Assembly: GCF_003259835.1 (NCBI RefSeq)
Contig: NZ_QLMI01000004.1
Span: 248,001 to 312,000, forward strand
DNA from: Flavobacterium aquaticum
GTDB lineage: Bacteria > Bacteroidota > Bacteroidia > Flavobacteriales > Flavobacteriaceae
DNA length: 64,000 nt
Direction of reading: 5' to 3'
How positions within the stretch are numbered: the stretch's first letter is position 1; each line of letters begins with the position of its first letter. Below are positions 1 to 64,000 of this stretch, piece by piece. The position numbers and the translations under genes are program-made. Under the pieces are notes generated by a model, which was not told where the DNA came from, did no database searches, and saw only the letters and a program-made list of their open reading frames with translations.

Positions 1-26
1 TGTACTGAGCTTAGTCGAAGTATCGA
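1..26. repeat. Dispersed palindromic-type repeat (half copy)
   Basis: The sequence contains CTGAGCTTAGTCGAAG followed by TCGAGA. This is the reverse complement of the CTTCGACTNNGCTCAG motif that recurs at 526 and 647. It overlaps the 3' end of the GIY-YIG gene and supplies its stop codon. The element continues beyond the left window edge. Confidence 0.7.
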
Positions 27-337
27 GATTCTTTATTCTTAAAATGAGTATCATTCTTACATTCAGCCAAAATTGGCAACAAATCCCATTCTCCTTTAAT
101 CACAGCTTCTTTCTTAGCTCTACTCCATTTTTTTATTTTCTTTTCAAAAGATATAGCTTGATTAGGCTCTAAAAATTCCTGATACCAAACCAACTCAACA
201 GGTCGTCTTGAAAAAGTATATGCATCTGAATATTTACCAGCATTGTGTTCCGTAACTCTACGGTCTAAATTTGAAGTTATTCCAACATAATAAGAATTGT
301 CAGAACATTTGAGGATGTAAACAAAATAAAATTTCAT
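11..337 (-). CDS. Small GIY-YIG nuclease family protein
   Basis: The 108-residue protein is a stand-alone GIY-YIG domain, a fold that cuts DNA one strand at a time. The N-terminal motif reads YFVYILKC at residues 4-11 and YYVGIT at 16-21. The expected catalytic Arg (R26 in LDRRVTEH) and Glu (E65 in FEKKIKKW) are both visible. The length fits the short YhbQ/UPF0213-like group common in Bacteroidota, whose cellular role is not settled. The last six residues and the stop are encoded by a dispersed repeat that ends the gene. No partner gene or promoter is evident. I infer an intact domain, but substrate and function are unknown. Confidence 0.85.
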   Translation of the reverse strand: MKFYFVYILKCSDNSYYVGITSNLDRRVTEHNAGKYSDAYTFSRRPVELVWYQEFLEPNQAISFEKKIKKWSRAKKEAVIKGEWDLLPILAECKNDTHFKNKESRYFD

Positions 338-525
338 GGCGTATATATTTATAAATATAAAAATAGAAATTATTCTTTAAACAAAAAAGTCTCGACTCCG
401 CTCGACTTGACAAAATTGTGCTATAAATGAAATTAGTAGGAATTAATTATCTTAAAAACTACTCCTATATTATATCGAGCAATTGCCTATTCCGTCTTTT
501 CGGAATCCAAATAATTTCCATAAGA

Positions 526-612
526 CTTCGACTTCGCTCAGAGTGACAATGGTGGAAATACATTTTCTAAAGAACTACCGCTCTGTCAAATCGAGCGCAG
601 TCGAGACAATGT
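526..612. repeat. 87-bp inverted-repeat element, copy 1
   Basis: The ends are imperfect inverted repeats. The left end is CTTCGACTTCGCTCAG followed by AGTGACA, and the right end is TGTCAAATCGAGCG followed by CAGTCGAGA. About 17 of 23 end positions match. The 87-base unit aligns without gaps to 647-733, with about 11 differences counted by eye. Size and structure are like a MITE or REP-type element. Confidence 0.7.
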
Positions 613-646
613 CATATCGAGCGGAGTCGAAATAGTTTTCATCAGC

Positions 647-733
647 CTTCGACTCAGCTCAGGGTGACAATAGTGGAATAACAATTTCTAAAGAACTACC
701 GATCTGTCAAATCGAGCGAAGTCGAGATTATGT
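647..733. repeat. 87-bp inverted-repeat element, copy 2
   Basis: This is the second ungapped copy of the 526-612 element in direct orientation, offset by 121 bases. Its right end lies 7 bases from the stop codon of the cytidylyltransferase gene. A solo half element (TCGAGCGGAGTCGA, about 617-630) sits between the two copies. Confidence 0.7.
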
Positions 734-739
734 ATTAAA

Positions 740-1897
740 TTAAAACCTTGTATTATACTTCATCACCCACTCACAAACTTCTCTGATGGCACCATCTGCA
801 GAATTGTGAGATAACGTAAAATCTACTTGTTGTTTTACAACTGATGTAGCATTAGCTGGAGCAAATGACCAACCTACTGTGCAAAGATTAGCCAAATCAT
901 TTACATCATCACCTACATAAGCCAAATTAGGCCATGAAGTTTGTTGTTGGTTTATAAAATTTTGAAGGAATGAATATTTATCTTTAACTCCTAAAAAGGC
1001 ATGTTTGATTTGAAGTTTCTGCATGCGTTTTGCCACTAAATCAGAGTTTTCTGATGTAATAACTACAACTTCAACGTTATTTTGTCTTAGAATTTCTAAT
1101 CCCATACCGTCACGCATATCAAACTTTTTCATCAACTCGCCTTCTGCACCATAATAGACACATCCATCTGTAAAAACGCCATCGACATCCAATACTAAAT
1201 AATTGATTCGTTCTTGTTTCTTAAAAGATTTTTGACGTTCTGCCAGTAAACTTTCTATGATAGTCCAATCAGAAAGGCTATCAATTTCCATTAAAGTTTC
1301 TTCAGGCATTTCAACCAAACCTATGGTTTCACTTACCCTGTTTTTACTTTTAATGAAAGCGTCTTTTGTTGTGGCATAAACTGCACCATTTTCCATAAGT
1401 AAACCTGCAAAATCTTGTCTTCTTGGTCGGTTAAAAACATCGTAATTTTGAGATGTTCCGTCAGCATTCCAAGTAAAACGATGTGTTTTTACAACACTTA
1501 ATGCTGCAGTTTTTCCTTCTTTACCTATTTGATATAAAGCATTATTAATATCTTGTGATGTAGTTAAAGGCGACGTAGCTTGCAACAGACACAAAACATC
1601 AAAATCGTGATTGATTTTTTCGGCAAACTCTAGCATTGCACTTTCTGTAGATGCGGTATCATTTGCGTTTTCATCATTGCGAAGTAACCCTTTTACTTTT
1701 GAAGTCCAATGATATTCTTTAGAAATAAAAGTCAAAATTTCCTCATCATCTGTAAACACATAAACTTCGTCTAAATCAGAAAAAATAGCGGCACCTAAAA
1801 CCCAAGAAAACAAAGGACGACCTAACATTTTTTTCTTATTTTTTCCTGGAATTCCTTTAGAACCTTTACGTAATGGAATTATGGCTACTTTTTTCAT
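740..1897 (-). CDS. CMP-nonulosonate (sialic acid-type) synthetase fused to KdsC-like HAD phosphatase
   Basis: Residues 1 to about 225 are a NeuA/PseF-type cytidylyltransferase. It shows the CTP-binding motif IPLRKGSKGIPGKN at 7-20 and RRQDFAGLLMENGAVY typical of nonulosonate enzymes. From about residue 230 a C0-type HAD phosphatase begins, with LDVDGVFTDG near 236 and GDDVND near 328, like KDO-8-P or KDN-9-P phosphatase. I infer that it activates a nine-carbon or related keto sugar as CMP-sugar for the neighbouring transferases. It is the last gene of the Wzm/Wzt operon and starts 1 base after the GT4 stop. No nonulosonate synthase (NeuB-like) gene is in the window, so the exact sugar is unknown. 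Confidence 0.85.
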   Translation of the reverse strand: MKKVAIIPLRKGSKGIPGKNKKKMLGRPLFSWVLGAAIFSDLDEVYVFTDDEEILTFISKEYHWTSKVKGLLRNDENANDTASTESAMLEFAEKINHDFDVLCLLQATSPLTTSQDINNALYQIGKEGKTAALSVVKTHRFTWNADGTSQNYDVFNRPRRQDFAGLLMENGAVYATTKDAFIKSKNRVSETIGLVEMPEETLMEIDSLSDWTIIESLLAERQKSFKKQERINYLVLDVDGVFTDGCVYYGAEGELMKKFDMRDGMGLEILRQNNVEVVVITSENSDLVAKRMQKLQIKHAFLGVKDKYSFLQNFINQQQTSWPNLAYVGDDVNDLANLCTVGWSFAPANATSVVKQQVDFTLSHNSADGAIREVCEWVMKYNTRF

Positions 1898-1898
1898 T

Positions 1899-3032
1899 TT
1901 AATTTAATTTTTTATAGATAGAAATCACTTCATTTTTAACTTTTAGGTAGTGTAACTTTGGAACAATTTCTACTTGATTTAAACTTTCAGCTTTTTCAAA
2001 ATTACAATTATTGACAGCGTGAATTACAATTTCTTTTATTTTTTCTACGTCTTCACAATCTTCAATCAACAAGCCATTGACTCCGTTTTGAATTAACTCA
2101 GCCGTTGCGCCACCTGGATTAGATTGAATTGGAAAAGCTCCCATAAAAATGGCTTCTAACATGGTATTTGGCATTCCGTCTGAATTACTATTTCCTATGT
2201 AGATTAAGGATTTTCCCATTAATTTTAGGACTTCTTCGTGTGGAATTTTTCCTAAAATCTTGAAATTCTTCCACTTTTTTAATTCCGAATTGGTTACATA
2301 TTCAAAAGTTTGAGGATCAGATCCAAAAACTACAATTTCATAATTAAGTAATTCTTCTTTTAAAGTTGCTATCGCTTTTAGAACCGGAATCGCTCTTCCA
2401 GAACGACCTTGAAAACCTTTTATCAGAATGGTTTTTCGTTGCGAAACAGGCAATTTGTAAGTTTCCATTTCGTTTAACTCAAAACCACCTCCACCAGGAA
2501 ATACACCTAAGAATTCACCTATAAATCCGTATTGTTTTGCTATTTCATAATCGCGCTTGCAATCGGTGAACAAATAATTAATTCGTGGTAAAACACGTTT
2601 AATATCTTTTAAGTAAGCAGGTTCGTTTTGAAAATAAAACAAATCGCTTCCCCAAGAAGAATAAATCCATTTTTGAGTTGGATTTTTCTCCATCACTTCA
2701 ATTATTGGAGAACAAGACAAGTACAAAGCAAAGCTGTGTACTACATCGGGCTGAATTTCATTCAAATAATTTTCAAAAGTTTTAGCTGTGTCTTTTTCGT
2801 TAAATTGCTGAATGAATTTATATAATTTCGGAAACTTATTTTTAACCAATAGGCGTCCTGGATAATCCCATTTTAATTTCCAATCTACTTTTTGTTTTAT
2901 CCATGAAATTTTTGAAACCGGCTGGCTCATTCCTGTAATATCAAACCAATACACTTCGTGTCCGGCATCTTGTAGTTGATTGGCCCAACGAAAGAAATGC
3001 AAAGTAGGTATGGAAACCATTAAAATTTTCAT
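1899..3032 (-). CDS. Glycosyltransferase, GT4-like (GT-B fold)
   Basis: The 377-residue protein has the two-Rossmann layout of GT-B enzymes. The C-terminal half carries GNSNSDGMPNTMLEAIFMG, the donor-binding region of GT4 enzymes with its conserved Glu. It should transfer a sugar from a nucleotide donor during glycan assembly on the cytoplasmic face of the inner membrane. Its ATG overlaps the TGA of the upstream gene (ATGA), which suggests translational coupling. Donor and acceptor cannot be read from sequence. Confidence 0.8.
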   Translation of the reverse strand: MKILMVSIPTLHFFRWANQLQDAGHEVYWFDITGMSQPVSKISWIKQKVDWKLKWDYPGRLLVKNKFPKLYKFIQQFNEKDTAKTFENYLNEIQPDVVHSFALYLSCSPIIEVMEKNPTQKWIYSSWGSDLFYFQNEPAYLKDIKRVLPRINYLFTDCKRDYEIAKQYGFIGEFLGVFPGGGGFELNEMETYKLPVSQRKTILIKGFQGRSGRAIPVLKAIATLKEELLNYEIVVFGSDPQTFEYVTNSELKKWKNFKILGKIPHEEVLKLMGKSLIYIGNSNSDGMPNTMLEAIFMGAFPIQSNPGGATAELIQNGVNGLLIEDCEDVEKIKEIVIHAVNNCNFEKAESLNQVEIVPKLHYLKVKNEVISIYKKLN

Positions 3033-4102
3033 GCTACAAAATTTATAACTAAAACAATTGTATTCGTTTGTCTATTAAATGAATAGTGATAAGGGCAATT
3101 ACGATAATTTTTTATAATTTCTTCTAAAACCAGATTGTTTACATTTTCCATTTCATAAAAAGGAAGTGCTTTTTTTCCTAGAATTCGTTTAATACGATTT
3201 TTATTTTTCTCTGCTTTAGAAAGGTCATGAATTTCAACTTGAATTACTTCATTTTTGAAATTTTTCAATTGCGCTAATAGAGCATTCACTTGAAGTGAAG
3301 AAGAGGAAATAATTATTTTCTTTTCAGGAAATTGCAATTTTTGATAATCAGCATCATGAGTTAATTGTCCCCAATTTTGATACTGATTAACTACCGTACG
3401 TTTATTGTTTTGCGTTTGAATCATGTAAGCATGATTGATTCGCTCTAGCTGTGAATGATAAGGATGCGTGCTTTTTTTACTGCGATACGCTTTTGGATGC
3501 CATTGATGTTTTACCAAAATTTGTTCTTCATAAAACACAACTTGTAATCCTAAATTTTGCATTCGAATATGCGCATCGGTATCTTCTGCTCCCCAACCTT
3601 GATAAAACTCATCAAAACCATTGACGCTTTTTAAACTTGCTGTTGGGAACATCGTATTTCCCGTTACATCTTTACCGCCTTTGAAATCAACTTTAAAATC
3701 TTCGAAACTTTGTTTTTTAACCGATTCTGTCTCACTTAAAAATCCGTATTGAAAATAATGTACGATAGTAGGATTTGCAACACTTTTCAAAGTTTGAATA
3801 TAGTTGGGATGAAAAATCAAATCGATATCACCTACCACAAAATAAGGTTGGGTAGCTTTTTGAAGCGCAATATTAATTGAACGACATTTGCTCCACAACT
3901 GACCCGAAGTAGGACAAGAAATAAATTGAATTTGAGGATACTTAAGAACCAATGCATTTAGTTCGTTCAAATACGTTTCGTTTGAACCATAATCAACCAG
4001 AAACCATTCAAAATCAATATCTGATTGGTTTTGAAGAGAATCCAAACAATTTTTAATGATTCGAATATCGCGATTTCTATTGGTTAAAACTAAGGTAATC
4101 AA
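3029..4102 (-). CDS. Glycosyltransferase family 2 with Glyco_transf_7C-like segment
   Basis: The N-terminus (MITLVLTNRNRDIRIIKNCL) starts a GT-A domain. VGDIDLIF near residue 90 supplies the DXD-like metal site. GWGAEDTDAHIRM near 168-180 matches the galactosyltransferase C-terminal motif found in chondroitin-type polymerases and related GT2 enzymes. The start is TTG, overlapping the upstream TGA as TTGA. No better ATG lies nearby, so coupling probably sets this start. The C-terminal 100 residues are unassigned. It probably adds one sugar to the ABC-exported glycan; specificity is unknown. Confidence 0.78.
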   Translation of the reverse strand: MITLVLTNRNRDIRIIKNCLDSLQNQSDIDFEWFLVDYGSNETYLNELNALVLKYPQIQFISCPTSGQLWSKCRSINIALQKATQPYFVVGDIDLIFHPNYIQTLKSVANPTIVHYFQYGFLSETESVKKQSFEDFKVDFKGGKDVTGNTMFPTASLKSVNGFDEFYQGWGAEDTDAHIRMQNLGLQVVFYEEQILVKHQWHPKAYRSKKSTHPYHSQLERINHAYMIQTQNNKRTVVNQYQNWGQLTHDADYQKLQFPEKKIIISSSSLQVNALLAQLKNFKNEVIQVEIHDLSKAEKNKNRIKRILGKKALPFYEMENVNNLVLEEIIKNYRNCPYHYSFNRQTNTIVLVINFVA

Positions 4103-5127
4103 GAGGTAAAATTGTTTATTTGTGTTGACGTTAAACCTTTGCTTTTTAAAAGCATTCTTTTTATAGGTTTAAAGTACAATATTTTTTTAAATAGATATTC
4201 CGAAAACAAATATTCTAATCGATTTCTTTTTAAAACAGCAAATTTCGAATAAGTACTTTCTTTTTTTGGAACCTCTAAAACCGAATTATATACTTCATTC
4301 ATCCAAGGTTCTATTTGATTTCCTAAATGATACGCATAATTATCGTATGTTGATAATCGATAGCCTCCCATTTTTAAAACAGGTTCATCTGTATATAAAT
4401 ATTCGCTATCACCACCTAATTTAAATTTGCTGTTCTCTTTTGGCAATTCTTGAAAAACTTCTCTTTTATAAGTTGCCACAAAATGAGGACAACCTAAAAC
4501 AGCAACAGTTCCGTTTTTTGAGGTTAGTGTTCCTATTGCATCTTTCCATTTATCATCAAGCCAAGGCCAACCAATACTATTAGCAAATCGAGTTAATGCA
4601 GCAACGTTTTTTACAGGTTTAAAAAAAAGACGTTTTGAAAAAAGATTTCGAATCCAAATATTGGCAGTTAAATGAAAATGCTTTCTAAAAACGGGTACAG
4701 GAGAAACGGCTCCGGCTTTTGGAAAAGCTTCAAAAACTTCCGAAACGGCTTCTTCCCAACCATTACAAAACAAAACATCGGCGTCGGTTATGGTTATTAA
4801 GCGTTCTTCAGCAGTTCGAAGTGCTTTTAAAATACTATTAATTTTTCCGACGGCTTCTTTTTCAATAATTAACTCATCGATAAAACCTTTTTTTTGTAAT
4901 TCGTAAAGTTTATCGTTTACCGAATCACATGAGTTATTACTAATTACAGATATTTTTAATTGAGTTGCACTAGTTTTAATAACCGAAAACAAACAATATT
5001 CAAATATTTGATAGGCTTCTTTGTAATAGTCTTCTTCTTTTGGAATATACAAAGGAATTATTACCCGATGTGATGAAACACTCGGATTTAATAATACATC
5101 CTTTGAAATATTTGCGCCTTTTCTCAT
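4099..5127 (-). CDS. Glycosyltransferase family 2
   Basis: The 342-residue protein begins its GT-A fold near residue 20 (SHRVIIPLYIPKEED). It has ITDADVLFCNGW near residue 112 as the metal-binding DXD region. The C-terminal third is basic and may sit at the membrane. It is coupled to both neighbours by 4-base ATGA or TTGA overlaps. It is a likely chain-building enzyme of the same operon; sugar specificity is not visible. Confidence 0.78.
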   Translation of the reverse strand: MRKGANISKDVLLNPSVSSHRVIIPLYIPKEEDYYKEAYQIFEYCLFSVIKTSATQLKISVISNNSCDSVNDKLYELQKKGFIDELIIEKEAVGKINSILKALRTAEERLITITDADVLFCNGWEEAVSEVFEAFPKAGAVSPVPVFRKHFHLTANIWIRNLFSKRLFFKPVKNVAALTRFANSIGWPWLDDKWKDAIGTLTSKNGTVAVLGCPHFVATYKREVFQELPKENSKFKLGGDSEYLYTDEPVLKMGGYRLSTYDNYAYHLGNQIEPWMNEVYNSVLEVPKKESTYSKFAVLKRNRLEYLFSEYLFKKILYFKPIKRMLLKSKGLTSTQINNFTS

Positions 5128-5945
5128 TTCTTAAACGGACACGAAGCAAATAAAGCTTCTTGTGTTTGTATTAGCTTATCTTTTGATGGTAATAATATTG
5201 AAGTATTTTCACTTAATAGTTTTTCAAAATCAGCAATCGAACTTTCAGAAGGATTGATGTAAAATTCTTTAGAATACGTGATATTTAATGACTCAAAATA
5301 ATCATAAAACTTTACATTATCTCCCGCTAATTTATTAGAAAACTTAACCCATAAAGCTGGAATTTCATAAGCATGAGATACAATTACACCATGTAAAGAA
5401 GAAGAAATAATTTGTTTACATTCTAGTATTTCTTGAGTTGTTTTCACAACATCATTAGTCATTAAATTAATTACTTTTATTGTTGTATCATCTTTAAATC
5501 GAGCAACAATAGCATCATAATCAACATAATGCGGAATAATTCCTAATGCATACTTTTTCTCTGCTACATTTGAGATGAATTTAGGCAATAAAAGAGCAGG
5601 ATCGCCATATACTTCTGGGACTTGATAACCCAATTCTAATAAACGCTTTCTAGTTCTTGGTCCTCGAACAGCTACGAATTTAGCAGCTCTAACATTTTCA
5701 TTTTTTTTAATAATACCGCTTCCCCAAACAATTGAATTTTTACTAGCAGCACAAATAATACTTCCTACGGTTACATAATGCTTAATAAACCATTTATACC
5801 AGCGTTGCATAGGATGAGAAACCTTAACTACTTTTTTTCCAGATAATTTTTCTGCTAAAAAAGGAGCTAAAATATCTCCGTAATTATCAATCTCTCCTTG
5901 CGCTTTGAGTGCCCACCAATAAACATGAATTTTATTCATTAGCAT
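5124..5945 (-). CDS. Polysaccharide pyruvyl transferase family protein
   Basis: The 273-residue protein resembles the PS_pyruv_trans family. The N-terminus reads VYWWALKAQGEIDNYGDILAP, a central VWGSGIIKK is present, and ISSSLHGVIVSHAYEIPALW is the family's typical C-terminal motif. Family members transfer pyruvate from PEP to form ketals on sugars, giving negative charge, although some members have other roles. The start is either 5945 or 5939, since both are ATG and lie inside the end of the acetyltransferase gene. A second family member is encoded at 21057-22118. Confidence 0.75.
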   Translation of the reverse strand: MLMNKIHVYWWALKAQGEIDNYGDILAPFLAEKLSGKKVVKVSHPMQRWYKWFIKHYVTVGSIICAASKNSIVWGSGIIKKNENVRAAKFVAVRGPRTRKRLLELGYQVPEVYGDPALLLPKFISNVAEKKYALGIIPHYVDYDAIVARFKDDTTIKVINLMTNDVVKTTQEILECKQIISSSLHGVIVSHAYEIPALWVKFSNKLAGDNVKFYDYFESLNITYSKEFYINPSESSIADFEKLLSENTSILLPSKDKLIQTQEALFASCPFKK

Positions 5946-6519
5946 TATAATTTTTAAAGAAGAAATCTTTATTTGCTCTTATTTTTTCATCATCCCAGTT
6001 CCACCATTCTGAAGTTAGAAGTATTTTTTTTGAAGTTTCTGCGAATCTATCTTTTATAAACTTAGCCGGAACTCCTCCTACAATGGTGTAAGGTTCAACA
6101 TCTTTTGTTACTACGCTTCCAGTTCCAATTATAGCTCCATGACCAATTTTAATATTTGGCAAAACACTCACATTATCTCCAATCCAAACATCACTTCCTA
6201 TTTCTATTGAAAGTTTGTTTGTTTGAAGATTAGCGTTTTTTGGTTTTTCTTGAAAATATTTTTTGTAAAAACCATATTGCATCACTGCAAAATTGTAATC
6301 GTGATTAGATGTAATAAATTTTATATCCCTACCTAATGCGCAAAATGAACCAATTTTAACTTTACCTGAACCTCTTATTTCAAAATTTCCATTGTGAAAA
6401 GATTCTTTACCAACTTCAATATTTTTTGTAGGCAGAATTAGCACTGGAAGTTTTTCGTATTCCAATACATTTTTCAACTTTTTTGAAAACCAACGTTTTA
6501 TTTTTGATTTAATTCCCAT
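5932..6519 (-). CDS. Hexapeptide-repeat acyltransferase (CatB/WbbJ-like)
   Basis: The 195-residue protein has left-handed beta-helix repeats. The stretch containing IEIGSDVWIGDNVSVLPN, then IGHGAIIGTGSVV, then VGGVPAKFIKDRF is the standard acetyl-CoA-binding end of the xenobiotic/sugar O-acetyltransferase family. It probably acetylates a sugar of the exported glycan in the cytoplasm. It overlaps the Wzt gene by 22 bases and the pyruvyl transferase gene by 14, consistent with tight co-expression. The acceptor is unknown. Confidence 0.82.
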   Translation of the reverse strand: MGIKSKIKRWFSKKLKNVLEYEKLPVLILPTKNIEVGKESFHNGNFEIRGSGKVKIGSFCALGRDIKFITSNHDYNFAVMQYGFYKKYFQEKPKNANLQTNKLSIEIGSDVWIGDNVSVLPNIKIGHGAIIGTGSVVTKDVEPYTIVGGVPAKFIKDRFAETSKKILLTSEWWNWDDEKIRANKDFFFKNYNANE

Positions 6520-7784
6520 TTTGCATCAGAATAAACATATAAATTCCCTTTTGGAATTCTTCCTGTTCCATAAACATCATTAGGCACTACTGTAAAACCT
6601 AAACATTCTTCTTTTATATCAATAGTAGTATTATTTTCTGCCAAAGCAATTGTAACTACGTAATCACCCGGCATTAATTTTAAATCTGAAGCAGTTGCTT
6701 TAAAAACAAAATCTCCTTTTGAATCAAAAACAAAATCCGTTATTTCATGTGATCGTATAGCTGCAATTCTTGTACCACTGGCAGTAGAAATAATAATACT
6801 TGCCTTTAGATTATTATACATTTGTTTTGCTAACACAAAAATGGAAAACTCTAAAATATTTCCCATTAAAACACCACTTGAATTTGAACGCTCTCCTTTT
6901 AAATTCAAAGAACTAACTTCAAACTTAGAAATTTGAATTGGAGCTTCTTTTTCTTCAAACTCAATGTAATTATTACTATTAAATGAAAATATGCTACTTT
7001 TCAAATACAAATCGATAGTTTCATCTATATCACCAAAGAAAACAGTTTTTCCATTCTCAATCAACATTCCTTTGGTACACAAACTTCTAACCGCTGCCAT
7101 ATTATGACTCACAAACAAAACAGTTCTACCTTCGCTTTTAGAAATGTCTTGCATTTTACCAATTGCTTTCTTTTGAAATTCGGCATCACCAACTGCTAAC
7201 ACTTCGTCGACAACTAAAATTTCAGGTTCTAAAAAAGCCGCTACAGCAAAAGCCAAACGAACGGTCATTCCACTACTGTAGCGTTTTGTTGGCGTATCAA
7301 TATAACGTTCGCAACCGCTAAAAGCAATGATTTCATCTAATTTTGACGTGATTTCTTTTTTAGTCATTCCTAAAATAGCACCATTCAAATAGATGTTTTC
7401 TCTACCTGTTAACTCCGGATTAAAACCGGTTCCTACTTCTAATAAAGAAGCAATTCTTCCTCTTGATTTAATTACTCCAGTTGTTGGTGCAGTAACTTTT
7501 GATAAGATTTTTAATAAAGTTGATTTCCCAGCTCCATTTTTTCCAATGATACCTAAAACCTCTCCTCTATTTACCTCAAAATTAATATCTTGTAATGCCC
7601 AAACATAGTCACTATTCCCTTTTGAACTTCTATCATTGGTTTCTCCCACTTTCAAATAAGGATCTTCTTTTCCACGAATAGCATGCCACCATCGATTCAA
7701 ATCATGACTCAATGTTCCTGTACCCACAGTTCCTAAACGGTATTGTTTAGAAATGTTTTCGGCTTTTAATATGATATCTTTCAT
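6498..7784 (-). CDS. wzt: Polysaccharide ABC exporter ATP-binding protein (Wzt-type)
   Basis: The 428-residue protein has an ABC ATPase domain in about residues 1-245. Walker A GKNGAGKST lies near 80-88, the signature is YSSGM, Walker B is LVVDEVLAVGD near 193, and the H-loop is SHNMAAV. Residues from about 280 to 425 form a beta-rich Wzt C-terminal domain, which in O-antigen exporters recognises the modified chain end. It energises export of an undecaprenyl-linked glycan through Wzm. Its partner is not directly adjacent, because a four-helix-bundle gene lies between them. Confidence 0.9.
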   Translation of the reverse strand: MKDIILKAENISKQYRLGTVGTGTLSHDLNRWWHAIRGKEDPYLKVGETNDRSSKGNSDYVWALQDINFEVNRGEVLGIIGKNGAGKSTLLKILSKVTAPTTGVIKSRGRIASLLEVGTGFNPELTGRENIYLNGAILGMTKKEITSKLDEIIAFSGCERYIDTPTKRYSSGMTVRLAFAVAAFLEPEILVVDEVLAVGDAEFQKKAIGKMQDISKSEGRTVLFVSHNMAAVRSLCTKGMLIENGKTVFFGDIDETIDLYLKSSIFSFNSNNYIEFEEKEAPIQISKFEVSSLNLKGERSNSSGVLMGNILEFSIFVLAKQMYNNLKASIIISTASGTRIAAIRSHEITDFVFDSKGDFVFKATASDLKLMPGDYVVTIALAENNTTIDIKEECLGFTVVPNDVYGTGRIPKGNLYVYSDAKWELNQK

Positions 7785-7793
7785 TCTAAAAAT

Positions 7794-7822
7794 AGTGAGA
7801 AGTGAATGGTGAGAAGTGAATT
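7794..7822. repeat. Short purine-rich repeat, left flank of four-helix-bundle gene
   Basis: Two direct copies of GTGAGAAGTGAAT lie at 7795-7807 and 7809-7821. A related pattern in the opposite orientation lies at 8224-8252, on the other side of the small gene. Confidence 0.65.
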
Positions 7823-7829
7823 GTAAAAA

Positions 7830-8177
7830 TTACTTTTTCAACAAATAATTTCGTAATCCAACTATCATTTTCTTTACTTCATTAATTTTATTTTCAATTT
7901 CTTTATTCTCAATTATGTATTTTAAACGAACAGCTATCAAGTATTGTGTTTCTAATTCTGACAATGATCCTAAAGCAATATAAAGAAATTGTATGAACTC
8001 TTTATCGCTTTTGCTTGCAGCACCTTCAGAAATATTTGAAGGAACAGAAACCGATGCTCTTCTAATCTGATTTGTAAGTCCAAACTTTTCATCATCAGGA
8101 AAAAACTTAGATAAAGCATAAATGGCTTCAACCAAATCCATGCTTTTTTTCCAAACATCTAAATCCTTGTGATTCAT
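7830..8177 (-). CDS. Four-helix bundle protein (23S rRNA IVS / S23-like family)
   Basis: The 115-residue protein matches the four-helix-bundle family. It has the DLDVWKKSMDLVEAIYALS N-terminus, LTNQIRRASVSVPSNISEG in the middle and ALGSLSELETQ in helix three. Relatives are found in intervening sequences of 23S rRNA, as accessory proteins of diversity-generating retroelements (Avd), and very often as orphan genes in flavobacteria. No reverse transcriptase or variable repeat is near. It interrupts the usual wzm-wzt pair and is flanked by inverted low-complexity repeats, which suggests insertion as a unit. Function is unknown. Confidence 0.85.
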   Translation of the reverse strand: MNHKDLDVWKKSMDLVEAIYALSKFFPDDEKFGLTNQIRRASVSVPSNISEGAASKSDKEFIQFLYIALGSLSELETQYLIAVRLKYIIENKEIENKINEVKKMIVGLRNYLLKK

Positions 8178-8223
8178 CTTTTCATTTACAAATTACTATT
8201 CTTTATTATTTCCTAAATTTAAC

Positions 8224-8252
8224 TCCTCACTTTTCACCTCTCACTCCTCACT
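8224..8252. repeat. Short pyrimidine-rich repeat, right flank of four-helix-bundle gene
   Basis: The sequence is built from CCTCACTTTTCACC and CTCACTCCTCACTC. Its reverse complement has the same GTGARRAGTGA pattern as 7794-7822. It ends exactly against the wzm stop codon at 8253. Confidence 0.65.
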
Positions 8253-9125
8253 CTAAACTGTATCAATAAAACTCTTTTCTGTTTTATTAAAAATCAATAA
8301 TCCTACAAAAAACACAACGATTGTTACCACAACAGTATAAAGTAATCCTGAAACAGAAATACTTCCTTCGTTTAACAACATATAACGTGCTGTTTCTATC
8401 ACATAAGCTAATGGATTGTATTCTATTAACCATCCAAAAGTGGGTAACTTTTCTTTTAACAACACCATTGGATACATAACGGCAGACACGTACATTAAAA
8501 GCTGAACTCCAAATCCGACCAAAAAACTCAAATCGCGATATTTTGTAACCAATGAAGAAATTATCATTCCTAATCCTAAACCAAGAATTCCCATTATAGC
8601 TACTAATATTGGGAAAAACAAAGTTGCTGTTGTGAATTGGAATGTTACTTTACCAATCATAAAGTAATAGATATAAAAGGCAATAAAAATTAAAAACTGA
8701 ATACCAAATTTCACCAAATTAGACATCACAATTGATAATGGAACAATAAGTCTTGGAAAGTATACTTTTCCAAATATTGAAGCGTTTTTCTTAAAAGTAT
8801 CAGAGGTATCATTTAAACAAGAAGTAAAATAATTCCACACCATAACACCACCTAAATTAAATAAGAAAGCAGGTGTTTCTCCCGTTTTAATTCCGGCTAC
8901 ATTATTAAAAATAATCGTAAAAATAACAGAAGTAAATAAAGGCTGAATCAAATACCACAATGGTCCTAAAATGGTTTGCTTATAAACCGTTACAACGTCG
9001 CGCTTTACAAACAACATAAGTAAATCTCGATAACGCCAAACTTCTTTAAGATTTAATGAGAAAAATTTGTCCTTTGGAGCAATCTCAAACAACCATTCTT
9101 CTTCTGAAAATTCAGTTTTATTCAT
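8253..9125 (-). CDS. wzm: Polysaccharide ABC exporter permease (Wzm-type)
   Basis: The 290-residue protein is an ABC-2 type permease with about six hydrophobic segments. The cytoplasmic N-terminus leads to LLMLFVKRDVVTVYKQTILGP, a conserved entry motif of polysaccharide exporters, and then to WYLIQPLFTSVIFTIIF. With Wzt it moves a lipid-linked glycan across the inner membrane. It is the first gene of the minus-strand operon running down to 740. A well-formed Bacteroidota promoter lies 30-60 bases upstream. Confidence 0.9.
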   Translation of the reverse strand: MNKTEFSEEEWLFEIAPKDKFFSLNLKEVWRYRDLLMLFVKRDVVTVYKQTILGPLWYLIQPLFTSVIFTIIFNNVAGIKTGETPAFLFNLGGVMVWNYFTSCLNDTSDTFKKNASIFGKVYFPRLIVPLSIVMSNLVKFGIQFLIFIAFYIYYFMIGKVTFQFTTATLFFPILVAIMGILGLGLGMIISSLVTKYRDLSFLVGFGVQLLMYVSAVMYPMVLLKEKLPTFGWLIEYNPLAYVIETARYMLLNEGSISVSGLLYTVVVTIVVFFVGLLIFNKTEKSFIDTV

Positions 9126-9154
9126 GTAGTAATGTACTTTCTTTATTAACGTTT

Positions 9155-9185
9155 CAAAATTAAACTATTTTGGTTATGATACAAA
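9155..9185 (-). promoter_or_regulatory. Promoter of the wzm operon
   Basis: On the minus strand the -7 element TAATTTTG occupies 9155-9162 and TTTG occupies 9182-9185, separated by exactly 19 bases. This fits the Bacteroidota consensus TTTG-N19-TANNTTTG. Transcription would start near 9148 and give a leader of about 20 bases. Confidence 0.75.
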
Positions 9186-9237
9186 CTTATTGAATGGATA
9201 ATAGCCAATTGATAATCAAATATTAATACAAATAGTT

Positions 9238-9245
9238 TAATTTTG
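9238..9245 (+). promoter_or_regulatory. -7 element of the PHP phosphatase gene
   Basis: TAATTTTG followed by C matches TANNTTTG and lies 16 bases upstream of the ATG at 9262. No convincing TTTG is found at the expected upstream distance. The element is divergent from the wzm promoter. Confidence 0.55.
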
Positions 9246-9261
9246 CAGCAAATTCCAAATC

Positions 9262-9996
9262 ATGTTATCGCTTTTCAAATCTAAACCTAAATTAGCCGAA
9301 TTAATTCCTTCAGGATATGTAGATATTCATTCTCATGTTTTACCAGGAATAGACGATGGCGCACAAAAAATTAAAGACTCTAAATTTTTATTAGAATCGA
9401 TGATTGATTTTGGTTTTTCAAAAGTGATTACTACGCCTCATACTATGAAAAACGTATGGGATAATACAACTGAAACTATAAAAAATGTGCATTATTTAGT
9501 TCAAGATGAATTACCTGAACTTTCTAAAAAAGTAACTCTTAATTGTGCTTCAGAATATTTTTTAGATGAAAATTTAATACAATTAGCACAACAAGAAAGT
9601 CTGCTAACACTAAAAGATAATTTTATTCTAATTGAAATGTCGTATTTGAATGCACCCATTCAGTTATATGATTTTCTTTTTGAGTTGCAACTTAAAGGCT
9701 ACCAATTAGTTTTAGCACATCCAGAGCGTTACAATTACTTTCATTCCAATAAAAAAGAATTTACAAAACTAAAAAAAGCGGGGTGTTTATTTCAGTTAAA
9801 TTTGTTAGCTACCGTAGGCTATTATGGAAAAAATGTTGCCGAGACAGCCGATTATCTTTTAAAAGAAAACTTGTATGATTTTGTGGGTTCTGACATTCAT
9901 CATAAAAATCACGTAGCGGCTTTTCAAAATAAGGTGATCATTAAAAATCACAAAACCTTAGAGGAAACCATGATTAAAAATATGTTTTTTAAATAA
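9262..9996 (+). CDS. PHP-type protein tyrosine phosphatase (CpsB/YwqE family)
   Basis: The 244-residue protein has metal-binding motifs of the PHP fold: DIHSHVLPGIDDGA near residue 22, TTPHTM near 73, HPERYNYF near 153 and GSDIHH near 213. CpsB/YwqE enzymes dephosphorylate bacterial tyrosine autokinases that control capsule and exopolysaccharide length. The two autokinases encoded at 10296-12653 and 29334-31799 are the obvious substrates. The gene stands alone on the plus strand between the two glycan loci and is read toward the first kinase gene. Confidence 0.88.
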   Translation: MLSLFKSKPKLAELIPSGYVDIHSHVLPGIDDGAQKIKDSKFLLESMIDFGFSKVITTPHTMKNVWDNTTETIKNVHYLVQDELPELSKKVTLNCASEYFLDENLIQLAQQESLLTLKDNFILIEMSYLNAPIQLYDFLFELQLKGYQLVLAHPERYNYFHSNKKEFTKLKKAGCLFQLNLLATVGYYGKNVAETADYLLKENLYDFVGSDIHHKNHVAAFQNKVIIKNHKTLEETMIKNMFFK

Positions 9997-10084
9997 ACAT
10001 ATCAGGCAAGTTCAACACTATTAAGTAGCATCTATTTTTTTTCTAAAACACATAGACACAATAGTTTTACTTTGCGTTGATTTA

Positions 10085-10100
10085 GTCCGAAGCTTCGGAC
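10085..10100. repeat. Perfect 16-bp palindrome
   Basis: GTCCGAAGCTTCGGAC is fully self-complementary. It lies between the convergent 3' ends of the phosphatase and autokinase genes. It has no flanking T-run, so terminator function is doubtful. Confidence 0.6.
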
Positions 10101-10176
10101 GTTACACTTGACATAGCTGACATAGATTTGTTAACCACCAGGAACAGACAATGCTTACAATAGTTTTAAAAATCTC

Positions 10177-10199
10177 TTTTGCTTCTCCAAAAAGCAAAA
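10177..10199 (-). terminator. Candidate terminator after the first autokinase
   Basis: TTTTGCTT and AAGCAAAA pair perfectly across a 7-base loop. Read on the minus strand the hairpin is followed by AGAGATTTTTAAA. It lies about 100 bases beyond the kinase stop. The stem is AT-rich, so it would be weak. Confidence 0.45.
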
Positions 10200-10295
10200 C
10201 GCTTCGGTGTAGCTCTATTCAACAGCATCTACTTCAAAAAAACTCGGTTTAACTCTGTGTAAAACTTAGTGAGACTTTGTGCTACAAAGCCGAAA

Positions 10296-12653
10296 CTATT
10301 TAAAAAAACGTTTCCAAAAAGATTTTTTTTCAACCTCAACTCCGTAGCCATATCCATATCCGTAGCCATATCCGTACCCTTTTGTAGAATCGGTATCATT
10401 AATTAAGATTGACATATTAGGCAGTTTCTTTTCTTGATATAATTTTTCTGGCAAAGTCAACATTCGTTTGTCTAAGTAATTTGCTCTGGTAACATATACA
10501 AAAGCATCTGCATATTTTGATATCAATAAAGTATCGGTTACTAAACTTACTGGTGCAGTATCTACGATGATGTAATCAAACTCTTGCTTTAATTTTTCAA
10601 ACAATTCACCTACTTTTTTACCCATAAGCAATTCGGCAGGATTTGGAGGAATCACACCTGCAGGCATAACATAAAAGTTAGAAAAACCTTCCACTTTTGT
10701 TAAAAAATCAGCACTGTTTTTATGATCTTTAGAAGCTAAATAATTAGTAACACCTACTTTAGGAACATCCAAATATTCTTCTAATTTAGGGTTTCTGATA
10801 TCCAATCCTAATAACAAAACTTTCTTATCAGACAAGGCAATAGTGGAAGCCAAGTTAACCGAAATAAAAGTTTTTCCTTCTTTTGGAAATGTTGATGTTA
10901 AGAAAATAGTCTTAGCAACTCCTTCTGGAACTTCATTAAGTAAGAACTCTAAATTTGTTCGTACAATTCGAAGTGCTTCTGCCGTACTTGTTCTGCTGCT
11001 GCTTGAAATGATAGCTTCATTTGAAACCGATTTTGGAACATCTCCAATAAAAGGCATCGTGGTAGCTTGCTCAATATCCAATCGCGATTTAACTTTTGTA
11101 TCTAATAATCTTCTGATGTAAAGAATTGCAAAAGGAATTAACAATCCCAAAAACAAACTTCCCAAATAAATAACTTGACGATTAGGTGAAACCGGGTTTT
11201 TTGAAGCAATTGCTGCATCAATTACTTTAGCATTGGGTGCTGTTACAGCAAGAGAAATTTGAGTTTCTTCTCTTTTTTGCAGCAAGTATAAATACAAAGC
11301 TTCTTTGATATTTTGCTTTCTATCGATATCTCTAAAAATCTTTTCTTGAGTTGGGATTTGAGCTATTTTTCCGCCTAAAATAGCATTTTGACGTGCAATA
11401 TCTTTCTTCTTAATTTTTAAATTGCTTTGCAACTGAAGTAAACTAGAAGCAACACTACTTTTCAATGTGCTTATTTTAGCTTCTAAATTTAGTACCAAAC
11501 TGTTTTTTGGTCCAGCGGTTTTCAATAATTTATTGCGCTCTAAAACCAATTGATTGTATTGCGAGATGGAAGCACTTGCACCTTCCTCTGCTGGTAAAAC
11601 ATTAGCAGGAATCAATTCTGAAGAAGTATTCGAATTTAAGTAATCTAAAATACTACTTACAACTTTTAATTGCGTTTCGGTTTCAATTTCTTTCTTTTCA
11701 AACTCGGTAGCATTTTCTAAAAATAATCCAGCTTCTGAAACAATATCTGTTACTTTATTATCTTTTTTAAACGACTCCACATCAGCTTCAACGCCTTTTA
11801 ATTCATCACTGATTATACTTAGTCTTTGTTCTATAAATTTTGAGGTGTTTTCAGCAATATATTTTTTGTCTGAAATAGCATCTTGGTTATAGTTTTTTAC
11901 CAAAGTATTTAAAAAATCTTCTGCTTTAGGTCGAACAGGATCAACAAGGGTTAATTCGATAACACTAGTATTTTTTCCAAACGAACTCACTGTTAATCTC
12001 GATTTAAAACTTTCAACTAATGATTTTATTGGATAAACTTGAATAGCAATATTAAACTCCTCTTTCCATAAATCAGCGCCAGATTTCATTACGATAGCTT
12101 CAACTGCATCAATTTTAAACTTGGTTCCATACGAAAAGGTTCCTATTTTAACCCCAGAAGCATCATAAAAATCAAATCGGTTAGCATCTGCAGAAGAAAT
12201 TCGGAAATTATGAAATGTATTTAAAAAAGTTTCATTTGCTTTTGAAAAGAAAATTTGGATGGGACTTCCTTTATAAAGTTCTTCCGATTTTACTCTTCCT
12301 AAATTCAAATAAGCGGTAGTAAGTTCTAAATCTTTAATCGTAGAGGCAATTAAAGTTCTCGATTTGATTACTTCAATTTCATTATCAACATTACTTTTTA
12401 CACCCGAGAGCAATCCCAAATCTGAAAAAGCAGATAATTCAGAAGCCATACTTCCTTTTCGATCATCTTTCACTAAAATAGTCGAGGTAGCTTTGTATTG
12501 TGGAATTGTGTAGCGCAAATATAAATAAGCAACTGTAAAACAAACAAATACACCTACAACAAACCATTTCCAATGCGAAATATAGTTTTCAATTTCTTCT
12601 TTTAAGTTAAAATTGCTGGATAAAGTTGGAGTATTTAATTCGCGTTTTTGCAT
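10296..12653 (-). CDS. wzc: Polysaccharide biosynthesis tyrosine autokinase (Wzc-type), copy 1
   Basis: The 785-residue inner-membrane protein has a Wzz domain between two membrane segments (about residues 29-48 and 493-513). A long coiled periplasmic region lies between them. The cytoplasmic BY-kinase domain has Walker A FPKEGKT near 590, Walker A' LLLGLDIRNPKL and Walker B YIIVDTAPVSLV. The tail carries six Tyr-Gly pairs at about residues 757-770, encoded near 10345-10380, where autophosphorylation is expected. It should control chain length and export with the Wza encoded 1 base upstream. A second kinase of the same kind lies at 29334-31799. Confidence 0.92.
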   Translation of the reverse strand: MQKRELNTPTLSSNFNLKEEIENYISHWKWFVVGVFVCFTVAYLYLRYTIPQYKATSTILVKDDRKGSMASELSAFSDLGLLSGVKSNVDNEIEVIKSRTLIASTIKDLELTTAYLNLGRVKSEELYKGSPIQIFFSKANETFLNTFHNFRISSADANRFDFYDASGVKIGTFSYGTKFKIDAVEAIVMKSGADLWKEEFNIAIQVYPIKSLVESFKSRLTVSSFGKNTSVIELTLVDPVRPKAEDFLNTLVKNYNQDAISDKKYIAENTSKFIEQRLSIISDELKGVEADVESFKKDNKVTDIVSEAGLFLENATEFEKKEIETETQLKVVSSILDYLNSNTSSELIPANVLPAEEGASASISQYNQLVLERNKLLKTAGPKNSLVLNLEAKISTLKSSVASSLLQLQSNLKIKKKDIARQNAILGGKIAQIPTQEKIFRDIDRKQNIKEALYLYLLQKREETQISLAVTAPNAKVIDAAIASKNPVSPNRQVIYLGSLFLGLLIPFAILYIRRLLDTKVKSRLDIEQATTMPFIGDVPKSVSNEAIISSSSRTSTAEALRIVRTNLEFLLNEVPEGVAKTIFLTSTFPKEGKTFISVNLASTIALSDKKVLLLGLDIRNPKLEEYLDVPKVGVTNYLASKDHKNSADFLTKVEGFSNFYVMPAGVIPPNPAELLMGKKVGELFEKLKQEFDYIIVDTAPVSLVTDTLLISKYADAFVYVTRANYLDKRMLTLPEKLYQEKKLPNMSILINDTDSTKGYGYGYGYGYGYGVEVEKKSFWKRFFK

Positions 12654-12654
12654 C

Positions 12655-13422
12655 TTATTTTACGGTTAAAGCTATAATGGTAACAATCAAAGAAAGGGCT
12701 GAAATTCCTACAGTTAAATTAGGTCCGATAGCTGAAGAATTGATTCTAGTTTTATTAGGTTCAATATAAACCACATCGTTTTGAGATAAATAATACGCTG
12801 AAGAATTCAAAAAATCGGATTTTGTTAAATCGATTCGTTCCATAGTTTTGGTTCCATTCTTTTCACGAATTAATAAAACATTGGTTCTATTTCCGTAAAT
12901 GGTTAAATCTCCAGACATTCCAATAGCTTCTAGCAATGTAATTCTTTCACTAGCAACCGAATAAGTTCCAGGTTTTTGAACTTCTCCTAAAACCGTTACT
13001 TTAAAATTTAAAATTCTGAAATTGATTACCGCATCACTAACATGATCTTTTAATAGCTCTTTTAATTTAACTACTGCTTGCGTTTTTGTTAATCCGCCAA
13101 GAGCAATAGAACCTAATAATGGAAATTCAATTTTTCCTTCCTTATCCAAAATATAGGTTTGCATTCTTTGTGTTCCAATTGTATTCTCTGAATCACCTTG
13201 AACCGTTATAGCTTTCAAATTATAAGGCGCTGCAACTTCTGGATTCTCAGATGAAACTACAATCATTACTACATCATCAGGTTGCAAAACAGGCTCATAA
13301 GAAACCAACTCTTTTGCATTAGAAGCGCCTTGTAAATACACCAATTCTTTTCTTGAAGCACAAGAAGTGGTTAAAAACAAAACGAATAACAGCGATAAAA
13401 GAGTGATTTTTACAAATTTCAT
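12655..13422 (-). CDS. wza: Polysaccharide export outer-membrane lipoprotein (Wza-type), copy 1
   Basis: The 255-residue protein has a lipoprotein signal ending in LTTSC with the lipidated Cys at 21. A Poly_export region follows (YEPVLQPDDVVMIVV), then SLBB-like domains (FKVTVLGEVQKPGTYSV). The C-terminus ends in a hydrophobic segment (ISALSLIVTIIALTV), as is usual in Bacteroidota members. It would form the outer-membrane channel for the exopolysaccharide together with the autokinase immediately downstream. A good promoter precedes it. Confidence 0.9.
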   Translation of the reverse strand: MKFVKITLLSLLFVLFLTTSCASRKELVYLQGASNAKELVSYEPVLQPDDVVMIVVSSENPEVAAPYNLKAITVQGDSENTIGTQRMQTYILDKEGKIEFPLLGSIALGGLTKTQAVVKLKELLKDHVSDAVINFRILNFKVTVLGEVQKPGTYSVASERITLLEAIGMSGDLTIYGNRTNVLLIREKNGTKTMERIDLTKSDFLNSSAYYLSQNDVVYIEPNKTRINSSAIGPNLTVGISALSLIVTIIALTVK

Positions 13423-13437
13423 AATCTAAATTTTATG

Positions 13438-13467
13438 CAAATATAAGGGACTTTACTAATAAGCAAA
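13438..13467 (-). promoter_or_regulatory. Promoter of the wza-wzc pair (copy 1)
   Basis: The minus-strand -7 element TATATTTG lies at 13438-13445 and TTTG at 13464-13467, 18 bases apart. It sits between the capD-like stop (13472) and the wza start (13422), so this pair can be transcribed separately from the genes upstream. Confidence 0.7.
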
Positions 13468-13471
13468 GAAA

Positions 13472-15439
13472 TTAGTGGTCAAGACGCTCAAATTCAGAAT
13501 TTTTACTCTTAAATTCAGGCACAATTTTCTTCATTAGCACAACGGTTTCCTCAGATTTCATTTCTTTAGCACTTTGAACTAATCGTTGTAATTGATTAAG
13601 AAAATCATCAAAATTAGCAACACTTACTTCTTGTGCTATCATAATTTTTTCGTGGTGAGTTGGTAGTGTTTTAGCTACATCATTCAACAATTCTTCATAT
13701 AATTTTTCACCTGGTCGTAAGCCTACTACTTCAATTTTAATATCTTCTTCTGGAGTAAATCCGGCTAAACGAATCATTTTATAAGCCAAATCAATTATTC
13801 GAACAGGTTCACCCATATCAAAAATATAAATTTCACCTCCGTTACCCATAGAACCTGCTTCTAACACTAATTGACAAGCTTCAGGGATAGTCATAAAATA
13901 ACGAATAATATCCGGATGCGTTATGGTTATTGGACCTCCTTCTTGAATTTGCTTAGTAAACAACGGAACAACAGAACCATTAGAACCTAGTACATTTCCA
14001 AAACGAGTAGTAATAAACTTAGTTGATTCTAACTGCTTTGCTTGCGCATTCATCGACAAAGACTGCACGTACATTTCTGCTATTCTCTTACTAGCTCCCA
14101 TTACATTACTTGGGTTCACGGCTTTATCAGTGGAAACCATCACAAAAGAAGACACTTTGTATTTTAGAGCTAAATCGGCAATGATTTTGGTTCCATAAAC
14201 GTTAGTTAAAACCGCCTGATACGGATTTAATTCCATCAACGGCACATGTTTATAAGCAGCTGCATGATAAATAACATCAGGTTGATGTGTTCCTATGATT
14301 TGCTCCATCATAAAAGCGTCTTTTATATCAGCAACAAAAGACAAATAGGGAATATTTTTTATTATAGGTTCAATCAACAATCCTAATTGATGCAAAGGCG
14401 TTTCTGCTTGATCAACAACAACTAATTTTGATGGTTTAAAATCTAAAACTTGTTGTACAATTTCACTTCCAATAGAACCTGCTGCACCTGTAACCATAAT
14501 GGTTTTTCCGCTAATTTGCCCCGAAATAATTTGATTGTGAAGCTCAATAGGTTGACGCTCTAACAAATCTTTAATATCAAATTGCCTAATGCTTTTAGTG
14601 ATATTTTTTTGATCTTCCCAATTTTTTACCGTTTGAGTTGATAGTACTTGATATTGGTGTTCTAAACAATCATCAACAATTTTCAACTGCTCACTTTTAG
14701 TTAAAGAAGAATCACTTAAAATAATTCCCGAAGCATTAAACTTTCTAATGATAACAGCCGCATTACCTTTAAAACCTACAATTGGCAAACCTAGAACTTG
14801 TTTGGTCTTATTTGCCGATGTTTTTTCGATAAAAGCAACTACTTTGAATCGCTTTGGTTGTTCAGAATGTAAAGCTTTAGCTAAAGCAAAGGCATTGGCA
14901 TCTACTCCAAAAACTACAATTTTTTTAATTTTATCTATATTTTCTAATTCGATATAGGTTTCAAATAAAAACTTGACCACTATTCGGAAAAGAAATAAAA
15001 GTACAAACGAAATTACACTGTGAATAAATAATTCGGGCAGCAAGAAAATCTTAGTACCATGAATAAAATAATGGGTATAATTTAAAACTACTAATGAGAA
15101 AAAAGCAAATGAAGTAGCCAATAATAATCGCATACCATCAATAAAACTAGAATGTCTTATAATTCCTGCATAGGTTCTAAAAGCGAAGAAAAAAAAGGCG
15201 TAAGTAAAAATGGTAATTACATAACGAATAGAAACCGAATAAGTATCAAAGTACTTATATGTTAAATTAGTTACAATAAAATAGGTAACCAAGCTAGCAA
15301 ATAAAACAATAATAATATCAATACAAAAGATAACCCATCTTGGTAAATAGGCTAAATTACTAAATCGATTTTCAAAAAAATCTTTGGCTATGTTTTGAAT
15401 AACCGATTTTTTTGAAGAATTATTCTGATTATTTGACAC
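13472..15439 (-). CDS. Membrane-bound UDP-sugar 4,6-dehydratase (PglF/CapD/FlaA1-like)
   Basis: The 655-residue protein has four N-terminal membrane segments in about residues 33-155, a CoA-binding-like domain, and then an SDR domain with VTGAAGSIGSE near 315. The catalytic STDKAVNP near 436 and the following NVMGASKR, with Met in place of the usual Tyr, are typical of inverting and retaining dehydratases such as PglF. It should convert UDP-GlcNAc to the 4-keto-6-deoxy sugar, the first step to UDP-bacillosamine. The start codon is GTG. The PglE-like and PglC-PglD-like genes lie immediately upstream. Confidence 0.88.
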   Translation of the reverse strand: MSNNQNNSSKKSVIQNIAKDFFENRFSNLAYLPRWVIFCIDIIIVLFASLVTYFIVTNLTYKYFDTYSVSIRYVITIFTYAFFFFAFRTYAGIIRHSSFIDGMRLLLATSFAFFSLVVLNYTHYFIHGTKIFLLPELFIHSVISFVLLFLFRIVVKFLFETYIELENIDKIKKIVVFGVDANAFALAKALHSEQPKRFKVVAFIEKTSANKTKQVLGLPIVGFKGNAAVIIRKFNASGIILSDSSLTKSEQLKIVDDCLEHQYQVLSTQTVKNWEDQKNITKSIRQFDIKDLLERQPIELHNQIISGQISGKTIMVTGAAGSIGSEIVQQVLDFKPSKLVVVDQAETPLHQLGLLIEPIIKNIPYLSFVADIKDAFMMEQIIGTHQPDVIYHAAAYKHVPLMELNPYQAVLTNVYGTKIIADLALKYKVSSFVMVSTDKAVNPSNVMGASKRIAEMYVQSLSMNAQAKQLESTKFITTRFGNVLGSNGSVVPLFTKQIQEGGPITITHPDIIRYFMTIPEACQLVLEAGSMGNGGEIYIFDMGEPVRIIDLAYKMIRLAGFTPEEDIKIEVVGLRPGEKLYEELLNDVAKTLPTHHEKIMIAQEVSVANFDDFLNQLQRLVQSAKEMKSEETVVLMKKIVPEFKSKNSEFERLDH

Positions 15440-15469
15440 TTAAAAATTGTTTAACAGATTGGGGAGCTA

Positions 15470-15477
15470 CAAAAATA
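15470..15477 (-). promoter_or_regulatory. -7 element upstream of the dehydratase gene
   Basis: TATTTTTG on the minus strand fits TANNTTTG and lies about 30 bases upstream of the GTG start. No clear TTTG is found at -33. It could give internal transcription within the large locus. Confidence 0.4.
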
Positions 15478-15503
15478 CAACAACTTATTAAAGTTAGAAT
15501 CGT

Positions 15504-16646
15504 TTATGCATTTTCTTTTTGCTTTTTAAAAAAATCTTCAAGAACCAAAATTATTCTTTTCCATTGATTATCAGACAAGTTAGACCCTGAAGGCAAGCAC
15601 AATCCTTTCTCAAATAAATCGGCTGCAACCGAACGACCATAATATGGATAAGATGCAAAAACAGGTTGTAAATGCATAGGCTTCCATAAAGGGCGTGTTT
15701 CTATATTTTGAGATTCAAACTTTAATCGTAAGGCTTCTCTTTCTTCAAAAGAATTTAACAGAATAGCCGTTAACCAATGATTAGAAATAAAATCAGCAGT
15801 TGGTTCTTTAAAAACAATTACACTTGAAATTGCTTTAAAAAAATCTTGATAACGTTGATTCCATTTTCTTCTCAAAGCCACATGATGTTCCAGAACTTCC
15901 ATTTGACCACGACCAATTCCGGCAGCAATATTACTTAATCGATAGTTATAACCAATTTCACTATGTTGATAATGTGGAGCTGCATCTCTTGCTTGAGTGG
16001 CTAAAAATATGGTCTTATCTTTTAAAGCACTCGACTTTGTTACCAAAGCACCGCCTCCAGAAGTAGTTATAATTTTATTTCCATTAAACGATAAAGCTGC
16101 CATCGTACCAAACGTGCCACACTTTTGTCCTTTGTATGAACTACCTAACGCTTCGGCACTATCTTCTAAAACAGGAATTTCATAGCGATTCGCAATGGCT
16201 AGTATTTCATCCATTTTGGCTGGCATTCCATACAAATGAACAGGAATAATTGCTTTTGGCTTCTTCCCTTTTGCGATTCTATCTTGAATAGCTTCTTCTA
16301 ATGCAATTGGACATATATTCCAAGTATCCAATTCGCTATCTACAAAAATAGGAGTAGCACCCAGATAAACTATTGGATTGGCAGAAGCAGAAAAAGTCAT
16401 CGATTGACAAATCACCTCATCACCTGCTTTTACTCCTAACAAAATAAGACCTAAATGCAAAGCAGCAGTTCCTGAACTCAAAGCGGCAACTTGAACATTG
16501 TTGCCCAAGAAATGAACCAAATCATTTTCAAAACCAGTTACATTGGGTCCTAAAGGCGCTACCCAATTGCTATCAAAAGCCTCTTGCACATATTTTTGTT
16601 CCGTTCCTCCCATGTGAGGAGAAGAAAGCCAAATTTTCTCTTCCAT
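15504..16646 (-). CDS. DegT/DnrJ/EryC1/StrS aminotransferase (PglE-like)
   Basis: The 380-residue PLP enzyme starts at MEEKIWLSSPHMGG; this start follows the preceding gene's stop directly. A 14-residue upstream extension would lie inside the sugar transferase gene. Key features are SSGTAALHLGL near 60, EDSAEALGSSYKG, and the PLP Lys in SFNGNKIITTSGGG near 190. It should aminate the 4-keto sugar made by the PglF-like enzyme. With the PglD domain encoded just upstream this gives UDP-N,N'-diacetylbacillosamine or a close relative. Confidence 0.88.
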   Translation of the reverse strand: MEEKIWLSSPHMGGTEQKYVQEAFDSNWVAPLGPNVTGFENDLVHFLGNNVQVAALSSGTAALHLGLILLGVKAGDEVICQSMTFSASANPIVYLGATPIFVDSELDTWNICPIALEEAIQDRIAKGKKPKAIIPVHLYGMPAKMDEILAIANRYEIPVLEDSAEALGSSYKGQKCGTFGTMAALSFNGNKIITTSGGGALVTKSSALKDKTIFLATQARDAAPHYQHSEIGYNYRLSNIAAGIGRGQMEVLEHHVALRRKWNQRYQDFFKAISSVIVFKEPTADFISNHWLTAILLNSFEEREALRLKFESQNIETRPLWKPMHLQPVFASYPYYGRSVAADLFEKGLCLPSGSNLSDNQWKRIILVLEDFFKKQKENA

Positions 16647-16647
16647 T

Positions 16648-17859
16648 TTAATTCTCTTGATATTTAATAATTCGTGCTGGAACACCAACTACGACAGCAT
16701 TGTCAGGCACATCTTGCAAAACTAATGTTCCTGCTCCAACACTTACATTTTTTCCAATTTTAACATTAGGTATAACAGTGGCTCCAATACCTACTAATGT
16801 TTTTTCTCCCACTGTAACATTTCCACCCAAACAAGCATTTGGCGCTACATGAACATAATCTTCTAATTTACAATCATGCTCTACAATTGCTCCTGTATTG
16901 ATGATACAATGATTTCCAATTATAGCATCTGGATTTACAACTGCAGCTGCCATAATTTGAGTTCCAGGTCCAATCTTGGCAAATTTGGACACAATAGCAT
17001 TGGGATGAATGGTCATAATAAAATTGGTATCTAATGTGGTAACTATTCTTTTTCGAATGGCATTATCGCCAATGGCAACAATACAATTTCGAGCCTGTAA
17101 TTTTTTTCTATTAAAATTCTTCTTGATAGGAATGTCAAACAACGAATCCGATTGGGGTGCATCATCTAAAATTCCTTTGATAACATATTTATTTTCCGAC
17201 AAAAGTACGTCTAAAACCACTTTTCCGTGACCTCCAGCTCCAAAAACATAAACCGAAGTAGTGCCACTAAAAGGTTCTATCGTTGCCGAATTTTGAGCAT
17301 TTATGCCTTCTTTGATTAAAATCTTTTTTACCGTTTTCAAAAGAATTTTCAAATCCAATCCGAAAGAAATATGTTCTACATAAAACACATCCAATTCAAA
17401 TTTGGTTTCCCAATCAATTGCATTTCGCCCATTGATTTGTGCCCAACCTGTAATCCCCGGTTTTACTTCATGACGACGATTTTGATAAGGCGAATACAAA
17501 TGCATATACTGCGTTAATAAAGGTCTTGGACCCACCAAACTCATATCGCCTTTTAGAACATTGAGCAACTGCGGAATTTCGTCCAATGATGTTTTTCTAA
17601 CAAAACGTCCAACGGCAGTTAATCGTTCTGCATCGGATAACAAATTCCCTTTTTTATCTTTTCTATCATTCATGGTTTTAAACTTAATGATGCTAAAAAT
17701 GGCACCATTAAATCCTGGTCGTCTTTGAATAAAAAAAGGTTTGCCCTGATTGGCAAAAAACAACAAAATGGTAATGCATAAAAACACGGGCAGAAGCAGG
17801 ATAAATCCAACCAATGCCAGAATAAAATCTAATATGGGTTTTACTATGTTTTTATACAT
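16648..17859 (-). CDS. Fused initiating sugar-1-phosphate transferase and acetyltransferase (PglC-PglD type)
   Basis: The 403-residue protein joins two enzymes. Residues 1 to about 200 are a short monotopic sugar transferase with one N-terminal membrane helix, FIQRRPGFNGAIFSIIKFKT, SLVGPRPLL and KPGITGWAQINGRN. Residues from about 203 begin a PglD-like domain, VYVFGAGGHGKVVLD, followed by hexapeptide repeats ending in VVGVPARIIKY. I infer that it acetylates the amino sugar and loads it on undecaprenyl phosphate, starting the repeat unit. Campylobacter encodes these as separate PglC and PglD. Confidence 0.88.
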   Translation of the reverse strand: MYKNIVKPILDFILALVGFILLLPVFLCITILLFFANQGKPFFIQRRPGFNGAIFSIIKFKTMNDRKDKKGNLLSDAERLTAVGRFVRKTSLDEIPQLLNVLKGDMSLVGPRPLLTQYMHLYSPYQNRRHEVKPGITGWAQINGRNAIDWETKFELDVFYVEHISFGLDLKILLKTVKKILIKEGINAQNSATIEPFSGTTSVYVFGAGGHGKVVLDVLLSENKYVIKGILDDAPQSDSLFDIPIKKNFNRKKLQARNCIVAIGDNAIRKRIVTTLDTNFIMTIHPNAIVSKFAKIGPGTQIMAAAVVNPDAIIGNHCIINTGAIVEHDCKLEDYVHVAPNACLGGNVTVGEKTLVGIGATVIPNVKIGKNVSVGAGTLVLQDVPDNAVVVGVPARIIKYQEN

Positions 17860-18983
17860 TATTTTAAAATATCTTTATAAAAGGTAAGCCATTGCAACGA
17901 AATTTCATCTGCTGAGAAATGTTCTAATACATACTGTCTTCCGTTTTTACCTAAAACTGTCCTTGTCTCTTCGTTTTGAACCAACAATTTCATTTGATTA
18001 TAAAGTTGATCTACATTTTTAACTTCATGACGTAACCCAGTTTTATTTTCGATAATAGTTTCTGCTAAACCATAGGTATCGCTACAAATTATTGGTAATT
18101 CTAACAACGAAGCTTCTATAACACTTGTCCCAAAACCTTCTCTATAACTTGGTAAACAAAACACATCTGCAGCTTGTAAAACTTCTTGTGGCTTTGGAGT
18201 AGGACCAAAATAAATAATATTTTCGGTTTGAATTTGACGAATTTTCTCTTGCATATTTTCTTCATCAAATCCAATTAAAAGCAATTTCACATTCGGAAAA
18301 TCTGCATGTAGCTTTTGAAATGCTTTTGCTAAATCTAAAATGCCCTTATCGGTATTCATTCTACCTAGAAAAGCAAATACAACATCATTATTTTGAAAGT
18401 TCAGTTGTTCGCGATACAAATTTCTAATTTCTGAAGAAGGATTGAACTTTTGCACATCTACTCCACTAATGGAACCTTTTCCTAAAACCTTAGAATTTTT
18501 ATCGGTTATAATTTTATTAGCAATTAAAAATTGACGTTGCGACTGACCATCGACCAAAATATGAGTGGTAAACCAAACCAACAGTCGGTCTAAAAACTTT
18601 AAAAATTGTTTTTTAAAACCTGATTGTGTGTGCCAAACTTGTCCAGTAAAAATATGAATTCGGGTTGGAATTCTAGAGAGCCAAGAACTCATCATTGCTA
18701 ACAAACCTGCTTTTGGCGTAACGGAATGAACCACATGAAACGATTCTTTTTTAAAGAAAAAATACAACTGAATTAAAGCTAAGAAATCTTTTAAAGGATT
18801 GATGCTTCTGTGAATTGCAATATGTTTGGTGTTTTTTACAAACGGAACTTCAAAATCAGCTTGTGTTTCAAAATTAGCTACTAAAGTAATATCAAACTCT
18901 TTTGAAAGGTATTCAAAATGTTTAATTAAAAATACTTTGGCAGTAATGGGTGCCGAAACTACAAAACAGATTTTTTTCTTCAT
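17859..18983 (-). CDS. Glycosyltransferase family 4 (PglA-like)
   Basis: The 374-residue GT-B enzyme has HSVTPKAGLLAMMSSW and HIFTGQVWHT in the acceptor half and FLGRMNTDKGILDLAKAF plus SYREGFGTSVIEASLLELP in the donor half. This layout resembles PglA and related enzymes that add the second sugar to a lipid-linked bacillosamine. The position next to the PglC-PglD fusion supports that role. Donor specificity is inferred only. Confidence 0.8.
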   Translation of the reverse strand: MKKKICFVVSAPITAKVFLIKHFEYLSKEFDITLVANFETQADFEVPFVKNTKHIAIHRSINPLKDFLALIQLYFFFKKESFHVVHSVTPKAGLLAMMSSWLSRIPTRIHIFTGQVWHTQSGFKKQFLKFLDRLLVWFTTHILVDGQSQRQFLIANKIITDKNSKVLGKGSISGVDVQKFNPSSEIRNLYREQLNFQNNDVVFAFLGRMNTDKGILDLAKAFQKLHADFPNVKLLLIGFDEENMQEKIRQIQTENIIYFGPTPKPQEVLQAADVFCLPSYREGFGTSVIEASLLELPIICSDTYGLAETIIENKTGLRHEVKNVDQLYNQMKLLVQNEETRTVLGKNGRQYVLEHFSADEISLQWLTFYKDILK

Positions 18984-19963
18984 TAACTTTTTCTATTCAA
19001 AAATCGGTACAAAGGTAAAGCTAATTTTAAAAGTAAAGAATGCTTTAAGAATAAGATTCGAAATAGATTTTTAGAACGATCAAACAGTTTGTGGTTTACA
19101 AAAAACAACTTTTTAGCTTTTAAATATTCTATTTTTAAAAGAATAGTTTTATAATCTGATTGGTTCTTAATCATTTGAACAACTAAAGTAGCTGTTAAAA
19201 AACCCAAACGCTCTTTAAAAAAAGCATCTTGATTCGCAGATTTTAAATACAATTGATTGGTGATCACCATAACGCGTTCAATATCATTTTGCATTTTTTC
19301 TTTTTTAGCAAGACTACTATTTCGAGTAATCGAATTGGGTGTTTGCAAAAATTGCCCAACAATGGTTTCAACTGCTAACATTCGTTTCGCTTGAAGAAAA
19401 ACACGGGTGTTGAATTCAAAATCTTCGATATAAAGCTGTTCTTCAAAAAAAAGTTGATTGTTTCGTAAAAAATCTGTGCTATATAATTTATTACAAGCCG
19501 AATTAGCATAACGAACCTTTTGATAATAGCCTATTCCATCCAAAACCAAAGCATTTGAAGAATTAGAAAGGGTATAACAAACGGCTCCATTTTCTAAAAC
19601 ACCTTGAGCTCCAAATTCCAAAACCTCAACTTGAGATGCAATTGCTTGATTTACAATTTGACTTAATGTATTAGGAACCAAATAATCATCTGCATCTAAG
19701 AAAAGTAAAAAAGTTCCTTTTGCATTTAAGATTCCTGTATTTCTGGCACCGCCAAGTCCTTTATTTTTTTGGGATATAACTTTTAAATTAGCAACATCTT
19801 GAAAGTGCGACTTTATGGTTTTCACACTATCATCGGGTGATTCATCATCAACAATAATAATTTCATAAGCAGAAGCTTCCAAATCATTTTGAATGACAGA
19901 ATTAATGCAACGAATTACATATTTTTCAACATTATAAACCGGGATAATGACACTTAATTTCAT
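18983..19963 (-). CDS. Glycosyltransferase family 2
   Basis: The 326-residue GT-A enzyme opens with KLSVIIPVYNVEKYVIRCI. It has IIIVDDESPDDSV, GLGGARNTGI and LFLDADDYLVPNTL, covering the UDP-binding and DXD motifs. It shares its start base region with the GT4 stop, indicating coupling. It presumably extends the exopolysaccharide repeat unit. The C-terminal part is basic and hydrophobic and may touch the membrane. Confidence 0.82.
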   Translation of the reverse strand: MKLSVIIPVYNVEKYVIRCINSVIQNDLEASAYEIIIVDDESPDDSVKTIKSHFQDVANLKVISQKNKGLGGARNTGILNAKGTFLLFLDADDYLVPNTLSQIVNQAIASQVEVLEFGAQGVLENGAVCYTLSNSSNALVLDGIGYYQKVRYANSACNKLYSTDFLRNNQLFFEEQLYIEDFEFNTRVFLQAKRMLAVETIVGQFLQTPNSITRNSSLAKKEKMQNDIERVMVITNQLYLKSANQDAFFKERLGFLTATLVVQMIKNQSDYKTILLKIEYLKAKKLFFVNHKLFDRSKNLFRILFLKHSLLLKLALPLYRFLNRKS

Positions 19964-19964
19964 T

Positions 19965-21056
19965 TTACTTAACTAGAATTACGTTAAAAATATAAGTAAA
20001 CATGAAATACAGCAATAATACGGCACCAACCATTCGATGATGTTGTTTAAAAAGTTGTTCTTTTAGAATTGGATAAAAAATGATAATAGCTAGCATGAAC
20101 CATGACAAATATGCAAATCTATTGGTAAAATTAGCTCTAATAACCAAAACCCAAAACGCATTAGTTATCAAATACATATTAAAAAGTTGCTCATACAACT
20201 TATCTGAAAAGTTCTTTTTGAATAGGTAATACCAACCCGCGAAAACTCCAGTGGCACTATAAATTAAGAAATCCCAACGAAATCCTGTTTTTGTTATGGC
20301 TTCATCTATTTCATCTGTAAAATACTGTTCAAATCTTCTATCGTTTATTCCTAACGATTCTATATATTCCACAAAAAAGTTACCTACTGCTAGTGAAACT
20401 AAAATGGTAGTTAACCAAATAAAAATATAGGTTTGCGATTTGGTATAAAAACTTGAAACTATAAATGCAAAAACGGGTAAAACCATAGTTTTATGGAAAG
20501 AAATTGCAACTAGTAACAAGGCATACAGAACTATTTTCTTGTCTTTAAAAGCTAATGCTAATAAAAAAAGAGACGTTGCTAATCCGTTTCTGATTCCATT
20601 TGTACCATAAGCCCAAAAAGAAAAGGACACAACTAAAGCAAAAAATGCATAAAACCAATACTCTTTAAACCATTTAATAGAGAGAATATAAAGTGGAATG
20701 ATATAAATTAAAGCACAAGTAAAAAAGAAAGCCTCAACAGACATTACTTTAGTGCAAAATTCTAAAAACCAATAAAAACCATAATCTTCGGTTACTTCTA
20801 AGGGATTTCCATCTAAATATCGCTCAAAGGAATAGGCATACATGGTCATATCTACGAAAACACTATGAATAGGTCTAAAACCCATGTAAAGCAGAACAAA
20901 AACCAAAGACAAATAACCAAAAATTTTTAAAAATCGTGTATTTCTTGCATCATCGATTTCTAAAATAACAGCGTGTAGCAAAATGCCTATCAAAAAAACC
21001 AATAAAATTTGATAGTAAAAAAAAGTATAGTGTTCTATTGGTATGAAATCAAACAT
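19965..21056 (-). CDS. EpsG-family membrane protein, likely polysaccharide polymerase (Wzy)
   Basis: The 363-residue protein is mostly hydrophobic, with about ten membrane segments. Motifs such as MGFRPIHSVFVDMTMYA and GTNGIRNGLATSLFLLAL are characteristic of the EpsG family. In Wzx/Wzy systems this type of protein joins repeat units on the periplasmic face. It is the only Wzy candidate in the locus. Its neighbours are glycosyltransferases on both sides with 1-2 base spacing. Confidence 0.82.
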   Translation of the reverse strand: MFDFIPIEHYTFFYYQILLVFLIGILLHAVILEIDDARNTRFLKIFGYLSLVFVLLYMGFRPIHSVFVDMTMYAYSFERYLDGNPLEVTEDYGFYWFLEFCTKVMSVEAFFFTCALIYIIPLYILSIKWFKEYWFYAFFALVVSFSFWAYGTNGIRNGLATSLFLLALAFKDKKIVLYALLLVAISFHKTMVLPVFAFIVSSFYTKSQTYIFIWLTTILVSLAVGNFFVEYIESLGINDRRFEQYFTDEIDEAITKTGFRWDFLIYSATGVFAGWYYLFKKNFSDKLYEQLFNMYLITNAFWVLVIRANFTNRFAYLSWFMLAIIIFYPILKEQLFKQHHRMVGAVLLLYFMFTYIFNVILVK

Positions 21057-22118
21057 TTAAGATAATAGCTGCTGTTTCAAAGGTAAATATTTTTCCATCA
21101 AATTTTTATATGCAGTTGTATTTGATGAATTTAAGCTTTCAAAAGCTTCGTTAATACTTTCTAAATCGAAATTCTTAATTAAAATTACCGGTGCTTGCTC
21201 TTTAATCCATTCGTATGAAGCACTAATTTTATGGTTGTTATTTAAGAAAACTAAACAAGGTGTATTTGTTATGTAAGAAAAAATCATTCCATGTAATCTA
21301 TCTGTAATTACAAGTTCTGAAGATTTGTATTGATTCCAAATTTTGTTTAATTCTTCATCTAATTGTTGCTCAGATAAATTCCCTTTATTAATATGAGTAT
21401 CATAAAATGAAACATTAGAAAAAGTTTCTTTTGCCCAATTAATTAACGATTCATTCTGTTCAGAAGTTAATAATTTTTCGTCATCTGCTCTTAAACTTAA
21501 TGTAACGCCATTGCGTGTGATTTGAGGTTGCGATTTATCTAAACTCAATACAATATCTGGTGTTAAAAACACTTTCACTTTTGGAAAATGACGTTGCATT
21601 AATTCAAAAGATTGCTGTTCTCTAACAAAAAAACTCAAGTTAGAATGTTTACTGTAGACAGAAATTGCTTTTGCTAGACTTTTTTTCCCTTTAGGAGAAT
21701 TTGAAAAATCAAAAGTTTGTGGAAACGAAATAATTTTATTGTTTGGAAAAGACGCAATAACTAACTGACGTAAAGTTTCTATTTGATCATACAAATCTCC
21801 AAAATTTCCACCACCAACAGTTGTAATGCAATCTGACGGATTCAAAATAGATTTTGCAAAGACAATTCCTTCAATAGTTTTATTTATTGAAATAAGAACT
21901 ACTTTATGATTGGGTAATGTGTTTTGAATAAATTTTTCTTGTGCATAAGTGATGGCTACATCGCCAAGATTACTATAATTTGCCGCTAAAAAAATAAAAA
22001 CTTTTGAATCTTCTTTTTTTAAGTTTTGAGTCGAGAAAATGGTCGCACTTTTAAACTTTTGTAAAAAAAGAAGTATTCTAATTTTTAAATAGTAAGGAAT
22101 GTATTTCTTTAAAAACAT
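21057..22118 (-). CDS. Polysaccharide pyruvyl transferase family protein, second copy
   Basis: The 353-residue protein contains NLGDVAITYAQEKF, VGGGNFGDLY near residue 95, KIISFPQTFDFS, and ITDRLHGMIFSYITNTPCLVF. These fit the CsaB/WcaK type of the PS_pyruv_trans family. It could add a pyruvate ketal to the exopolysaccharide repeat. Similarity to the 5124-5945 product is only at family level, so this is not a recent duplication. Confidence 0.78.
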   Translation of the reverse strand: MFLKKYIPYYLKIRILLFLQKFKSATIFSTQNLKKEDSKVFIFLAANYSNLGDVAITYAQEKFIQNTLPNHKVVLISINKTIEGIVFAKSILNPSDCITTVGGGNFGDLYDQIETLRQLVIASFPNNKIISFPQTFDFSNSPKGKKSLAKAISVYSKHSNLSFFVREQQSFELMQRHFPKVKVFLTPDIVLSLDKSQPQITRNGVTLSLRADDEKLLTSEQNESLINWAKETFSNVSFYDTHINKGNLSEQQLDEELNKIWNQYKSSELVITDRLHGMIFSYITNTPCLVFLNNNHKISASYEWIKEQAPVILIKNFDLESINEAFESLNSSNTTAYKNLMEKYLPLKQQLLS

Positions 22119-23120
22119 TTATTTGATGATTTTTAAAATCAGGTACAAAAGTAAAGCTCTTTTTTGTGAAATAATAGTTTTATAAACAGAATCCAATTTA
22201 CTATTTGGCTTGTAAAACGGTATTAATCTTTGTGTTTCGGGATGTACAATCATGGTTTTTAAATGATTGTACTTTTGATTTTCAGTTAAATTATTTTTAA
22301 ATGCAAACAAATTATTAGCACAATATCGAATTCCTAAAAGCAAACTATTCGCCAGTAATTCATTAGAATGATTAATTTCCCACTTATTAAAGAACTTTTT
22401 TAAACATTCATTCTTTTTCAAATACAAGTCAAATGAATTCGCATGAAATGTTTTTATCAATGTTGTGGTAGGTCGATTTGCGTAATGATACAGCGGTTTA
22501 TTTATAAAATGAATGCTATTTACTGAAGAAAAAACGGGAGCATTAAACAAAATATCTTCAACAAGAGAAACCCCTTTTTCAAATTTAAAATTATGTTGCT
22601 TTAAAAAATCGATAGCGTAAAATTTATTCCAAGCATAACCTAATAATCCAATAGTATTATTGGTTACAGTTGTATTTTTATTTTCAATATTTATTACTTC
22701 ATATTCATGAACAATTGATTCGGAAGAAATAAGATTTCCACTTTTATCTTCTGTATCTAAAAAATAGCCAAAAACAACAACAGGTACATTTTCTTTCTCA
22801 ATTTTATCAATACATAAAGTCAATAAATCTGATTCAATGAAATCATCGCTATCCATAAAATACACATAATCGCCTTGCGCTCTTTCTAATCCAAAATTAC
22901 GAGCATCAGACAAACCTCCATTTTCCTTATGAAAAATTTTCAATCTGGAATCTGAAGCGTATTTTTCAATTTTTTGAATACTGTTGTCTTTTGTTCCATC
23001 ATTAATAATTAACAATTCGAAATTTGCATAGGTTTGCTGAAGAACACTCAAAACCGCCTTTTCAATGTAATTTTCTACATTGTAAACGGGCATAATAATG
23101 GAAATTAGTTTCGTGTTCAT
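22119..23120 (-). CDS. Glycosyltransferase family 2
   Basis: The 333-residue GT-A enzyme has SIIMPVYNVENYIEKAV, LLIINDGTKDNS, GGLSDARNFGLERA and YFMDSDDFIESDLL. The motif set is close to that of the 18983-19963 product, but the C-termini differ. It starts 2 bases after the upstream GT4 stop. It probably adds another sugar to the repeat unit; donor unknown. Confidence 0.82.
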   Translation of the reverse strand: MNTKLISIIMPVYNVENYIEKAVLSVLQQTYANFELLIINDGTKDNSIQKIEKYASDSRLKIFHKENGGLSDARNFGLERAQGDYVYFMDSDDFIESDLLTLCIDKIEKENVPVVVFGYFLDTEDKSGNLISSESIVHEYEVINIENKNTTVTNNTIGLLGYAWNKFYAIDFLKQHNFKFEKGVSLVEDILFNAPVFSSVNSIHFINKPLYHYANRPTTTLIKTFHANSFDLYLKKNECLKKFFNKWEINHSNELLANSLLLGIRYCANNLFAFKNNLTENQKYNHLKTMIVHPETQRLIPFYKPNSKLDSVYKTIISQKRALLLYLILKIIK

Positions 23121-23122
23121 GA

Positions 23123-24244
23123 TTAAATAGTATCAAATAAATGTTCAACAGAATGTGTTGAATTTTGAGCTTTTAAATATACAGCCCTCTCTTTTGCCTT
23201 TAGTTTTAATAGATTTAATTCCTCTGATTTGGTTATTAATTCTACCAATCCTTTATATAAATCTTCTGTTGTATTTGGAACTATTTTACCAAACTTTCCT
23301 TTGTCTAAAATTTCGTTCATTCCTGGGCAATCGGTTGTTAAAACTGGAATTTCTAAAGCTAATGCTTCAATTATAGCAGAGTTGTATCCTTCGGTAAAAG
23401 AAGAGCAAACGTACAAATCTGCTATAGCCAAATAAGGATACGGATTTTCTTTAAACCCTAACAATTGCACATAATTTTCTAGCTTATCTTTTTTAATGAT
23501 TGCATTTAATTTTGAAGCTAATTCCCCATCACCAATTAGATATAATTTGAATTTAATATCTGTTGAAGAAGCTATTCGTTTTACAATTTGAATCAATCGC
23601 TCGTAACCTTTCACTTCAATAAGTCGACCAATAGAGACAATATTTAGAGTTTTACTATCAAATTCAATATCAAAACTCACTTCTTGCGATTTTTGCTCAA
23701 TAAAACTAAAGTCAATCGTATTTTCAATAACAAGTGTTTTATTTTCTAATTGAGGAAAAATATGTAACAAAGAATTTTTAACCTCTTGAGAAACGCAAAC
23801 AATATTATTAAATGACTGATACGCATTTTTAGTTTCTTCAAAAGTTCTAAAAGTTCGGGATAGTAATTCGGGAGTTGCTTTCGTATGTAACCAAGCTATT
23901 TTTTTAACTTTTGGATTGGTGATTCCAGATAAAATTCGAGTAGGAACATGTTCTAAATAAGCAACTACAATATCATAATCATTAACTTTTAATCTATTTG
24001 CCAAAAACGAAGCCGGAATTATTTTTTGCAAAACAGAATAACCTCTAAACACTTTTGAGAACCAATAAAAATGTTTGATTACTGGATGTAATAGTTTTTT
24101 ATTAATTCCTTCTTTAAAAATAGTGAATAAAGTTACCTGATACTTATCTTTAGGCAAAGCATTAACGAGATGAACCAAAACACGTTCGGCTCCTCCACCT
24201 TTTAAGTCGGGATGAATAAATAATATTTTTTTTAACGCATCCAT
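23123..24244 (-). CDS. Glycosyltransferase family 4
   Basis: The 373-residue GT-B enzyme begins ILFIHPDLKGGGAERVLVHL, the glycine-rich acceptor motif common in GT4 enzymes. It has IGRLIEVKGYERLIQI and SSFTEGYNSAIIEALALEIP in the donor half. It overlaps the flippase gene by 13 bases. It is likely one of the cytoplasmic chain-building enzymes of the exopolysaccharide. Confidence 0.83.
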   Translation of the reverse strand: MDALKKILFIHPDLKGGGAERVLVHLVNALPKDKYQVTLFTIFKEGINKKLLHPVIKHFYWFSKVFRGYSVLQKIIPASFLANRLKVNDYDIVVAYLEHVPTRILSGITNPKVKKIAWLHTKATPELLSRTFRTFEETKNAYQSFNNIVCVSQEVKNSLLHIFPQLENKTLVIENTIDFSFIEQKSQEVSFDIEFDSKTLNIVSIGRLIEVKGYERLIQIVKRIASSTDIKFKLYLIGDGELASKLNAIIKKDKLENYVQLLGFKENPYPYLAIADLYVCSSFTEGYNSAIIEALALEIPVLTTDCPGMNEILDKGKFGKIVPNTTEDLYKGLVELITKSEELNLLKLKAKERAVYLKAQNSTHSVEHLFDTI

Positions 24245-25665
24245 TTCTTCAAATACTTATTGTAAACTATTTGCAATTCTGATTGTAACAAAAAACAACT
24301 TATGACTAGTGCTACTAAAGGTAGCCAAAAAATTCCGTAAGGTAATTCCAAAAACATTATTACAGATAAAACCATAAAAACACCAAATAAAACAAAAAAT
24401 GTAGCAAATGGAAATACTATTTTAATATACTTTTTGGTTTCAAAAAATCGGAAAAGAAATAAGAAAAAATAACCAAAAAATATTGCTATTGCTGCTCCTA
24501 ACAATTCTAAAACTGGGATAAGAAAATACGAAAGTAATAATACAATTATCCCACTTATTAAGCTGCTTAAAAAAATACTTTTTGTTTTTTTTGCACCTAA
24601 ATAAATAGTTCCATAAAAACCACTTAATGCGTTAAATAAGATAGCCAACAATAAAACAGAGGTATAACGCCATGAATCATAAAACGTTATATCAACAAAA
24701 TAAGTTAAAAACAGCTGATTAATACACAATAAATTAATAGAAATTATAAACAAATATTTTACATACTTTTTAAAAATGGCACTGTAATAATCATCTTTAT
24801 CTTCCCTATTATAATTTTCAATTGCTTTTTCTTGCCAAGCCAAATAAAACACATTTACAAGTAGCAAAACAATTGTAGGAAACTTAAATGCAATAGCAAA
24901 AATACCATTTGAAGCCACTCCTAAAAAAAGAACAATCAAATAGCGATTTGCTGAAGATATTGCCCACCAAGACAAACTATTTGGCACTAACGGTATAGAA
25001 TAAAAGAGTAATTCTTTTGCTACTTGAAAACTATAATATTTACCGTGAATATAGCCAAACACTTTATTTCTAAACACAATAAATACAGTTGAAAAAAAAG
25101 CTGCAATAATATTAGAATAAAGTAATCCTTCTATTTTTTTATCATAAAAAACCAAAAAAAGAATGGCAAGAAATACATATAAAAAAGTGTAAAAAACACT
25201 AGACAAAACATATCCTTTATTGTCTGCAATAGCCCTTTGAAATTGTTGAAATAGTAAGAAAAAAGACTGAAATCCTAATAAAAATAAAAGCTCTTTATAA
25301 AATAAAAAAGGATAGAAGTTTTGGAAAATTAAAACTCCAACAATTGCTATAAAAATGGAAACTAGCAAAATAAAACTCGAAGTTGTTAATACCCTTGCTT
25401 TATTTTCAAACTGATTATTTTCTATTAACCATCTTAAAACAGCATCAGTTAATTGAAGTGTTACTATAGGAGTTAATAAACTAATGGTTGTTAAAAACAA
25501 ATCAAAAACACCTACATCTTCTCTTGAAAGATAAAATGTAGTAAAAAAAACCAAAATGAAGCTAAGCCCTTTTGAGGCTAAATTCCCAATGGAGTATAAC
25601 AGTGTGTTTTTTAATAAACTATTTGATTTGGTTTCCAAAATTAGATTTTTACAATCTTCCGTCAA
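24232..25665 (-). CDS. wzx: Oligosaccharide flippase (Wzx, MOP superfamily)
   Basis: The protein of up to 477 residues has about 12-14 hydrophobic segments and the N-terminal pattern LLKNTLLYSIGNLASKGLSF typical of polysaccharide flippases. It should flip the undecaprenyl-linked repeat unit to the periplasm for polymerisation by the EpsG-like protein. The longest reading starts at TTG 25665 inside the upstream gene. A second TTG at residue 10 (25638), just after the upstream stop at 25649, is an equally likely start. Confidence 0.85.
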   Translation of the reverse strand: MTEDCKNLILETKSNSLLKNTLLYSIGNLASKGLSFILVFFTTFYLSREDVGVFDLFLTTISLLTPIVTLQLTDAVLRWLIENNQFENKARVLTTSSFILLVSIFIAIVGVLIFQNFYPFLFYKELLFLLGFQSFFLLFQQFQRAIADNKGYVLSSVFYTFLYVFLAILFLVFYDKKIEGLLYSNIIAAFFSTVFIVFRNKVFGYIHGKYYSFQVAKELLFYSIPLVPNSLSWWAISSANRYLIVLFLGVASNGIFAIAFKFPTIVLLLVNVFYLAWQEKAIENYNREDKDDYYSAIFKKYVKYLFIISINLLCINQLFLTYFVDITFYDSWRYTSVLLLAILFNALSGFYGTIYLGAKKTKSIFLSSLISGIIVLLLSYFLIPVLELLGAAIAIFFGYFFLFLFRFFETKKYIKIVFPFATFFVLFGVFMVLSVIMFLELPYGIFWLPLVALVISCFLLQSELQIVYNKYLKKWMR

Positions 25666-26929
25666 CAGCGTTTTGTAAAATACCTTTTACATCATAAACT
25701 ACACCATTTGGATTAAGTAGTTTAGCAATATCTAAAGATAAAAACTCTTTATGAGCCACACCTAAAACAACCGCATCATATTTTGTTGTAGCATCAAGTG
25801 TTGTATGGCAAGTTAAACCATATTCATGTTGCACCTCATCGGAATTTGCCCAAGGATCATGAATCGTAACTTTTGTACTATATTCTTCTAACGATTTTAC
25901 AACATCTACAATTTTGGTATTGCGAACATCAGGACAGTTTTCTTTAAAAGTGAATCCTAGCATTAAAATAGTTGCTCCATTTACTTTGATGTTTTTACGA
26001 ATTAAAGTCTTCACTACTTGCGAAGCCACATATTCGCCCATACTGTCATTCATTCGACGACCTGCCAAAATAATTTCAGGATGATAACCTACTTCTAAAG
26101 CTTTTTGAGCTAAATAATAAGGATCAACACCTATACAATGTCCTCCAACCAAACCAGGTTTGAAGGGTAAAAAGTTCCATTTAGTTCCAGCCGCAGTTAA
26201 AACATCGTGCGTATTAATTCCTAATAAATTAAAAATTTTAGCTAATTCATTCACAAAAGCAATATTAATATCACGTTGCGAATTTTCGATAACTTTTGCT
26301 GCTTCCGCTACTTTAATGGTTGGTGCTAAATGCGTTCCTGCTGTAATAACACTGTTATATAAAGCATCTACTTTTTTACCAATTTCAGGAGTAGAACCAG
26401 CAGTAACTTTTAATATTTTTTCAACTGTATGTTCTTTATCACCTGGATTAATTCGTTCTGGCGAATATCCTGCAAAAAAATCTACATTAAATTTTAATCC
26501 AGATATTTTCTCTAAAACAGGTACACATTCTTCTTCTGTAACTCCAGGATAAACGGTAGATTCATAAATTACAACATCACCTTTCTTAAGTACTTTTCCA
26601 ACAGTTTCACTTGCTTTGTAAAGTGGTGTTAAATCAGGTTTGTTATGTTTATCAACAGGTGTTGGAACCGTAACAATAAAATAATTGCAATCGGAAATAT
26701 CCTCCAATTTATTAGAACAATACAACCCTTTTTCAGAAGTAGATTGAGATACTAAAACGGATTTTAGTAAATCTTCTTCTACTTCTAACGTTACATCAAT
26801 TCCTTGATTTAATTCGGATATACGTTGCTGATTAATATCAAATCCTACTACTGAAAATTTGGTAGCAAAAAGTCGTGCCAATGGCAAGCCAACATATCCT
26901 AATCCTATAATTGCAATTTTTTCGCTCAT
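25649..26929 (-). CDS. UDP-HexNAc 6-dehydrogenase (TviB/WbpA type)
   Basis: The 426-residue enzyme has an NAD-binding GLGYVGLPLA at 9-18, GYSPERINPGD, and the catalytic Cys in VGGHCIGVDPYYLA near residue 263. These are the signatures of the WbpA/TviB branch of nucleotide-sugar dehydrogenases. It should oxidise UDP-GlcNAc (or UDP-ManNAc) to the uronic acid. Together with the TviC-like epimerase two genes upstream, UDP-GalNAcA is a reasonable predicted product. It is distinct from the Ugd encoded directly upstream. Confidence 0.87.
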   Translation of the reverse strand: MSEKIAIIGLGYVGLPLARLFATKFSVVGFDINQQRISELNQGIDVTLEVEEDLLKSVLVSQSTSEKGLYCSNKLEDISDCNYFIVTVPTPVDKHNKPDLTPLYKASETVGKVLKKGDVVIYESTVYPGVTEEECVPVLEKISGLKFNVDFFAGYSPERINPGDKEHTVEKILKVTAGSTPEIGKKVDALYNSVITAGTHLAPTIKVAEAAKVIENSQRDINIAFVNELAKIFNLLGINTHDVLTAAGTKWNFLPFKPGLVGGHCIGVDPYYLAQKALEVGYHPEIILAGRRMNDSMGEYVASQVVKTLIRKNIKVNGATILMLGFTFKENCPDVRNTKIVDVVKSLEEYSTKVTIHDPWANSDEVQHEYGLTCHTTLDATTKYDAVVLGVAHKEFLSLDIAKLLNPNGVVYDVKGILQNAVDGRL

Positions 26930-28320
26930 TATCTTGATCCAATTCCTTGGTAAATAAATCCTATTTTTTCTAACTCTTCTTTATTCAATATATTTCTTCC
27001 GTCGAAAACAAAAGCTGGTTTTAACATATTGTCATATATTTTTTGCCAATCGTATGTTTTAAACTCGTCCCATTCTGTTAATACAGCAATAGCGTGAGCA
27101 TCTTTACAAGCTTCATACGGATTATCAACCGTTTGAACTCCTTTATTATTAGCTTCTTCTGAACGGGTTTCTAAGTAATTCAAATCAAATTGAATTTGAG
27201 CTGAATCTACTTTAGGATCATAAACTGTAACTGTTGCTTGTTCGCTTAACAAATCATCAGCCACAAAGATAGCCGCAGATTCTCTGGTATCGTTGGTGTC
27301 TTTTTTGAAAGCCCAACCCAAGAATGCAATTTTTTTACCAGAAACCGTATTGTATAATGTTTTAATTATATTTTTTGCAAAGCGACGTTTTTGATGATCA
27401 TTCATAATAACCACTTGTTCCCAATAATCGGCTACTTCATTTAAACCATATGATTTAGCGATGTAAACCAAATTTAAAATGTCTTTTTGAAAACATGAAC
27501 CTCCAAAACCTACAGAAGCTTTTAAGAATTTAGGTCCAATTCTACTATCTAAACCAATTGCTTTTGCTACTTCATTAACATCTGCACCTGTTTTTTCACA
27601 CAATTCACTCAAGGCATTAATTGAAGAAACACGCTGTGCTAAAAATGCATTAGCTGTTAATTTTGATAATTCAGAAGACCAAACATTTGTCGTTAAAATT
27701 TTGTCATTTGGAACCCAATTAGCATAAATATCAACCAATTGTTGAATTGCCTTTTGACCTTCTGGAGTTGTGTCTCCACCAATTAAAACTCGGTCTGGCG
27801 CAAATAAATCTTCAACTGCTGTTCCTTCTGCTAAAAATTCTGGATTAGACAAAATTTGAAATTGAACACCATTTCCAGTATTATCTAAAATATCTTTAAT
27901 AGCGCTTGCTGTTCTTACAGGTAAAGTTGATTTTTCAACTACAATTTTATCGTTTTTAGCAACACGCGCAATTTGACGAGCACATAATTCTATATATTTT
28001 AAATCGGCAGCCATACCTTTACCAACACCATACGTTTTAGTTGGCGTATTTACCGATATAAAAATCATATCTGCTTCATCGATTGCTTTATCTACTTCGG
28101 TTGAAAAGAATAAATTTCTACCACGAGCTTCTGCCACAACATCGCTTAATCCTGGCTCATAAATAGGAATATTATTTACGTATTTATCGTTCCAAGCTGC
28201 AATTCTTTTTTCATTTAAGTCAACAACCGTAACTTTAATATGCGGACACTTTTGAGCAATCACCGCCATTGTTGGTCCGCCAACATATCCTGCACCGATA
28301 CAACAGATATTTTTAATCAT
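26929..28320 (-). CDS. ugd: UDP-glucose 6-dehydrogenase (long, eukaryote-like form)
   Basis: The 463-residue enzyme has [14 protein letters not shown] at 9-22, [23 protein letters not shown] and the catalytic Cys in [13 protein letters not shown] near residue 273. The sequence is closer in style to animal and plant UGDH than to the short bacterial form. This long form is common in Bacteroidota. It makes UDP-glucuronate for the exopolysaccharide. Its stop shares a base with the TviB-like start. Confidence 0.88.
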
Positions 28321-28331
28321 TGTATTATCTT

Positions 28332-29315
28332 TTATTTTTTTAAATTATTCCAATACCATTTTACCGCCTCTTTTAAACCCTCTCTCATAGAAAATTTTGG
28401 TTGGTAATTTAGTAGTTTACTTGCTTTTTCTATACTTGCTAGTGAATGTGGAATATCTCCCACTCTATTTTCTCCGTGAATAATAGGAACATTAGCAATT
28501 TCATAATCATATTCTGATAAGAATTCTTTCAATGCATTAACTAATTCATTTAAAGTAGTTCTTTCACCAAAAGCAGTATTATAAACTGTGTTTATTGCCT
28601 CCGGATTTTCGGTTAACATTGCCAATTCGTTCATTTGAATTACATTATCAATGTAAGTAAAATCGCGAGAAAATTCTCCATCACCATTTATTATAGGGCT
28701 CTCGTGATTTAAAAATTGGGCTACAAATTTAGGAATTACTGCTGCATAAGCACCATTTGGATCTTGATTTCTTCCAAAAACATTAAAATAGCGCAAACCA
28801 ATAGTTTCAATTCCGTAAGTTTTACTGAATACATCAGCATACAATTCGTTAACATATTTGGTTACTGCATAAGGCGATAATGGTTTTCCAATAATATGTT
28901 CTACTTTTGGCAAAGCTTCAGAATCTCCATAAGTAGAAGAGCTTGCTGCATAAATAAAGCGCTTTATATTAGCGTTTCTTGAAGCCGTTAACATATTTAA
29001 AAATCCAGCAACGTTTACTTCATTTGAAGTAATTGGATCATTAATTGAACGAGGAACACTTCCTAAGGCAGCTTGATGCAATACAAAATCAATTCCGGCA
29101 ACAGCAGCTTCGCAAGTTTTAAAATCTCTGACATCACCTTCTATTAATGTAAATTTAGGATTTGAAAGAAAATTTTCAATGTTATGACGATAACCCGTTG
29201 AGAAATTATCTAAACATATAACTTCATTATTTTCTAGAAAATAAGCACAAAGATTGGATCCGATAAAACCCGCACCTCCAGTAATAAGTATTCTTTTATT
29301 TGAAATCTTTGTCAT
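28332..29315 (-). CDS. UDP-HexNAc(A) 4-epimerase, SDR family (WbpP/TviC-like)
   Basis: The 327-residue extended SDR has [12 protein letters not shown] near residue 12, [12 protein letters not shown], the catalytic region [16 protein letters not shown] near 130 and YAVTKY near 148. The combination SVPRSI plus ASSSTYGD is typical of WbpP/TviC rather than GalE. It likely interconverts UDP-GlcNAc and UDP-GalNAc, or their uronic acids, NAD being bound. The placement with the TviB-like dehydrogenase matches the Vi-antigen precursor pathway. Confidence 0.85.
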
Positions 29316-29333
29316 GTAATTTGCCTAAGCAGT

Positions 29334-31799
29334 TTAGCTGTTCTTTTTGAACTTATCTAGTATTTTTCTCCAACCTTTTACAGGTTTAACTTCATCATGA
29401 TAAGCTTCACCATAGGCTCCGTAGCCGTAGCCATAACCGTATCCATAGCCATAACCATATTTTGCTTTGTTTTGGAAACCATTAAATACAATACTTATAT
29501 TATGTAACTCACCTCTTTTATGCTTATCATTTACAACACTTAACATTCCTTTTTTAGTAAATCCTTGTCGTGTAACATAAAGTGTTGCATCACAAAAATG
29601 AGCTAATTCTAAAGCATCAGAAACTAAACCTACTGGAGGAGTATCTAATACAATGTAATCGTATTTTGTTTTTAATTCTTCAATCATTTCTGCCATTGCT
29701 TCACTCATTAATAATTCGGAAGGATTTGGAGGAATTGGTCCAGATGGAATTACATCTAAATTAGGAATATGTGTTTTTTGAATTACCTCATCAATAGTTT
29801 TTTGACCGATTAGATAATTTACAACACCCGTGATATTATCAATATTAAAATCACCAAAAATTCTTGGTTTTCTTAAATCTAAACCTACAATTACCGTTTT
29901 TTTATCGCTTAGAGCAAATACTGTTGCTAAATTTATAGAACAAAATGTTTTTCCTTCACCACTTACAGAAGATGTAAGCATCAAGATTTTTGCTCCTTCT
30001 TTTTGCTGTTTCTTATACATGAACTGCAACGAAGAACGAATTGCTCTGAATGATTCTGCCAAAGGAGATTTAGGCTTCTCAAAAACAGATAAATTATTTT
30101 CAGTGTTTTTCTTTCCAACAACTCCAATTAATGGAATTCGAGTTAATTTTTGAATATCATCTGTTGTATTGATACTATTATCTAAAAGTGTAATTACAAA
30201 CACAACTAATAAAGGAATCAAGAAACCTAACATTGCTGCTAAAATGTAATTTATGCTCGTTTTAGGTCCTCTCAAACCACCACCAACATCTTTAGCTGGA
30301 TCTAGAAAATTAATATCGGATATATTGGCAGCTTTTACAATTTCAGCCTCACTTCTTTTCTCTAAAAAGGTACTATAAATTTTATCTTTTAGATTGTACT
30401 TTCTAGTAATTTTGATGTGCTCTTGTTTGTTCTCTGGCAATAAACTAGCTTCGCCTTCAGCTCTTGCAATATTTTTATTAATAAGAGACAAATCTAAATT
30501 TAAAGCACTTTTAGCACTTGAAATATTTTCTAATAATACTTTTTTTACCGATTCCATTTCAACATCAAAATCAGAGAACAATTTTTTGTTTTTAACCGAA
30601 TAAGACATATTTGCTCTCTCAGCAGATAATTGAATTAATTTGGCTACGTTTCCAATGATGTTTGGATCATCAATACCGGCAACTGTTGGCGCTGGAAGTT
30701 TAGAATAATCGGTTGTTTTCTCTAAATAATTTTTAAGTAGATTATAGTAGGCAATTTTTCTATTTATACCATCTTTTTCTACATCATAAGCAGACAATTT
30801 TGAACTTAAAAGTCCGCTACCACCTTCTTCATCTAATTCAAAAATATTTTTACCCCTTCTAAATTCTTTTAATTCGTTCTCAGCTTCTTTGATTTGACCT
30901 TCCATTTCTCTCAAAGTACTGTCTATGAATCCAATTGTATTATTTGCAAACTGATTTTTACTTTCTAATTGAATTTTTCTTAATACATCAACAGTTGTAT
31001 TTAAGTATTCTACTAGTCTGTATTTATTAGAACCTTCCATTTGCAATCTAACAACAGAAAGCGCCTTAGCATCAGCACTAACATCTATTCCTTTATATGT
31101 TGCAACCGTTGAGTTGAAGTCATCAAAACGCACATAATACTCTTGATTTGTGTATTCGTAAGCTTCTGGTTTAATTATAACTTTTAAATTAAGAAAAGGC
31201 AATGCTACTTCTTCATTAATTTTGTAATTCTTTTTAAACACACCGCCAGAAACATTAACTGGCTGAGAAACTAAATCACTATACTGCATTGTTTTTGCAG
31301 AAGTTGCTTCGCCAAAATCAACACTTAATTCATATTGAGTTGGAGATAAAAATTTAATTTTGATTAATTGCTTAAAAAGTTGCCCTTTTGTTTTATCGAT
31401 TTCTACATAAAAAGGAACTTCTCCGTAGACATCCTGAAAAAAATATTCTCCTTTTCTTAGATATTTAATGTAATACTGTAATCTGTCTACAACTATTTCA
31501 TTGTGAGAACGCGATTTTAAGGTTGTAATAATTGTTTGAACTTTATCAGACGTTCCTCCCCAGTTAAAAACTAAGCTCGTATTTGATGTAAAAAATGGAT
31601 TGTTTTGGTCCTCAACCACTATAAGCGATTCCATTCCGTAAATTTTTTCTTTACGAATATTTACGTTGTAGGCGTAAACAAAAGTAATTATCAAAGACAG
31701 TAAAAACCATTTCCAATAACTAATAACTTTCAAAAGAAATCCTTTGAAATCGAATGTATTTTGGGATTCGAAAAAATTAAAATCTTTAGTATCTAGCAT
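29334..31799 (-). CDS. wzc: Polysaccharide biosynthesis tyrosine autokinase (Wzc-type), copy 2
   Basis: The 821-residue protein has membrane segments at about residues 26-45 and 516-536 flanking a periplasmic Wzz/GNVR region. The cytoplasmic BY-kinase has Walker A SGEGKT near 615, Walker A' VIVGLDLRKPRI and Walker B YIVLDTPPVGLV. The tail has seven consecutive Tyr-Gly pairs and one more after an Ala, encoded near 29412-29460. The overall plan matches copy 1 but the sequences are clearly diverged. It is encoded 5 bases after the second Wza and heads the long sugar-assembly operon. Confidence 0.92.
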   Translation of the reverse strand: MLDTKDFNFFESQNTFDFKGFLLKVISYWKWFLLSLIITFVYAYNVNIRKEKIYGMESLIVVEDQNNPFFTSNTSLVFNWGGTSDKVQTIITTLKSRSHNEIVVDRLQYYIKYLRKGEYFFQDVYGEVPFYVEIDKTKGQLFKQLIKIKFLSPTQYELSVDFGEATSAKTMQYSDLVSQPVNVSGGVFKKNYKINEEVALPFLNLKVIIKPEAYEYTNQEYYVRFDDFNSTVATYKGIDVSADAKALSVVRLQMEGSNKYRLVEYLNTTVDVLRKIQLESKNQFANNTIGFIDSTLREMEGQIKEAENELKEFRRGKNIFELDEEGGSGLLSSKLSAYDVEKDGINRKIAYYNLLKNYLEKTTDYSKLPAPTVAGIDDPNIIGNVAKLIQLSAERANMSYSVKNKKLFSDFDVEMESVKKVLLENISSAKSALNLDLSLINKNIARAEGEASLLPENKQEHIKITRKYNLKDKIYSTFLEKRSEAEIVKAANISDINFLDPAKDVGGGLRGPKTSINYILAAMLGFLIPLLVVFVITLLDNSINTTDDIQKLTRIPLIGVVGKKNTENNLSVFEKPKSPLAESFRAIRSSLQFMYKKQQKEGAKILMLTSSVSGEGKTFCSINLATVFALSDKKTVIVGLDLRKPRIFGDFNIDNITGVVNYLIGQKTIDEVIQKTHIPNLDVIPSGPIPPNPSELLMSEAMAEMIEELKTKYDYIVLDTPPVGLVSDALELAHFCDATLYVTRQGFTKKGMLSVVNDKHKRGELHNISIVFNGFQNKAKYGYGYGYGYGYGYGAYGEAYHDEVKPVKGWRKILDKFKKNS

Positions 31800-31804
31800 T
31801 TCAA

Positions 31805-32596
31805 TTACAATGTTTTAGACAACACTAATAATGTTGTAATTAAAGAAATTGCAGTCATAATAGTTGCTACTGACTGTACTCCTGTAACTCCTGTACCCCA
31901 AGTTTTTTGTTTCAATGGCTTAACAATGATGTAATCATTTGGCTGAATGTAAAAATATGGAGAATTCATAGCACTTTCCTTTGTTAAATCGATACTATAA
32001 GTTTCAAAACCATGAGCAAATTTTCTAATAATTTGCACTTCTTTTCGATTTCCAGTAATAGGAATATCTCCAGAATTAGCAATAGCTTCCATAATTGTAG
32101 CTCTGTCTTGGTACAAAACATTAGTACCTGGCGAACCTATTTCTCCATTTATTGTATAACGTAATCCCGCAAGTTTAACCGTAACAAAAATATTTGCTTC
32201 TTTTCTAAAGTACTCTTCTAATAATTGTTTTTCAATTTTTTGACGAACCTCATCTGTTGTATAACCTAAAACATTAACCTCGCCTAAAATAGGAACACGA
32301 ATATTTCCATGATCATCAACAGTATATCCATTAAAGAATAAAGTTTGAGGAGATGCCTGTGTTTGTCCATTCGTTTGTGAAACAGAAAACATTTCCACTA
32401 ATTTTTGATCTAAAGCTTTTATATTAATACTTAAGATATCATTTGTTTGAACTCTATATGGCTTAGAAACCTCCTGAGCCACTCTTATAGAATCTGACTT
32501 TGATGTTGTATTAGGTTGCAAATAAGTTAATTCTTTTGTAGAAATACAAGAAGTAAAAAAGACTGCAATTATGGATAAAAAAAATATTTTTTTCAT
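31805..32596 (-). CDS. wza: Polysaccharide export outer-membrane lipoprotein (Wza-type), copy 2
   Basis: The 263-residue protein has a lipoprotein signal ending FFTSC with the lipidated Cys at 17. Next come the Poly_export motif (YRVQTNDILSINI) and SLBB-like segments (GEVNVLGYTTDEVRQ, YTINGEIGSPGTNV). A hydrophobic C-terminus (AISLITTLLVLSKTL) ends the chain. It is the first gene of the large minus-strand exopolysaccharide operon and should pair with the autokinase directly downstream. Confidence 0.9.
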   Translation of the reverse strand: MKKIFFLSIIAVFFTSCISTKELTYLQPNTTSKSDSIRVAQEVSKPYRVQTNDILSINIKALDQKLVEMFSVSQTNGQTQASPQTLFFNGYTVDDHGNIRVPILGEVNVLGYTTDEVRQKIEKQLLEEYFRKEANIFVTVKLAGLRYTINGEIGSPGTNVLYQDRATIMEAIANSGDIPITGNRKEVQIIRKFAHGFETYSIDLTKESAMNSPYFYIQPNDYIIVKPLKQKTWGTGVTGVQSVATIMTAISLITTLLVLSKTL

Positions 32597-32671
32597 GTAA
32601 AATCTATACTTATTTTGAGTGCTGCTGATGGTTCAAAAAAACAAAAATGTAAAGCACACTAAATTAGGTAA

Positions 32672-32679
32672 CAAATATA
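32672..32679 (-). promoter_or_regulatory. -7 element of the large exopolysaccharide operon
   Basis: TATATTTG on the minus strand matches TANNTTTG and lies 76 bases upstream of the second wza start. A TTCG occurs 19 bases further upstream in place of TTTG. The predicted leader is about 70 bases, longer than most others here. Confidence 0.5.
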
Positions 32680-32731
32680 GTTTTTACAATTAAAAAAACG
32701 AAGTTATTATTGAATTTTGATTAAATTTTTA

Positions 32732-33352
32732 CTAATATGGTTTTATTGAAGTTTCAAATGGAATTCGATTTAATAGACTTCTACCTAAAGTTACTTCATC
32801 TGCATATTCTAATTCATCACCAACAGCAATTCCTCTGGCAATAGTTGATGTTTTAATTTCGAATTCTTTAATCTGTTTGTAAATGTAAAAATTAGTCGTA
32901 TCACCTTCCATGGTGGAACTTAAAGCAAATATGATCTCAGAAACATTTCCTGCTTTTACTTTTTCAACAAGTGAAGTGATTTTTAACTGACTAGGCCCAA
33001 CACCTTCAATCGGAGAAATTTTCCCACCTAAAACATGGTAAACGCCTTTAAACATTCCTGTATTTTCTAATGCCATTACATCGCGAACATCTTCCACCAC
33101 ACAAATAATCGATTTATCTCGAGAAGCATTTGAACAAATTCCGCAAATATCCGCATCCGAAATCGTATTACACTCTTTACAGTATTGAATATCATTTCGC
33201 ATAGCCGTTAGAGCCGAAGACAAAATTTCAGTTTGTTCTGAAGGTTGTTTTAATAAATGCAACACCAATCGCAATGCCGTTCTTTTACCAATTCCTGGCA
33301 ATTGAGACATTTCGTTAACTGCATTTTCTAGTAATTTTGATGGTAATTCCAT
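32732..33352 (-). CDS. recR: Recombination mediator RecR
   Basis: The 206-residue protein has the helix-hairpin-helix [20 protein letters not shown], a four-Cys zinc finger ([16 protein letters not shown]) near residues 57-72, and a Toprim domain ([15 protein letters not shown], then [16 protein letters not shown]). RecR acts with RecO and RecF to load RecA at gaps. The length is close to the usual 200. A -7 promoter element lies only 5 bases before the ATG. Confidence 0.97.
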
Positions 33353-33356
33353 TTAG

Positions 33357-33364
33357 CAAAAGTA
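33357..33364 (-). promoter_or_regulatory. -7 element abutting recR
   Basis: TACTTTTG on the minus strand matches TANNTTTG. It ends 5 bases upstream of the recR ATG, so transcription would begin at or next to the start codon. No TTTG is seen at -33. Confidence 0.4.
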
Positions 33365-33370
33365 AAAAAA

Positions 33371-33400
33371 AGTTGGGAGATGGAAGTTGGAAGTTGGGAG
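33371..33400. repeat. Short purine-rich intergenic repeat
   Basis: GTTGGGAGATGGAAGTTGG followed by AAGTTGGGAG contains three near copies of a GTTGGRAG unit. It lies between the divergent recR and symporter genes. It resembles the other short periodic repeats at 7794, 8224 and 37639. Confidence 0.5.
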
Positions 33401-33492
33401 TTTCCTAAAAATAATTATAAATGAATTTTCTTTTAACATATCGTTTCTAACTTCTATCTTTTTCCTACTTTAGCACAACTAAAAACCAATAT

Positions 33493-34989
33493 ATGACTTC
33501 AGGAACTATTTTAGCCATTATCATTATCTACTTCGGAATTCTGATTTTAATTTCCAATTTTGTTAGCAAAAAAGACAGTAGCAATGACGCTTTTTTTAAG
33601 GCAAATAAAAATGCGAAATGGTATTTGGTTGCTTTTGGAATGATTGGAACAGCACTTTCTGGCGTAACATTTATTTCTGTTCCTGGTGAAGTAGGAAATC
33701 CTGACTTACAATTCAAATATTTCCAATTTGTATTAGGAAATGCGATTGGATTTATCATCATAGCAACGGTTTTACTTCCGTTATACTACCGAATGAATTT
33801 GACTTCTATTTACAGCTATATTGAGCAACGATTAGGAGTTGTGAGTTACAAAACTGCTGCGACTATTTTCTTGATTAGCAGAACTATTGGTTCTGCATTT
33901 CGCTTGTATTTAGTCGTGATTGTGTTACAACGTTTTGTTTTTGACGATTTTGAAGTTCCGTTTGCGGTTACGGTTTTAATTTCGTTAGCCTTGATTTTTG
34001 CTTATACCTATCGTGGTGGTTTAAAAACCATTATTATTACCGATACTTTACAAACGTTTTTCTTAGTTTCTTCAGTGTTTTTGACGATTATTTTTATTTG
34101 TAATAGTTTAGATTTAGGATTTGTTGATGCTTTTGAAACCGTTAAAAACAGTAATTATTCTAAAGTCTTTTTCTATGAAGATTATTTGAAAGGAAATTAT
34201 GTTGTGAAACAAATTCTAGGCGGAATCTTCGTAACCATCGCTATGGTTGGATTAGACCAAGATTTAATGCAAAAAAATTTAAGTTGTGCCAACATTGGCG
34301 AAGCACAAAAAAACATGTTTACTTTTACTGGAATTTTTGTAATTATCAATATTTTCTTTTTGAGTGTTGGCGCCTTACTTTATTTATATGCTGAGAAAAA
34401 TGGCATTTCGGTTCCAATGGTTGATGGTGTAAAACGTACTGATTTGCTTTTCCCTGAAATTGCATTTAATCATTTGAATATTATTCCAGCTGTCGTTTTC
34501 TTATTGGGATTAACCGCGGCAACTTTCGCTACAACTGATTCTGCTTTAACTGCTTTAACAACATCATTTTGTGTAGATTTCTTAGGAATGGATAAAGCGG
34601 AAAACCAAAATAAACCCAACGCTGTTAGAACGCGTCATTTAGTGCATGTTGGATTTTCTTTATTAATGTTTTTGGTTATTATCATCTTCAATTCATTGAA
34701 TGATAAATCCGTAGTAACAATGATTTTCAAAGTAGCAAGTTACACTTATGGTCCACTTTTAGGATTATATGCGTTTGGATTGTTTATGAAATCAAAAACC
34801 GTTCACGATAAATTAGTTCCAATTATTTGTGTTATTTCTCCATTGATTTGCTTTTTGTTAGCCAAAAATTCGGCAGCACTTTTTGGAGATTACGTAATTG
34901 ATAACGAATTAATTATCGTAAACGGAATTATTACTTTTATTGGTTTGTTATTAATTAGCAAACCTGCTACAAGTCAAACCAAATTTTAG
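33493..34989 (+). CDS. Sodium:solute symporter family protein
   Basis: The 498-residue inner-membrane protein has about 13 hydrophobic segments of the SSF (LeuT-fold) family. Visible signatures include GMIGTALSGVTFISVPGEVG near residue 50, TYRGGLKTIIITDTLQTF near 175 and GLTAATFATTDSALTALTTS near 345. It uses a sodium gradient to import a small solute. Substrate is not predictable. It converges on the CoA-binding protein gene and their stop codons overlap. A weak TACTTTAG -7-like element lies at 33466-33473. Confidence 0.9.
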   Translation: MTSGTILAIIIIYFGILILISNFVSKKDSSNDAFFKANKNAKWYLVAFGMIGTALSGVTFISVPGEVGNPDLQFKYFQFVLGNAIGFIIIATVLLPLYYRMNLTSIYSYIEQRLGVVSYKTAATIFLISRTIGSAFRLYLVVIVLQRFVFDDFEVPFAVTVLISLALIFAYTYRGGLKTIIITDTLQTFFLVSSVFLTIIFICNSLDLGFVDAFETVKNSNYSKVFFYEDYLKGNYVVKQILGGIFVTIAMVGLDQDLMQKNLSCANIGEAQKNMFTFTGIFVIINIFFLSVGALLYLYAEKNGISVPMVDGVKRTDLLFPEIAFNHLNIIPAVVFLLGLTAATFATTDSALTALTTSFCVDFLGMDKAENQNKPNAVRTRHLVHVGFSLLMFLVIIIFNSLNDKSVVTMIFKVASYTYGPLLGLYAFGLFMKSKTVHDKLVPIICVISPLICFLLAKNSAALFGDYVIDNELIIVNGIITFIGLLLISKPATSQTKF

Positions 34990-35342
34990 TATTGATTGGT
35001 CGCTAACAAAACCAACGTACAAGCTACTTCATACTGAATATTATTTGTTTCCAATATTTTATAAAAATCCGGATTTTCGGTTCCTGGATTAAAAATAACG
35101 CGTCTTGGTTTTAACGAAAGAATATAATCATAATACTCCACTTGTGCTTTTGGATTGAGATACAAAGTAACCGTATCTACTGCATGAAAATCTAATTTCT
35201 CGGTTTCGATTGGAATATCAAATGCCATTCCTTTTTTAGCTCCAATGGCTACTACTTGGTGACTTTTATCTACTAAACTATGGATAGCTTTATACGAATA
35301 ACGTTCTTTATTTGTGGAAGCTCCTATAACTAATGTTTTCAT
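34986..35342 (-). CDS. CoA-binding domain protein (YccU-like)
   Basis: The 118-residue protein is a single Rossmann-like CoA-binding domain. It begins MKTLVIGASTNKERYSYKAI and contains TVTLYLNPKAQVEYYDYIL and VIFNPGTENPDF. I chose the ATG at 35342; a TTG 42 bases upstream would add an unlikely basic extension. Relatives are widespread and their role is undefined. Its stop overlaps the symporter stop on the other strand. Confidence 0.85.
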   Translation of the reverse strand: MKTLVIGASTNKERYSYKAIHSLVDKSHQVVAIGAKKGMAFDIPIETEKLDFHAVDTVTLYLNPKAQVEYYDYILSLKPRRVIFNPGTENPDFYKILETNNIQYEVACTLVLLATNQY

Positions 35343-35444
35343 TTTATTTTTATTTAGAAATTTAAAGTTACGATAAATAAACAAATAATAAAAATTTGCT
35401 AAAGTCTGATTTCGAAACCATTTTTGAAGTAATTTTAAACAAAA

Positions 35445-35876
35445 ATGCTTTATAACATCTCATACAAAGACTTAAAAATCGAAAGAGAAATCAACGAATT
35501 AGTTGGAAAACCATTCTCAATATTTGACAATTTTAAAAAAGGAGGCATCGGTTCTCCAAAATTATTTATTACCCGATGCAGCTCGGCAATCTACGATTTA
35601 TTACACGTTAATAACTCGGTAAAATTCTGCAACATTGAATTAAGACCAAAAGGCATTATAATTGGCTTTCAATCTCGATTAGATGTTTATGCTTTAGTGA
35701 TTCCTTATTATAAATTAGTATTGTTCAAGCCAGGAAATTCAATTACTTTTCATATCGACCATCATTATATTTCAGTAGACTATTCCAAAAACAGTAAAGG
35801 CGTTCAAAAATTCATTGATAAACTTGAATTGGAAAAAGAAAAAAACACCTTCTACTCTCCATTAGATGCTTATTAA
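35445..35876 (+). CDS. Conserved-looking protein of unknown function
   Basis: I do not recognise this 143-residue protein. It has no signal peptide or membrane segment. The region from about residue 60 to 130 is beta-rich with alternating hydrophobics (IELRPKGIIIGFQSRLDVYA, then YALVIPYYKLVLFK and HIDHHYISVDY) and ends in a helix (VQKFIDKLELEKEK). This pattern would suit a PH-like domain, but that is a guess. Codon use matches the neighbours, so it appears to be a real gene. Confidence 0.75.
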   Translation: MLYNISYKDLKIEREINELVGKPFSIFDNFKKGGIGSPKLFITRCSSAIYDLLHVNNSVKFCNIELRPKGIIIGFQSRLDVYALVIPYYKLVLFKPGNSITFHIDHHYISVDYSKNSKGVQKFIDKLELEKEKNTFYSPLDAY

Positions 35877-35951
35877 TCTTCCTTACATTAAGTAAACCTA
35901 AAAGTAATCTAGATTTTTTTTTGATTCGTAAATAAAATAATTACCTTGTAC

Positions 35952-35959
35952 TAAATTTG
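35952..35959 (+). promoter_or_regulatory. -7 element of the MarC-family gene
   Basis: TAAATTTG matches TANNTTTG exactly and lies 10 bases upstream of the ATG at 35970. The predicted leader is only a few bases. No TTTG lies at the expected -33 spacing. Confidence 0.5.
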
Positions 35960-35969
35960 TAAAAAAACA

Positions 35970-36593
35970 ATGGAATTATTTATTTACCTATTCGCCGCCC
36001 TATTCTCAGTATTAAACCCAATTGGAACTGTTCCTATTTTCGTGGCTTTAACCGAAGGTTATACGAGTGCTGAACGAGCAAAAGTTTCTTTAATTACCAG
36101 TATTAATGTTTTAATCATCTTGTTGATTTCGTTTTTTATTGGTCAATATGTGCTAAGTTTTTTCGGGATAACTATTACAGCGTTGCGAATTGCGGGTGGA
36201 ATTATTATTACGAGTTCTGGATTTGGATTATTGAATGGAAATTTCAGTAAAAACAAAGGAATCAACAAAAAAGTCCAAAAAGAAGTTCAAAACAGAACAC
36301 ATATTGCGCTTACTCCTTTAGCCATGCCAATGTTAGCCGGACCTGGTTCTATTTCATTACTTATTGCTTATTATCAAGAACACAATACAACCTCTGAAAT
36401 TATAATTTCAACAATTTCAATTACTGTTGTTGCGGCTACGATTTATTTGGTACTTCGTAGTGCTCATTTTTTAGCAAAAATGTTAGGTTCATCAGGAATT
36501 GTAGCAATCTCTAGAATCATTGGATTTTTAACGATTGCTATTGGTATTCAGTATATTATTAGTGCTATCTTAACCATTATTAGAGGAATCTAG
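35970..36593 (+). CDS. MarC family integral membrane protein
   Basis: The 207-residue protein has six hydrophobic segments and the MarC/UPF0056 signatures FSVLNPIGTVPIFVALTEG near residue 13 and LTPLAMPMLAGPGSISLLI near 112. The family is inner-membrane and its transport role is unproven, although the name comes from the multiple-antibiotic-resistance locus. A strong bidirectional terminator follows. Confidence 0.92.
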   Translation: MELFIYLFAALFSVLNPIGTVPIFVALTEGYTSAERAKVSLITSINVLIILLISFFIGQYVLSFFGITITALRIAGGIIITSSGFGLLNGNFSKNKGINKKVQKEVQNRTHIALTPLAMPMLAGPGSISLLIAYYQEHNTTSEIIISTISITVVAATIYLVLRSAHFLAKMLGSSGIVAISRIIGFLTIAIGIQYIISAILTIIRGI

Positions 36594-36614
36594 TAAGTTG
36601 AGAATTGGAAGAAA

Positions 36615-36655
36615 AAAAATCCCAAATTCCGAATGATTCGGAATTTGGGATTTTT
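36615..36655. terminator. Bidirectional terminator
   Basis: A perfect 19-bp stem (AAATCCCAAATTCCGAA and its complement) closes a TGA loop and is flanked by A-runs and T-runs. It serves the MarC gene on the plus strand and the CtlX-like gene on the minus strand. Confidence 0.9.
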
Positions 36656-36687
36656 ACTTTTTAAAATCACTCGAAGTGATGTTAGAA

Positions 36688-37623
36688 TTATTCTTTCGGT
36701 AAGAAAATTTCCGCCATCATACAACGTGCGCTTCCACCACCACAAGCTTCAATTGTATCTAAACTTGAACTTACGATAGTTACATGTTCTTCTAATTGTG
36801 CAATTTGCTTTTTAGTCAAACTTTGGTGAGCTGAGGCACTCATAATTAAATATCTTCTGTCATCTGTTCCTTTTACCTCTAACATATTTCCAGCGAAATT
36901 GTTTACTTGGTCTTCGGTGATAAGAATTACTTCTTTTTCATCGCCTTTTAAACTATCTAAGACCATTTTACGTTCTTTTTTATCGTCGATACAATCTGCA
37001 CAAATAACCGCAAATGTTTCGCCTACGCACATAATTACGTTCGTGTGATAAATATGTTTTCTTTCCCCATTTACTGTTTGAAACGCTTCAAAAATCACAG
37101 GTGTAAATTCGAAATCTTCACAAAATTCAATGAATAATTCTTCGTCTGCTCTTGGCGATAAAGCACAATACGCTTTTCCGTTAGCTCTATCTAAAACAAT
37201 ACTTCCTGTTCCTTCCAAGAAAATATCGTCATCTTCAGCTGAAGTGTAATCCATAATCTCATTGATTACAAAACCTTCATTTTCTAAATGATCTAAAACA
37301 TCTTCTCTTCTTTCTAAACGACGGTTTTCTGCAAACATTGGATATAGAACAACATCTCCATTTTCATGAAATGAAATCCAGTTGTTTGGAAAAATACTAT
37401 CTGGCGTATCTGGACTTAACGTATCTTCAACCACCACCACATTTAAACCTATCATTTTAAGTTTTTGGACAAAAGTATCAAACTCTTCTTGTGCCTTAGC
37501 GTTAACCGAAGCTGGTGTTAAATTATCCAATACTTTTTGGTAATAATTATTCACCGCTGTTTGTTCGTTCATACGGAATGCTACCGGACGAATCATCAAT
37601 ATGGAGTTAGTTGTTTGGTTCAT
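36688..37623 (-). CDS. ctlX: Citrulline/arginine deiminase-superfamily protein (CtlX-like)
   Basis: The 311-residue protein has a guanidino-group-modifying enzyme fold. MIRPVAFRMNEQTAVNNYYQ near the start, DSIFPNNWISFH, EGTGSIVLDR, HTNVIMCVG and the C-terminal catalytic Cys in CGGGSARCMMAE near residue 296 fit the CtlX family described for citrulline utilisation. The Asp/Glu, His and Cys needed for catalysis are present. It sits directly downstream of another superfamily member, separated by a 62-base repeat-bearing gap, and probably shares its transcript. Confidence 0.82.
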   Translation of the reverse strand: MNQTTNSILMIRPVAFRMNEQTAVNNYYQKVLDNLTPASVNAKAQEEFDTFVQKLKMIGLNVVVVEDTLSPDTPDSIFPNNWISFHENGDVVLYPMFAENRRLERREDVLDHLENEGFVINEIMDYTSAEDDDIFLEGTGSIVLDRANGKAYCALSPRADEELFIEFCEDFEFTPVIFEAFQTVNGERKHIYHTNVIMCVGETFAVICADCIDDKKERKMVLDSLKGDEKEVILITEDQVNNFAGNMLEVKGTDDRRYLIMSASAHQSLTKKQIAQLEEHVTIVSSSLDTIEACGGGSARCMMAEIFLPKE

Positions 37624-37638
37624 GTTATTTTTTTGTTT

Positions 37639-37678
37639 CAGGTTTCAAGTTTCAAGTTTCAGGTTTGCAACTTGAAAC
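37639..37678. repeat. Tandem 7-mer repeat with inverted tail
   Basis: Four 7-base units, CAGGTTT, CAAGTTT, CAAGTTT and CAGGTTT, fill 37639-37666. AACTTGAAAC at 37669-37678 is the reverse complement of GTTTCAAGTT at 37642-37651, so the transcript can fold into a hairpin. It lies between the two guanidino-enzyme genes. Confidence 0.65.
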
Positions 37679-37685
37679 AAAGTTT

Positions 37686-38600
37686 TTAATCTCTAATTAA
37701 TGGTAAAGTTGAACATCTCAACAAACCTTCTTGTTTTGCAATTTCAGCATACGGAATTTCTTCTACTGTAAATCCGTTTTCGCGTAACCAATTATTTAAT
37801 CTGGTGAAGTTTTTTTCGGAAACTACTACATCAGGAGCAATGGAAAACACATTGGAATTCATGTGATACATTTCCTCTCTTTCGATGTGGAATAGATTTT
37901 CTTTTCCGAATAAATTCACTAAAAACATATAATCGGCTTCTTCACGGAAACCACTTTTGTAGATAATTCCTTTATTGGTTCCCACAGGTTGAAAACAACA
38001 ATCTAAATGTAAAGCGTTATCACGAGGTTCAATTTTCGATTTTACTAAATCAAATTCTTTCACAATTTTATTTGGAAACAATTCTTTAATATAATTTACT
38101 CCTTGCATGTTGGTTCTTGCTGTGATATAATCTTTGTAATCCGAACCTTTGTAAGTTCCGATAAAGATATACTCATTCCAAGGCATTACGTCTCCACCTT
38201 CAATATGTACTTCTTCTGGCGGACGCACCACTTTCTTAGGATCAATTTGATCGATTACGTATTGAATCGCATCTAATTCGCGTTCTCTGTCCGGTAAAAT
38301 ATTGGCTTTGATAAAAATGTCATCGATTACAAATCCGATGTCTCTGGCGAAAATTTGGTTGTAATTTTCAATAATTTGAGGTCTGAAGACTTTTACGTCG
38401 TATTTTTGGAACACTTTGTTAAAAGCTTCCATTTCTTTTACCATATCTGCTTCCACAGGATAGGTTCCAGCTTTAATATGCTCTAATGATTTAGGATCAT
38501 AGGCTTCTTCGATAGTAGGTGTTGGACCGTTACTTGTAGCAGTTCCTAACACCACAGCCCTTAAACGGGAAGTTTCGTTTTTTACATTTAATTGTAACAT
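37686..38600 (-). CDS. Amidinotransferase/dimethylargininase-like enzyme
   Basis: The 304-residue protein has the triad elements of the arginine deiminase superfamily: EGGD near residue 134, HLDCCFQPVG near 186 and the nucleophile Cys in LLRCSTLPLIR near 295. It should hydrolyse or transfer a guanidino group of an arginine derivative. The start is taken at MLQLNVKNETSRL. A longer reading to 38675 would run through a clear promoter element at 38617-38624. The exact substrate (arginine, methylarginine or other) is open. Confidence 0.82.
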   Translation of the reverse strand: MLQLNVKNETSRLRAVVLGTATSNGPTPTIEEAYDPKSLEHIKAGTYPVEADMVKEMEAFNKVFQKYDVKVFRPQIIENYNQIFARDIGFVIDDIFIKANILPDRERELDAIQYVIDQIDPKKVVRPPEEVHIEGGDVMPWNEYIFIGTYKGSDYKDYITARTNMQGVNYIKELFPNKIVKEFDLVKSKIEPRDNALHLDCCFQPVGTNKGIIYKSGFREEADYMFLVNLFGKENLFHIEREEMYHMNSNVFSIAPDVVVSEKNFTRLNNWLRENGFTVEEIPYAEIAKQEGLLRCSTLPLIRD

Positions 38601-38616
38601 AGCTTTCGGCTTTTGG

Positions 38617-38624
38617 CAAATATA
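38617..38624 (-). promoter_or_regulatory. -7 element of the guanidino-enzyme operon
   Basis: TATATTTG on the minus strand fits TANNTTTG and lies 16 bases upstream of the ATG at 38600. This supports the shorter start of the downstream gene. Confidence 0.5.
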
Positions 38625-38701
38625 GAAAAAGGAAACGAGAATATTAATTAGTAAACCGTTATAAATTCGCTTCAAAAAGATTCTTTTTAGATATAAATGA
38701 T

Positions 38702-38709
38702 TAAATTTG
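38702..38709 (+). promoter_or_regulatory. -7 element of the amphipathic protein gene
   Basis: TAAATTTG fits TANNTTTG and lies 24 bases upstream of the ATG at 38734. A T-rich stretch rather than TTTG occupies the -33 region. Confidence 0.5.
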
Positions 38710-38733
38710 AGAAAACTATAAAATCAAATTATC

Positions 38734-39105
38734 ATGGGATTATCAAATTTTTTCAGTTCTCTTTTTGGGAAAGCAAAAGAGAAAGCGGAAATAGCAAAAG
38801 AAAACTTAAGCGAAGTAGCTGAAAACGTAGCTGAAAAAGCTGCAGATGTAGCCGAAGACGTAAAAGAAACGGTTGAAAATGTAGCTGAAAAAGCGTCTCA
38901 AAAGCTAGAAGAAATGGGCGTGCCAGAAAAAGTAAACGAATTTGTTGATGCAGCAAAAGAAAAAACCGCAGAAGCAGCTGGTTGGGTGGAAGAAAAAGCG
39001 CACAACTTAAAAGAATCATTACAAAATGCAGCCGAAACTGTAGAAGATAAAGTGGAAGATTTAACAGGAAACACAGAAGAGGAAGTACAAAAACCTACTG
39101 AATAA
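38734..39105 (+). CDS. Small amphipathic helical protein (YtxH/LEA-like composition)
   Basis: The 123-residue protein is almost entirely charged amphipathic helix. It has repeated AENVAEKAADVAEDVKETVE-type blocks, a hydrophobic N-terminus (MGLSNFFSSLFGKAKEKA) and no Cys. Such composition is seen in stress-related YtxH, CsbD-like and LEA-like proteins, but no specific family is certain. It has its own promoter and terminator, so it is monocistronic. Envelope or stress protection is a guess from composition only. Confidence 0.8.
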   Translation: MGLSNFFSSLFGKAKEKAEIAKENLSEVAENVAEKAADVAEDVKETVENVAEKASQKLEEMGVPEKVNEFVDAAKEKTAEAAGWVEEKAHNLKESLQNAAETVEDKVEDLTGNTEEEVQKPTE

Positions 39106-39123
39106 ATTTTAAACTTATAAAAC

Positions 39124-39151
39124 AAAAATCCCACTTTTCAGTGGGATTTTT
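39124..39151. terminator. Bidirectional terminator
   Basis: AAAAATCCCACT pairs perfectly over 12 bp with AGTGGGATTTTT around a TTTC loop. It serves the amphipathic protein gene and, on the other strand, citrate synthase. Confidence 0.92.
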
Positions 39152-39157
39152 TTATGA

Positions 39158-40441
39158 CTATCTATCTTTAACTTCCTTAAATGGACGTAATGGATATCCT
39201 GTGTAAACTTGTCTTGGACGACCAATTGGTTCTTTATTTACTCTCATTTCTTTCCATTGTGCAATCCAACCTGGTAAACGACCAATAGCAAATAAAACAG
39301 TAAACATTTCAACTGGGATTCCCATCGCTCGGTAGATAATTCCTGAATAGAAATCTACGTTTGGATATAAGTTTCTTGATTTGAAATATTCGTCTTCTAA
39401 AGCTACTTTTTCTAATTGTTTTGCAATATCTAATAATGGATCATCAACTCCTAATGAATTTAATACATCATCAGCTGCTTTTTTAATGATAGTTGCTCTT
39501 GGATCAAAGTTTTTGTAAACACGGTGTCCGAATCCCATTAAACGGAATGGATCGTCTTTATCTTTTGCTTTTAAAACGAATTTAGCAACGTCACCTCCAT
39601 TGTCATGGATTTCTTGTAACATTTCTAAAACTGCTTGATTAGCTCCTCCGTGAAGTGGTCCCCAAAGTGCAGAAACTCCAGCAGAAATAGAAGCAAATAA
39701 ACCTGCATGAGAAGAACCTACAATTCTCACTGTAGAAGTAGAACAGTTTTGTTCGTGATCTGCGTGTAAGATGAATAATTTATCTAAAGCAGCTACTACT
39801 TTTGGATCTGCTTTGTAAGGTCCAGTTGGTAATTCAAACATTAAACGCATGAAATTTTCAACGTAACCTTTTGTATTATCGTAATAATTTAAAGGATAAC
39901 CCATAGTTTTTCTGTAAGTCCATGTAGCAATTACTAAGAATTTACCCATAGTTTTACAAACCGCTTCATACATTTCTTTTTCGTTGTGAGGATTCACAGA
40001 CTTAGGATTAAAAGCAGTTAAAGCACTAGTCAACGAAGCTAAAACGCCCATTGGGTGAGCTGTTTTTGGAAAACCATCAATGATGTTTTTCATTTCCTCA
40101 TTAACTAATGTATATTTACGAATATCATTTTCGAATTTTGCTAATTGTGCTGCTGTTGGAAGTTCTCCAAAAATCAACAAATAAGAAACTTCTAAAAAAT
40201 CAGCTTTATCAGCTAAATCTTCTATTGAATATCCTCTGTAACGTAAAATTCCTTCTTCACCATCTAAAAAAGTAATTTCACTCGTACATGAACCCGAGTT
40301 TTTATATCCCGGATCAATAGTAATAGCACCAGATGCACTACGCAACTTGTCTATGTCGATAGCAACCTCATTCTCAGTCCCAACGATTACAGGGAACTCA
40401 TACTTTTTGCCATCAAGCTCTAATATTGCAATTTTTGACAT
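39158..40441 (-). CDS. gltA: Citrate synthase
   Basis: The 427-residue type II citrate synthase contains the catalytic residues in ALWGPLHGGANQAV (His), GFGHRVYKNFDPR (His) and NVDFYSGIIYRAMG (Asp). It condenses oxaloacetate with acetyl-CoA in the TCA cycle. The N-terminal domain present in hexameric Gram-negative enzymes is visible (FPVIVGTENEVAIDIDKLRS). It is flanked by terminators on both sides, so it is a single-gene unit. Confidence 0.97.
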   Translation of the reverse strand: MSKIAILELDGKKYEFPVIVGTENEVAIDIDKLRSASGAITIDPGYKNSGSCTSEITFLDGEEGILRYRGYSIEDLADKADFLEVSYLLIFGELPTAAQLAKFENDIRKYTLVNEEMKNIIDGFPKTAHPMGVLASLTSALTAFNPKSVNPHNEKEMYEAVCKTMGKFLVIATWTYRKTMGYPLNYYDNTKGYVENFMRLMFELPTGPYKADPKVVAALDKLFILHADHEQNCSTSTVRIVGSSHAGLFASISAGVSALWGPLHGGANQAVLEMLQEIHDNGGDVAKFVLKAKDKDDPFRLMGFGHRVYKNFDPRATIIKKAADDVLNSLGVDDPLLDIAKQLEKVALEDEYFKSRNLYPNVDFYSGIIYRAMGIPVEMFTVLFAIGRLPGWIAQWKEMRVNKEPIGRPRQVYTGYPLRPFKEVKDR

Positions 40442-40553
40442 ATTATTTATATGATATTTTATGATAAAATTAATGTGAATTGCGAATTTAACAAATAATA
40501 ATTAAACAATAAAGAAAATATCTATAATTTATGGTTAAATAATATACATAAAA

Positions 40554-40582
40554 AATCCTGCTGTAAAATACTACAACAGGAT
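40554..40582 (-). terminator. Terminator after enolase
   Basis: ATCCTGCTGTA and TACAACAGGAT form an 11-bp stem with one mismatch and a loop of about 5 bases. On the minus strand it is followed by a T-run (A-run at 40551-40556). It separates eno from gltA. Confidence 0.8.
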
Positions 40583-40605
40583 TTAAAAATGATATCTAAA
40601 AGTGA

Positions 40606-41946
<1,341 letters not shown>

Positions 41947-42001
41947 TAATTTAAACTATAATGATATTGAAAAACTCAAAAAACTTATAAACGATAACGT
42001 T

Positions 42002-43111
42002 TTAGTTACTTGCCGTTTTTATGTTTTGGATAAATTGGTCAAATAAATAACTTGAATCGTGAGGTCCAGGACTTGCTTCCGGGTGATATTGCACTGAGAA
42101 ACAGTTTTTTGATTTCATTCGCATTCCAGCTACAGTTCCGTCATTTAAATGTTCATGCGTTAATTCAAAATCTGGATGTTTGTCTAATTCTTCTCTCACG
42201 ATAGCAAAACCGTGATTTTGAGATGTAATTTCACCTTTTCCTGTAATTACATTTTTAACTGGATGATTGATTCCGCGGTGACCGTTGAACATTTTATAAG
42301 TTGAAATCCCATTAGCTAAACCAATAATTTGGTGTCCTAAACAAATTCCGAATAATGGTTTATTTTCGTTTAAAATTTGTTTCGCTACTTCTTGAGCAGT
42401 TTCTAATGGTTCTGGATCACCAGGTCCGTTTGATAAGAAATAGCCATCAGGATTGAATGCCTTTAAATCCTCAAATGAAGCGTTATATGGGAAAACTTTA
42501 ATGTAACAATCTCTCTTAGCTAAGTTTCTAAGAATATTGGTTTTGATTCCTAAATCTAAAGCTGAAATTTTATATTTTGCTGTTTCTTCACCAAAGAAAT
42601 ATGGTTCTTTAGTAGAAACTTTAGAAGCCAATTCCAAACCATTCATATCTGGGACTTGCGCTAATTTTTCTTTTAATTCTTCGATTGGAGTTCCATCCGT
42701 ACAAATAACTGCATTCATCGCACCGTTATCTCTGATATAACTTACCAATGCTCTTGTATCTACATCCGAAATTACGATAAGATTTTGTTTACTTAAATAA
42801 TCAAACAAACTTTCGGTAGCATCTTCGCGTGAGTAATTAAAGCTGAAGTTTTTACAAACTAATCCAGAAATTTTCACTGAATCTGATTCCACTTCTTTCT
42901 CGTTTACACCATAATTTCCAATGTGCGCATTGGTTGTAACCATGATTTGCCCGAAGTAAGAAGGATCTGTAAAAATTTCTTGATAACCTGTTGTTCCCGT
43001 ATTAAAAGCGACTTCACCAAAAGTAACACCTTCAATTCCGATTGATTTTCCGTGAAAAATAGTGCCGTCTTTAAGAAGTAAAACGGCTTTAGAACGATTG
43101 TTGTATTTCAT
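42002..43111 (-). CDS. carA: Carbamoyl-phosphate synthase small subunit
   Basis: The 369-residue glutaminase subunit has an N-terminal CarA domain (AVLLLKDGTIFHGKSIGIEG) and a class I glutamine amidotransferase domain with the nucleophile Cys in FGICLGHQIIGLA near residue 254 and His/Glu in QYHPEASPGPHD near 340. It delivers ammonia to CarB for arginine and pyrimidine synthesis. I chose ATG 43111; a longer TTG start at 43135 overlaps the -7 promoter element. carB is not adjacent. Confidence 0.95.
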   Translation of the reverse strand: MKYNNRSKAVLLLKDGTIFHGKSIGIEGVTFGEVAFNTGTTGYQEIFTDPSYFGQIMVTTNAHIGNYGVNEKEVESDSVKISGLVCKNFSFNYSREDATESLFDYLSKQNLIVISDVDTRALVSYIRDNGAMNAVICTDGTPIEELKEKLAQVPDMNGLELASKVSTKEPYFFGEETAKYKISALDLGIKTNILRNLAKRDCYIKVFPYNASFEDLKAFNPDGYFLSNGPGDPEPLETAQEVAKQILNENKPLFGICLGHQIIGLANGISTYKMFNGHRGINHPVKNVITGKGEITSQNHGFAIVREELDKHPDFELTHEHLNDGTVAGMRMKSKNCFSVQYHPEASPGPHDSSYLFDQFIQNIKTASN

Positions 43112-43132
43112 TGTGTTGTGTTGTTGTGGGTG

Positions 43133-43140
43133 CAAATTTA
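43133..43140 (-). promoter_or_regulatory. -7 element of carA
   Basis: TAAATTTG on the minus strand fits TANNTTTG and lies 21 bases upstream of the carA ATG. It overlaps the only upstream alternative start codon, which argues for the shorter protein. Confidence 0.5.
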
Positions 43141-43182
43141 GTTATAAAAGTTGTTTTTAGAAAATGTTTGATTCGTAAAACC

Positions 43183-43217
43183 AAAAAAAAAGGATAAACT
43201 TAAAAAAGTCTATCCTT
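43183..43217 (-). terminator. Terminator of the ribosomal protein super-cluster
   Basis: AAGGATA at 43190-43196 pairs with TATCCTT at 43211-43217, continuing as ACTT/AAGT after one mismatch. On the minus strand the stem is followed by a run of T residues (A-run 43183-43190). It lies just beyond rplQ. Confidence 0.8.
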
Positions 43218-43244
43218 ATTATTTTTACATGAATGGTTTCATGA

Positions 43245-43727
43245 TTATTCTGTAGCTTCAGTATTTTCAGAAGTTTCAGCTACTGGAGCTTCAGGAGTGC
43301 CTTCAGCTTTTTTAGCTTTTCCACGACGAGTCGTTTTCTTAACTTCTTTTTTACCACCATTGTACAATGTGTTGAAATCTACTAACTCAATCATTGCCAT
43401 ATCAGCGTTATCTCCTAAACGGTTTCCTAACTTGATGATACGAGTGTATCCTCCTGGACGGTCACCTACTTTAGCAGCAACTTCTCTGAAAAGTTCTGTA
43501 ACTGCATATTTGTTTCTTAAGTAAGAAAAACAAATACGACGGTTGTGAGTAGTATCTTCTTTAGATTTTGTAACTAATGGTTCAACAAATTGTTTTAAAG
43601 CTTTCGCTTTAGCAACAGTAGTGTTGATACGTTTATGTTCGATTAAAGAACAAGCCATGTTAGCTAACATTGCAGCTCTATGTCCTTTTTGTCTACTTAA
43701 ATGATTGAATTTTTTTCCGTGTCTCAT
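43245..43727 (-). CDS. rplQ: 50S ribosomal protein L17
   Basis: The 160-residue protein starts [17 protein letters not shown], the conserved L17 N-terminus, and keeps the core to about residue 115. The last 45 residues are a Lys- and Glu-rich tail ([18 protein letters not shown] and beyond), longer than the E. coli protein; such tails are common in Bacteroidota. It is the last gene of the cluster, after rpoA. Confidence 0.97.
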
Positions 43728-43789
43728 GACGTCTTTTTTTTATCTTCATCTTGCATCAATCCTCTATAGGAGCGCAAAATATGAAGCAA

Positions 43790-44782
43790 TTATTCTTTAT
43801 CTAACTTGTATTTAGCTAAATCCATACCGAAAGTAAGGTTTTTATTTGCCACTAACTCATCTAATTCAGTTAATGATTTTTTACCAAAATTACGGAACTT
43901 CATTAAGTCGTTCTTGTTGAAAGAAACTAAATCACCTAATGTATCAACTTCAGCCGCTTTTAAACAATTTAATGCTCTAACAGATAAGTCCATATCAACT
44001 AATTTAGTTTTCAATAACTGTCTCATGTGAAGAGATTCTTCGTCATAAGACTCAGTTTGAGCAATTTCATCTGCCTCAAGAGTAATTCTTTCATCAGAGA
44101 ACAACATAAAGTGGTGGATTAACGTCTTAGCTGCTTCAGTTAATGCATCTTTAGGATGGATAGAACCATCTGTAATGATTTCAAAAACTAATTTTTCGTA
44201 ATCTGTTTTTTGTTCCACACGGAAATTCTCAATAGAATATTTTACGTTCTTTACTGGTGTGTAAATAGAATCTGTAAAAATAGTTCCTATTGGAGCGTTT
44301 GATTTTTTGTTCTCTTCAGCTGGAACATATCCTCTACCTTTTTCGATAGAAAGTTCCATGTTGATAGATGTTTTGCTGTCTAAATTACAGATAACTAAAT
44401 CTGGATTTAAAACTTGAAAACCAGAGATGAATTTTTGAAAATCACCTGCAGTAATTTTATCTTTTCCAGAAAGAGCGATAGAAACAGATTCGTTATCGAT
44501 ATCTTCAATTTGACGTTTGAAACGTACTTGTTTAAGATTTAAGATAATTTCTGTTACATCTTCAACCACACCAGAGATGGTAGAGAACTCATGTTCTACA
44601 CCTTCAATTCTTACTGATGTAATTGCATATCCTTCAAGAGAAGAAAGCAAAACTCTTCTAAGTGCATTACCAACAGTCAATCCGTAACCAGGTTCCAAAG
44701 GTCTAAATTCAAATTTACCTTCGAAATCTGTAGAATCGATCATGATAACTTTATCGGGCTTTTGAAAATTAAATATTGCCAT
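43790..44782 (-). CDS. rpoA: RNA polymerase alpha subunit
   Basis: The 330-residue protein begins [15 protein letters not shown]; a start 6 codons further upstream is possible but not typical. The assembly domain contains [20 protein letters not shown]. The C-terminal domain has [20 protein letters not shown], which keeps the Arg and Asn that contact UP-element DNA, and [12 protein letters not shown]. It nucleates polymerase assembly and contacts regulators. It lies between rpsD and rplQ, as in many bacteria. Confidence 0.97.
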
Positions 44783-44803
44783 ACTTTCGACTAAAGTCAA
44801 TTA

Positions 44804-45409
44804 TTATTTGTTATACAACTCAACGATTAGTTGTTCTTTAATATTTTCTGGAATCTGAAGTCTTTGAGGTACAGAAACAAAAGTACCTTCTTTAGTATCA
44901 TTATTCCATGTAATCCACTCATAAACTTGAGAAGAACTTGCTAAAGAACGCTCGATAGCTTCAAGAGATTTTGATTTTTCACGTACAGCAACTTTATCAC
45001 CAGCTTTTAAGTGGTAAGAAGGTACATTAACAAGTTCACCGTTAACAGTGATATGTCTGTGAGATACAATTTGACGAGCTGCTCTACGAGAAGGAGCTAC
45101 ACCCATTCTGTAAACTACGTTATCTAAACGAGCTTCACATAATTGTAATAAGATTTCACCTGTTACTCCAGAAGCAGCAGATGCTTTTTTGAATAAGTTT
45201 CTGAATTGTTTTTCTAAAATACCGTAAGTATATTTAGCTTTTTGCTTTTCCATTAACTGAACAGCATATTCAGATTTTTTACCTCTCTTTTTAGCTAAAC
45301 CATGTTGCCCTGGAGGGTAATTTCTTTTTTCGAAGGCTTTATCATCTCCGAAGATTGCTTCGCCAAATTTACGAGCAATTTTTGTTTTTGGACCAGTATA
45401 TCTTGCCAT
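44804..45409 (-). CDS. rpsD: 30S ribosomal protein S4
   Basis: The 201-residue protein begins [20 protein letters not shown] and has the S4 RNA-binding domain ([20 protein letters not shown], then [20 protein letters not shown]). It initiates 30S assembly on the 16S 5' domain. The zinc-binding Cys of some S4 proteins are absent. An 83-base structured gap upstream is a candidate autoregulatory leader. Confidence 0.97.
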
Positions 45410-45424
45410 TTTAAAAAATTAAAA

Positions 45425-45478
45425 AAGGTAGGAATTATGAATTCAGGTCTATATCCTTCGATAATTTTAAACCTACCC
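45425..45478 (-). promoter_or_regulatory. Candidate structured leader of rpsD
   Basis: In the rpsK-rpsD gap GGTAGG (45427-45432) can pair with CCTACC (45472-45477), while AGGT (45445-45448) can pair with the overlapping ACCT (45471-45474). The two helices are mutually exclusive. S4 is a known translational repressor of its own operon in other bacteria, and leader candidates for S4 have been proposed in Bacteroidota (from memory). Confidence 0.45.
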
Positions 45479-45492
45479 GTGTTATACTTAAA

Positions 45493-45876
45493 TTATACTC
45501 TTCTTCTTTTCGGAGGACGACATCCGTTGTGAGGCATTGGAGTTACATCAATGATTTCTGTAACTTCGACTCCTGAGTTATGGATTGATCTAATAGCAGA
45601 TTCTCTACCATTTCCTGGACCTTTCACATAAACTTTAACTTTTTTAAGTCCAGCTTCAAGAGCTACTTTACTACAATCTTCTGCTGCCATTTGAGCTGCA
45701 TAAGGAGTATTCTTTTTAGAACCTCTAAAGCCCATTTTACCAGCTGAAGACCAAGAAATTACTTCACCTTTCTTATTTGTTAAAGAAATGATGATGTTGT
45801 TAAAAGTAGCATTAATATGTGCTTCTCCCGAAGATTCAACGATAACTTTACGTTTTTTTGCAGTTGTTTTAGCCAT
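45493..45876 (-). CDS. rpsK: 30S ribosomal protein S11
   Basis: The 127-residue protein has the universal core [20 protein letters not shown] and ends with the conserved [18 protein letters not shown], which forms part of the platform near the mRNA exit. It is encoded 11 bases after rpsM. Confidence 0.98.
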
Positions 45877-45887
45877 ATTATTACTTA

Positions 45888-46262
45888 TTATTTAGTTGCT
45901 TTTTTCTTGTTAGCAACAGTTTTTCTCTTACCTTTTCTAGTTCTAGAGTTGTTTTTAGTTCTTTGACCTCTTAATGGAAGTCCAGCTCTGTGACGAATTC
46001 CTCTTTGGCATCCGATATCCATTAAACGTTTGATGTTTAATTGAACTTCTGAACGCAATTCACCTTCAATTTTGTAATATGATACCGCATCACGAATTGC
46101 TCCGATCTCGTCATCATTCCAATCTTGAACTTTCTTGTCTTCGCTCACTTGAGCTTTAGCTAAAATATCTTTAGCTCTGCTTCTACCAATACCAAATATG
46201 TATGTTAAAGCAATGATTCCTCTTTTTTGTTTAGGTATATCTACCCCTGCAATTCTTGCCAT
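45888..46262 (-). CDS. rpsM: 30S ribosomal protein S13
   Basis: The 124-residue protein begins [20 protein letters not shown] and ends in the basic tail [18 protein letters not shown]. It sits at the head of the 30S subunit and contacts the P-site tRNA and 50S. It is encoded 2 bases after rpmJ. Confidence 0.98.
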
Positions 46263-46264
46263 AA

Positions 46265-46381
46265 TTATCCTTGTCTTTGTTTAAATCTAGGATTCTTTTT
46301 GTTAATAACGTATAATCTTCCTTTTCTACGTACAATAATGCACTCGGCACTTCTCTTTTTAACTGATGCTCTTACTTTCAT
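46265..46381 (-). CDS. rpmJ: 50S ribosomal protein L36
   Basis: I read a 38-residue protein between infA and rps[18 protein letters not shown] at the start and NPRFKQRQG at the end. It is the Cys-poor form. Of the usual zinc ligands (Cys 11, 14, 27 and His 33) only Cys14 remains, with Ser, Asn and Phe at the others. It should therefore not bind zinc. The position between infA and rpsM is standard. Confidence 0.95.
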
Positions 46382-46391
46382 TTTAATAGCT

Positions 46392-46607
46392 TTAGTATCT
46401 ATAAGTAATTCTTGCTTTAGACAAATCATAAGGGCTCATTTCAAGTTTAACCTTGTCGCCTGGTAACAATTTAATGTAATGCATACGCATTTTACCAGAG
46501 ATATGAGCAATTACAATGTGTCCGTTTTCTAACTCTACACGAAACATAGCATTTGATAATGCTTCAATAATTGTTCCGTCTTGTTCTATTGCTGATTGTT
46601 TTGCCAT
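46392..46607 (-). CDS. infA: Translation initiation factor IF-1
   Basis: The 71-residue OB-fold protein reads [20 protein letters not shown] and ends [13 protein letters not shown]. It binds the 30S A site during initiation. It is encoded between secY and rpmJ, the usual arrangement in Bacteroidota and Firmicutes. Confidence 0.98.
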
Positions 46608-46613
46608 AAAAAA

Positions 46614-47957
46614 TTAAGCTACTGCTTTTCTATTTTTACCACTTTTCATCAAACCATCATAGTGTTTATTCAATAAATAAGAATTTATTTGCTGAATAGT
46701 ATCTATTGCAACTCCAACCATAATTAATAAAGAAGTACCACCATAAAAATAACCCCAAGCACCTTGAACTCCAAGTAAACTTACTGCAACAGCTGGGAAC
46801 ACAGCTACTAAAGCAAGAAATAATGATCCTGGAAAAGTGATTAACGACATAATTTTATCTAGGTAATCTCCGGTTTCTACACCTGGCTTAACACCTGGTA
46901 TAAAACCTCCGCTTCTTTTTAAATCATCTGCCATCTTGTTAGTTGGTACAGTAATTGCGGTGTAAAAGTACGTAAAAATTACGATTAACAAAGCAAAAAC
47001 TATATTATATACTAAACCGAATGGATCGTTGAACATTCCTGCAATAGAAAGTGCAGTATCTGATTCTTTAGCCAAACCAGAAACAGCAGCAGGAATAAAC
47101 ATAATAGCTTGCGCAAAAATGATCGGCATAACACCTGATGCATTTAGTTTTAATGGGATAAACTGTCTGTTACCACCCATCATGTCTTCTTCAAAATCCC
47201 CAGAAACTGTACGTCTTGCATACTGTACTGGAATTTTTCTTACAGCCATTACTAATAAAATACATGCAATTATTACTAAGAACCAAAGTATTAATTCGAT
47301 TACGATCATCATAACACCTCCATTTGCTTGAGAAGTTCTAGACGAAAATTCTTGAATAAATGCTTGTGGCATTCTTGCAATAATACCTACCATTATCAAT
47401 AAAGAAATACCATTACCAATACCTTTATCGGTAATTTTTTCTCCTAACCACATTGCAAAAATAGTTCCAGTTACTAAGATTAGAACTGAAGAGAAGATGA
47501 ATGTAGGTCCAGTTAACATAAATGCTTCACCTGGTAAAGTTCTGTACAAGTTATAGATATAACCAGGACCTTGAACTAAAGTAATTAAGATTGTTAACCA
47601 TCTTGTAATTTGGTTAATTTTCTTTCTACCACTTTCACCGTCTTTTTGTAATTTTTGTAAATATGGCACCGCAATTCCCATTAATTGAACTACGATAGAA
47701 GCTGATATGTATGGCATGATACCCAATGCAAATACAGAAGCTTGCGAAAACGCACCTCCTGTAAATACATTAATTAACCATCCGATACCTTCATCAGTTT
47801 GGTTTGTAAGATTTGTCAATTTAGTAGCATCAATCCCCGGAAGGGTAACTTGCGCACCAAAACGGTACACTAATAATAATCCAAGAGTTAATAAAATACG
47901 ATTTTTTAACTCTTCGATTTTCCAAACGTTGATGAATGAATCTATAAATTTCTTCAT
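46614..47957 (-). CDS. secY: Preprotein translocase subunit SecY
   Basis: The 447-residue protein has ten membrane segments. Recognisable parts are the plug-region GIGWLINVFTGGAFSQASVF, PYISASIVVQLM, the cytoplasmic loop KMADDLKRSGGFIPGVKPG and IDTIQQINSYLLNKHYDG near the end. It forms the protein-conducting channel with SecE and SecG. It lies between rplO and infA. Confidence 0.97.
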   Translation of the reverse strand: MKKFIDSFINVWKIEELKNRILLTLGLLLVYRFGAQVTLPGIDATKLTNLTNQTDEGIGWLINVFTGGAFSQASVFALGIMPYISASIVVQLMGIAVPYLQKLQKDGESGRKKINQITRWLTILITLVQGPGYIYNLYRTLPGEAFMLTGPTFIFSSVLILVTGTIFAMWLGEKITDKGIGNGISLLIMVGIIARMPQAFIQEFSSRTSQANGGVMMIVIELILWFLVIIACILLVMAVRKIPVQYARRTVSGDFEEDMMGGNRQFIPLKLNASGVMPIIFAQAIMFIPAAVSGLAKESDTALSIAGMFNDPFGLVYNIVFALLIVIFTYFYTAITVPTNKMADDLKRSGGFIPGVKPGVETGDYLDKIMSLITFPGSLFLALVAVFPAVAVSLLGVQGAWGYFYGGTSLLIMVGVAIDTIQQINSYLLNKHYDGLMKSGKNRKAVA

Positions 47958-47969
47958 TTTACTAAAGGA

Positions 47970-48422
47970 TTATAAAGTTACAGCTTCTCCACCAGCAGCC
48001 TCGATAGCCGCTTTTGCAGATGCAGTAAATTTGTGAGCACTTACTTTAAGTTTTGTTTTTAGCTCACCTCTTCCTAAAATCTTTACTAAGCTATTTTTTG
48101 TAGCTAAACGAGTATCTACAAATACAGTAAAATCTACTGTATCAGTTACTACACCGTTATCTACTAATAATTGTAACGAATCAAGATTAATACCTTGATA
48201 TTCTACTCTATTGATGTTCTTGAAACCAAACTTAGGAACACGTCTTTGAAGTGGCATTTGACCACCTTCAAAACCAATTTTCTTAGAGTATCCAGAACGA
48301 GACTTAGCTCCTTTGTGTCCACGTGCAGCGGTACCACCTTTACCAGAACCTTCTCCTCTACCTACTCTTTTATTTTGGTTGTGAACTGAACCTTCAGCTG
48401 GTTGTAAGTTACTTAAATTCAT
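47970..48422 (-). CDS. rplO: 50S ribosomal protein L15
   Basis: The 150-residue protein has the conserved Gly-rich N-terminus KRVGRGEGSGKGGTAARGHK and the C-terminal signature VSAHKFTASAKAAIEAAGGE. It is a late-assembly 50S protein. Confidence 0.98.
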   Translation of the reverse strand: MNLSNLQPAEGSVHNQNKRVGRGEGSGKGGTAARGHKGAKSRSGYSKKIGFEGGQMPLQRRVPKFGFKNINRVEYQGINLDSLQLLVDNGVVTDTVDFTVFVDTRLATKNSLVKILGRGELKTKLKVSAHKFTASAKAAIEAAGGEAVTL

Positions 48423-48434
48423 AACTGTATAGTG

Positions 48435-48617
48435 TTATTTAGTTTCTTCAACAGAAACTAAGTGTTTAACTTTATTTACCATTCCAAGGATAGCAGGATT
48501 TGCATCATGCTCAACAACTTGTCCCATTTTACGAAGACCTAAAGCTTCCAAAGTTCTCTTTTGATCAAGAGGACAATTGATTTTACTTCTTACTTGTTTT
48601 ACTTTTAATTTTGCCAT
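48435..48617 (-). CDS. rpmD: 50S ribosomal protein L30
   Basis: The 60-residue protein matches the short bacterial L30: LKVKQVRSKINCPLDQKRTL, LGLRKMGQVVEHDANPAILG, then a beta strand to the end. It is encoded between rpsE and rplO. Confidence 0.97.
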   Translation of the reverse strand: MAKLKVKQVRSKINCPLDQKRTLEALGLRKMGQVVEHDANPAILGMVNKVKHLVSVEETK

Positions 48618-48630
48618 GATTTCCTGTTAA

Positions 48631-49155
48631 TTAACCTTTGAATACTTTTTCTAAAGATACTCCTCTTTGTTTAGCCACAGTAGCAGCACTTCTCATTTGT
48701 AATAAAGCATCAAAAGTTGCTTTTACCACATTGTGAGGGTTAGATGAACCTTGCGATTTAGATAATACATCGTGAACACCTACAGACTCCAATACCGCAC
48801 GAACAGCACCACCAGCAATAACTCCAGTACCGTGAGAAGCAGGCATTAAGAATACTCTAGCACCACCAAATTTACCTTTTTGCTCATGAGGAACAGATTG
48901 TCCTTGAAGAGGAATTCTAACTAAGTTTTTCTTAGCATCTTCCACCGCTTTAGCGATTGCTTCAGAAACATCTTTAGATTTTCCTAATCCATGACCCACT
49001 ACTCCGTTTTCATCACCAACTACTACGATAGCAGAGAAACCAAATGCTCTACCTCCTTTAGTAACTTTAGTAACACGATTTACACTCACCAAACGATCTT
49101 TTAATTCAAGACCTCCTGGTTTTACAATCTCTACGTTTTTATAATTATGATACAT
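48631..49155 (-). CDS. rpsE: 30S ribosomal protein S5
   Basis: The 174-residue protein has the N-terminal dsRNA-binding domain ([40 protein letters not shown]) and a C-terminal domain with [20 protein letters not shown]. It takes part in decoding fidelity at the 30S shoulder. Confidence 0.98.
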
Positions 49156-49161
49156 AATTTC

Positions 49162-49512
49162 TTAGAATTTAAGTCCAGCTTCTCTAGCTCCTTCAGCTAA
49201 TGATTTCACACGTCCATGGTATAAATACCCACCTCTATCAAAAGAGATTGTTGAAATACCTGCTTTAAGTGCTTTTTCAGCAACTAATTTACCAACTGCT
49301 TTTGCAGTTTCAACAGCAGTTCCTTGAGCTACTTCTTTATCTCTCGATGAAGCAGCAACTAAAGTTGTACCGTTTACGTCGTCTATGATTTGCGCATAGA
49401 TTTCTTTATTACTTCTGAATACAGAAAGTCTTGGTTGAGCAGCAGTTCCGCTTACAATCTTTCTGATTCTGAACTTAATTCTTTGTCTTCTTTCAGATTT
49501 CGTTAATGACAT
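49162..49512 (-). CDS. rplR: 50S ribosomal protein L18
   Basis: The 116-residue protein has the basic N-terminus [20 protein letters not shown] and [19 protein letters not shown], and ends [20 protein letters not shown] followed by REAGLKF. It binds 5S rRNA with L5. Confidence 0.98.
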
Positions 49513-49523
49513 AGTCTTAATTT

Positions 49524-50066
49524 TTAAGCTGATTTACCTGCTTTTCTTCTTAGTTCTTCTCCTACAAACTTAACTCCTTTTCCTTTATATGGTTCAGGTT
49601 TGCGGAAACCTCTGATCTTCGCAGCTACTTGACCTAATAATTGTTTGTCGAATGATGATAATTTCACTATCGGATTTTTACCTTTTTCTGAGATTGTTTC
49701 AACAACAACTTCACTTACAACATCTAAAACGATGTTATGAGAGAATCCTAAAGCTAAATCAAGTTTTTGACCTTGATTAGATGCTCTGTATCCTACTCCA
49801 ACTAATTCTAATTGTTTTGTAAAGCCTTCAGAAACACCAACAATCATATTGTTGATTAATGAACGATAAAGTCCGTGTTTCGCTCTCTCATCTTTGTGAT
49901 CCGATGAACGTTCAACGATAACTTGGTTATCTTCGATTTTAACGGTTACATCAGAAAATTCTTGAGTAAGCTCGCCTAATTTTCCTTTTACTGTAATTAC
50001 AGCATCTTTAACTTCTACAGTTACTCCAGCTGGAATTGCAATTGGATTTTTACCTATTCTTGACAT
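49524..50066 (-). CDS. rplF: 50S ribosomal protein L6
   Basis: The 180-residue protein has two L6 domains, [19 protein letters not shown] at the start and [20 protein letters not shown] near the end, the conserved C-terminal motif. It lies near the factor-binding site of the 50S subunit. Confidence 0.98.
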
Positions 50067-50081
50067 TGTCTCGTCTTTTTA

Positions 50082-50480
50082 TTAATATACGTAACAAACA
50101 ACTTCGCCACCAACATTTAATTGCTTAGCTTGTTTTCCTGTCATCAATCCTTTTGATGTAGAAACAATAGCAATACCTAAACCATTTAAGATTCTTGGCA
50201 AGTCTGATGAACCAGCATATTTACGTAAACCTGGTTTACTAATTCTTTGGATATCTTTGATAACTGACTCTTTCGTGTCTTTATCATATTTAAGTGCAAT
50301 TTTGATTGTACCTTGAACATTAGAATCATCAAATTTGTAACTTAAGATATATCCTTGATCGAATAAAATCTTTGTGATCTCTTTCTTCATATTAGAAGCA
50401 GGAATTTCAACCACTTTGTGGTTGGCTCTTACTGCATTTCTAACACGCGTTAGATAATCGGCAATTGGATCTGTATACAT
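50082..50480 (-). CDS. rpsH: 30S ribosomal protein S8
   Basis: The 132-residue protein begins MYTDPIADYLTRVRNAVRAN and ends GIAIVSTSKGLMTGKQAKQL followed by a VGGEVVCYVY tail. S8 binds the central domain of 16S rRNA and in E. coli represses its own operon. The 105-base gap upstream, with a promoter element and hairpin, is the largest inside the spc-like part of the cluster. Confidence 0.98.
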   Translation of the reverse strand: MYTDPIADYLTRVRNAVRANHKVVEIPASNMKKEITKILFDQGYILSYKFDDSNVQGTIKIALKYDKDTKESVIKDIQRISKPGLRKYAGSSDLPRILNGLGIAIVSTSKGLMTGKQAKQLNVGGEVVCYVY

Positions 50481-50505
50481 ATGTATAGATTTGCGGTTAT
50501 GGTTT

Positions 50506-50569
50506 TCAATCCGCCCTCAGCGGATTGAACCTTTAACCAATTAAACTTATTTTTTGGATTGCAAAAGTA
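50506..50569 (-). promoter_or_regulatory. Internal promoter element and leader hairpin before rpsH
   Basis: On the minus strand a -7 element TACTTTTG lies at 50562-50569. Downstream of it TCAATCCGC and GCGGATTGA (50506-50514 and 50520-50528) form a perfect 9-bp stem with a 5-base loop. The hairpin ends 26 bases before the rpsH ATG. There is no T-run, so it is more likely a leader structure than a terminator. Confidence 0.5.
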
Positions 50570-50585
50570 ATAACTTTTTTTGGAA

Positions 50586-50855
50586 TTACCAAGATGCTTT
50601 TTTAACACCTGGAATTAATCCTTGATTTGCCATTTCACGGAATGTTACACGAGAAATACCAAACTGACGCATATACCCTCTTGGTCTACCTGTTAATTTA
50701 CAACGATTGTGTACTCTAACTGGACAAGAATTTTTTGGTAATTTTTGTAAACCTTCGAAATCACCAGCTTCTTTTAAAGCTTTTCTTTTCTCAGCATACT
50801 TTTCTACTAATGCAATTCTTTTCACCTCACGGGCTTTCATTGATTCTTTAGCCAT
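50586..50855 (-). CDS. rpsN: 30S ribosomal protein S14
   Basis: The 89-residue protein is the longer, zinc-free type of S14: [20 protein letters not shown] at the start and [20 protein letters not shown] near the end. Only two Cys are present ([12 protein letters not shown]), so the two-CXXC zinc knuckle is absent. Confidence 0.97.
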
Positions 50856-50858
50856 GTC

Positions 50859-51410
50859 TTAATTCTTTTTAAAAGGTAATCCTAATTCCGCTAATAATGC
50901 TTTTGCTTCTTTATCTGTATCAGCTGAAGTTACAAAAGTAATATCAAAACCAGCAATTTTATTTACTTTATCAATATCAATTTCTGGGAAAATGATTTGT
51001 TCTAACACTCCTAAATTGTAGTTTCCTCTACCATCAAATCCAGTTGATTTGATTCCGTTGAAGTCTCTTACACGTGGTAAAGATGAAGTAATCAATCTAT
51101 CTAAGAATTCATACATTCTTTCTCCACGTAACGTTACTTTAGCACCAATTGGCATACCTTTTCTTAATTTGAAAGACGCAACGTCTTTCTTAGAAATAGT
51201 AGCAACTGCTTTTTGCCCAGTAATTTTTGTTAATTCTTCAACAGCGTAATCTACTAATTTTTTATCAGATACAGCTGCACCAACTCCACGGCTTACAACA
51301 ATTTTTTCAAGTTTAGGAACTTGCATTACATTTTTGTAACCGAACTCTTCTGTAAGAGCAGCAATAACTCTACTCTTATATTCTTCTTTTAGTCTAGGAA
51401 TATATGCCAT
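50859..51410 (-). CDS. rplE: 50S ribosomal protein L5
   Basis: The 183-residue protein begins [20 protein letters not shown] and contains [20 protein letters not shown] and [20 protein letters not shown]. It binds 5S rRNA in the central protuberance. Confidence 0.98.
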
Positions 51411-51412
51411 AA

Positions 51413-51727
51413 CTATAGTACTTGATTAGATTTTTTTGAAAATCTCACTTTCTTGTCTCCTTCTTGTTTGAAACCAACTTTAGTCACTTCTTTTGACTTT
51501 GGGTCAATTAAAGACAAGTTAGACACATGAATAGGAGCTTCTTTCTTAACGATTCCTCCTTGAGGGTTTTTAGCACTTGGTTTTGTATGTTTCGAAACCA
51601 TGTTAACTCCTTCAACAACCGCTTTGTTTTTCTCACGAAGAACTCTAAGAACTTTACCTTCAGAACCTTTGTGGTCTCCAGCAATAACTCTTACGATATC
51701 TCCTGATTTAATTTTTAGCTTTATCAT
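51413..51727 (-). CDS. rplX: 50S ribosomal protein L24
   Basis: The 104-residue protein has the KOW motif ([20 protein letters not shown]) and then [20 protein letters not shown]. It is an early-assembly protein at the exit tunnel. Confidence 0.98.
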
Positions 51728-51738
51728 TTGTATAAGAA

Positions 51739-52107
51739 TTAAAGCACTTCAGGTGCTAATGATACAATTTTCATGAATTGTTTTTCACGAAGTTCTCTGG
51801 CAACCGGACCAAAAACACGAGTTCCTCTCATTTCTCCTGCAGCGTTTAACAATACACATGCGTTATCGTCAAAACGGATGTAAGATCCATCAGCTCTTCT
51901 CACTTCTTTTTTGGTACGTACAACTACTGCAGTTGATACCGCTCCTTTTTTAACGTTTCCGTTTGGAGTTGCATCTTTAATTGAAACTACAATTTTGTCA
52001 CCAACAGAGGCATAACGACGTTTCGTTCCTCCTAAAACACGGATCGTAAGAACTTCTTTCGCTCCTGTGTTATCTGCTACTTTTAATCTTGACTCTTGTT
52101 GTACCAT
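51739..52107 (-). CDS. rplN: 50S ribosomal protein L14
   Basis: The 122-residue protein begins [20 protein letters not shown] and contains [20 protein letters not shown], both highly conserved. It forms an intersubunit bridge. Confidence 0.98.
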
Positions 52108-52109
52108 AA

Positions 52110-52367
52110 TTACTTCGCTCTTTCAATGATTTCAACTAATCTCCAACATTTAGATTTACTTAATGGACGTGTCTCCATAATTCTTACAGTATCTCCAATG
52201 TTACAATCGTTTGTTTCGTCGTGTGCAACATATTTCTTAGTTTTCAACACGAACTTACCGTATAATGGGTGTTTCACTTTTGTAGTTTGTGACACAACAA
52301 TAGATTTCTCCATTTTATTTGAAGTCACCACACCAATTCTCTCTTTTCTTAAATTTCTTTTTTCCAT
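52110..52367 (-). CDS. rpsQ: 30S ribosomal protein S17
   Basis: The 85-residue OB-fold protein contains [20 protein letters not shown] and [20 protein letters not shown]. It binds the 16S 5' domain. Confidence 0.98.
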
Positions 52368-52385
52368 CTTTCAGCTAGTGTACAA

Positions 52386-52577
52386 TTATTGTAACTCTCT
52401 TTTAGTTAACTCTGTGTGTAATCTCGCAACTGATCTTCTTAAAGTTCTTAACTGAAGAGGATTTTGAATTGGAGATATTGCATGAGCATTTTTTAGGTCG
52501 GTATACGTTTTCTTTAACTGACTAAGTTGTTCTTGTAACTCAGCTGCAGATAGATTTTTAATTTCTGATTGTTTCAT
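52386..52577 (-). CDS. rpmC: 50S ribosomal protein L29
   Basis: The 63-residue two-helix protein has MKQSEIKNLSAAELQEQLSQ and NPLQLRTLRRSVARLHTEL. It lies at the tunnel exit near L23. Confidence 0.98.
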   Translation of the reverse strand: MKQSEIKNLSAAELQEQLSQLKKTYTDLKNAHAISPIQNPLQLRTLRRSVARLHTELTKRELQ

Positions 52578-52589
52578 AATAAATTTTGA

Positions 52590-53009
52590 TTATGCTTCGA
52601 AATCTCTAGCAACGATAAACTTAGTTTTAACAGGAAGTTTTTGAGCAGCAAGACGTAAAGCCTCTTTTGCTACTGACAGAGGCACGCCTCCAACTTCAAA
52701 CATAATTTTACCAGGTTTAACAACTGCAGCCCAATATTCAACTGCACCTTTACCTTTACCCATACGTACTTCTAATGGTTTCTTTGTAATAGGCTTATCT
52801 GGAAATATTTTGATCCATAATTGACCCTCTCTTTTCATGAAACGTGTTGCTGCGATACGAGCTGCTTCAATTTGACGAGAAGTAATAAATGAAGAATCTA
52901 AAGATTTAATACCAAACATTCCATTTGAAAGCTCGTGTCCTCTTTGAGAAACGCCTTTCATTCTACCTTTCTGTACCTTACGGTATTTTGTTCTTTTAGG
53001 CTGTAACAT
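52590..53009 (-). CDS. rplP: 50S ribosomal protein L16
   Basis: The 139-residue protein begins [20 protein letters not shown] and contains [20 protein letters not shown]. It helps position A-site tRNA. Confidence 0.98.
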
Positions 53010-53028
53010 TTTTCTTTAGTTTAAATAA

Positions 53029-53760
53029 TTACTTTCTTTTGCGTGCGTTTGGTTTACCATCTCTCTTAGGAGCAGAAGATCCTGAAGGTTTAGACTTTTG
53101 TTTGTCCATTCCTACTAACGGAGAAAGATCTCTTTTTCCATAAACCTCACCTTTCATTATCCATACTTTGATACCCATTCTACCGTAAGTAGTATGTGCT
53201 TCACCTAATGAATAATCGATATCAGCTCTGAAAGTTGACAATGGAATTCTACCCTCTTTGAAGTTTTCTGAACGTGCCATTTCAGCTCCATTCAAACGAC
53301 CAGAAATTTGTACTTTGATACCTTCTGCATTCATACGCATTGCAGCAGCAATAGCCATTTTAATTGCACGTCTGTAAGAAATTCTACTTTCAATTTGACG
53401 AGCGATACTTGTAGCTACTAAATAAGCGTCAAGTTCAGGTCTTTTAATTTCAAAGATGTTGATTTGAACTTCTTTGTCAGTAATTTTCTTAAGTTCTTCT
53501 TTTAACTTGTCTACCTCTTGCCCACCTTTACCGATAATGATACCAGGTCTAGCAGTAGTGATAGTAACGGTTACAAGTTTTAAAGTTCTCTCGATAATTA
53601 TTTTTGATACACTAGCTTTTGATAAACGTGCATGGATGTATTTACGGATTTTAGCATCTTCAGCGATTTTATCACCGTAATCATTTCCTCCATACCAGTT
53701 TGAGTCCCATCCTCTGATGATACCAAGTCTATTTCCGATTGGATTTGTCTTTTGTCCCAT
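53029..53760 (-). CDS. rpsC: 30S ribosomal protein S3
   Basis: The 243-residue protein has an N-terminal segment [20 protein letters not shown], a KH domain with [20 protein letters not shown], and the C-domain [21 protein letters not shown] Lys/Arg-rich tail follows. It lines the mRNA entry channel. Confidence 0.98.
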
Positions 53761-53768
53761 ACTGTTTA

Positions 53769-54179
53769 TTAATTGCTTTGTGTGTTATTATTTGATCCTA
53801 ACACGATTGTTACGTGATTAGAACGCTTTCTAATTCTGTGTGCACGACCTTGTGGAGCTGGACGAAGTCTTTTCAACATCATACCACCATCTACAGTAAT
53901 CGTTTTTACAAATAAGCCAGCTTCTTCTAAATTAGCATCAGCATTTTTTTGCTGATAGTTATTAATTGCTGATAACAACAATTTCTCTAATTTTCTTGAA
54001 GCTTCTTTTTGACTAAATCTTAATATATTAAGAGCTAATTCTACTTTCTGACCTCTAACTAAATCCGCAACTAAGCGCATTTTTCTTGGTGAAGTAGGGC
54101 AGTTATTTAATTTAGCAAAAGCAACTTGTGTTTTTGCCTCTTTAGTCTGCTCTGCTCTTTCTCTTTTACGAACTCCCAT
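53769..54179 (-). CDS. rplV: 50S ribosomal protein L22
   Basis: The 136-residue protein has [20 protein letters not shown] and the beta-hairpin region [20 protein letters not shown] that reaches into the exit tunnel. Confidence 0.98.
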
Positions 54180-54188
54180 AGCTTCCTA

Positions 54189-54467
54189 TTATTTTTTACC
54201 TTTATTTTTAGCCCCAGCATGACCTCTAAAAGATCTTGTTGGTGAAAACTCTCCTAATTTGTGTCCTACCATGTTCTCAGTTACATAAACTGGAACAAAT
54301 TGACGACCATTGTGAACTGCGATAGTTTGTCCAACGAAATCTGGAGTAATCATTGATGCTCTAGACCAAGTCTTAACAACACCTTTATTACCACCTGCAA
54401 TATTTTCTTGAACTTTCTTCTCTAATTTAAAGTGAACGAATGGTCCTTTTTTTAATGAACGTGCCAT
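54189..54467 (-). CDS. rpsS: 30S ribosomal protein S19
   Basis: The 92-residue protein begins [20 protein letters not shown] and contains [20 protein letters not shown]. It sits on the 30S head with S13. Confidence 0.98.
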
Positions 54468-54477
54468 GTCTATCTAA

Positions 54478-55302
54478 TTATTTCTTTCTACGTTCTACAA
54501 TATACTTATTACTCGGGTTAACTTTAGAACGAGTTCTATAACCTTTAGCAGGTAAACCTTTTCTTGAACGTGGGTGACCTCCAGATGAACGTCCTTCACC
54601 ACCTCCCATTGGGTGATCAACTGGGTTCATTGCTACTGGTCTTGTTCTAGGTCTTCTACCTAACCATCTTGATCTACCAGCTTTTCCTGATACAATTAAT
54701 TGGTGGTCTGAGTTAGAAACTGCTCCAATTGTAGCCATACAAGTTAACAAGATTAATCTTGTCTCTCCTGAAGGCATTTTAATTGTTGCATATTTTCCAT
54801 CTCTTGCCATTAACTGAGCGAAAGTTCCTGCTGAACGAGCGATAACAGCTCCTTGACCTGGTCTTAATTCGATACACGAAATAACAGTTCCTAGAGGAAT
54901 TTTACTTAAAGGCATTGCATTTCCAATTTCTGGAGATGCTTCTTCACCAGAAACTACAGTTTGTCCAACTTGTAATCCATTTTGAGCAATGATGTAAGTT
55001 TTAGCTCCATCTGCATAATACAATAATGAAATAAAAGCTGAACGGTTTGGATCGTACTCGATTGTTTTAACCGTAGCAGGAATACCTACTTTAGTTCTTT
55101 TAAAATCAATGATACGATACTTTTGTTTGTGACCACCGCCTGTATAACGCATGGTCATTTTTCCTTGACTATTTCTACCTCCAGAGTTTTTTTTCGGTGC
55201 GATCAAAGAACGCTCCGGCTTATCAGTTGTAATAGTGTCAAAGCTATTAACAACTCTAAATCGCTGACCCGGGGTAATAGGTTTTAATTTTCTAACTGAC
55301 AT
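54478..55302 (-). CDS. rplB: 50S ribosomal protein L2
   Basis: The 274-residue protein has [20 protein letters not shown] near the start and the C-terminal [20 protein letters not shown], which contains the His implicated in peptidyl-transferase centre assembly. Confidence 0.98.
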
Positions 55303-55308
55303 TTTCTA

Positions 55309-55599
55309 TTAGATATTAGTATAAAAATCTATTGTTTCTCCCTCTTGAACTTGAACAACTGCTTTTTTGTAAGCATTTGTTTTACCACTGATTAAACCAC
55401 TTTTAGTATATTTAACACTTCTATCAGCTCTGTAGTTCATTGTATTAACTGCAACTACATTCACACCAAAAGCCGCTTCTACAGCATTTTTGATTTGAAT
55501 TTTGTTAGCAGTTTTTGCAACTACAAAACCAAAACGGTTAAAAACTTCACCATCTTTAGTTATTTTCTCAGTTATAATAGGCTTAATTATGATGCTCAT
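55309..55599 (-). CDS. rplW: 50S ribosomal protein L23
   Basis: The 96-residue protein reads IIIKPIITEKITKDGEVFNR and has NKIQIKNAVEAAFGVNVVAV. It is a docking site for trigger factor and SRP at the exit tunnel. Confidence 0.97.
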   Translation of the reverse strand: MSIIIKPIITEKITKDGEVFNRFGFVVAKTANKIQIKNAVEAAFGVNVVAVNTMNYRADRSVKYTKSGLISGKTNAYKKAVVQVQEGETIDFYTNI

Positions 55600-55606
55600 A
55601 ATCTTA

Positions 55607-56236
55607 TTATTTACTTAAATTAGCTTCAATTCCGTCTACAGCACCTTCTAAAAGAACTAAACTTTTTGCATTTAAAATTGCATAAGTGCTTAATTCTGAA
55701 GTAGTTACAACGCTAGACGCTTTTAAATTGCGTGACGACAAATATACATTTTTATTTGTATCGCCCAACACAAATAAAGATTTTTTATTCTCTAACCCTA
55801 AAGCTTTCAATACGTTAATGAAATTTTTAGTGTTTGGTGTTTCAAATGTAAAATCTTCAACTACCACTAAATTTGACTCATTTACTTTTAAAGATAAAGC
55901 CGATTTACGAGCTAATCTTTTCAAGTTTTTATTCAATTTAAATGAATAGCTTCTTGGTCTTGGTCCAAAAACTGTACCTCCACCTTTAAACAATGGATTT
56001 TTAGCAGATCCAGCACGAGCCGTACCTGTTCCTTTTTGTTTTTTAATTTTACGAGTACTTCCAGCAACCTCAGCTCTTTCTTTAGCTTTGTGAGTACCTT
56101 GTCTTTGATTAGCCAAATATTGCTTTACATCTAAGTATACAGCATGTTTATTAGGCTCAATTGCGAAAACTGAATCAGAAAGTTGAACTTTTCTTCCAGT
56201 TTCTTTTCCGTTGATATCTAAAACTTTTACTTCCAT
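55607..56236 (-). CDS. rplD: 50S ribosomal protein L4
   Basis: The 209-residue protein contains the tunnel loop around KIKKQKGTGTARAGSAKNPL and GGTVFGPRPRSYSFKLNKN. In enterobacteria L4 represses the S10 operon; whether it does so here is unknown. Its ATG overlaps the rplC stop. Confidence 0.97.
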   Translation of the reverse strand: MEVKVLDINGKETGRKVQLSDSVFAIEPNKHAVYLDVKQYLANQRQGTHKAKERAEVAGSTRKIKKQKGTGTARAGSAKNPLFKGGGTVFGPRPRSYSFKLNKNLKRLARKSALSLKVNESNLVVVEDFTFETPNTKNFINVLKALGLENKKSLFVLGDTNKNVYLSSRNLKASSVVTTSELSTYAILNAKSLVLLEGAVDGIEANLSK

Positions 56237-56853
56237 TACTTCTGAATGATTACATAAGAGTTTTTATGACCAGGAACACAACCTTTTACAACTAAAAGAT
56301 TTTTCTCACCAACCACTTTTAAAACTCTAAGGTTTTGTACTGTTACATTTTCTCCTCCAGTTCTTCCAGCCATACGCATTCCTTTGAATACTCTTGACGG
56401 ATAAGATGAAGCTCCTACAGAACCAGGCGCTCTCAAACGGTTATGTTGACCATGCGTAGCTTGTCCAACACCACCAAAACCATGACGTTTTACAACCCCC
56501 TGGAATCCTTTACCTTTTGATACACCAACAACATCAACAAATTCACCTTCTGTGAATAAGTCAACAGCGATTACATCGCCTAATTTGTACTCCTCTTCAA
56601 AACCTTTGAATTCAACGACTTTTTTCTTCGCAGCTGTTCCCGCTTTCTTAAAGTGACCTAACTCAGCTTTAATTGAACGTTTTTCAGCTTTGTCATCGAA
56701 ACCTAACTGAATAGCAGAATATCCGTCTACTTCATTGGTTCTGACTTGGGTAACAACACATGGACCACACTCGATAACAGTACAAGGAATATTTTTCCCG
56801 TTCTCATCAAAGATGCTAGTCATGCCAATTTTTCTTCCGATTAACCCAGACAT
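56236..56853 (-). CDS. rplC: 50S ribosomal protein L3
   Basis: The 205-residue protein begins [20 protein letters not shown] and contains [20 protein letters not shown] and [19 protein letters not shown]. It is the first gene of the transcription unit downstream of the promoter at 56926. rpsJ, which normally precedes it, is in the previous unit behind a terminator. Confidence 0.98.
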
Positions 56854-56897
56854 ATTAAACTAATTATTAATTAAACTCTTATTTATAATACAAATAG

Positions 56898-56958
56898 TAT
56901 TTGCACACTACTCATTTTGAGGGTGCAAATATATAAATTATTTTTTAATTATCGCAAA
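56898..56958 (-). promoter_or_regulatory. Promoter and overlapping inverted repeat of the rplC operon
   Basis: On the minus strand a -7 element TATATTTG lies at 56926-56933 and TTTG at 56955-56958, 21 bases apart. TATTTGCAC (56898-56906) and GTGCAAATA (56923-56931) form a perfect 9-bp inverted repeat with a 16-base spacer. The right arm covers the -7 element and the expected start site lies in the spacer. Confidence 0.6.
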
Positions 56959-57019
56959 AATAAATAGTTAAGTAAAATTTAGCTAAAAAAAGCACATTTT
57001 ACACACTAAAAATGATAAG

Positions 57020-57056
57020 AAAAAAACCGTAATGCTTTCACATTAACGGTTTTTTA
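57020..57056 (-). terminator. Terminator after rpsJ
   Basis: AAAAACCGTAATG and CATTAACGGTTTTT form a 13-bp stem with a single bulge and a 6-base loop, flanked by A and T runs. It separates rpsL-rpsG-fusA-rpsJ from the rplC operon. Confidence 0.85.
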
Positions 57057-57090
57057 TTATTAAATCATTGCATTTTTGCAATAGTGTTTA

Positions 57091-57396
57091 TCACACTTTA
57101 ATTTCTACTTCAACTCCTGAAGGTAACTCTAATTTCATTAAAGCATCGATAGTTTTAGAAGAAGAGCTGTAGATATCTAACAATCTCTTATAAGAACTTA
57201 ACTCGAATTGCTCTCTTGATTTTTTGTTAACGTGTGGAGAACGTAATACAGTAAAAATCTTTTTGTGAGTAGGTAATGGAATTGGACCCGTTACCACAGC
57301 ACCTGTACTTTTTACAGTTTTTACAATCTTTTCTGCTGATTTATCAACCAACATGTGATCGTAAGATTTTAATTTTATTCTGATTTTTTGACTCAT
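57091..57396 (-). CDS. rpsJ: 30S ribosomal protein S10
   Basis: The 101-residue protein contains [20 protein letters not shown] and [20 protein letters not shown]. It is part of the 30S head and of NusB antitermination complexes. Here it ends the str-type operon, directly after fusA, and is followed by a terminator. Confidence 0.98.
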
Positions 57397-57407
57397 CTCT
57401 TTAAAAA

Positions 57408-59564
57408 TTAAGCGTTACCTTTTGCTTTTTTGATTACAGCTTCTGAAATGTTAGAAGGTGTTTCTTCATAGTGAGAAAACTCCATTGTAGATGTAGCTCT
57501 ACCAGAAGATAATGTTCTTAATGTAGTAACATAACCAAACATTTCTGATAAAGGAACATTAGCTTTAATAGTTTTAGCACCATTTCTATCACCCATATCA
57601 TTCACTTGACCTCTACGACGATTCAAGTCACCTACGATATCACCCATGTTTTCTTCTGGAGTAATAACTTCAATTTTCATGATTGGCTCAAGAACAACAG
57701 CTCCTGCAGCTTTAGCTACTTCTTTATAACCCATTTTAGCTGCTAATTCGAATGACAAAGCATCAGAATCCACAGGGTGGAATGAACCATCTAATAATGT
57801 AACTTTTAAACTATCAACTGCATAACCTGCTAAAGGACCTTGCTTCATAGCTTCTCTAAATCCTTTTTCTACAGCAGGAATATATTCTTTTGGTACGTTA
57901 CCACCTTTTACCTCATTAACAAACTGTAACCCCATAGGAGCTTTACCATCTACTAAATCAGCAGGCTCTAAACGGAAAACGATATCACCAAATTTACCAC
58001 GACCTCCAGATTGCTTTTTGTAAGTTTCTCTGTGTTGTGCCGCTTTAGTAAACGCTTCTTTGTACTCAACTTGTGGCTCACCTTGATTAACCTCAACTTT
58101 GAACTCACGTTTCATACGATCTACAAGAATGTCTAAGTGTAACTCACCCATACCTGAAATAATCGTTTGACCTGAAGCTTCATCAGTTCTAACTGTAAAC
58201 GTTGGATCTTCTTCAGCTAATTTAGCTAAAGCCATACCCATTTTATCTACGTCAGCTTTTGTTTTAGGTTCAATCGCGATACCAATTACTGGATCAGGGA
58301 ATTTCATTGACTCAAGAATAATTGGGTGTTTTTCATCACACATTGTATCTCCAGTCTTGATATCTTTAAATCCTACAGCAGCCCCAATATCTCCAGCCTC
58401 AATATATTCGATTGGATTTTGTTTGTTAGCGTGCATTTGATAGATACGAGAAATTCTTTCTTTATTTCCTGAACGTGTATTCAAGATATAAGAACCAGCA
58501 TCTAAACGACCTGAATAAGCACGGAAGAAAGCTAAACGACCAACATAAGGGTCAGTAGCAATTTTAAATGCTAAAGCCGCGAAAGGCTCTTTTGTATCAG
58601 GACGACGGATAATTTTCTTTTGATCTTCTTCTAATAAATCAGCATCATCAGGATGAATTCCTTCGATACCTTCTTTATCTAATGGAGATGGTAAATACTT
58701 ACAAACTGCATCTAACATGAATTGAACTCCTTTATTTTTGAAAGAAGAACCAGCAATCATAGGGATGATAGCCATGTCGATTGTAGCTGCACGTAAAGCA
58801 TTGTTGATTTCATCCTCAGTAATTGAGTTTTCATCTTCCATATACTTTTCTAATAAGTTTTCGTCGTAAGTAGCAATCTCTTCAATTAAAATTGAACGAT
58901 ACTCTTTTACTTCGTCAACCATATCAGCAGGAATGTCGATAATATCGAAAGTAGCACCTTGAGTTTCATCATGCCATACAATAGCTTGATTTTTAACTAA
59001 GTCAACTACTCCTCTGAAATCAGCTTCTTCACCAATTGGTAAAGTAATCGCTACTGCGTTTGATTTCAACATATCTTTTACTTGCTGACAAACTCCTAAG
59101 AAGTTAGAACCTTGACGGTCCATTTTGTTTACGAATCCCATACGTGGAACTCTATATTGATCAGCTAATCTCCAGTTAGTTTCAGATTGAGGCTCAACAC
59201 CATCAACCGCACTAAATAAGAATACTAAACCATCTAATACACGCAACGAACGGTTTACCTCTACTGTAAAGTCAACGTGACCAGGAGTATCGATAATGTT
59301 AAAGTGGTACGATTTAGACTCAGGTAAAACTTTACCTTGGTTTGTTGGAAAATTCCACTCACAAGTTGTTGCAGCAGAAGTAATTGTAATACCTCTTTCT
59401 TGCTCTTGCGCCATCCAGTCCATTGTTGCAGCACCATCGTGTACTTCACCAATTTTGTGTGATTTTCCTGTATAGAATAAGATACGCTCAGTTGTTGTTG
59501 TTTTACCAGCATCAATGTGAGCAGCAATTCCAATATTTCTTGTATATTTTAAATCTCTAGCCAT
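57408..59564 (-). CDS. fusA: Elongation factor G
   Basis: The 718-residue GTPase has [19 protein letters not shown] at residues 15-33, [12 protein letters not shown] and NKMDRQG, followed by domains II-V ending with [13 protein letters not shown] and [20 protein letters not shown]. It catalyses ribosomal translocation. It lies between rpsG and rpsJ, and tuf is not adjacent. Confidence 0.98.
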
Positions 59565-59575
59565 TTCTATACGAA

Positions 59576-60052
59576 TTAAAATCTAAAGTGAGAGAATGCT
59601 TTATTAGCATCTGCCATTTTGTGAGTATCCATTCTTTTCTTAACAGCAGCACCTTCTTCTTTAGCCGCAGCTAAAATTTCAGAAGCTAATTTTCCTGCCA
59701 TTGATTTTTCGTTTCTTCTTCTTGCATAAAGAATCATCCATTTGATAGCATAAGAAATTTTTCTATCTGGACGAATTTGCATTGGAATTTGAAATGTAGC
59801 TCCACCCACTCTACGTGAACGAACTTCTACGTGAGGCATAACATTAGTTAATGCATCTTTCCAAATCTCTAAAGCAGTTTTTTCTGCATCTTGCTTTTTA
59901 GTTTCAACGATTTCTAATGCATCATAGAAAACTTTAAAAGCTGTTGATTTTTTACCATCCCACATTAAGTTATTTACAAAACGTGTTACTAACTGATCGT
60001 TAAATTTTGGATCTGGTAAAAGGGGTCTTTTTTTGGCCGCTCTTTTTCTCAT
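59576..60052 (-). CDS. rpsG: 30S ribosomal protein S7
   Basis: The 158-residue protein begins [20 protein letters not shown] and has the conserved [20 protein letters not shown]. It nucleates assembly of the 16S 3' domain and contacts the E site. Confidence 0.98.
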
Positions 60053-60077
60053 GTCTTTTCTTTAAAAGATTTTTAAA

Positions 60078-60485
60078 TTACTTTTTCTTTCCAGTTGGTA
60101 CAGGTGCTTGTCCTGGTTTTGGACGTTTTGCTCCATACTTAGATCTACGTTGTGTTCTTCCTGCAACACCCGCAGTGTCTAATGCTCCACGTACGATGTG
60201 GTAACGTACACCTGGTAAATCTTTTACTCTTCCACCTCTAACTAATACTATCGAGTGCTCTTGTAGATTGTGACCTTCTCCAGGAATGTATGCATTCACC
60301 TCGTTACCGTTTGTTAAACGAACCCTAGCTACCTTTCTCATTGCTGAGTTTGGTTTTTTAGGAGTTGTTGTGTAAACACGAGTACACACACCTCTTCTTT
60401 GAGGACAAGAATCTAAAGCAGCCGATTTACTCTTCTTAGTTATTTGGGTTCTCCCTGTTCTTACTAATTGTTGAATTGTTGGCAT
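60078..60485 (-). CDS. rpsL: 30S ribosomal protein S12
   Basis: The 135-residue protein has [13 protein letters not shown] with Lys43 and [13 protein letters not shown] with Lys88. Both are the streptomycin-sensitive residues, so no classical resistance allele is present. A short basic C-terminal extension ([13 protein letters not shown]) is longer than in E. coli. It opens the str-type operon and has the best promoter in the region. Confidence 0.98.
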
Positions 60486-60538
60486 AATTAAATACTAAAA
60501 ATTTTTACTGTTTAAAATTCCCGCTTTTTACGGGGTTG

Positions 60539-60569
60539 CAAATGTAGGAATTATTTTTTACTTTCCAAA
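60539..60569 (-). promoter_or_regulatory. Promoter of rpsL-rpsG-fusA-rpsJ
   Basis: The minus-strand -7 element TACATTTG lies at 60539-60546 and TTTG at 60566-60569, exactly 19 bases apart. A small hairpin (CCCG 60520-60523, CGGG 60531-60534) would sit at the 5' end of the transcript. The leader is about 45 bases. Confidence 0.75.
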
Positions 60570-60743
60570 TCATAATTTATTAATTTTCAATGCGATTTGA
60601 TTTTTGTAGTAATTTGATTGGTATTGTGTTACAAAAAAGAAAGACAAAAAATCACATGAATTGTTGCGTTAGATTATGATACAAGTTCAGAATGACAAAA
60701 TAGATATAAAATTTATTTTACTTTTTTTCGTTTCTTTACTGCT

Positions 60744-62405
60744 ATGAAATTACTCTTGGGTTTACTACTGTTTTTTTGCTTCCAATTTTCATTGGGACAA
60801 AATTTCTATTTAAACATAAAAGGAGCTTCGGAAATTGAAAACAAAAACATCGATAGTTTACAATACGAAACTAAACACGCTTCAGTGGCTTCTATTTTGG
60901 AAGAACAAAAACGTTTTGAAAACAAGTTGACGAATCAAGGTTTTTTTGATTGGCAGTTATTGGAACAAAAAAAAGCAAACGACAGCAGTTTTGTTTTTAT
61001 ATACAATTTAGGAAATTCGATAAAAAGCAACACTATATATATAGGTAAACTTTCTGCCGAAGAAAAATCGCTATTACAATTAGAGAAAGACACTTTAACT
61101 ATTGCTACCAATGAAGTTGAAAATTTCATGAAGAGCAAAATTACGCTTTTAGAAAAGAAAGGGTATTCACTTGCCAATTTACAATTAGTCAATCAACGAA
61201 GAATTGAAAATAATTTAATTTCCGATTTACAAATAAAACTCAATGCTAAAAGAAATATTACCGATTTAGTCATTGTAGGTTACGATAAATTTCCAGCAGG
61301 AATTAAAAAAGCAATTACCAAAAAAGCCAAAAAAGCAACTTTCAATCAAGACAATTTAAAACAGATTAACGATACTTTTGACAAGTTGCACTTCGTTAAT
61401 CAAATCAAATATCCAGAAATTTTATTTACAACAGATTCCACCAAGATTTTCGTTTACGTTGAAAAATCAAAACCCAATAAATTTGATGGTTTCATTGGAT
61501 TTTCAAACGACGACCAAAGTAAATTAACTTTTAATGGCTATTTAGATTTGCAATTGCAAAACATTTTAAACACGGGTGAAAAATTTAATTTGTACTGGAA
61601 AAACGACGGCAACAAACAAACTTCGTTTAACATCGGAACAGAATTGCCGTACATCTTTAAAAGTCCGATTGGAATTAAAGCCAATTTGAGAATTTTTAAA
61701 CAAGATTCCACTTTTCAGAACACTGTGACCGATTTGAATTTAGGTTATTATTTTTCATACAACACAAAAGCTTATATTGGTTATCAAAAAACCACTTCAG
61801 TAGATATTCAAAATACAAATTCATTTAGTTTGAATGATTTTACGAACACATTTTTGACTTCGAGTTTTGAATATACCGATTTTGATAACGAAAATTTCAT
61901 TTTTCCTGAAAAAGCAAGAATCTTCATAAAAGCAGGAACAGGAAATCGAACAATTACATCTCAAAAAACGAATCAGTTTTTTACCCAATTGGATTTGAAT
62001 TACAATTTTAATTTAAATCCAAAAAACAGCATTTATTTAAGAAATCAGACTTTTTATTTACAAAGTGATGATTATATAATTAACGAGTTGTTTCGATTTG
62101 GAGGCATCAATTCAATTAGAGGTTTTAACGAAAATAGCTTACAAGCGAATGTTTTTAGCGGAATTATGGCAGAATATCGCTATTTAGTCGCACCGAATTT
62201 ATATGTTCACTCCATAACCGATTACGGCTATTTTCAAGACAAAACAGCTGCGATTGATGATAAAATTTTAGGATTAGGCTTCGGATTTGGGTTATTTACC
62301 AAAAACGGATTGTTCAATTTAGTTTACGCTAATGGAAGCACGAGCGACCAAGCGATAAAACTATCAAATTCGATTATTCACATAAGTTTTAAGACAAATT
62401 TTTGA
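60744..62405 (+). CDS. Short Omp85-family outer-membrane protein (BamA/TamA-like)
   Basis: The 553-residue protein has a signal peptide (LLLGLLLFFCFQFSLG, cleavage near residue 18) and about 200 residues of POTRA-like alternating helix and strand. A beta-barrel follows, containing the diagnostic FGGINSIRGFNENS near 452-466. It ends in Phe (ISFKTNF), as expected for Bam-inserted barrels. It is shorter than BamA and TamA, with probably two POTRA units. A role in protein or lipid insertion into the outer membrane is inferred. It is divergent from rpsL. Confidence 0.8.
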   Translation: MKLLLGLLLFFCFQFSLGQNFYLNIKGASEIENKNIDSLQYETKHASVASILEEQKRFENKLTNQGFFDWQLLEQKKANDSSFVFIYNLGNSIKSNTIYIGKLSAEEKSLLQLEKDTLTIATNEVENFMKSKITLLEKKGYSLANLQLVNQRRIENNLISDLQIKLNAKRNITDLVIVGYDKFPAGIKKAITKKAKKATFNQDNLKQINDTFDKLHFVNQIKYPEILFTTDSTKIFVYVEKSKPNKFDGFIGFSNDDQSKLTFNGYLDLQLQNILNTGEKFNLYWKNDGNKQTSFNIGTELPYIFKSPIGIKANLRIFKQDSTFQNTVTDLNLGYYFSYNTKAYIGYQKTTSVDIQNTNSFSLNDFTNTFLTSSFEYTDFDNENFIFPEKARIFIKAGTGNRTITSQKTNQFFTQLDLNYNFNLNPKNSIYLRNQTFYLQSDDYIINELFRFGGINSIRGFNENSLQANVFSGIMAEYRYLVAPNLYVHSITDYGYFQDKTAAIDDKILGLGFGFGLFTKNGLFNLVYANGSTSDQAIKLSNSIIHISFKTNF

Positions 62406-62444
62406 TTTTGTACAAAAAATGTTATAAAAAAGTTAATATTATAT

Positions 62445-62452
62445 TAGGTTTG
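62445..62452 (+). promoter_or_regulatory. -7 element of the SusC-like gene
   Basis: TAGGTTTG matches TANNTTTG and lies 47 bases upstream of the ATG. No TTTG is seen at -33, so an activator may be needed. Confidence 0.45.
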
Positions 62453-62471
62453 TTATAAAAAATTTCTGATT

Positions 62472-62490
62472 TTTGAATTATAAATTCAAA
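62472..62490. repeat. Palindrome in the SusC-gene leader
   Basis: TTTGAATT and AATTCAAA are perfect inverted repeats with a 3-base ATA spacer, 9 bases before the ATG. It is a possible operator or RNA hairpin. Confidence 0.5.
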
Positions 62491-62499
62491 TCAACCAAT

Positions 62500-64000
62500 A
62501 TGAAATCAAAAACTAAATTATTATTAACCTTCTTGGCACTATTGCTAAGTCAGCAATTTTTTGCTCAGGCAAAATCTGTGACAGGAACAATTATCGATGA
62601 AGGAGGAGTGCCTCTAGCAGGTGTAACCATCATTGAAAAAGGAACTAAAAACGGAACTCAATCTGATTTTGACGGAAACTACGAAATCAAAGTAAATGAT
62701 GGAGCAGTTCTTGTTTTTTCATTCATCGGAATGTTGCCACAAGAAGTAGTTGTATCATCTTCTAAAATCAATATTACGATGAAAGAGGATGTAACTGAAT
62801 TGGAATCAGTTGTAGTTACAGCCTTAGGTATAAAAAGAAAACCAGATGAAATTACAACAGCATCTCAAGTTGTAAAAACAGACGAACTAAATCAAGCGAA
62901 AGCAACAAATGCTGCCGTTGGATTAGTTGGAAAAGTATCTGGTTTGCAAATTAACACTATCAATAATGGTGTAAATCCTAGTACAAGAATTCAGTTACGT
63001 GGTTTCCGTTCTATTTCTAGAAACAATGAAGCCTTAATTGTAATTAATGGCGTTATTTCCACTTCAGGAGCTTTAGCAGAATTAAACCCTGAAATCATTG
63101 AATCCATAAACGTTATTAAAGGAGCCAACGGAGCCGCTTTATATGGTTCTCTTGGAGCTAATGGAGCGATTATCGTTACTACGAAAAAAGGAAACAAAGA
63201 CCAAAATAAATTTAACATCGCTATAAACACTTCAGTTACTTTTGAAGAGGTTTCAATGTTACCAAAACTTCAAAACAGATTTGGACAAGGCTATCAAGGC
63301 GCACAGGATTTTACAGAAAATACAAGTTGGGGCGCAGAATTAGACGGTTCACTTCAACCAACTGGTTTGGAACAAACTTTAATGCCTTACTCTTTTATTA
63401 AAGACAACTACAAACCATTTTTCAACACTGGAACCACCATGTTAAACTCTATTGCAGTTTCTTCTGGCGACGAAAATGGCTATGTAAATCTTTCTATTGG
63501 AAATCAAGAAACTAGTGGAATTATTCCAACAGACTCATTTAAAAAGAATAACTTTTACTTTAGTGCTGGGAAATCAAATGATAAATGGAGTTTAAATGCA
63601 AATGTTCGTTATACTACAAGTCACCAAAATACGGCTGGAGGTGTAGAAGGTTCTATTTACAACTCTTTAACTCAAGTCCCTGTAAATGTACCTGTTGAAG
63701 CATTTTCAAATCCTGACAATGCAACACACTGGACGTATTGGGAATTAAATCCATACTGGAGACTTAAAAATGAAAGAATTGATTCAAAAGGGCAAACTAT
63801 TGAAGGTGTCGGAGAAATTGGATATAAATTCAATAAAAACATCGATGCAATTTACAGAGCAAGTTTTAGAACAACTTCTTTTAATGGTTATGAATTTTTC
63901 AATGGTTATAAAGCAGAAGTCGTTTATTGGGATTCTCCTTTTGATTATGTCTCTTCTTATGAAGTTAATAATAGTAATTCAAGAAGAATATATTCTGATT
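62500..64000 (+). CDS. SusC/RagA-type TonB-linked outer-membrane protein (3' end beyond window)
   Basis: The open frame runs from ATG 62500 to the window end (500 residues seen) without a stop. It has a signal peptide ending FFAQA, a CarboxypepD_reg-like domain (VTGTIIDEGGVPLAGVTIIE near residues 27-46), ELESVVVTALGIKRK, and a plug domain with GLVGKVSGLQI, IQLRGFRSI and GANGAALYGSLGANGAIIVT. Such proteins import glycans or peptides with a SusD partner, probably encoded downstream outside the window. Full length should be about 1,000 residues. Substrate is unknown. Confidence 0.92.
   Translation, partial: MKSKTKLLLTFLALLLSQQFFAQAKSVTGTIIDEGGVPLAGVTIIEKGTKNGTQSDFDGNYEIKVNDGAVLVFSFIGMLPQEVVVSSSKINITMKEDVTELESVVVTALGIKRKPDEITTASQVVKTDELNQAKATNAAVGLVGKVSGLQINTINNGVNPSTRIQLRGFRSISRNNEALIVINGVISTSGALAELNPEIIESINVIKGANGAALYGSLGANGAIIVTTKKGNKDQNKFNIAINTSVTFEEVSMLPKLQNRFGQGYQGAQDFTENTSWGAELDGSLQPTGLEQTLMPYSFIKDNYKPFFNTGTTMLNSIAVSSGDENGYVNLSIGNQETSGIIPTDSFKKNNFYFSAGKSNDKWSLNANVRYTTSHQNTAGGVEGSIYNSLTQVPVNVPVEAFSNPDNATHWTYWELNPYWRLKNERIDSKGQTIEGVGEIGYKFNKNIDAIYRASFRTTSFNGYEFFNGYKAEVVYWDSPFDYVSSYEVNNSNSRRIYSD

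Follow-up and report, generated by a model that had tools for sequence, protein, structure and literature searches.

An S23 four-helix-bundle gene between inverted heptamer arrays: a probable mobile cassette of bacterial operon gaps

RESULTS

The wzm-wzt junction of Flavobacterium aquaticum

The DNA analyzed here (the window) is a stretch of 64,000 nucleotides from the genome of Flavobacterium aquaticum, in which wzm and wzt, two genes of one sugar-export operon, are separated by 468 bases with a single open reading frame (ORF) of at least 90 amino acids (Table 1). A previous, sequence-only reading of this DNA had reported a block with a four-helix-bundle gene between the two genes, and the block was found at that very place. 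The 115-residue product matches TIGR02436 (132 bits; cut-off, 24) and PF05635 (23S_rRNA_IVP; 136.6 bits; cut-off, 33.8), in both cases along nearly the whole model. Homologues of this S23 protein in the PDB (2gsc and 2rld) contain five chains per entry and are named only "uncharacterized." The Avd model NF033474 gave 25.2 bits, below its cut-off of 80, and bAvd gave 24 bits, also below cut-off. No enzyme is encoded in the cassette, the 115-residue ORF being the only one at the 90-residue minimum, and with wzm and wzt as its neighbors, the S23 gene is not adjacent to a reverse transcriptase gene. The sole RVT_1 match of the F. aquaticum genome (G000) sits on a different contig, and a search of that genome for PF01797 (Y1 transposase) found none.

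Table 1. Positions of the cassette, its neighbors, and gene-less arrays in the window
Feature	Position	Strand	Remarks
Cassette stretch	7785-8252		Includes the TIGR02436/PF05635 gene and both arms
wzm (ABC2_membrane)	8253-9125	-	Host operon gene, upstream neighbor
Upstream arm	8222-8252	-	Four GTGA(N3) units, 7-nt spacing, sense; adjoins wzm stop codon
Leader	8178-8221	-	Upstream arm to start codon
S23/four-helix-bundle gene, 115 aa	7830-8177	-	TIGR02436 and PF05635 matches
Downstream arm	7791-7821	+	Four units, 7 nt apart, with orientation opposite to that of the upstream arm (cores read TCAC in sense)
wzt (ABC_tran and Wzt_C)	6498-7784	-	Host operon gene, downstream neighbor
Gene-less period-7 array, GGAAGTT type	33370-33404	.	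Beside recR; inverted-partner scores 15 and 20, below threshold
Gene-less period-7 array, GTTTCAA type	37628-37669	.	Between two codirectional genes; inverted-partner scores 21 and 19, below threshold

Each arm is built of four heptamers. On the minus strand, the GTGA cores of the upstream arm occupy positions 8248 to 8251 (directly at the wzm stop), 8241 to 8244, 8234 to 8237, and 8227 to 8230; the TCAC cores of the downstream arm, in sense orientation, follow at positions 7816 to 7819, 7809 to 7812, 7802 to 7805, and 7795 to 7798. Since the arms share this core while the other three bases of the unit vary, the inversion is one by unit and not base for base. The low-complexity repeats described earlier are indeed inverted, with GTGA against TCAC cores, and the upstream one abuts the wzm stop, but their unit is 7 nucleotides rather than 13. 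The predicted duplex of the two flanks has an energy of -38.1 kcal/mol, against -21.8 ± 3.7 kcal/mol in shuffled sequences, none of 200 shuffles being as stable, with the spacer bases pairing imperfectly.

The cassette lies between two protein genes and not inside an rRNA gene. An Rfam scan of 40 loci at gathering scores, including that of the window (L001), gave no rRNA match and only two tRNAs, both in one locus (L259), as matches, and a known RNA family in the arms was rejected for these loci. Carriage of the S23 gene by phages found no support in a tblastn search of 50,697 phage records, which gave no match.

Elsewhere in the window, at positions 11 to 337 and 338 to 740, an orphan GIY-YIG gene adjoins repeated palindromic CTTCGACTC.GCTCAG.GTGACA units (a 121-nucleotide repeat in 1.9 copies); this may be a second, different repeat-bounded gene.

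Inverted flanks in the genome, the genus, and other phyla

The F. aquaticum genome contains six TIGR02436 genes, located on six contigs. Comparison of their flanks, proposed together with the cassette idea as a check on it, bore the idea out: by eye, all six copies have arrays of period 6 to 8 on both sides, with a different unit in each. Their inverted scores ranged from 31 to 45; in one copy (L002), the direct score (37) exceeded the inverted one (35). Both neighbors lie on the strand of the gene in five of the six copies, the upstream neighbor of the remaining one (L006) being on the other strand. Among these neighbors are genes that, on the basis of their translations, we take to be ruvB with a queG-like gene and scoA and scoB, encoding CoA transferase subunits.

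For the genus, we selected 95 loci (35 initial ones and 60 of 80 further places), representing the higher-scoring family members among 342 matches in 61 genomes. In each, 250 bases of the upstream flank were aligned with the reverse complement of the downstream flank, with a threshold score of 26 that was set after a first look at the data; three loci with short flanks were dropped. An inverted match reached the threshold in 70 of the remaining 92 loci and fell short of it in 22. The corresponding numbers were 24/92 for the direct orientation, 30/460 for mispaired flanks of different loci, and 1/88 for windows shifted by approximately 1 kb (P = 6e-24 for inverted flanks versus shifted windows, with loci that are not all independent). 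As for the earlier proviso that such repeats might be scattered at random across gaps, inverted pairs are rare 1 kb away, although other gaps of genomes with the gene do contain period-7 arrays singly (see below).

Similar results were obtained in wider samples. From at least 578 species-genome loci, we took the best 80 by protein similarity, 78 of which had sufficient flanks; 56 of these 78 showed inverted flanks at the threshold and 22 did not, compared with 11/78 for direct and 12/390 for mispaired flanks. Bacteroidota contributed 28 of 43 and other phyla 28 of 35, with positives in, among others, Clostridia, Acidobacteria, Planctomycetes, Nitrospirae, Verrucomicrobia, Deltaproteobacteria, and a Nomurabacteria genome. 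In a class-level set of 23 Bacteroidia loci (5 of 28 were left out, where the motif rule found no ORF), the inverted orientation scored in 16/23, mispaired flanks in 32/506, and the direct orientation in 1/23. Finally, eight plasmid loci, seven of these eight being cyanobacterial, were hand-picked from 42 records; seven of the eight had inverted flanks, with heptamers such as GGGAACA and TAGGGAG. The sequence-only reading is extended as follows: the unit is 7 nucleotides long and differs between copies, the association spans phyla, and gene-less arrays exist.

On plasmid pANA02 of Anabaena sp. 90, an S23 cassette (L177 and L265) is found in a type I-D CRISPR operon, with cas6 and cas4 as its neighbors; an annotated diversity-generating retroelement protein Avd and reverse transcriptases are encoded on this plasmid as well. 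In Flavobacterium columnare, Table 5 of a published study lists, under phage elements, a four helix bundle gene between the genes for guanylate kinase and nicotinic acid mononucleotide adenylyltransferase (PMC5524665), which may be another such cassette.

Periodicity, polarity, and orientation

A strict periodicity test detected arrays in 130 of 356 arms but in only 9 of 351 control segments. Loci in which both arms passed numbered only 36 of 178; the two arms in the window are among those that fail this filter. The predominant period was 7 (81 arrays), followed by 8 (41), 9 (7), and 6 (1). Arrays most often had four units (43 arrays), followed by five (28). Read from the outside toward the gene, 88% of the 64 left arms and 91% of the 66 right arms had a positive GC skew, i.e., the arrays have a G-rich inward polarity. 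A TRAP-like organization, with four conserved contiguous bases and a variable spacer, was not supported as a general feature, conservation of the best four adjacent columns over 105 arrays being 0.949 compared with 0.946 after column permutation. An example of array growth is seen in L150 (approximately positions 2368 to 3186, the wzm-wzt gap of genome G010), where long GTGAATA-type runs flank the gene on both sides.

The gene is mostly inserted in the sense of its surroundings. In the genus, both neighbors are on the strand of the gene in 25 of 31 site clusters and both are opposite in one, so that 25 of the 26 clusters with codirectional neighbors are sense (P = 8e-7). Among the best 80 cross-phylum loci, 57 of 61 between codirectional neighbors are sense and 4 are antisense. 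By way of background, adjacent ORFs share a strand in 189 of 249 pairs from sampled F. aquaticum DNA, a rate that is not informative on sense versus antisense, for which the expectation is one half. An exception to the sense rule is L179 on plasmid pNe_5 of Nostoc edaphicum, where the cassette is antisense between two ribonucleotide reductase genes.

Concerted change of the two arms and sharing of the unit

Grouping of the 95 genus loci by site gave 31 clusters that share no flanks with one another, so that the pattern is to a large extent old and vertically inherited; in clusters of 15, 12, and 12 loci, many species retain the gene at one site. Eleven clusters had three or more usable members. 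In these, the upstream arm matched the downstream arm of its own locus with a mean score of 34.2 (n = 69), whereas it matched that of another species at the same site with 27.0 (n = 522), and none of 2,000 permutations reached the observed mean. In two of the 11 clusters, arms matched no better within than between loci. The unit of a single site thus changes from species to species, and both arms of a copy change together.

The unit was shared in 28 of 30 pairs of nonorthologous copies with proteins at least 70% identical, although 25 of these pairs derive from four site combinations, i.e., from few sites; one combination (L042 and L049) includes two 97%-identical copies less than 3 kb apart on one contig. 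Between site clusters, sharing dropped to 26% of 47 pairs at 60 to 70% protein identity and to about 3% below 60%. The unit as an overall function of protein distance was rejected by a Mantel test over the 31 site clusters (rho = 0.05, P = 0.30). Taken together with the sharing in close pairs, this indicates that the link reflects whole cassettes that descend from a recent common ancestor and now sit in different surroundings; it does not bear on deep specificity.

Filled, empty, and gene-less junctions

The gap was taken as the bases that follow the upstream protein match, counting the stop codon, up to where the next gene was inferred to start. As anticipated when a comparison of the wzm-wzt junction in relatives was first suggested, the site is empty in the nearest relative, with a gap of 16 bases (identity, 93% for wzm and 98.6% for wzt). 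Altogether, 13 of 30 loci (this relative and 12 others, several with wzt only about 60% identical) have gaps of 3 to 27 bases, and a further eight have 55 to 101 bases. The alternative expectation, i.e., a gene present at this site in all relatives without repeats, therefore did not hold. Two loci, L136 (531 bases) and L150 (819 bases), each contain a four-helix-bundle gene and their own GTGA-type arrays, greatly expanded in L150; both genes are among the family matches of the genus. In two others, the gap is longer and the gene is absent, one of them having a CAGTGTT-like array (by eye). Four of the 30 loci have no wzt in the stretch, and the one left is F. aquaticum's own.

The scoA-scoB junction was surveyed by eye, likewise in 30 loci. 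Cassette sequence was seen in three (gene integrity being known for F. aquaticum's own copy only), gene-less inverted pairs in three, single arrays in four, and other short inserts in four, while 16 were empty, with gaps of 3 to 11 bases. In a tree of scoA and scoB, the closest branch to the cassette of F. aquaticum is an empty site, its sister with a support of 0.99 (nucleotide identity, 94.6%); next outward come a gene-less pair of another unit (0.98) and then a single array of a third unit (0.66), so that four close species differ in state. Additionally, near-identical gene-less pairs (L100 and L108) occur on distant branches, and recombination of the flanks may also play a part at this junction.

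Because empty gaps measure only a few bases (3 to 27 at wzm-wzt and 3 to 11 at scoA-scoB), a target-site duplication is not definable. With filled and empty sites at both junctions and related copies, sharing the unit, at unrelated sites (the latter at few independent ones), the cassette resembles a transposable element in the wide sense. The proposal of a gene cassette with its own ends is, in this respect, supported.

Gene-less arrays

Besides the cassette, the window contains two gene-less period-7 arrays (Table 1), which are possibly array-only derivatives of such cassettes. In ten genomes with TIGR02436 matches, 37 intergenic period-7/8 arrays were found away from four-helix-bundle genes in 1,370 kb (2.7 per 100 kb), two of the ten genomes having none. 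Only 1 of 13 intergenic arrays had an inverted partner at a score of 26 within 1.5 kb; the idea that single arrays are clear inverted pairs was rejected for the other 12. In 410 kb sampled from five Bacteroidia genomes without TIGR02436, the number of intergenic period-7/8 arrays was zero. These five comprised four of 22 genomes without a match, picked for having a same-genus partner with matches, and G041, and one supplied half of the length. Arrays being rare where TIGR02436 is absent is thus a suggestive observation, made on hand-picked genomes with one dominant in length.

DISCUSSION

A mobile cassette and its rivals

We consider it probable that the locus represents a mobile cassette in which an S23 gene is bounded by its cognate heptamer arrays and that it is related to the S23-bearing intervening sequences (IVSs) of 23S rRNA. 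Filled and empty states exist at two junctions, arms change in concert, close protein relatives elsewhere keep the unit, and gene-less pairs and single arrays sit at a cassette junction. In the model that we propose, an array of about four 7-nucleotide units, the S23/four-helix-bundle gene, and the same array inverted would enter operon gaps between genes, mostly in sense, leaving both neighbors intact. The S23 protein, with homologues that have five chains in the crystal, would recognize the units of its own array on nucleic acid, thereby marking both the cassette and its array-only, MITE-like derivatives for copying, and the strand chemistry would be left to host enzymes. The cassette presumably has no promoter of its own and would be expressed by read-through of the operon, in which case sense insertions would be favored. 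Some of the heptamer repeats between bacterial genes would originate as array-only copies, and S23-bearing 23S rRNA IVSs would represent this kind of element within rRNA genes. The route of movement itself is inferred. As for a resident enzyme, RVT_1 is absent from 29 and Y1_Tnp from 21 of the 61 genus genomes, some of which are incomplete; G054, G053, and G039 have neither, yet contain 9, 6, and 6 family genes, so that a resident reverse transcriptase or Y1 transposase is apparently not needed.

A real rival to this model, or else an addition to it, is an mRNA IVS, in which the arms would be selected as an RNase III-cut stem in the operon transcript, releasing the S23 message, leaving the neighbors unharmed, and covarying for pairing, with movement being rare and incidental. 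The window arms pair far better than shuffles, the arms change in concert, the gene is in sense in operons, and the Coxiella burnetii 23S rRNA IVS, as described in PMC4990558, combines an S23 ORF with a 28-bp terminal stem and RNase III excision. Shuffling the unit order in 26 loci with two clear arms showed that the real order pairs somewhat better (mean z, -0.68; 18/26), a weak signal of in-register pairing; hairpin selection alone was rejected, but pairing itself is compatible with this signal. A stem, however, needs neither a 7-nucleotide periodicity nor a G-rich inward polarity, nor a unit common to copies in different surroundings; the spacer bases of the window arms pair imperfectly, and gene-less single arrays are left unexplained. 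We regard this as an unlikely full account, though the most serious of the alternatives.

Two further explanations appear improbable. One is a retroelement-like cassette moved in trans by a reverse transcriptase, S23 acting as Avd does in diversity-generating retroelements. The distant kinship to Avd (NF033474 and bAvd, both below cut-off), the single RVT_1 match in the F. aquaticum genome, and sense insertion in transcribed DNA, which suggests an RNA step, are in its favor, but it is at odds with the 29 genus genomes that lack RVT_1, including the three that also lack Y1; cassettes in such genomes may have been acquired in the past via a transient enzyme. The other, to which we give an equally small chance, is a host gene with a cellular role (e.g., RNA binding or defense), autoregulated via the flanking arrays, its apparent mobility reflecting gene loss and horizontal exchange of operon segments. 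Long retention at one site, as in the three largest clusters mentioned, and the near-identical gene-less arrays on distant scoA-scoB branches, which fit flank recombination, agree with such a role, but 31 site clusters without shared flanks among 95 loci, the differing states of four close species at scoA-scoB, and the existence of gene-less pairs do not. Ordinary slippage repeats arising in any operon gap, with the S23 gene as a bystander, would account for the gene-less and mostly single period-7 arrays in intergenic DNA of the same genomes, but we consider this highly improbable, since slippage makes no inverted pairs around one gene family, period-7/8 arrays numbered zero in the 410 kb sampled from genomes without the family, and inverted pairs appeared in only 1 of 88 windows shifted by 1 kb.

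The mobile S23 cassette can be read more widely, as a domain-wide, transposase-free mobile class in which a noncatalytic S23 ring protein and its own 7-nucleotide arrays coevolve and host enzymes copy them into operon gaps. Most intergenic heptamer repeats, those of Xanthomonas and cyanobacteria included, would then be ends or gene-less offspring, and S23-bearing 23S rRNA IVSs would be the rRNA branch. We put the chances of this wider reading at somewhat less than even. If it is true, the cassette would be a class of its own, the S23-bearing IVSs being already known.

Comparison with known systems

IVSs of 23S rRNA that bear S23 genes are a known kind of selfish element. As in these, the cassette of the window has an S23-family ORF between complementary ends and, in keeping with what PMC4990558 states for the IVS of C. 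burnetii, a sporadic distribution and horizontal spread; that IVS also has tandem heptamers in front of its S23 ORF. Unlike an IVS, the cassette lies between protein genes, both of its ends are heptamer arrays, its unit differs between copies, and gene-less arrays are found at such sites. If the cassette model is true, the origin of S23-bearing 23S rRNA IVSs would be explained.

REP sequences with RAYT transposases, as well as MITEs, are inverted repeats that have spread in intergenic DNA; in autonomous elements, two copies enclose the gene of the cognate protein. The cassette resembles them in having inverted repeats around a cognate protein gene in an intergenic location but differs from REP/RAYT systems in that it has no Y1 or other transposase and in that its repeats are tandem heptamer arrays, with a sequence that varies between copies. 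To the Avd proteins of diversity-generating retroelements, the likeness is one of distant protein homology (25 bits to NF033474), far below the curated cut-off of 80 bits, and there is no adjacent reverse transcriptase.

In the open-access literature, we found no paper joining S23 genes with heptamer arrays in general, the C. burnetii study (PMC4990558) having heptamers before one S23 ORF. Intergenic heptamer repeats have themselves been described from Xanthomonas and Nostoc (GGGNATC type), where, according to PMC4692102, four units are preferred, inverted pairs number 70 and 75 in two Xanthomonas genomes, and the repeats are mostly located between aligned ORFs, with the G-rich strand being the coding strand after a stop and the noncoding strand before a start. 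The same paper gives the function as not known and the repeats as generally without association with mobile elements. TAACTGA repeats (PMC4679880) are another intergenic repeat of period 7. The cassette arms differ from the repeats of PMC4692102 in being tied to an S23 gene ("S23" and "helix bundle" occur zero times in that paper) and resemble them in their period of 7, preference for four units, inverted pairs, and polarity relative to stops and starts. On the basis of these likenesses, we infer that the two may have a common origin. The link between S23 genes and heptamers gives both problems a testable partner, in that a protein can be studied together with the repeat that is cognate to it and with sites that are either filled or empty, and, if true, it would provide a source for the puzzling seven-base repeats of bacterial genomes.
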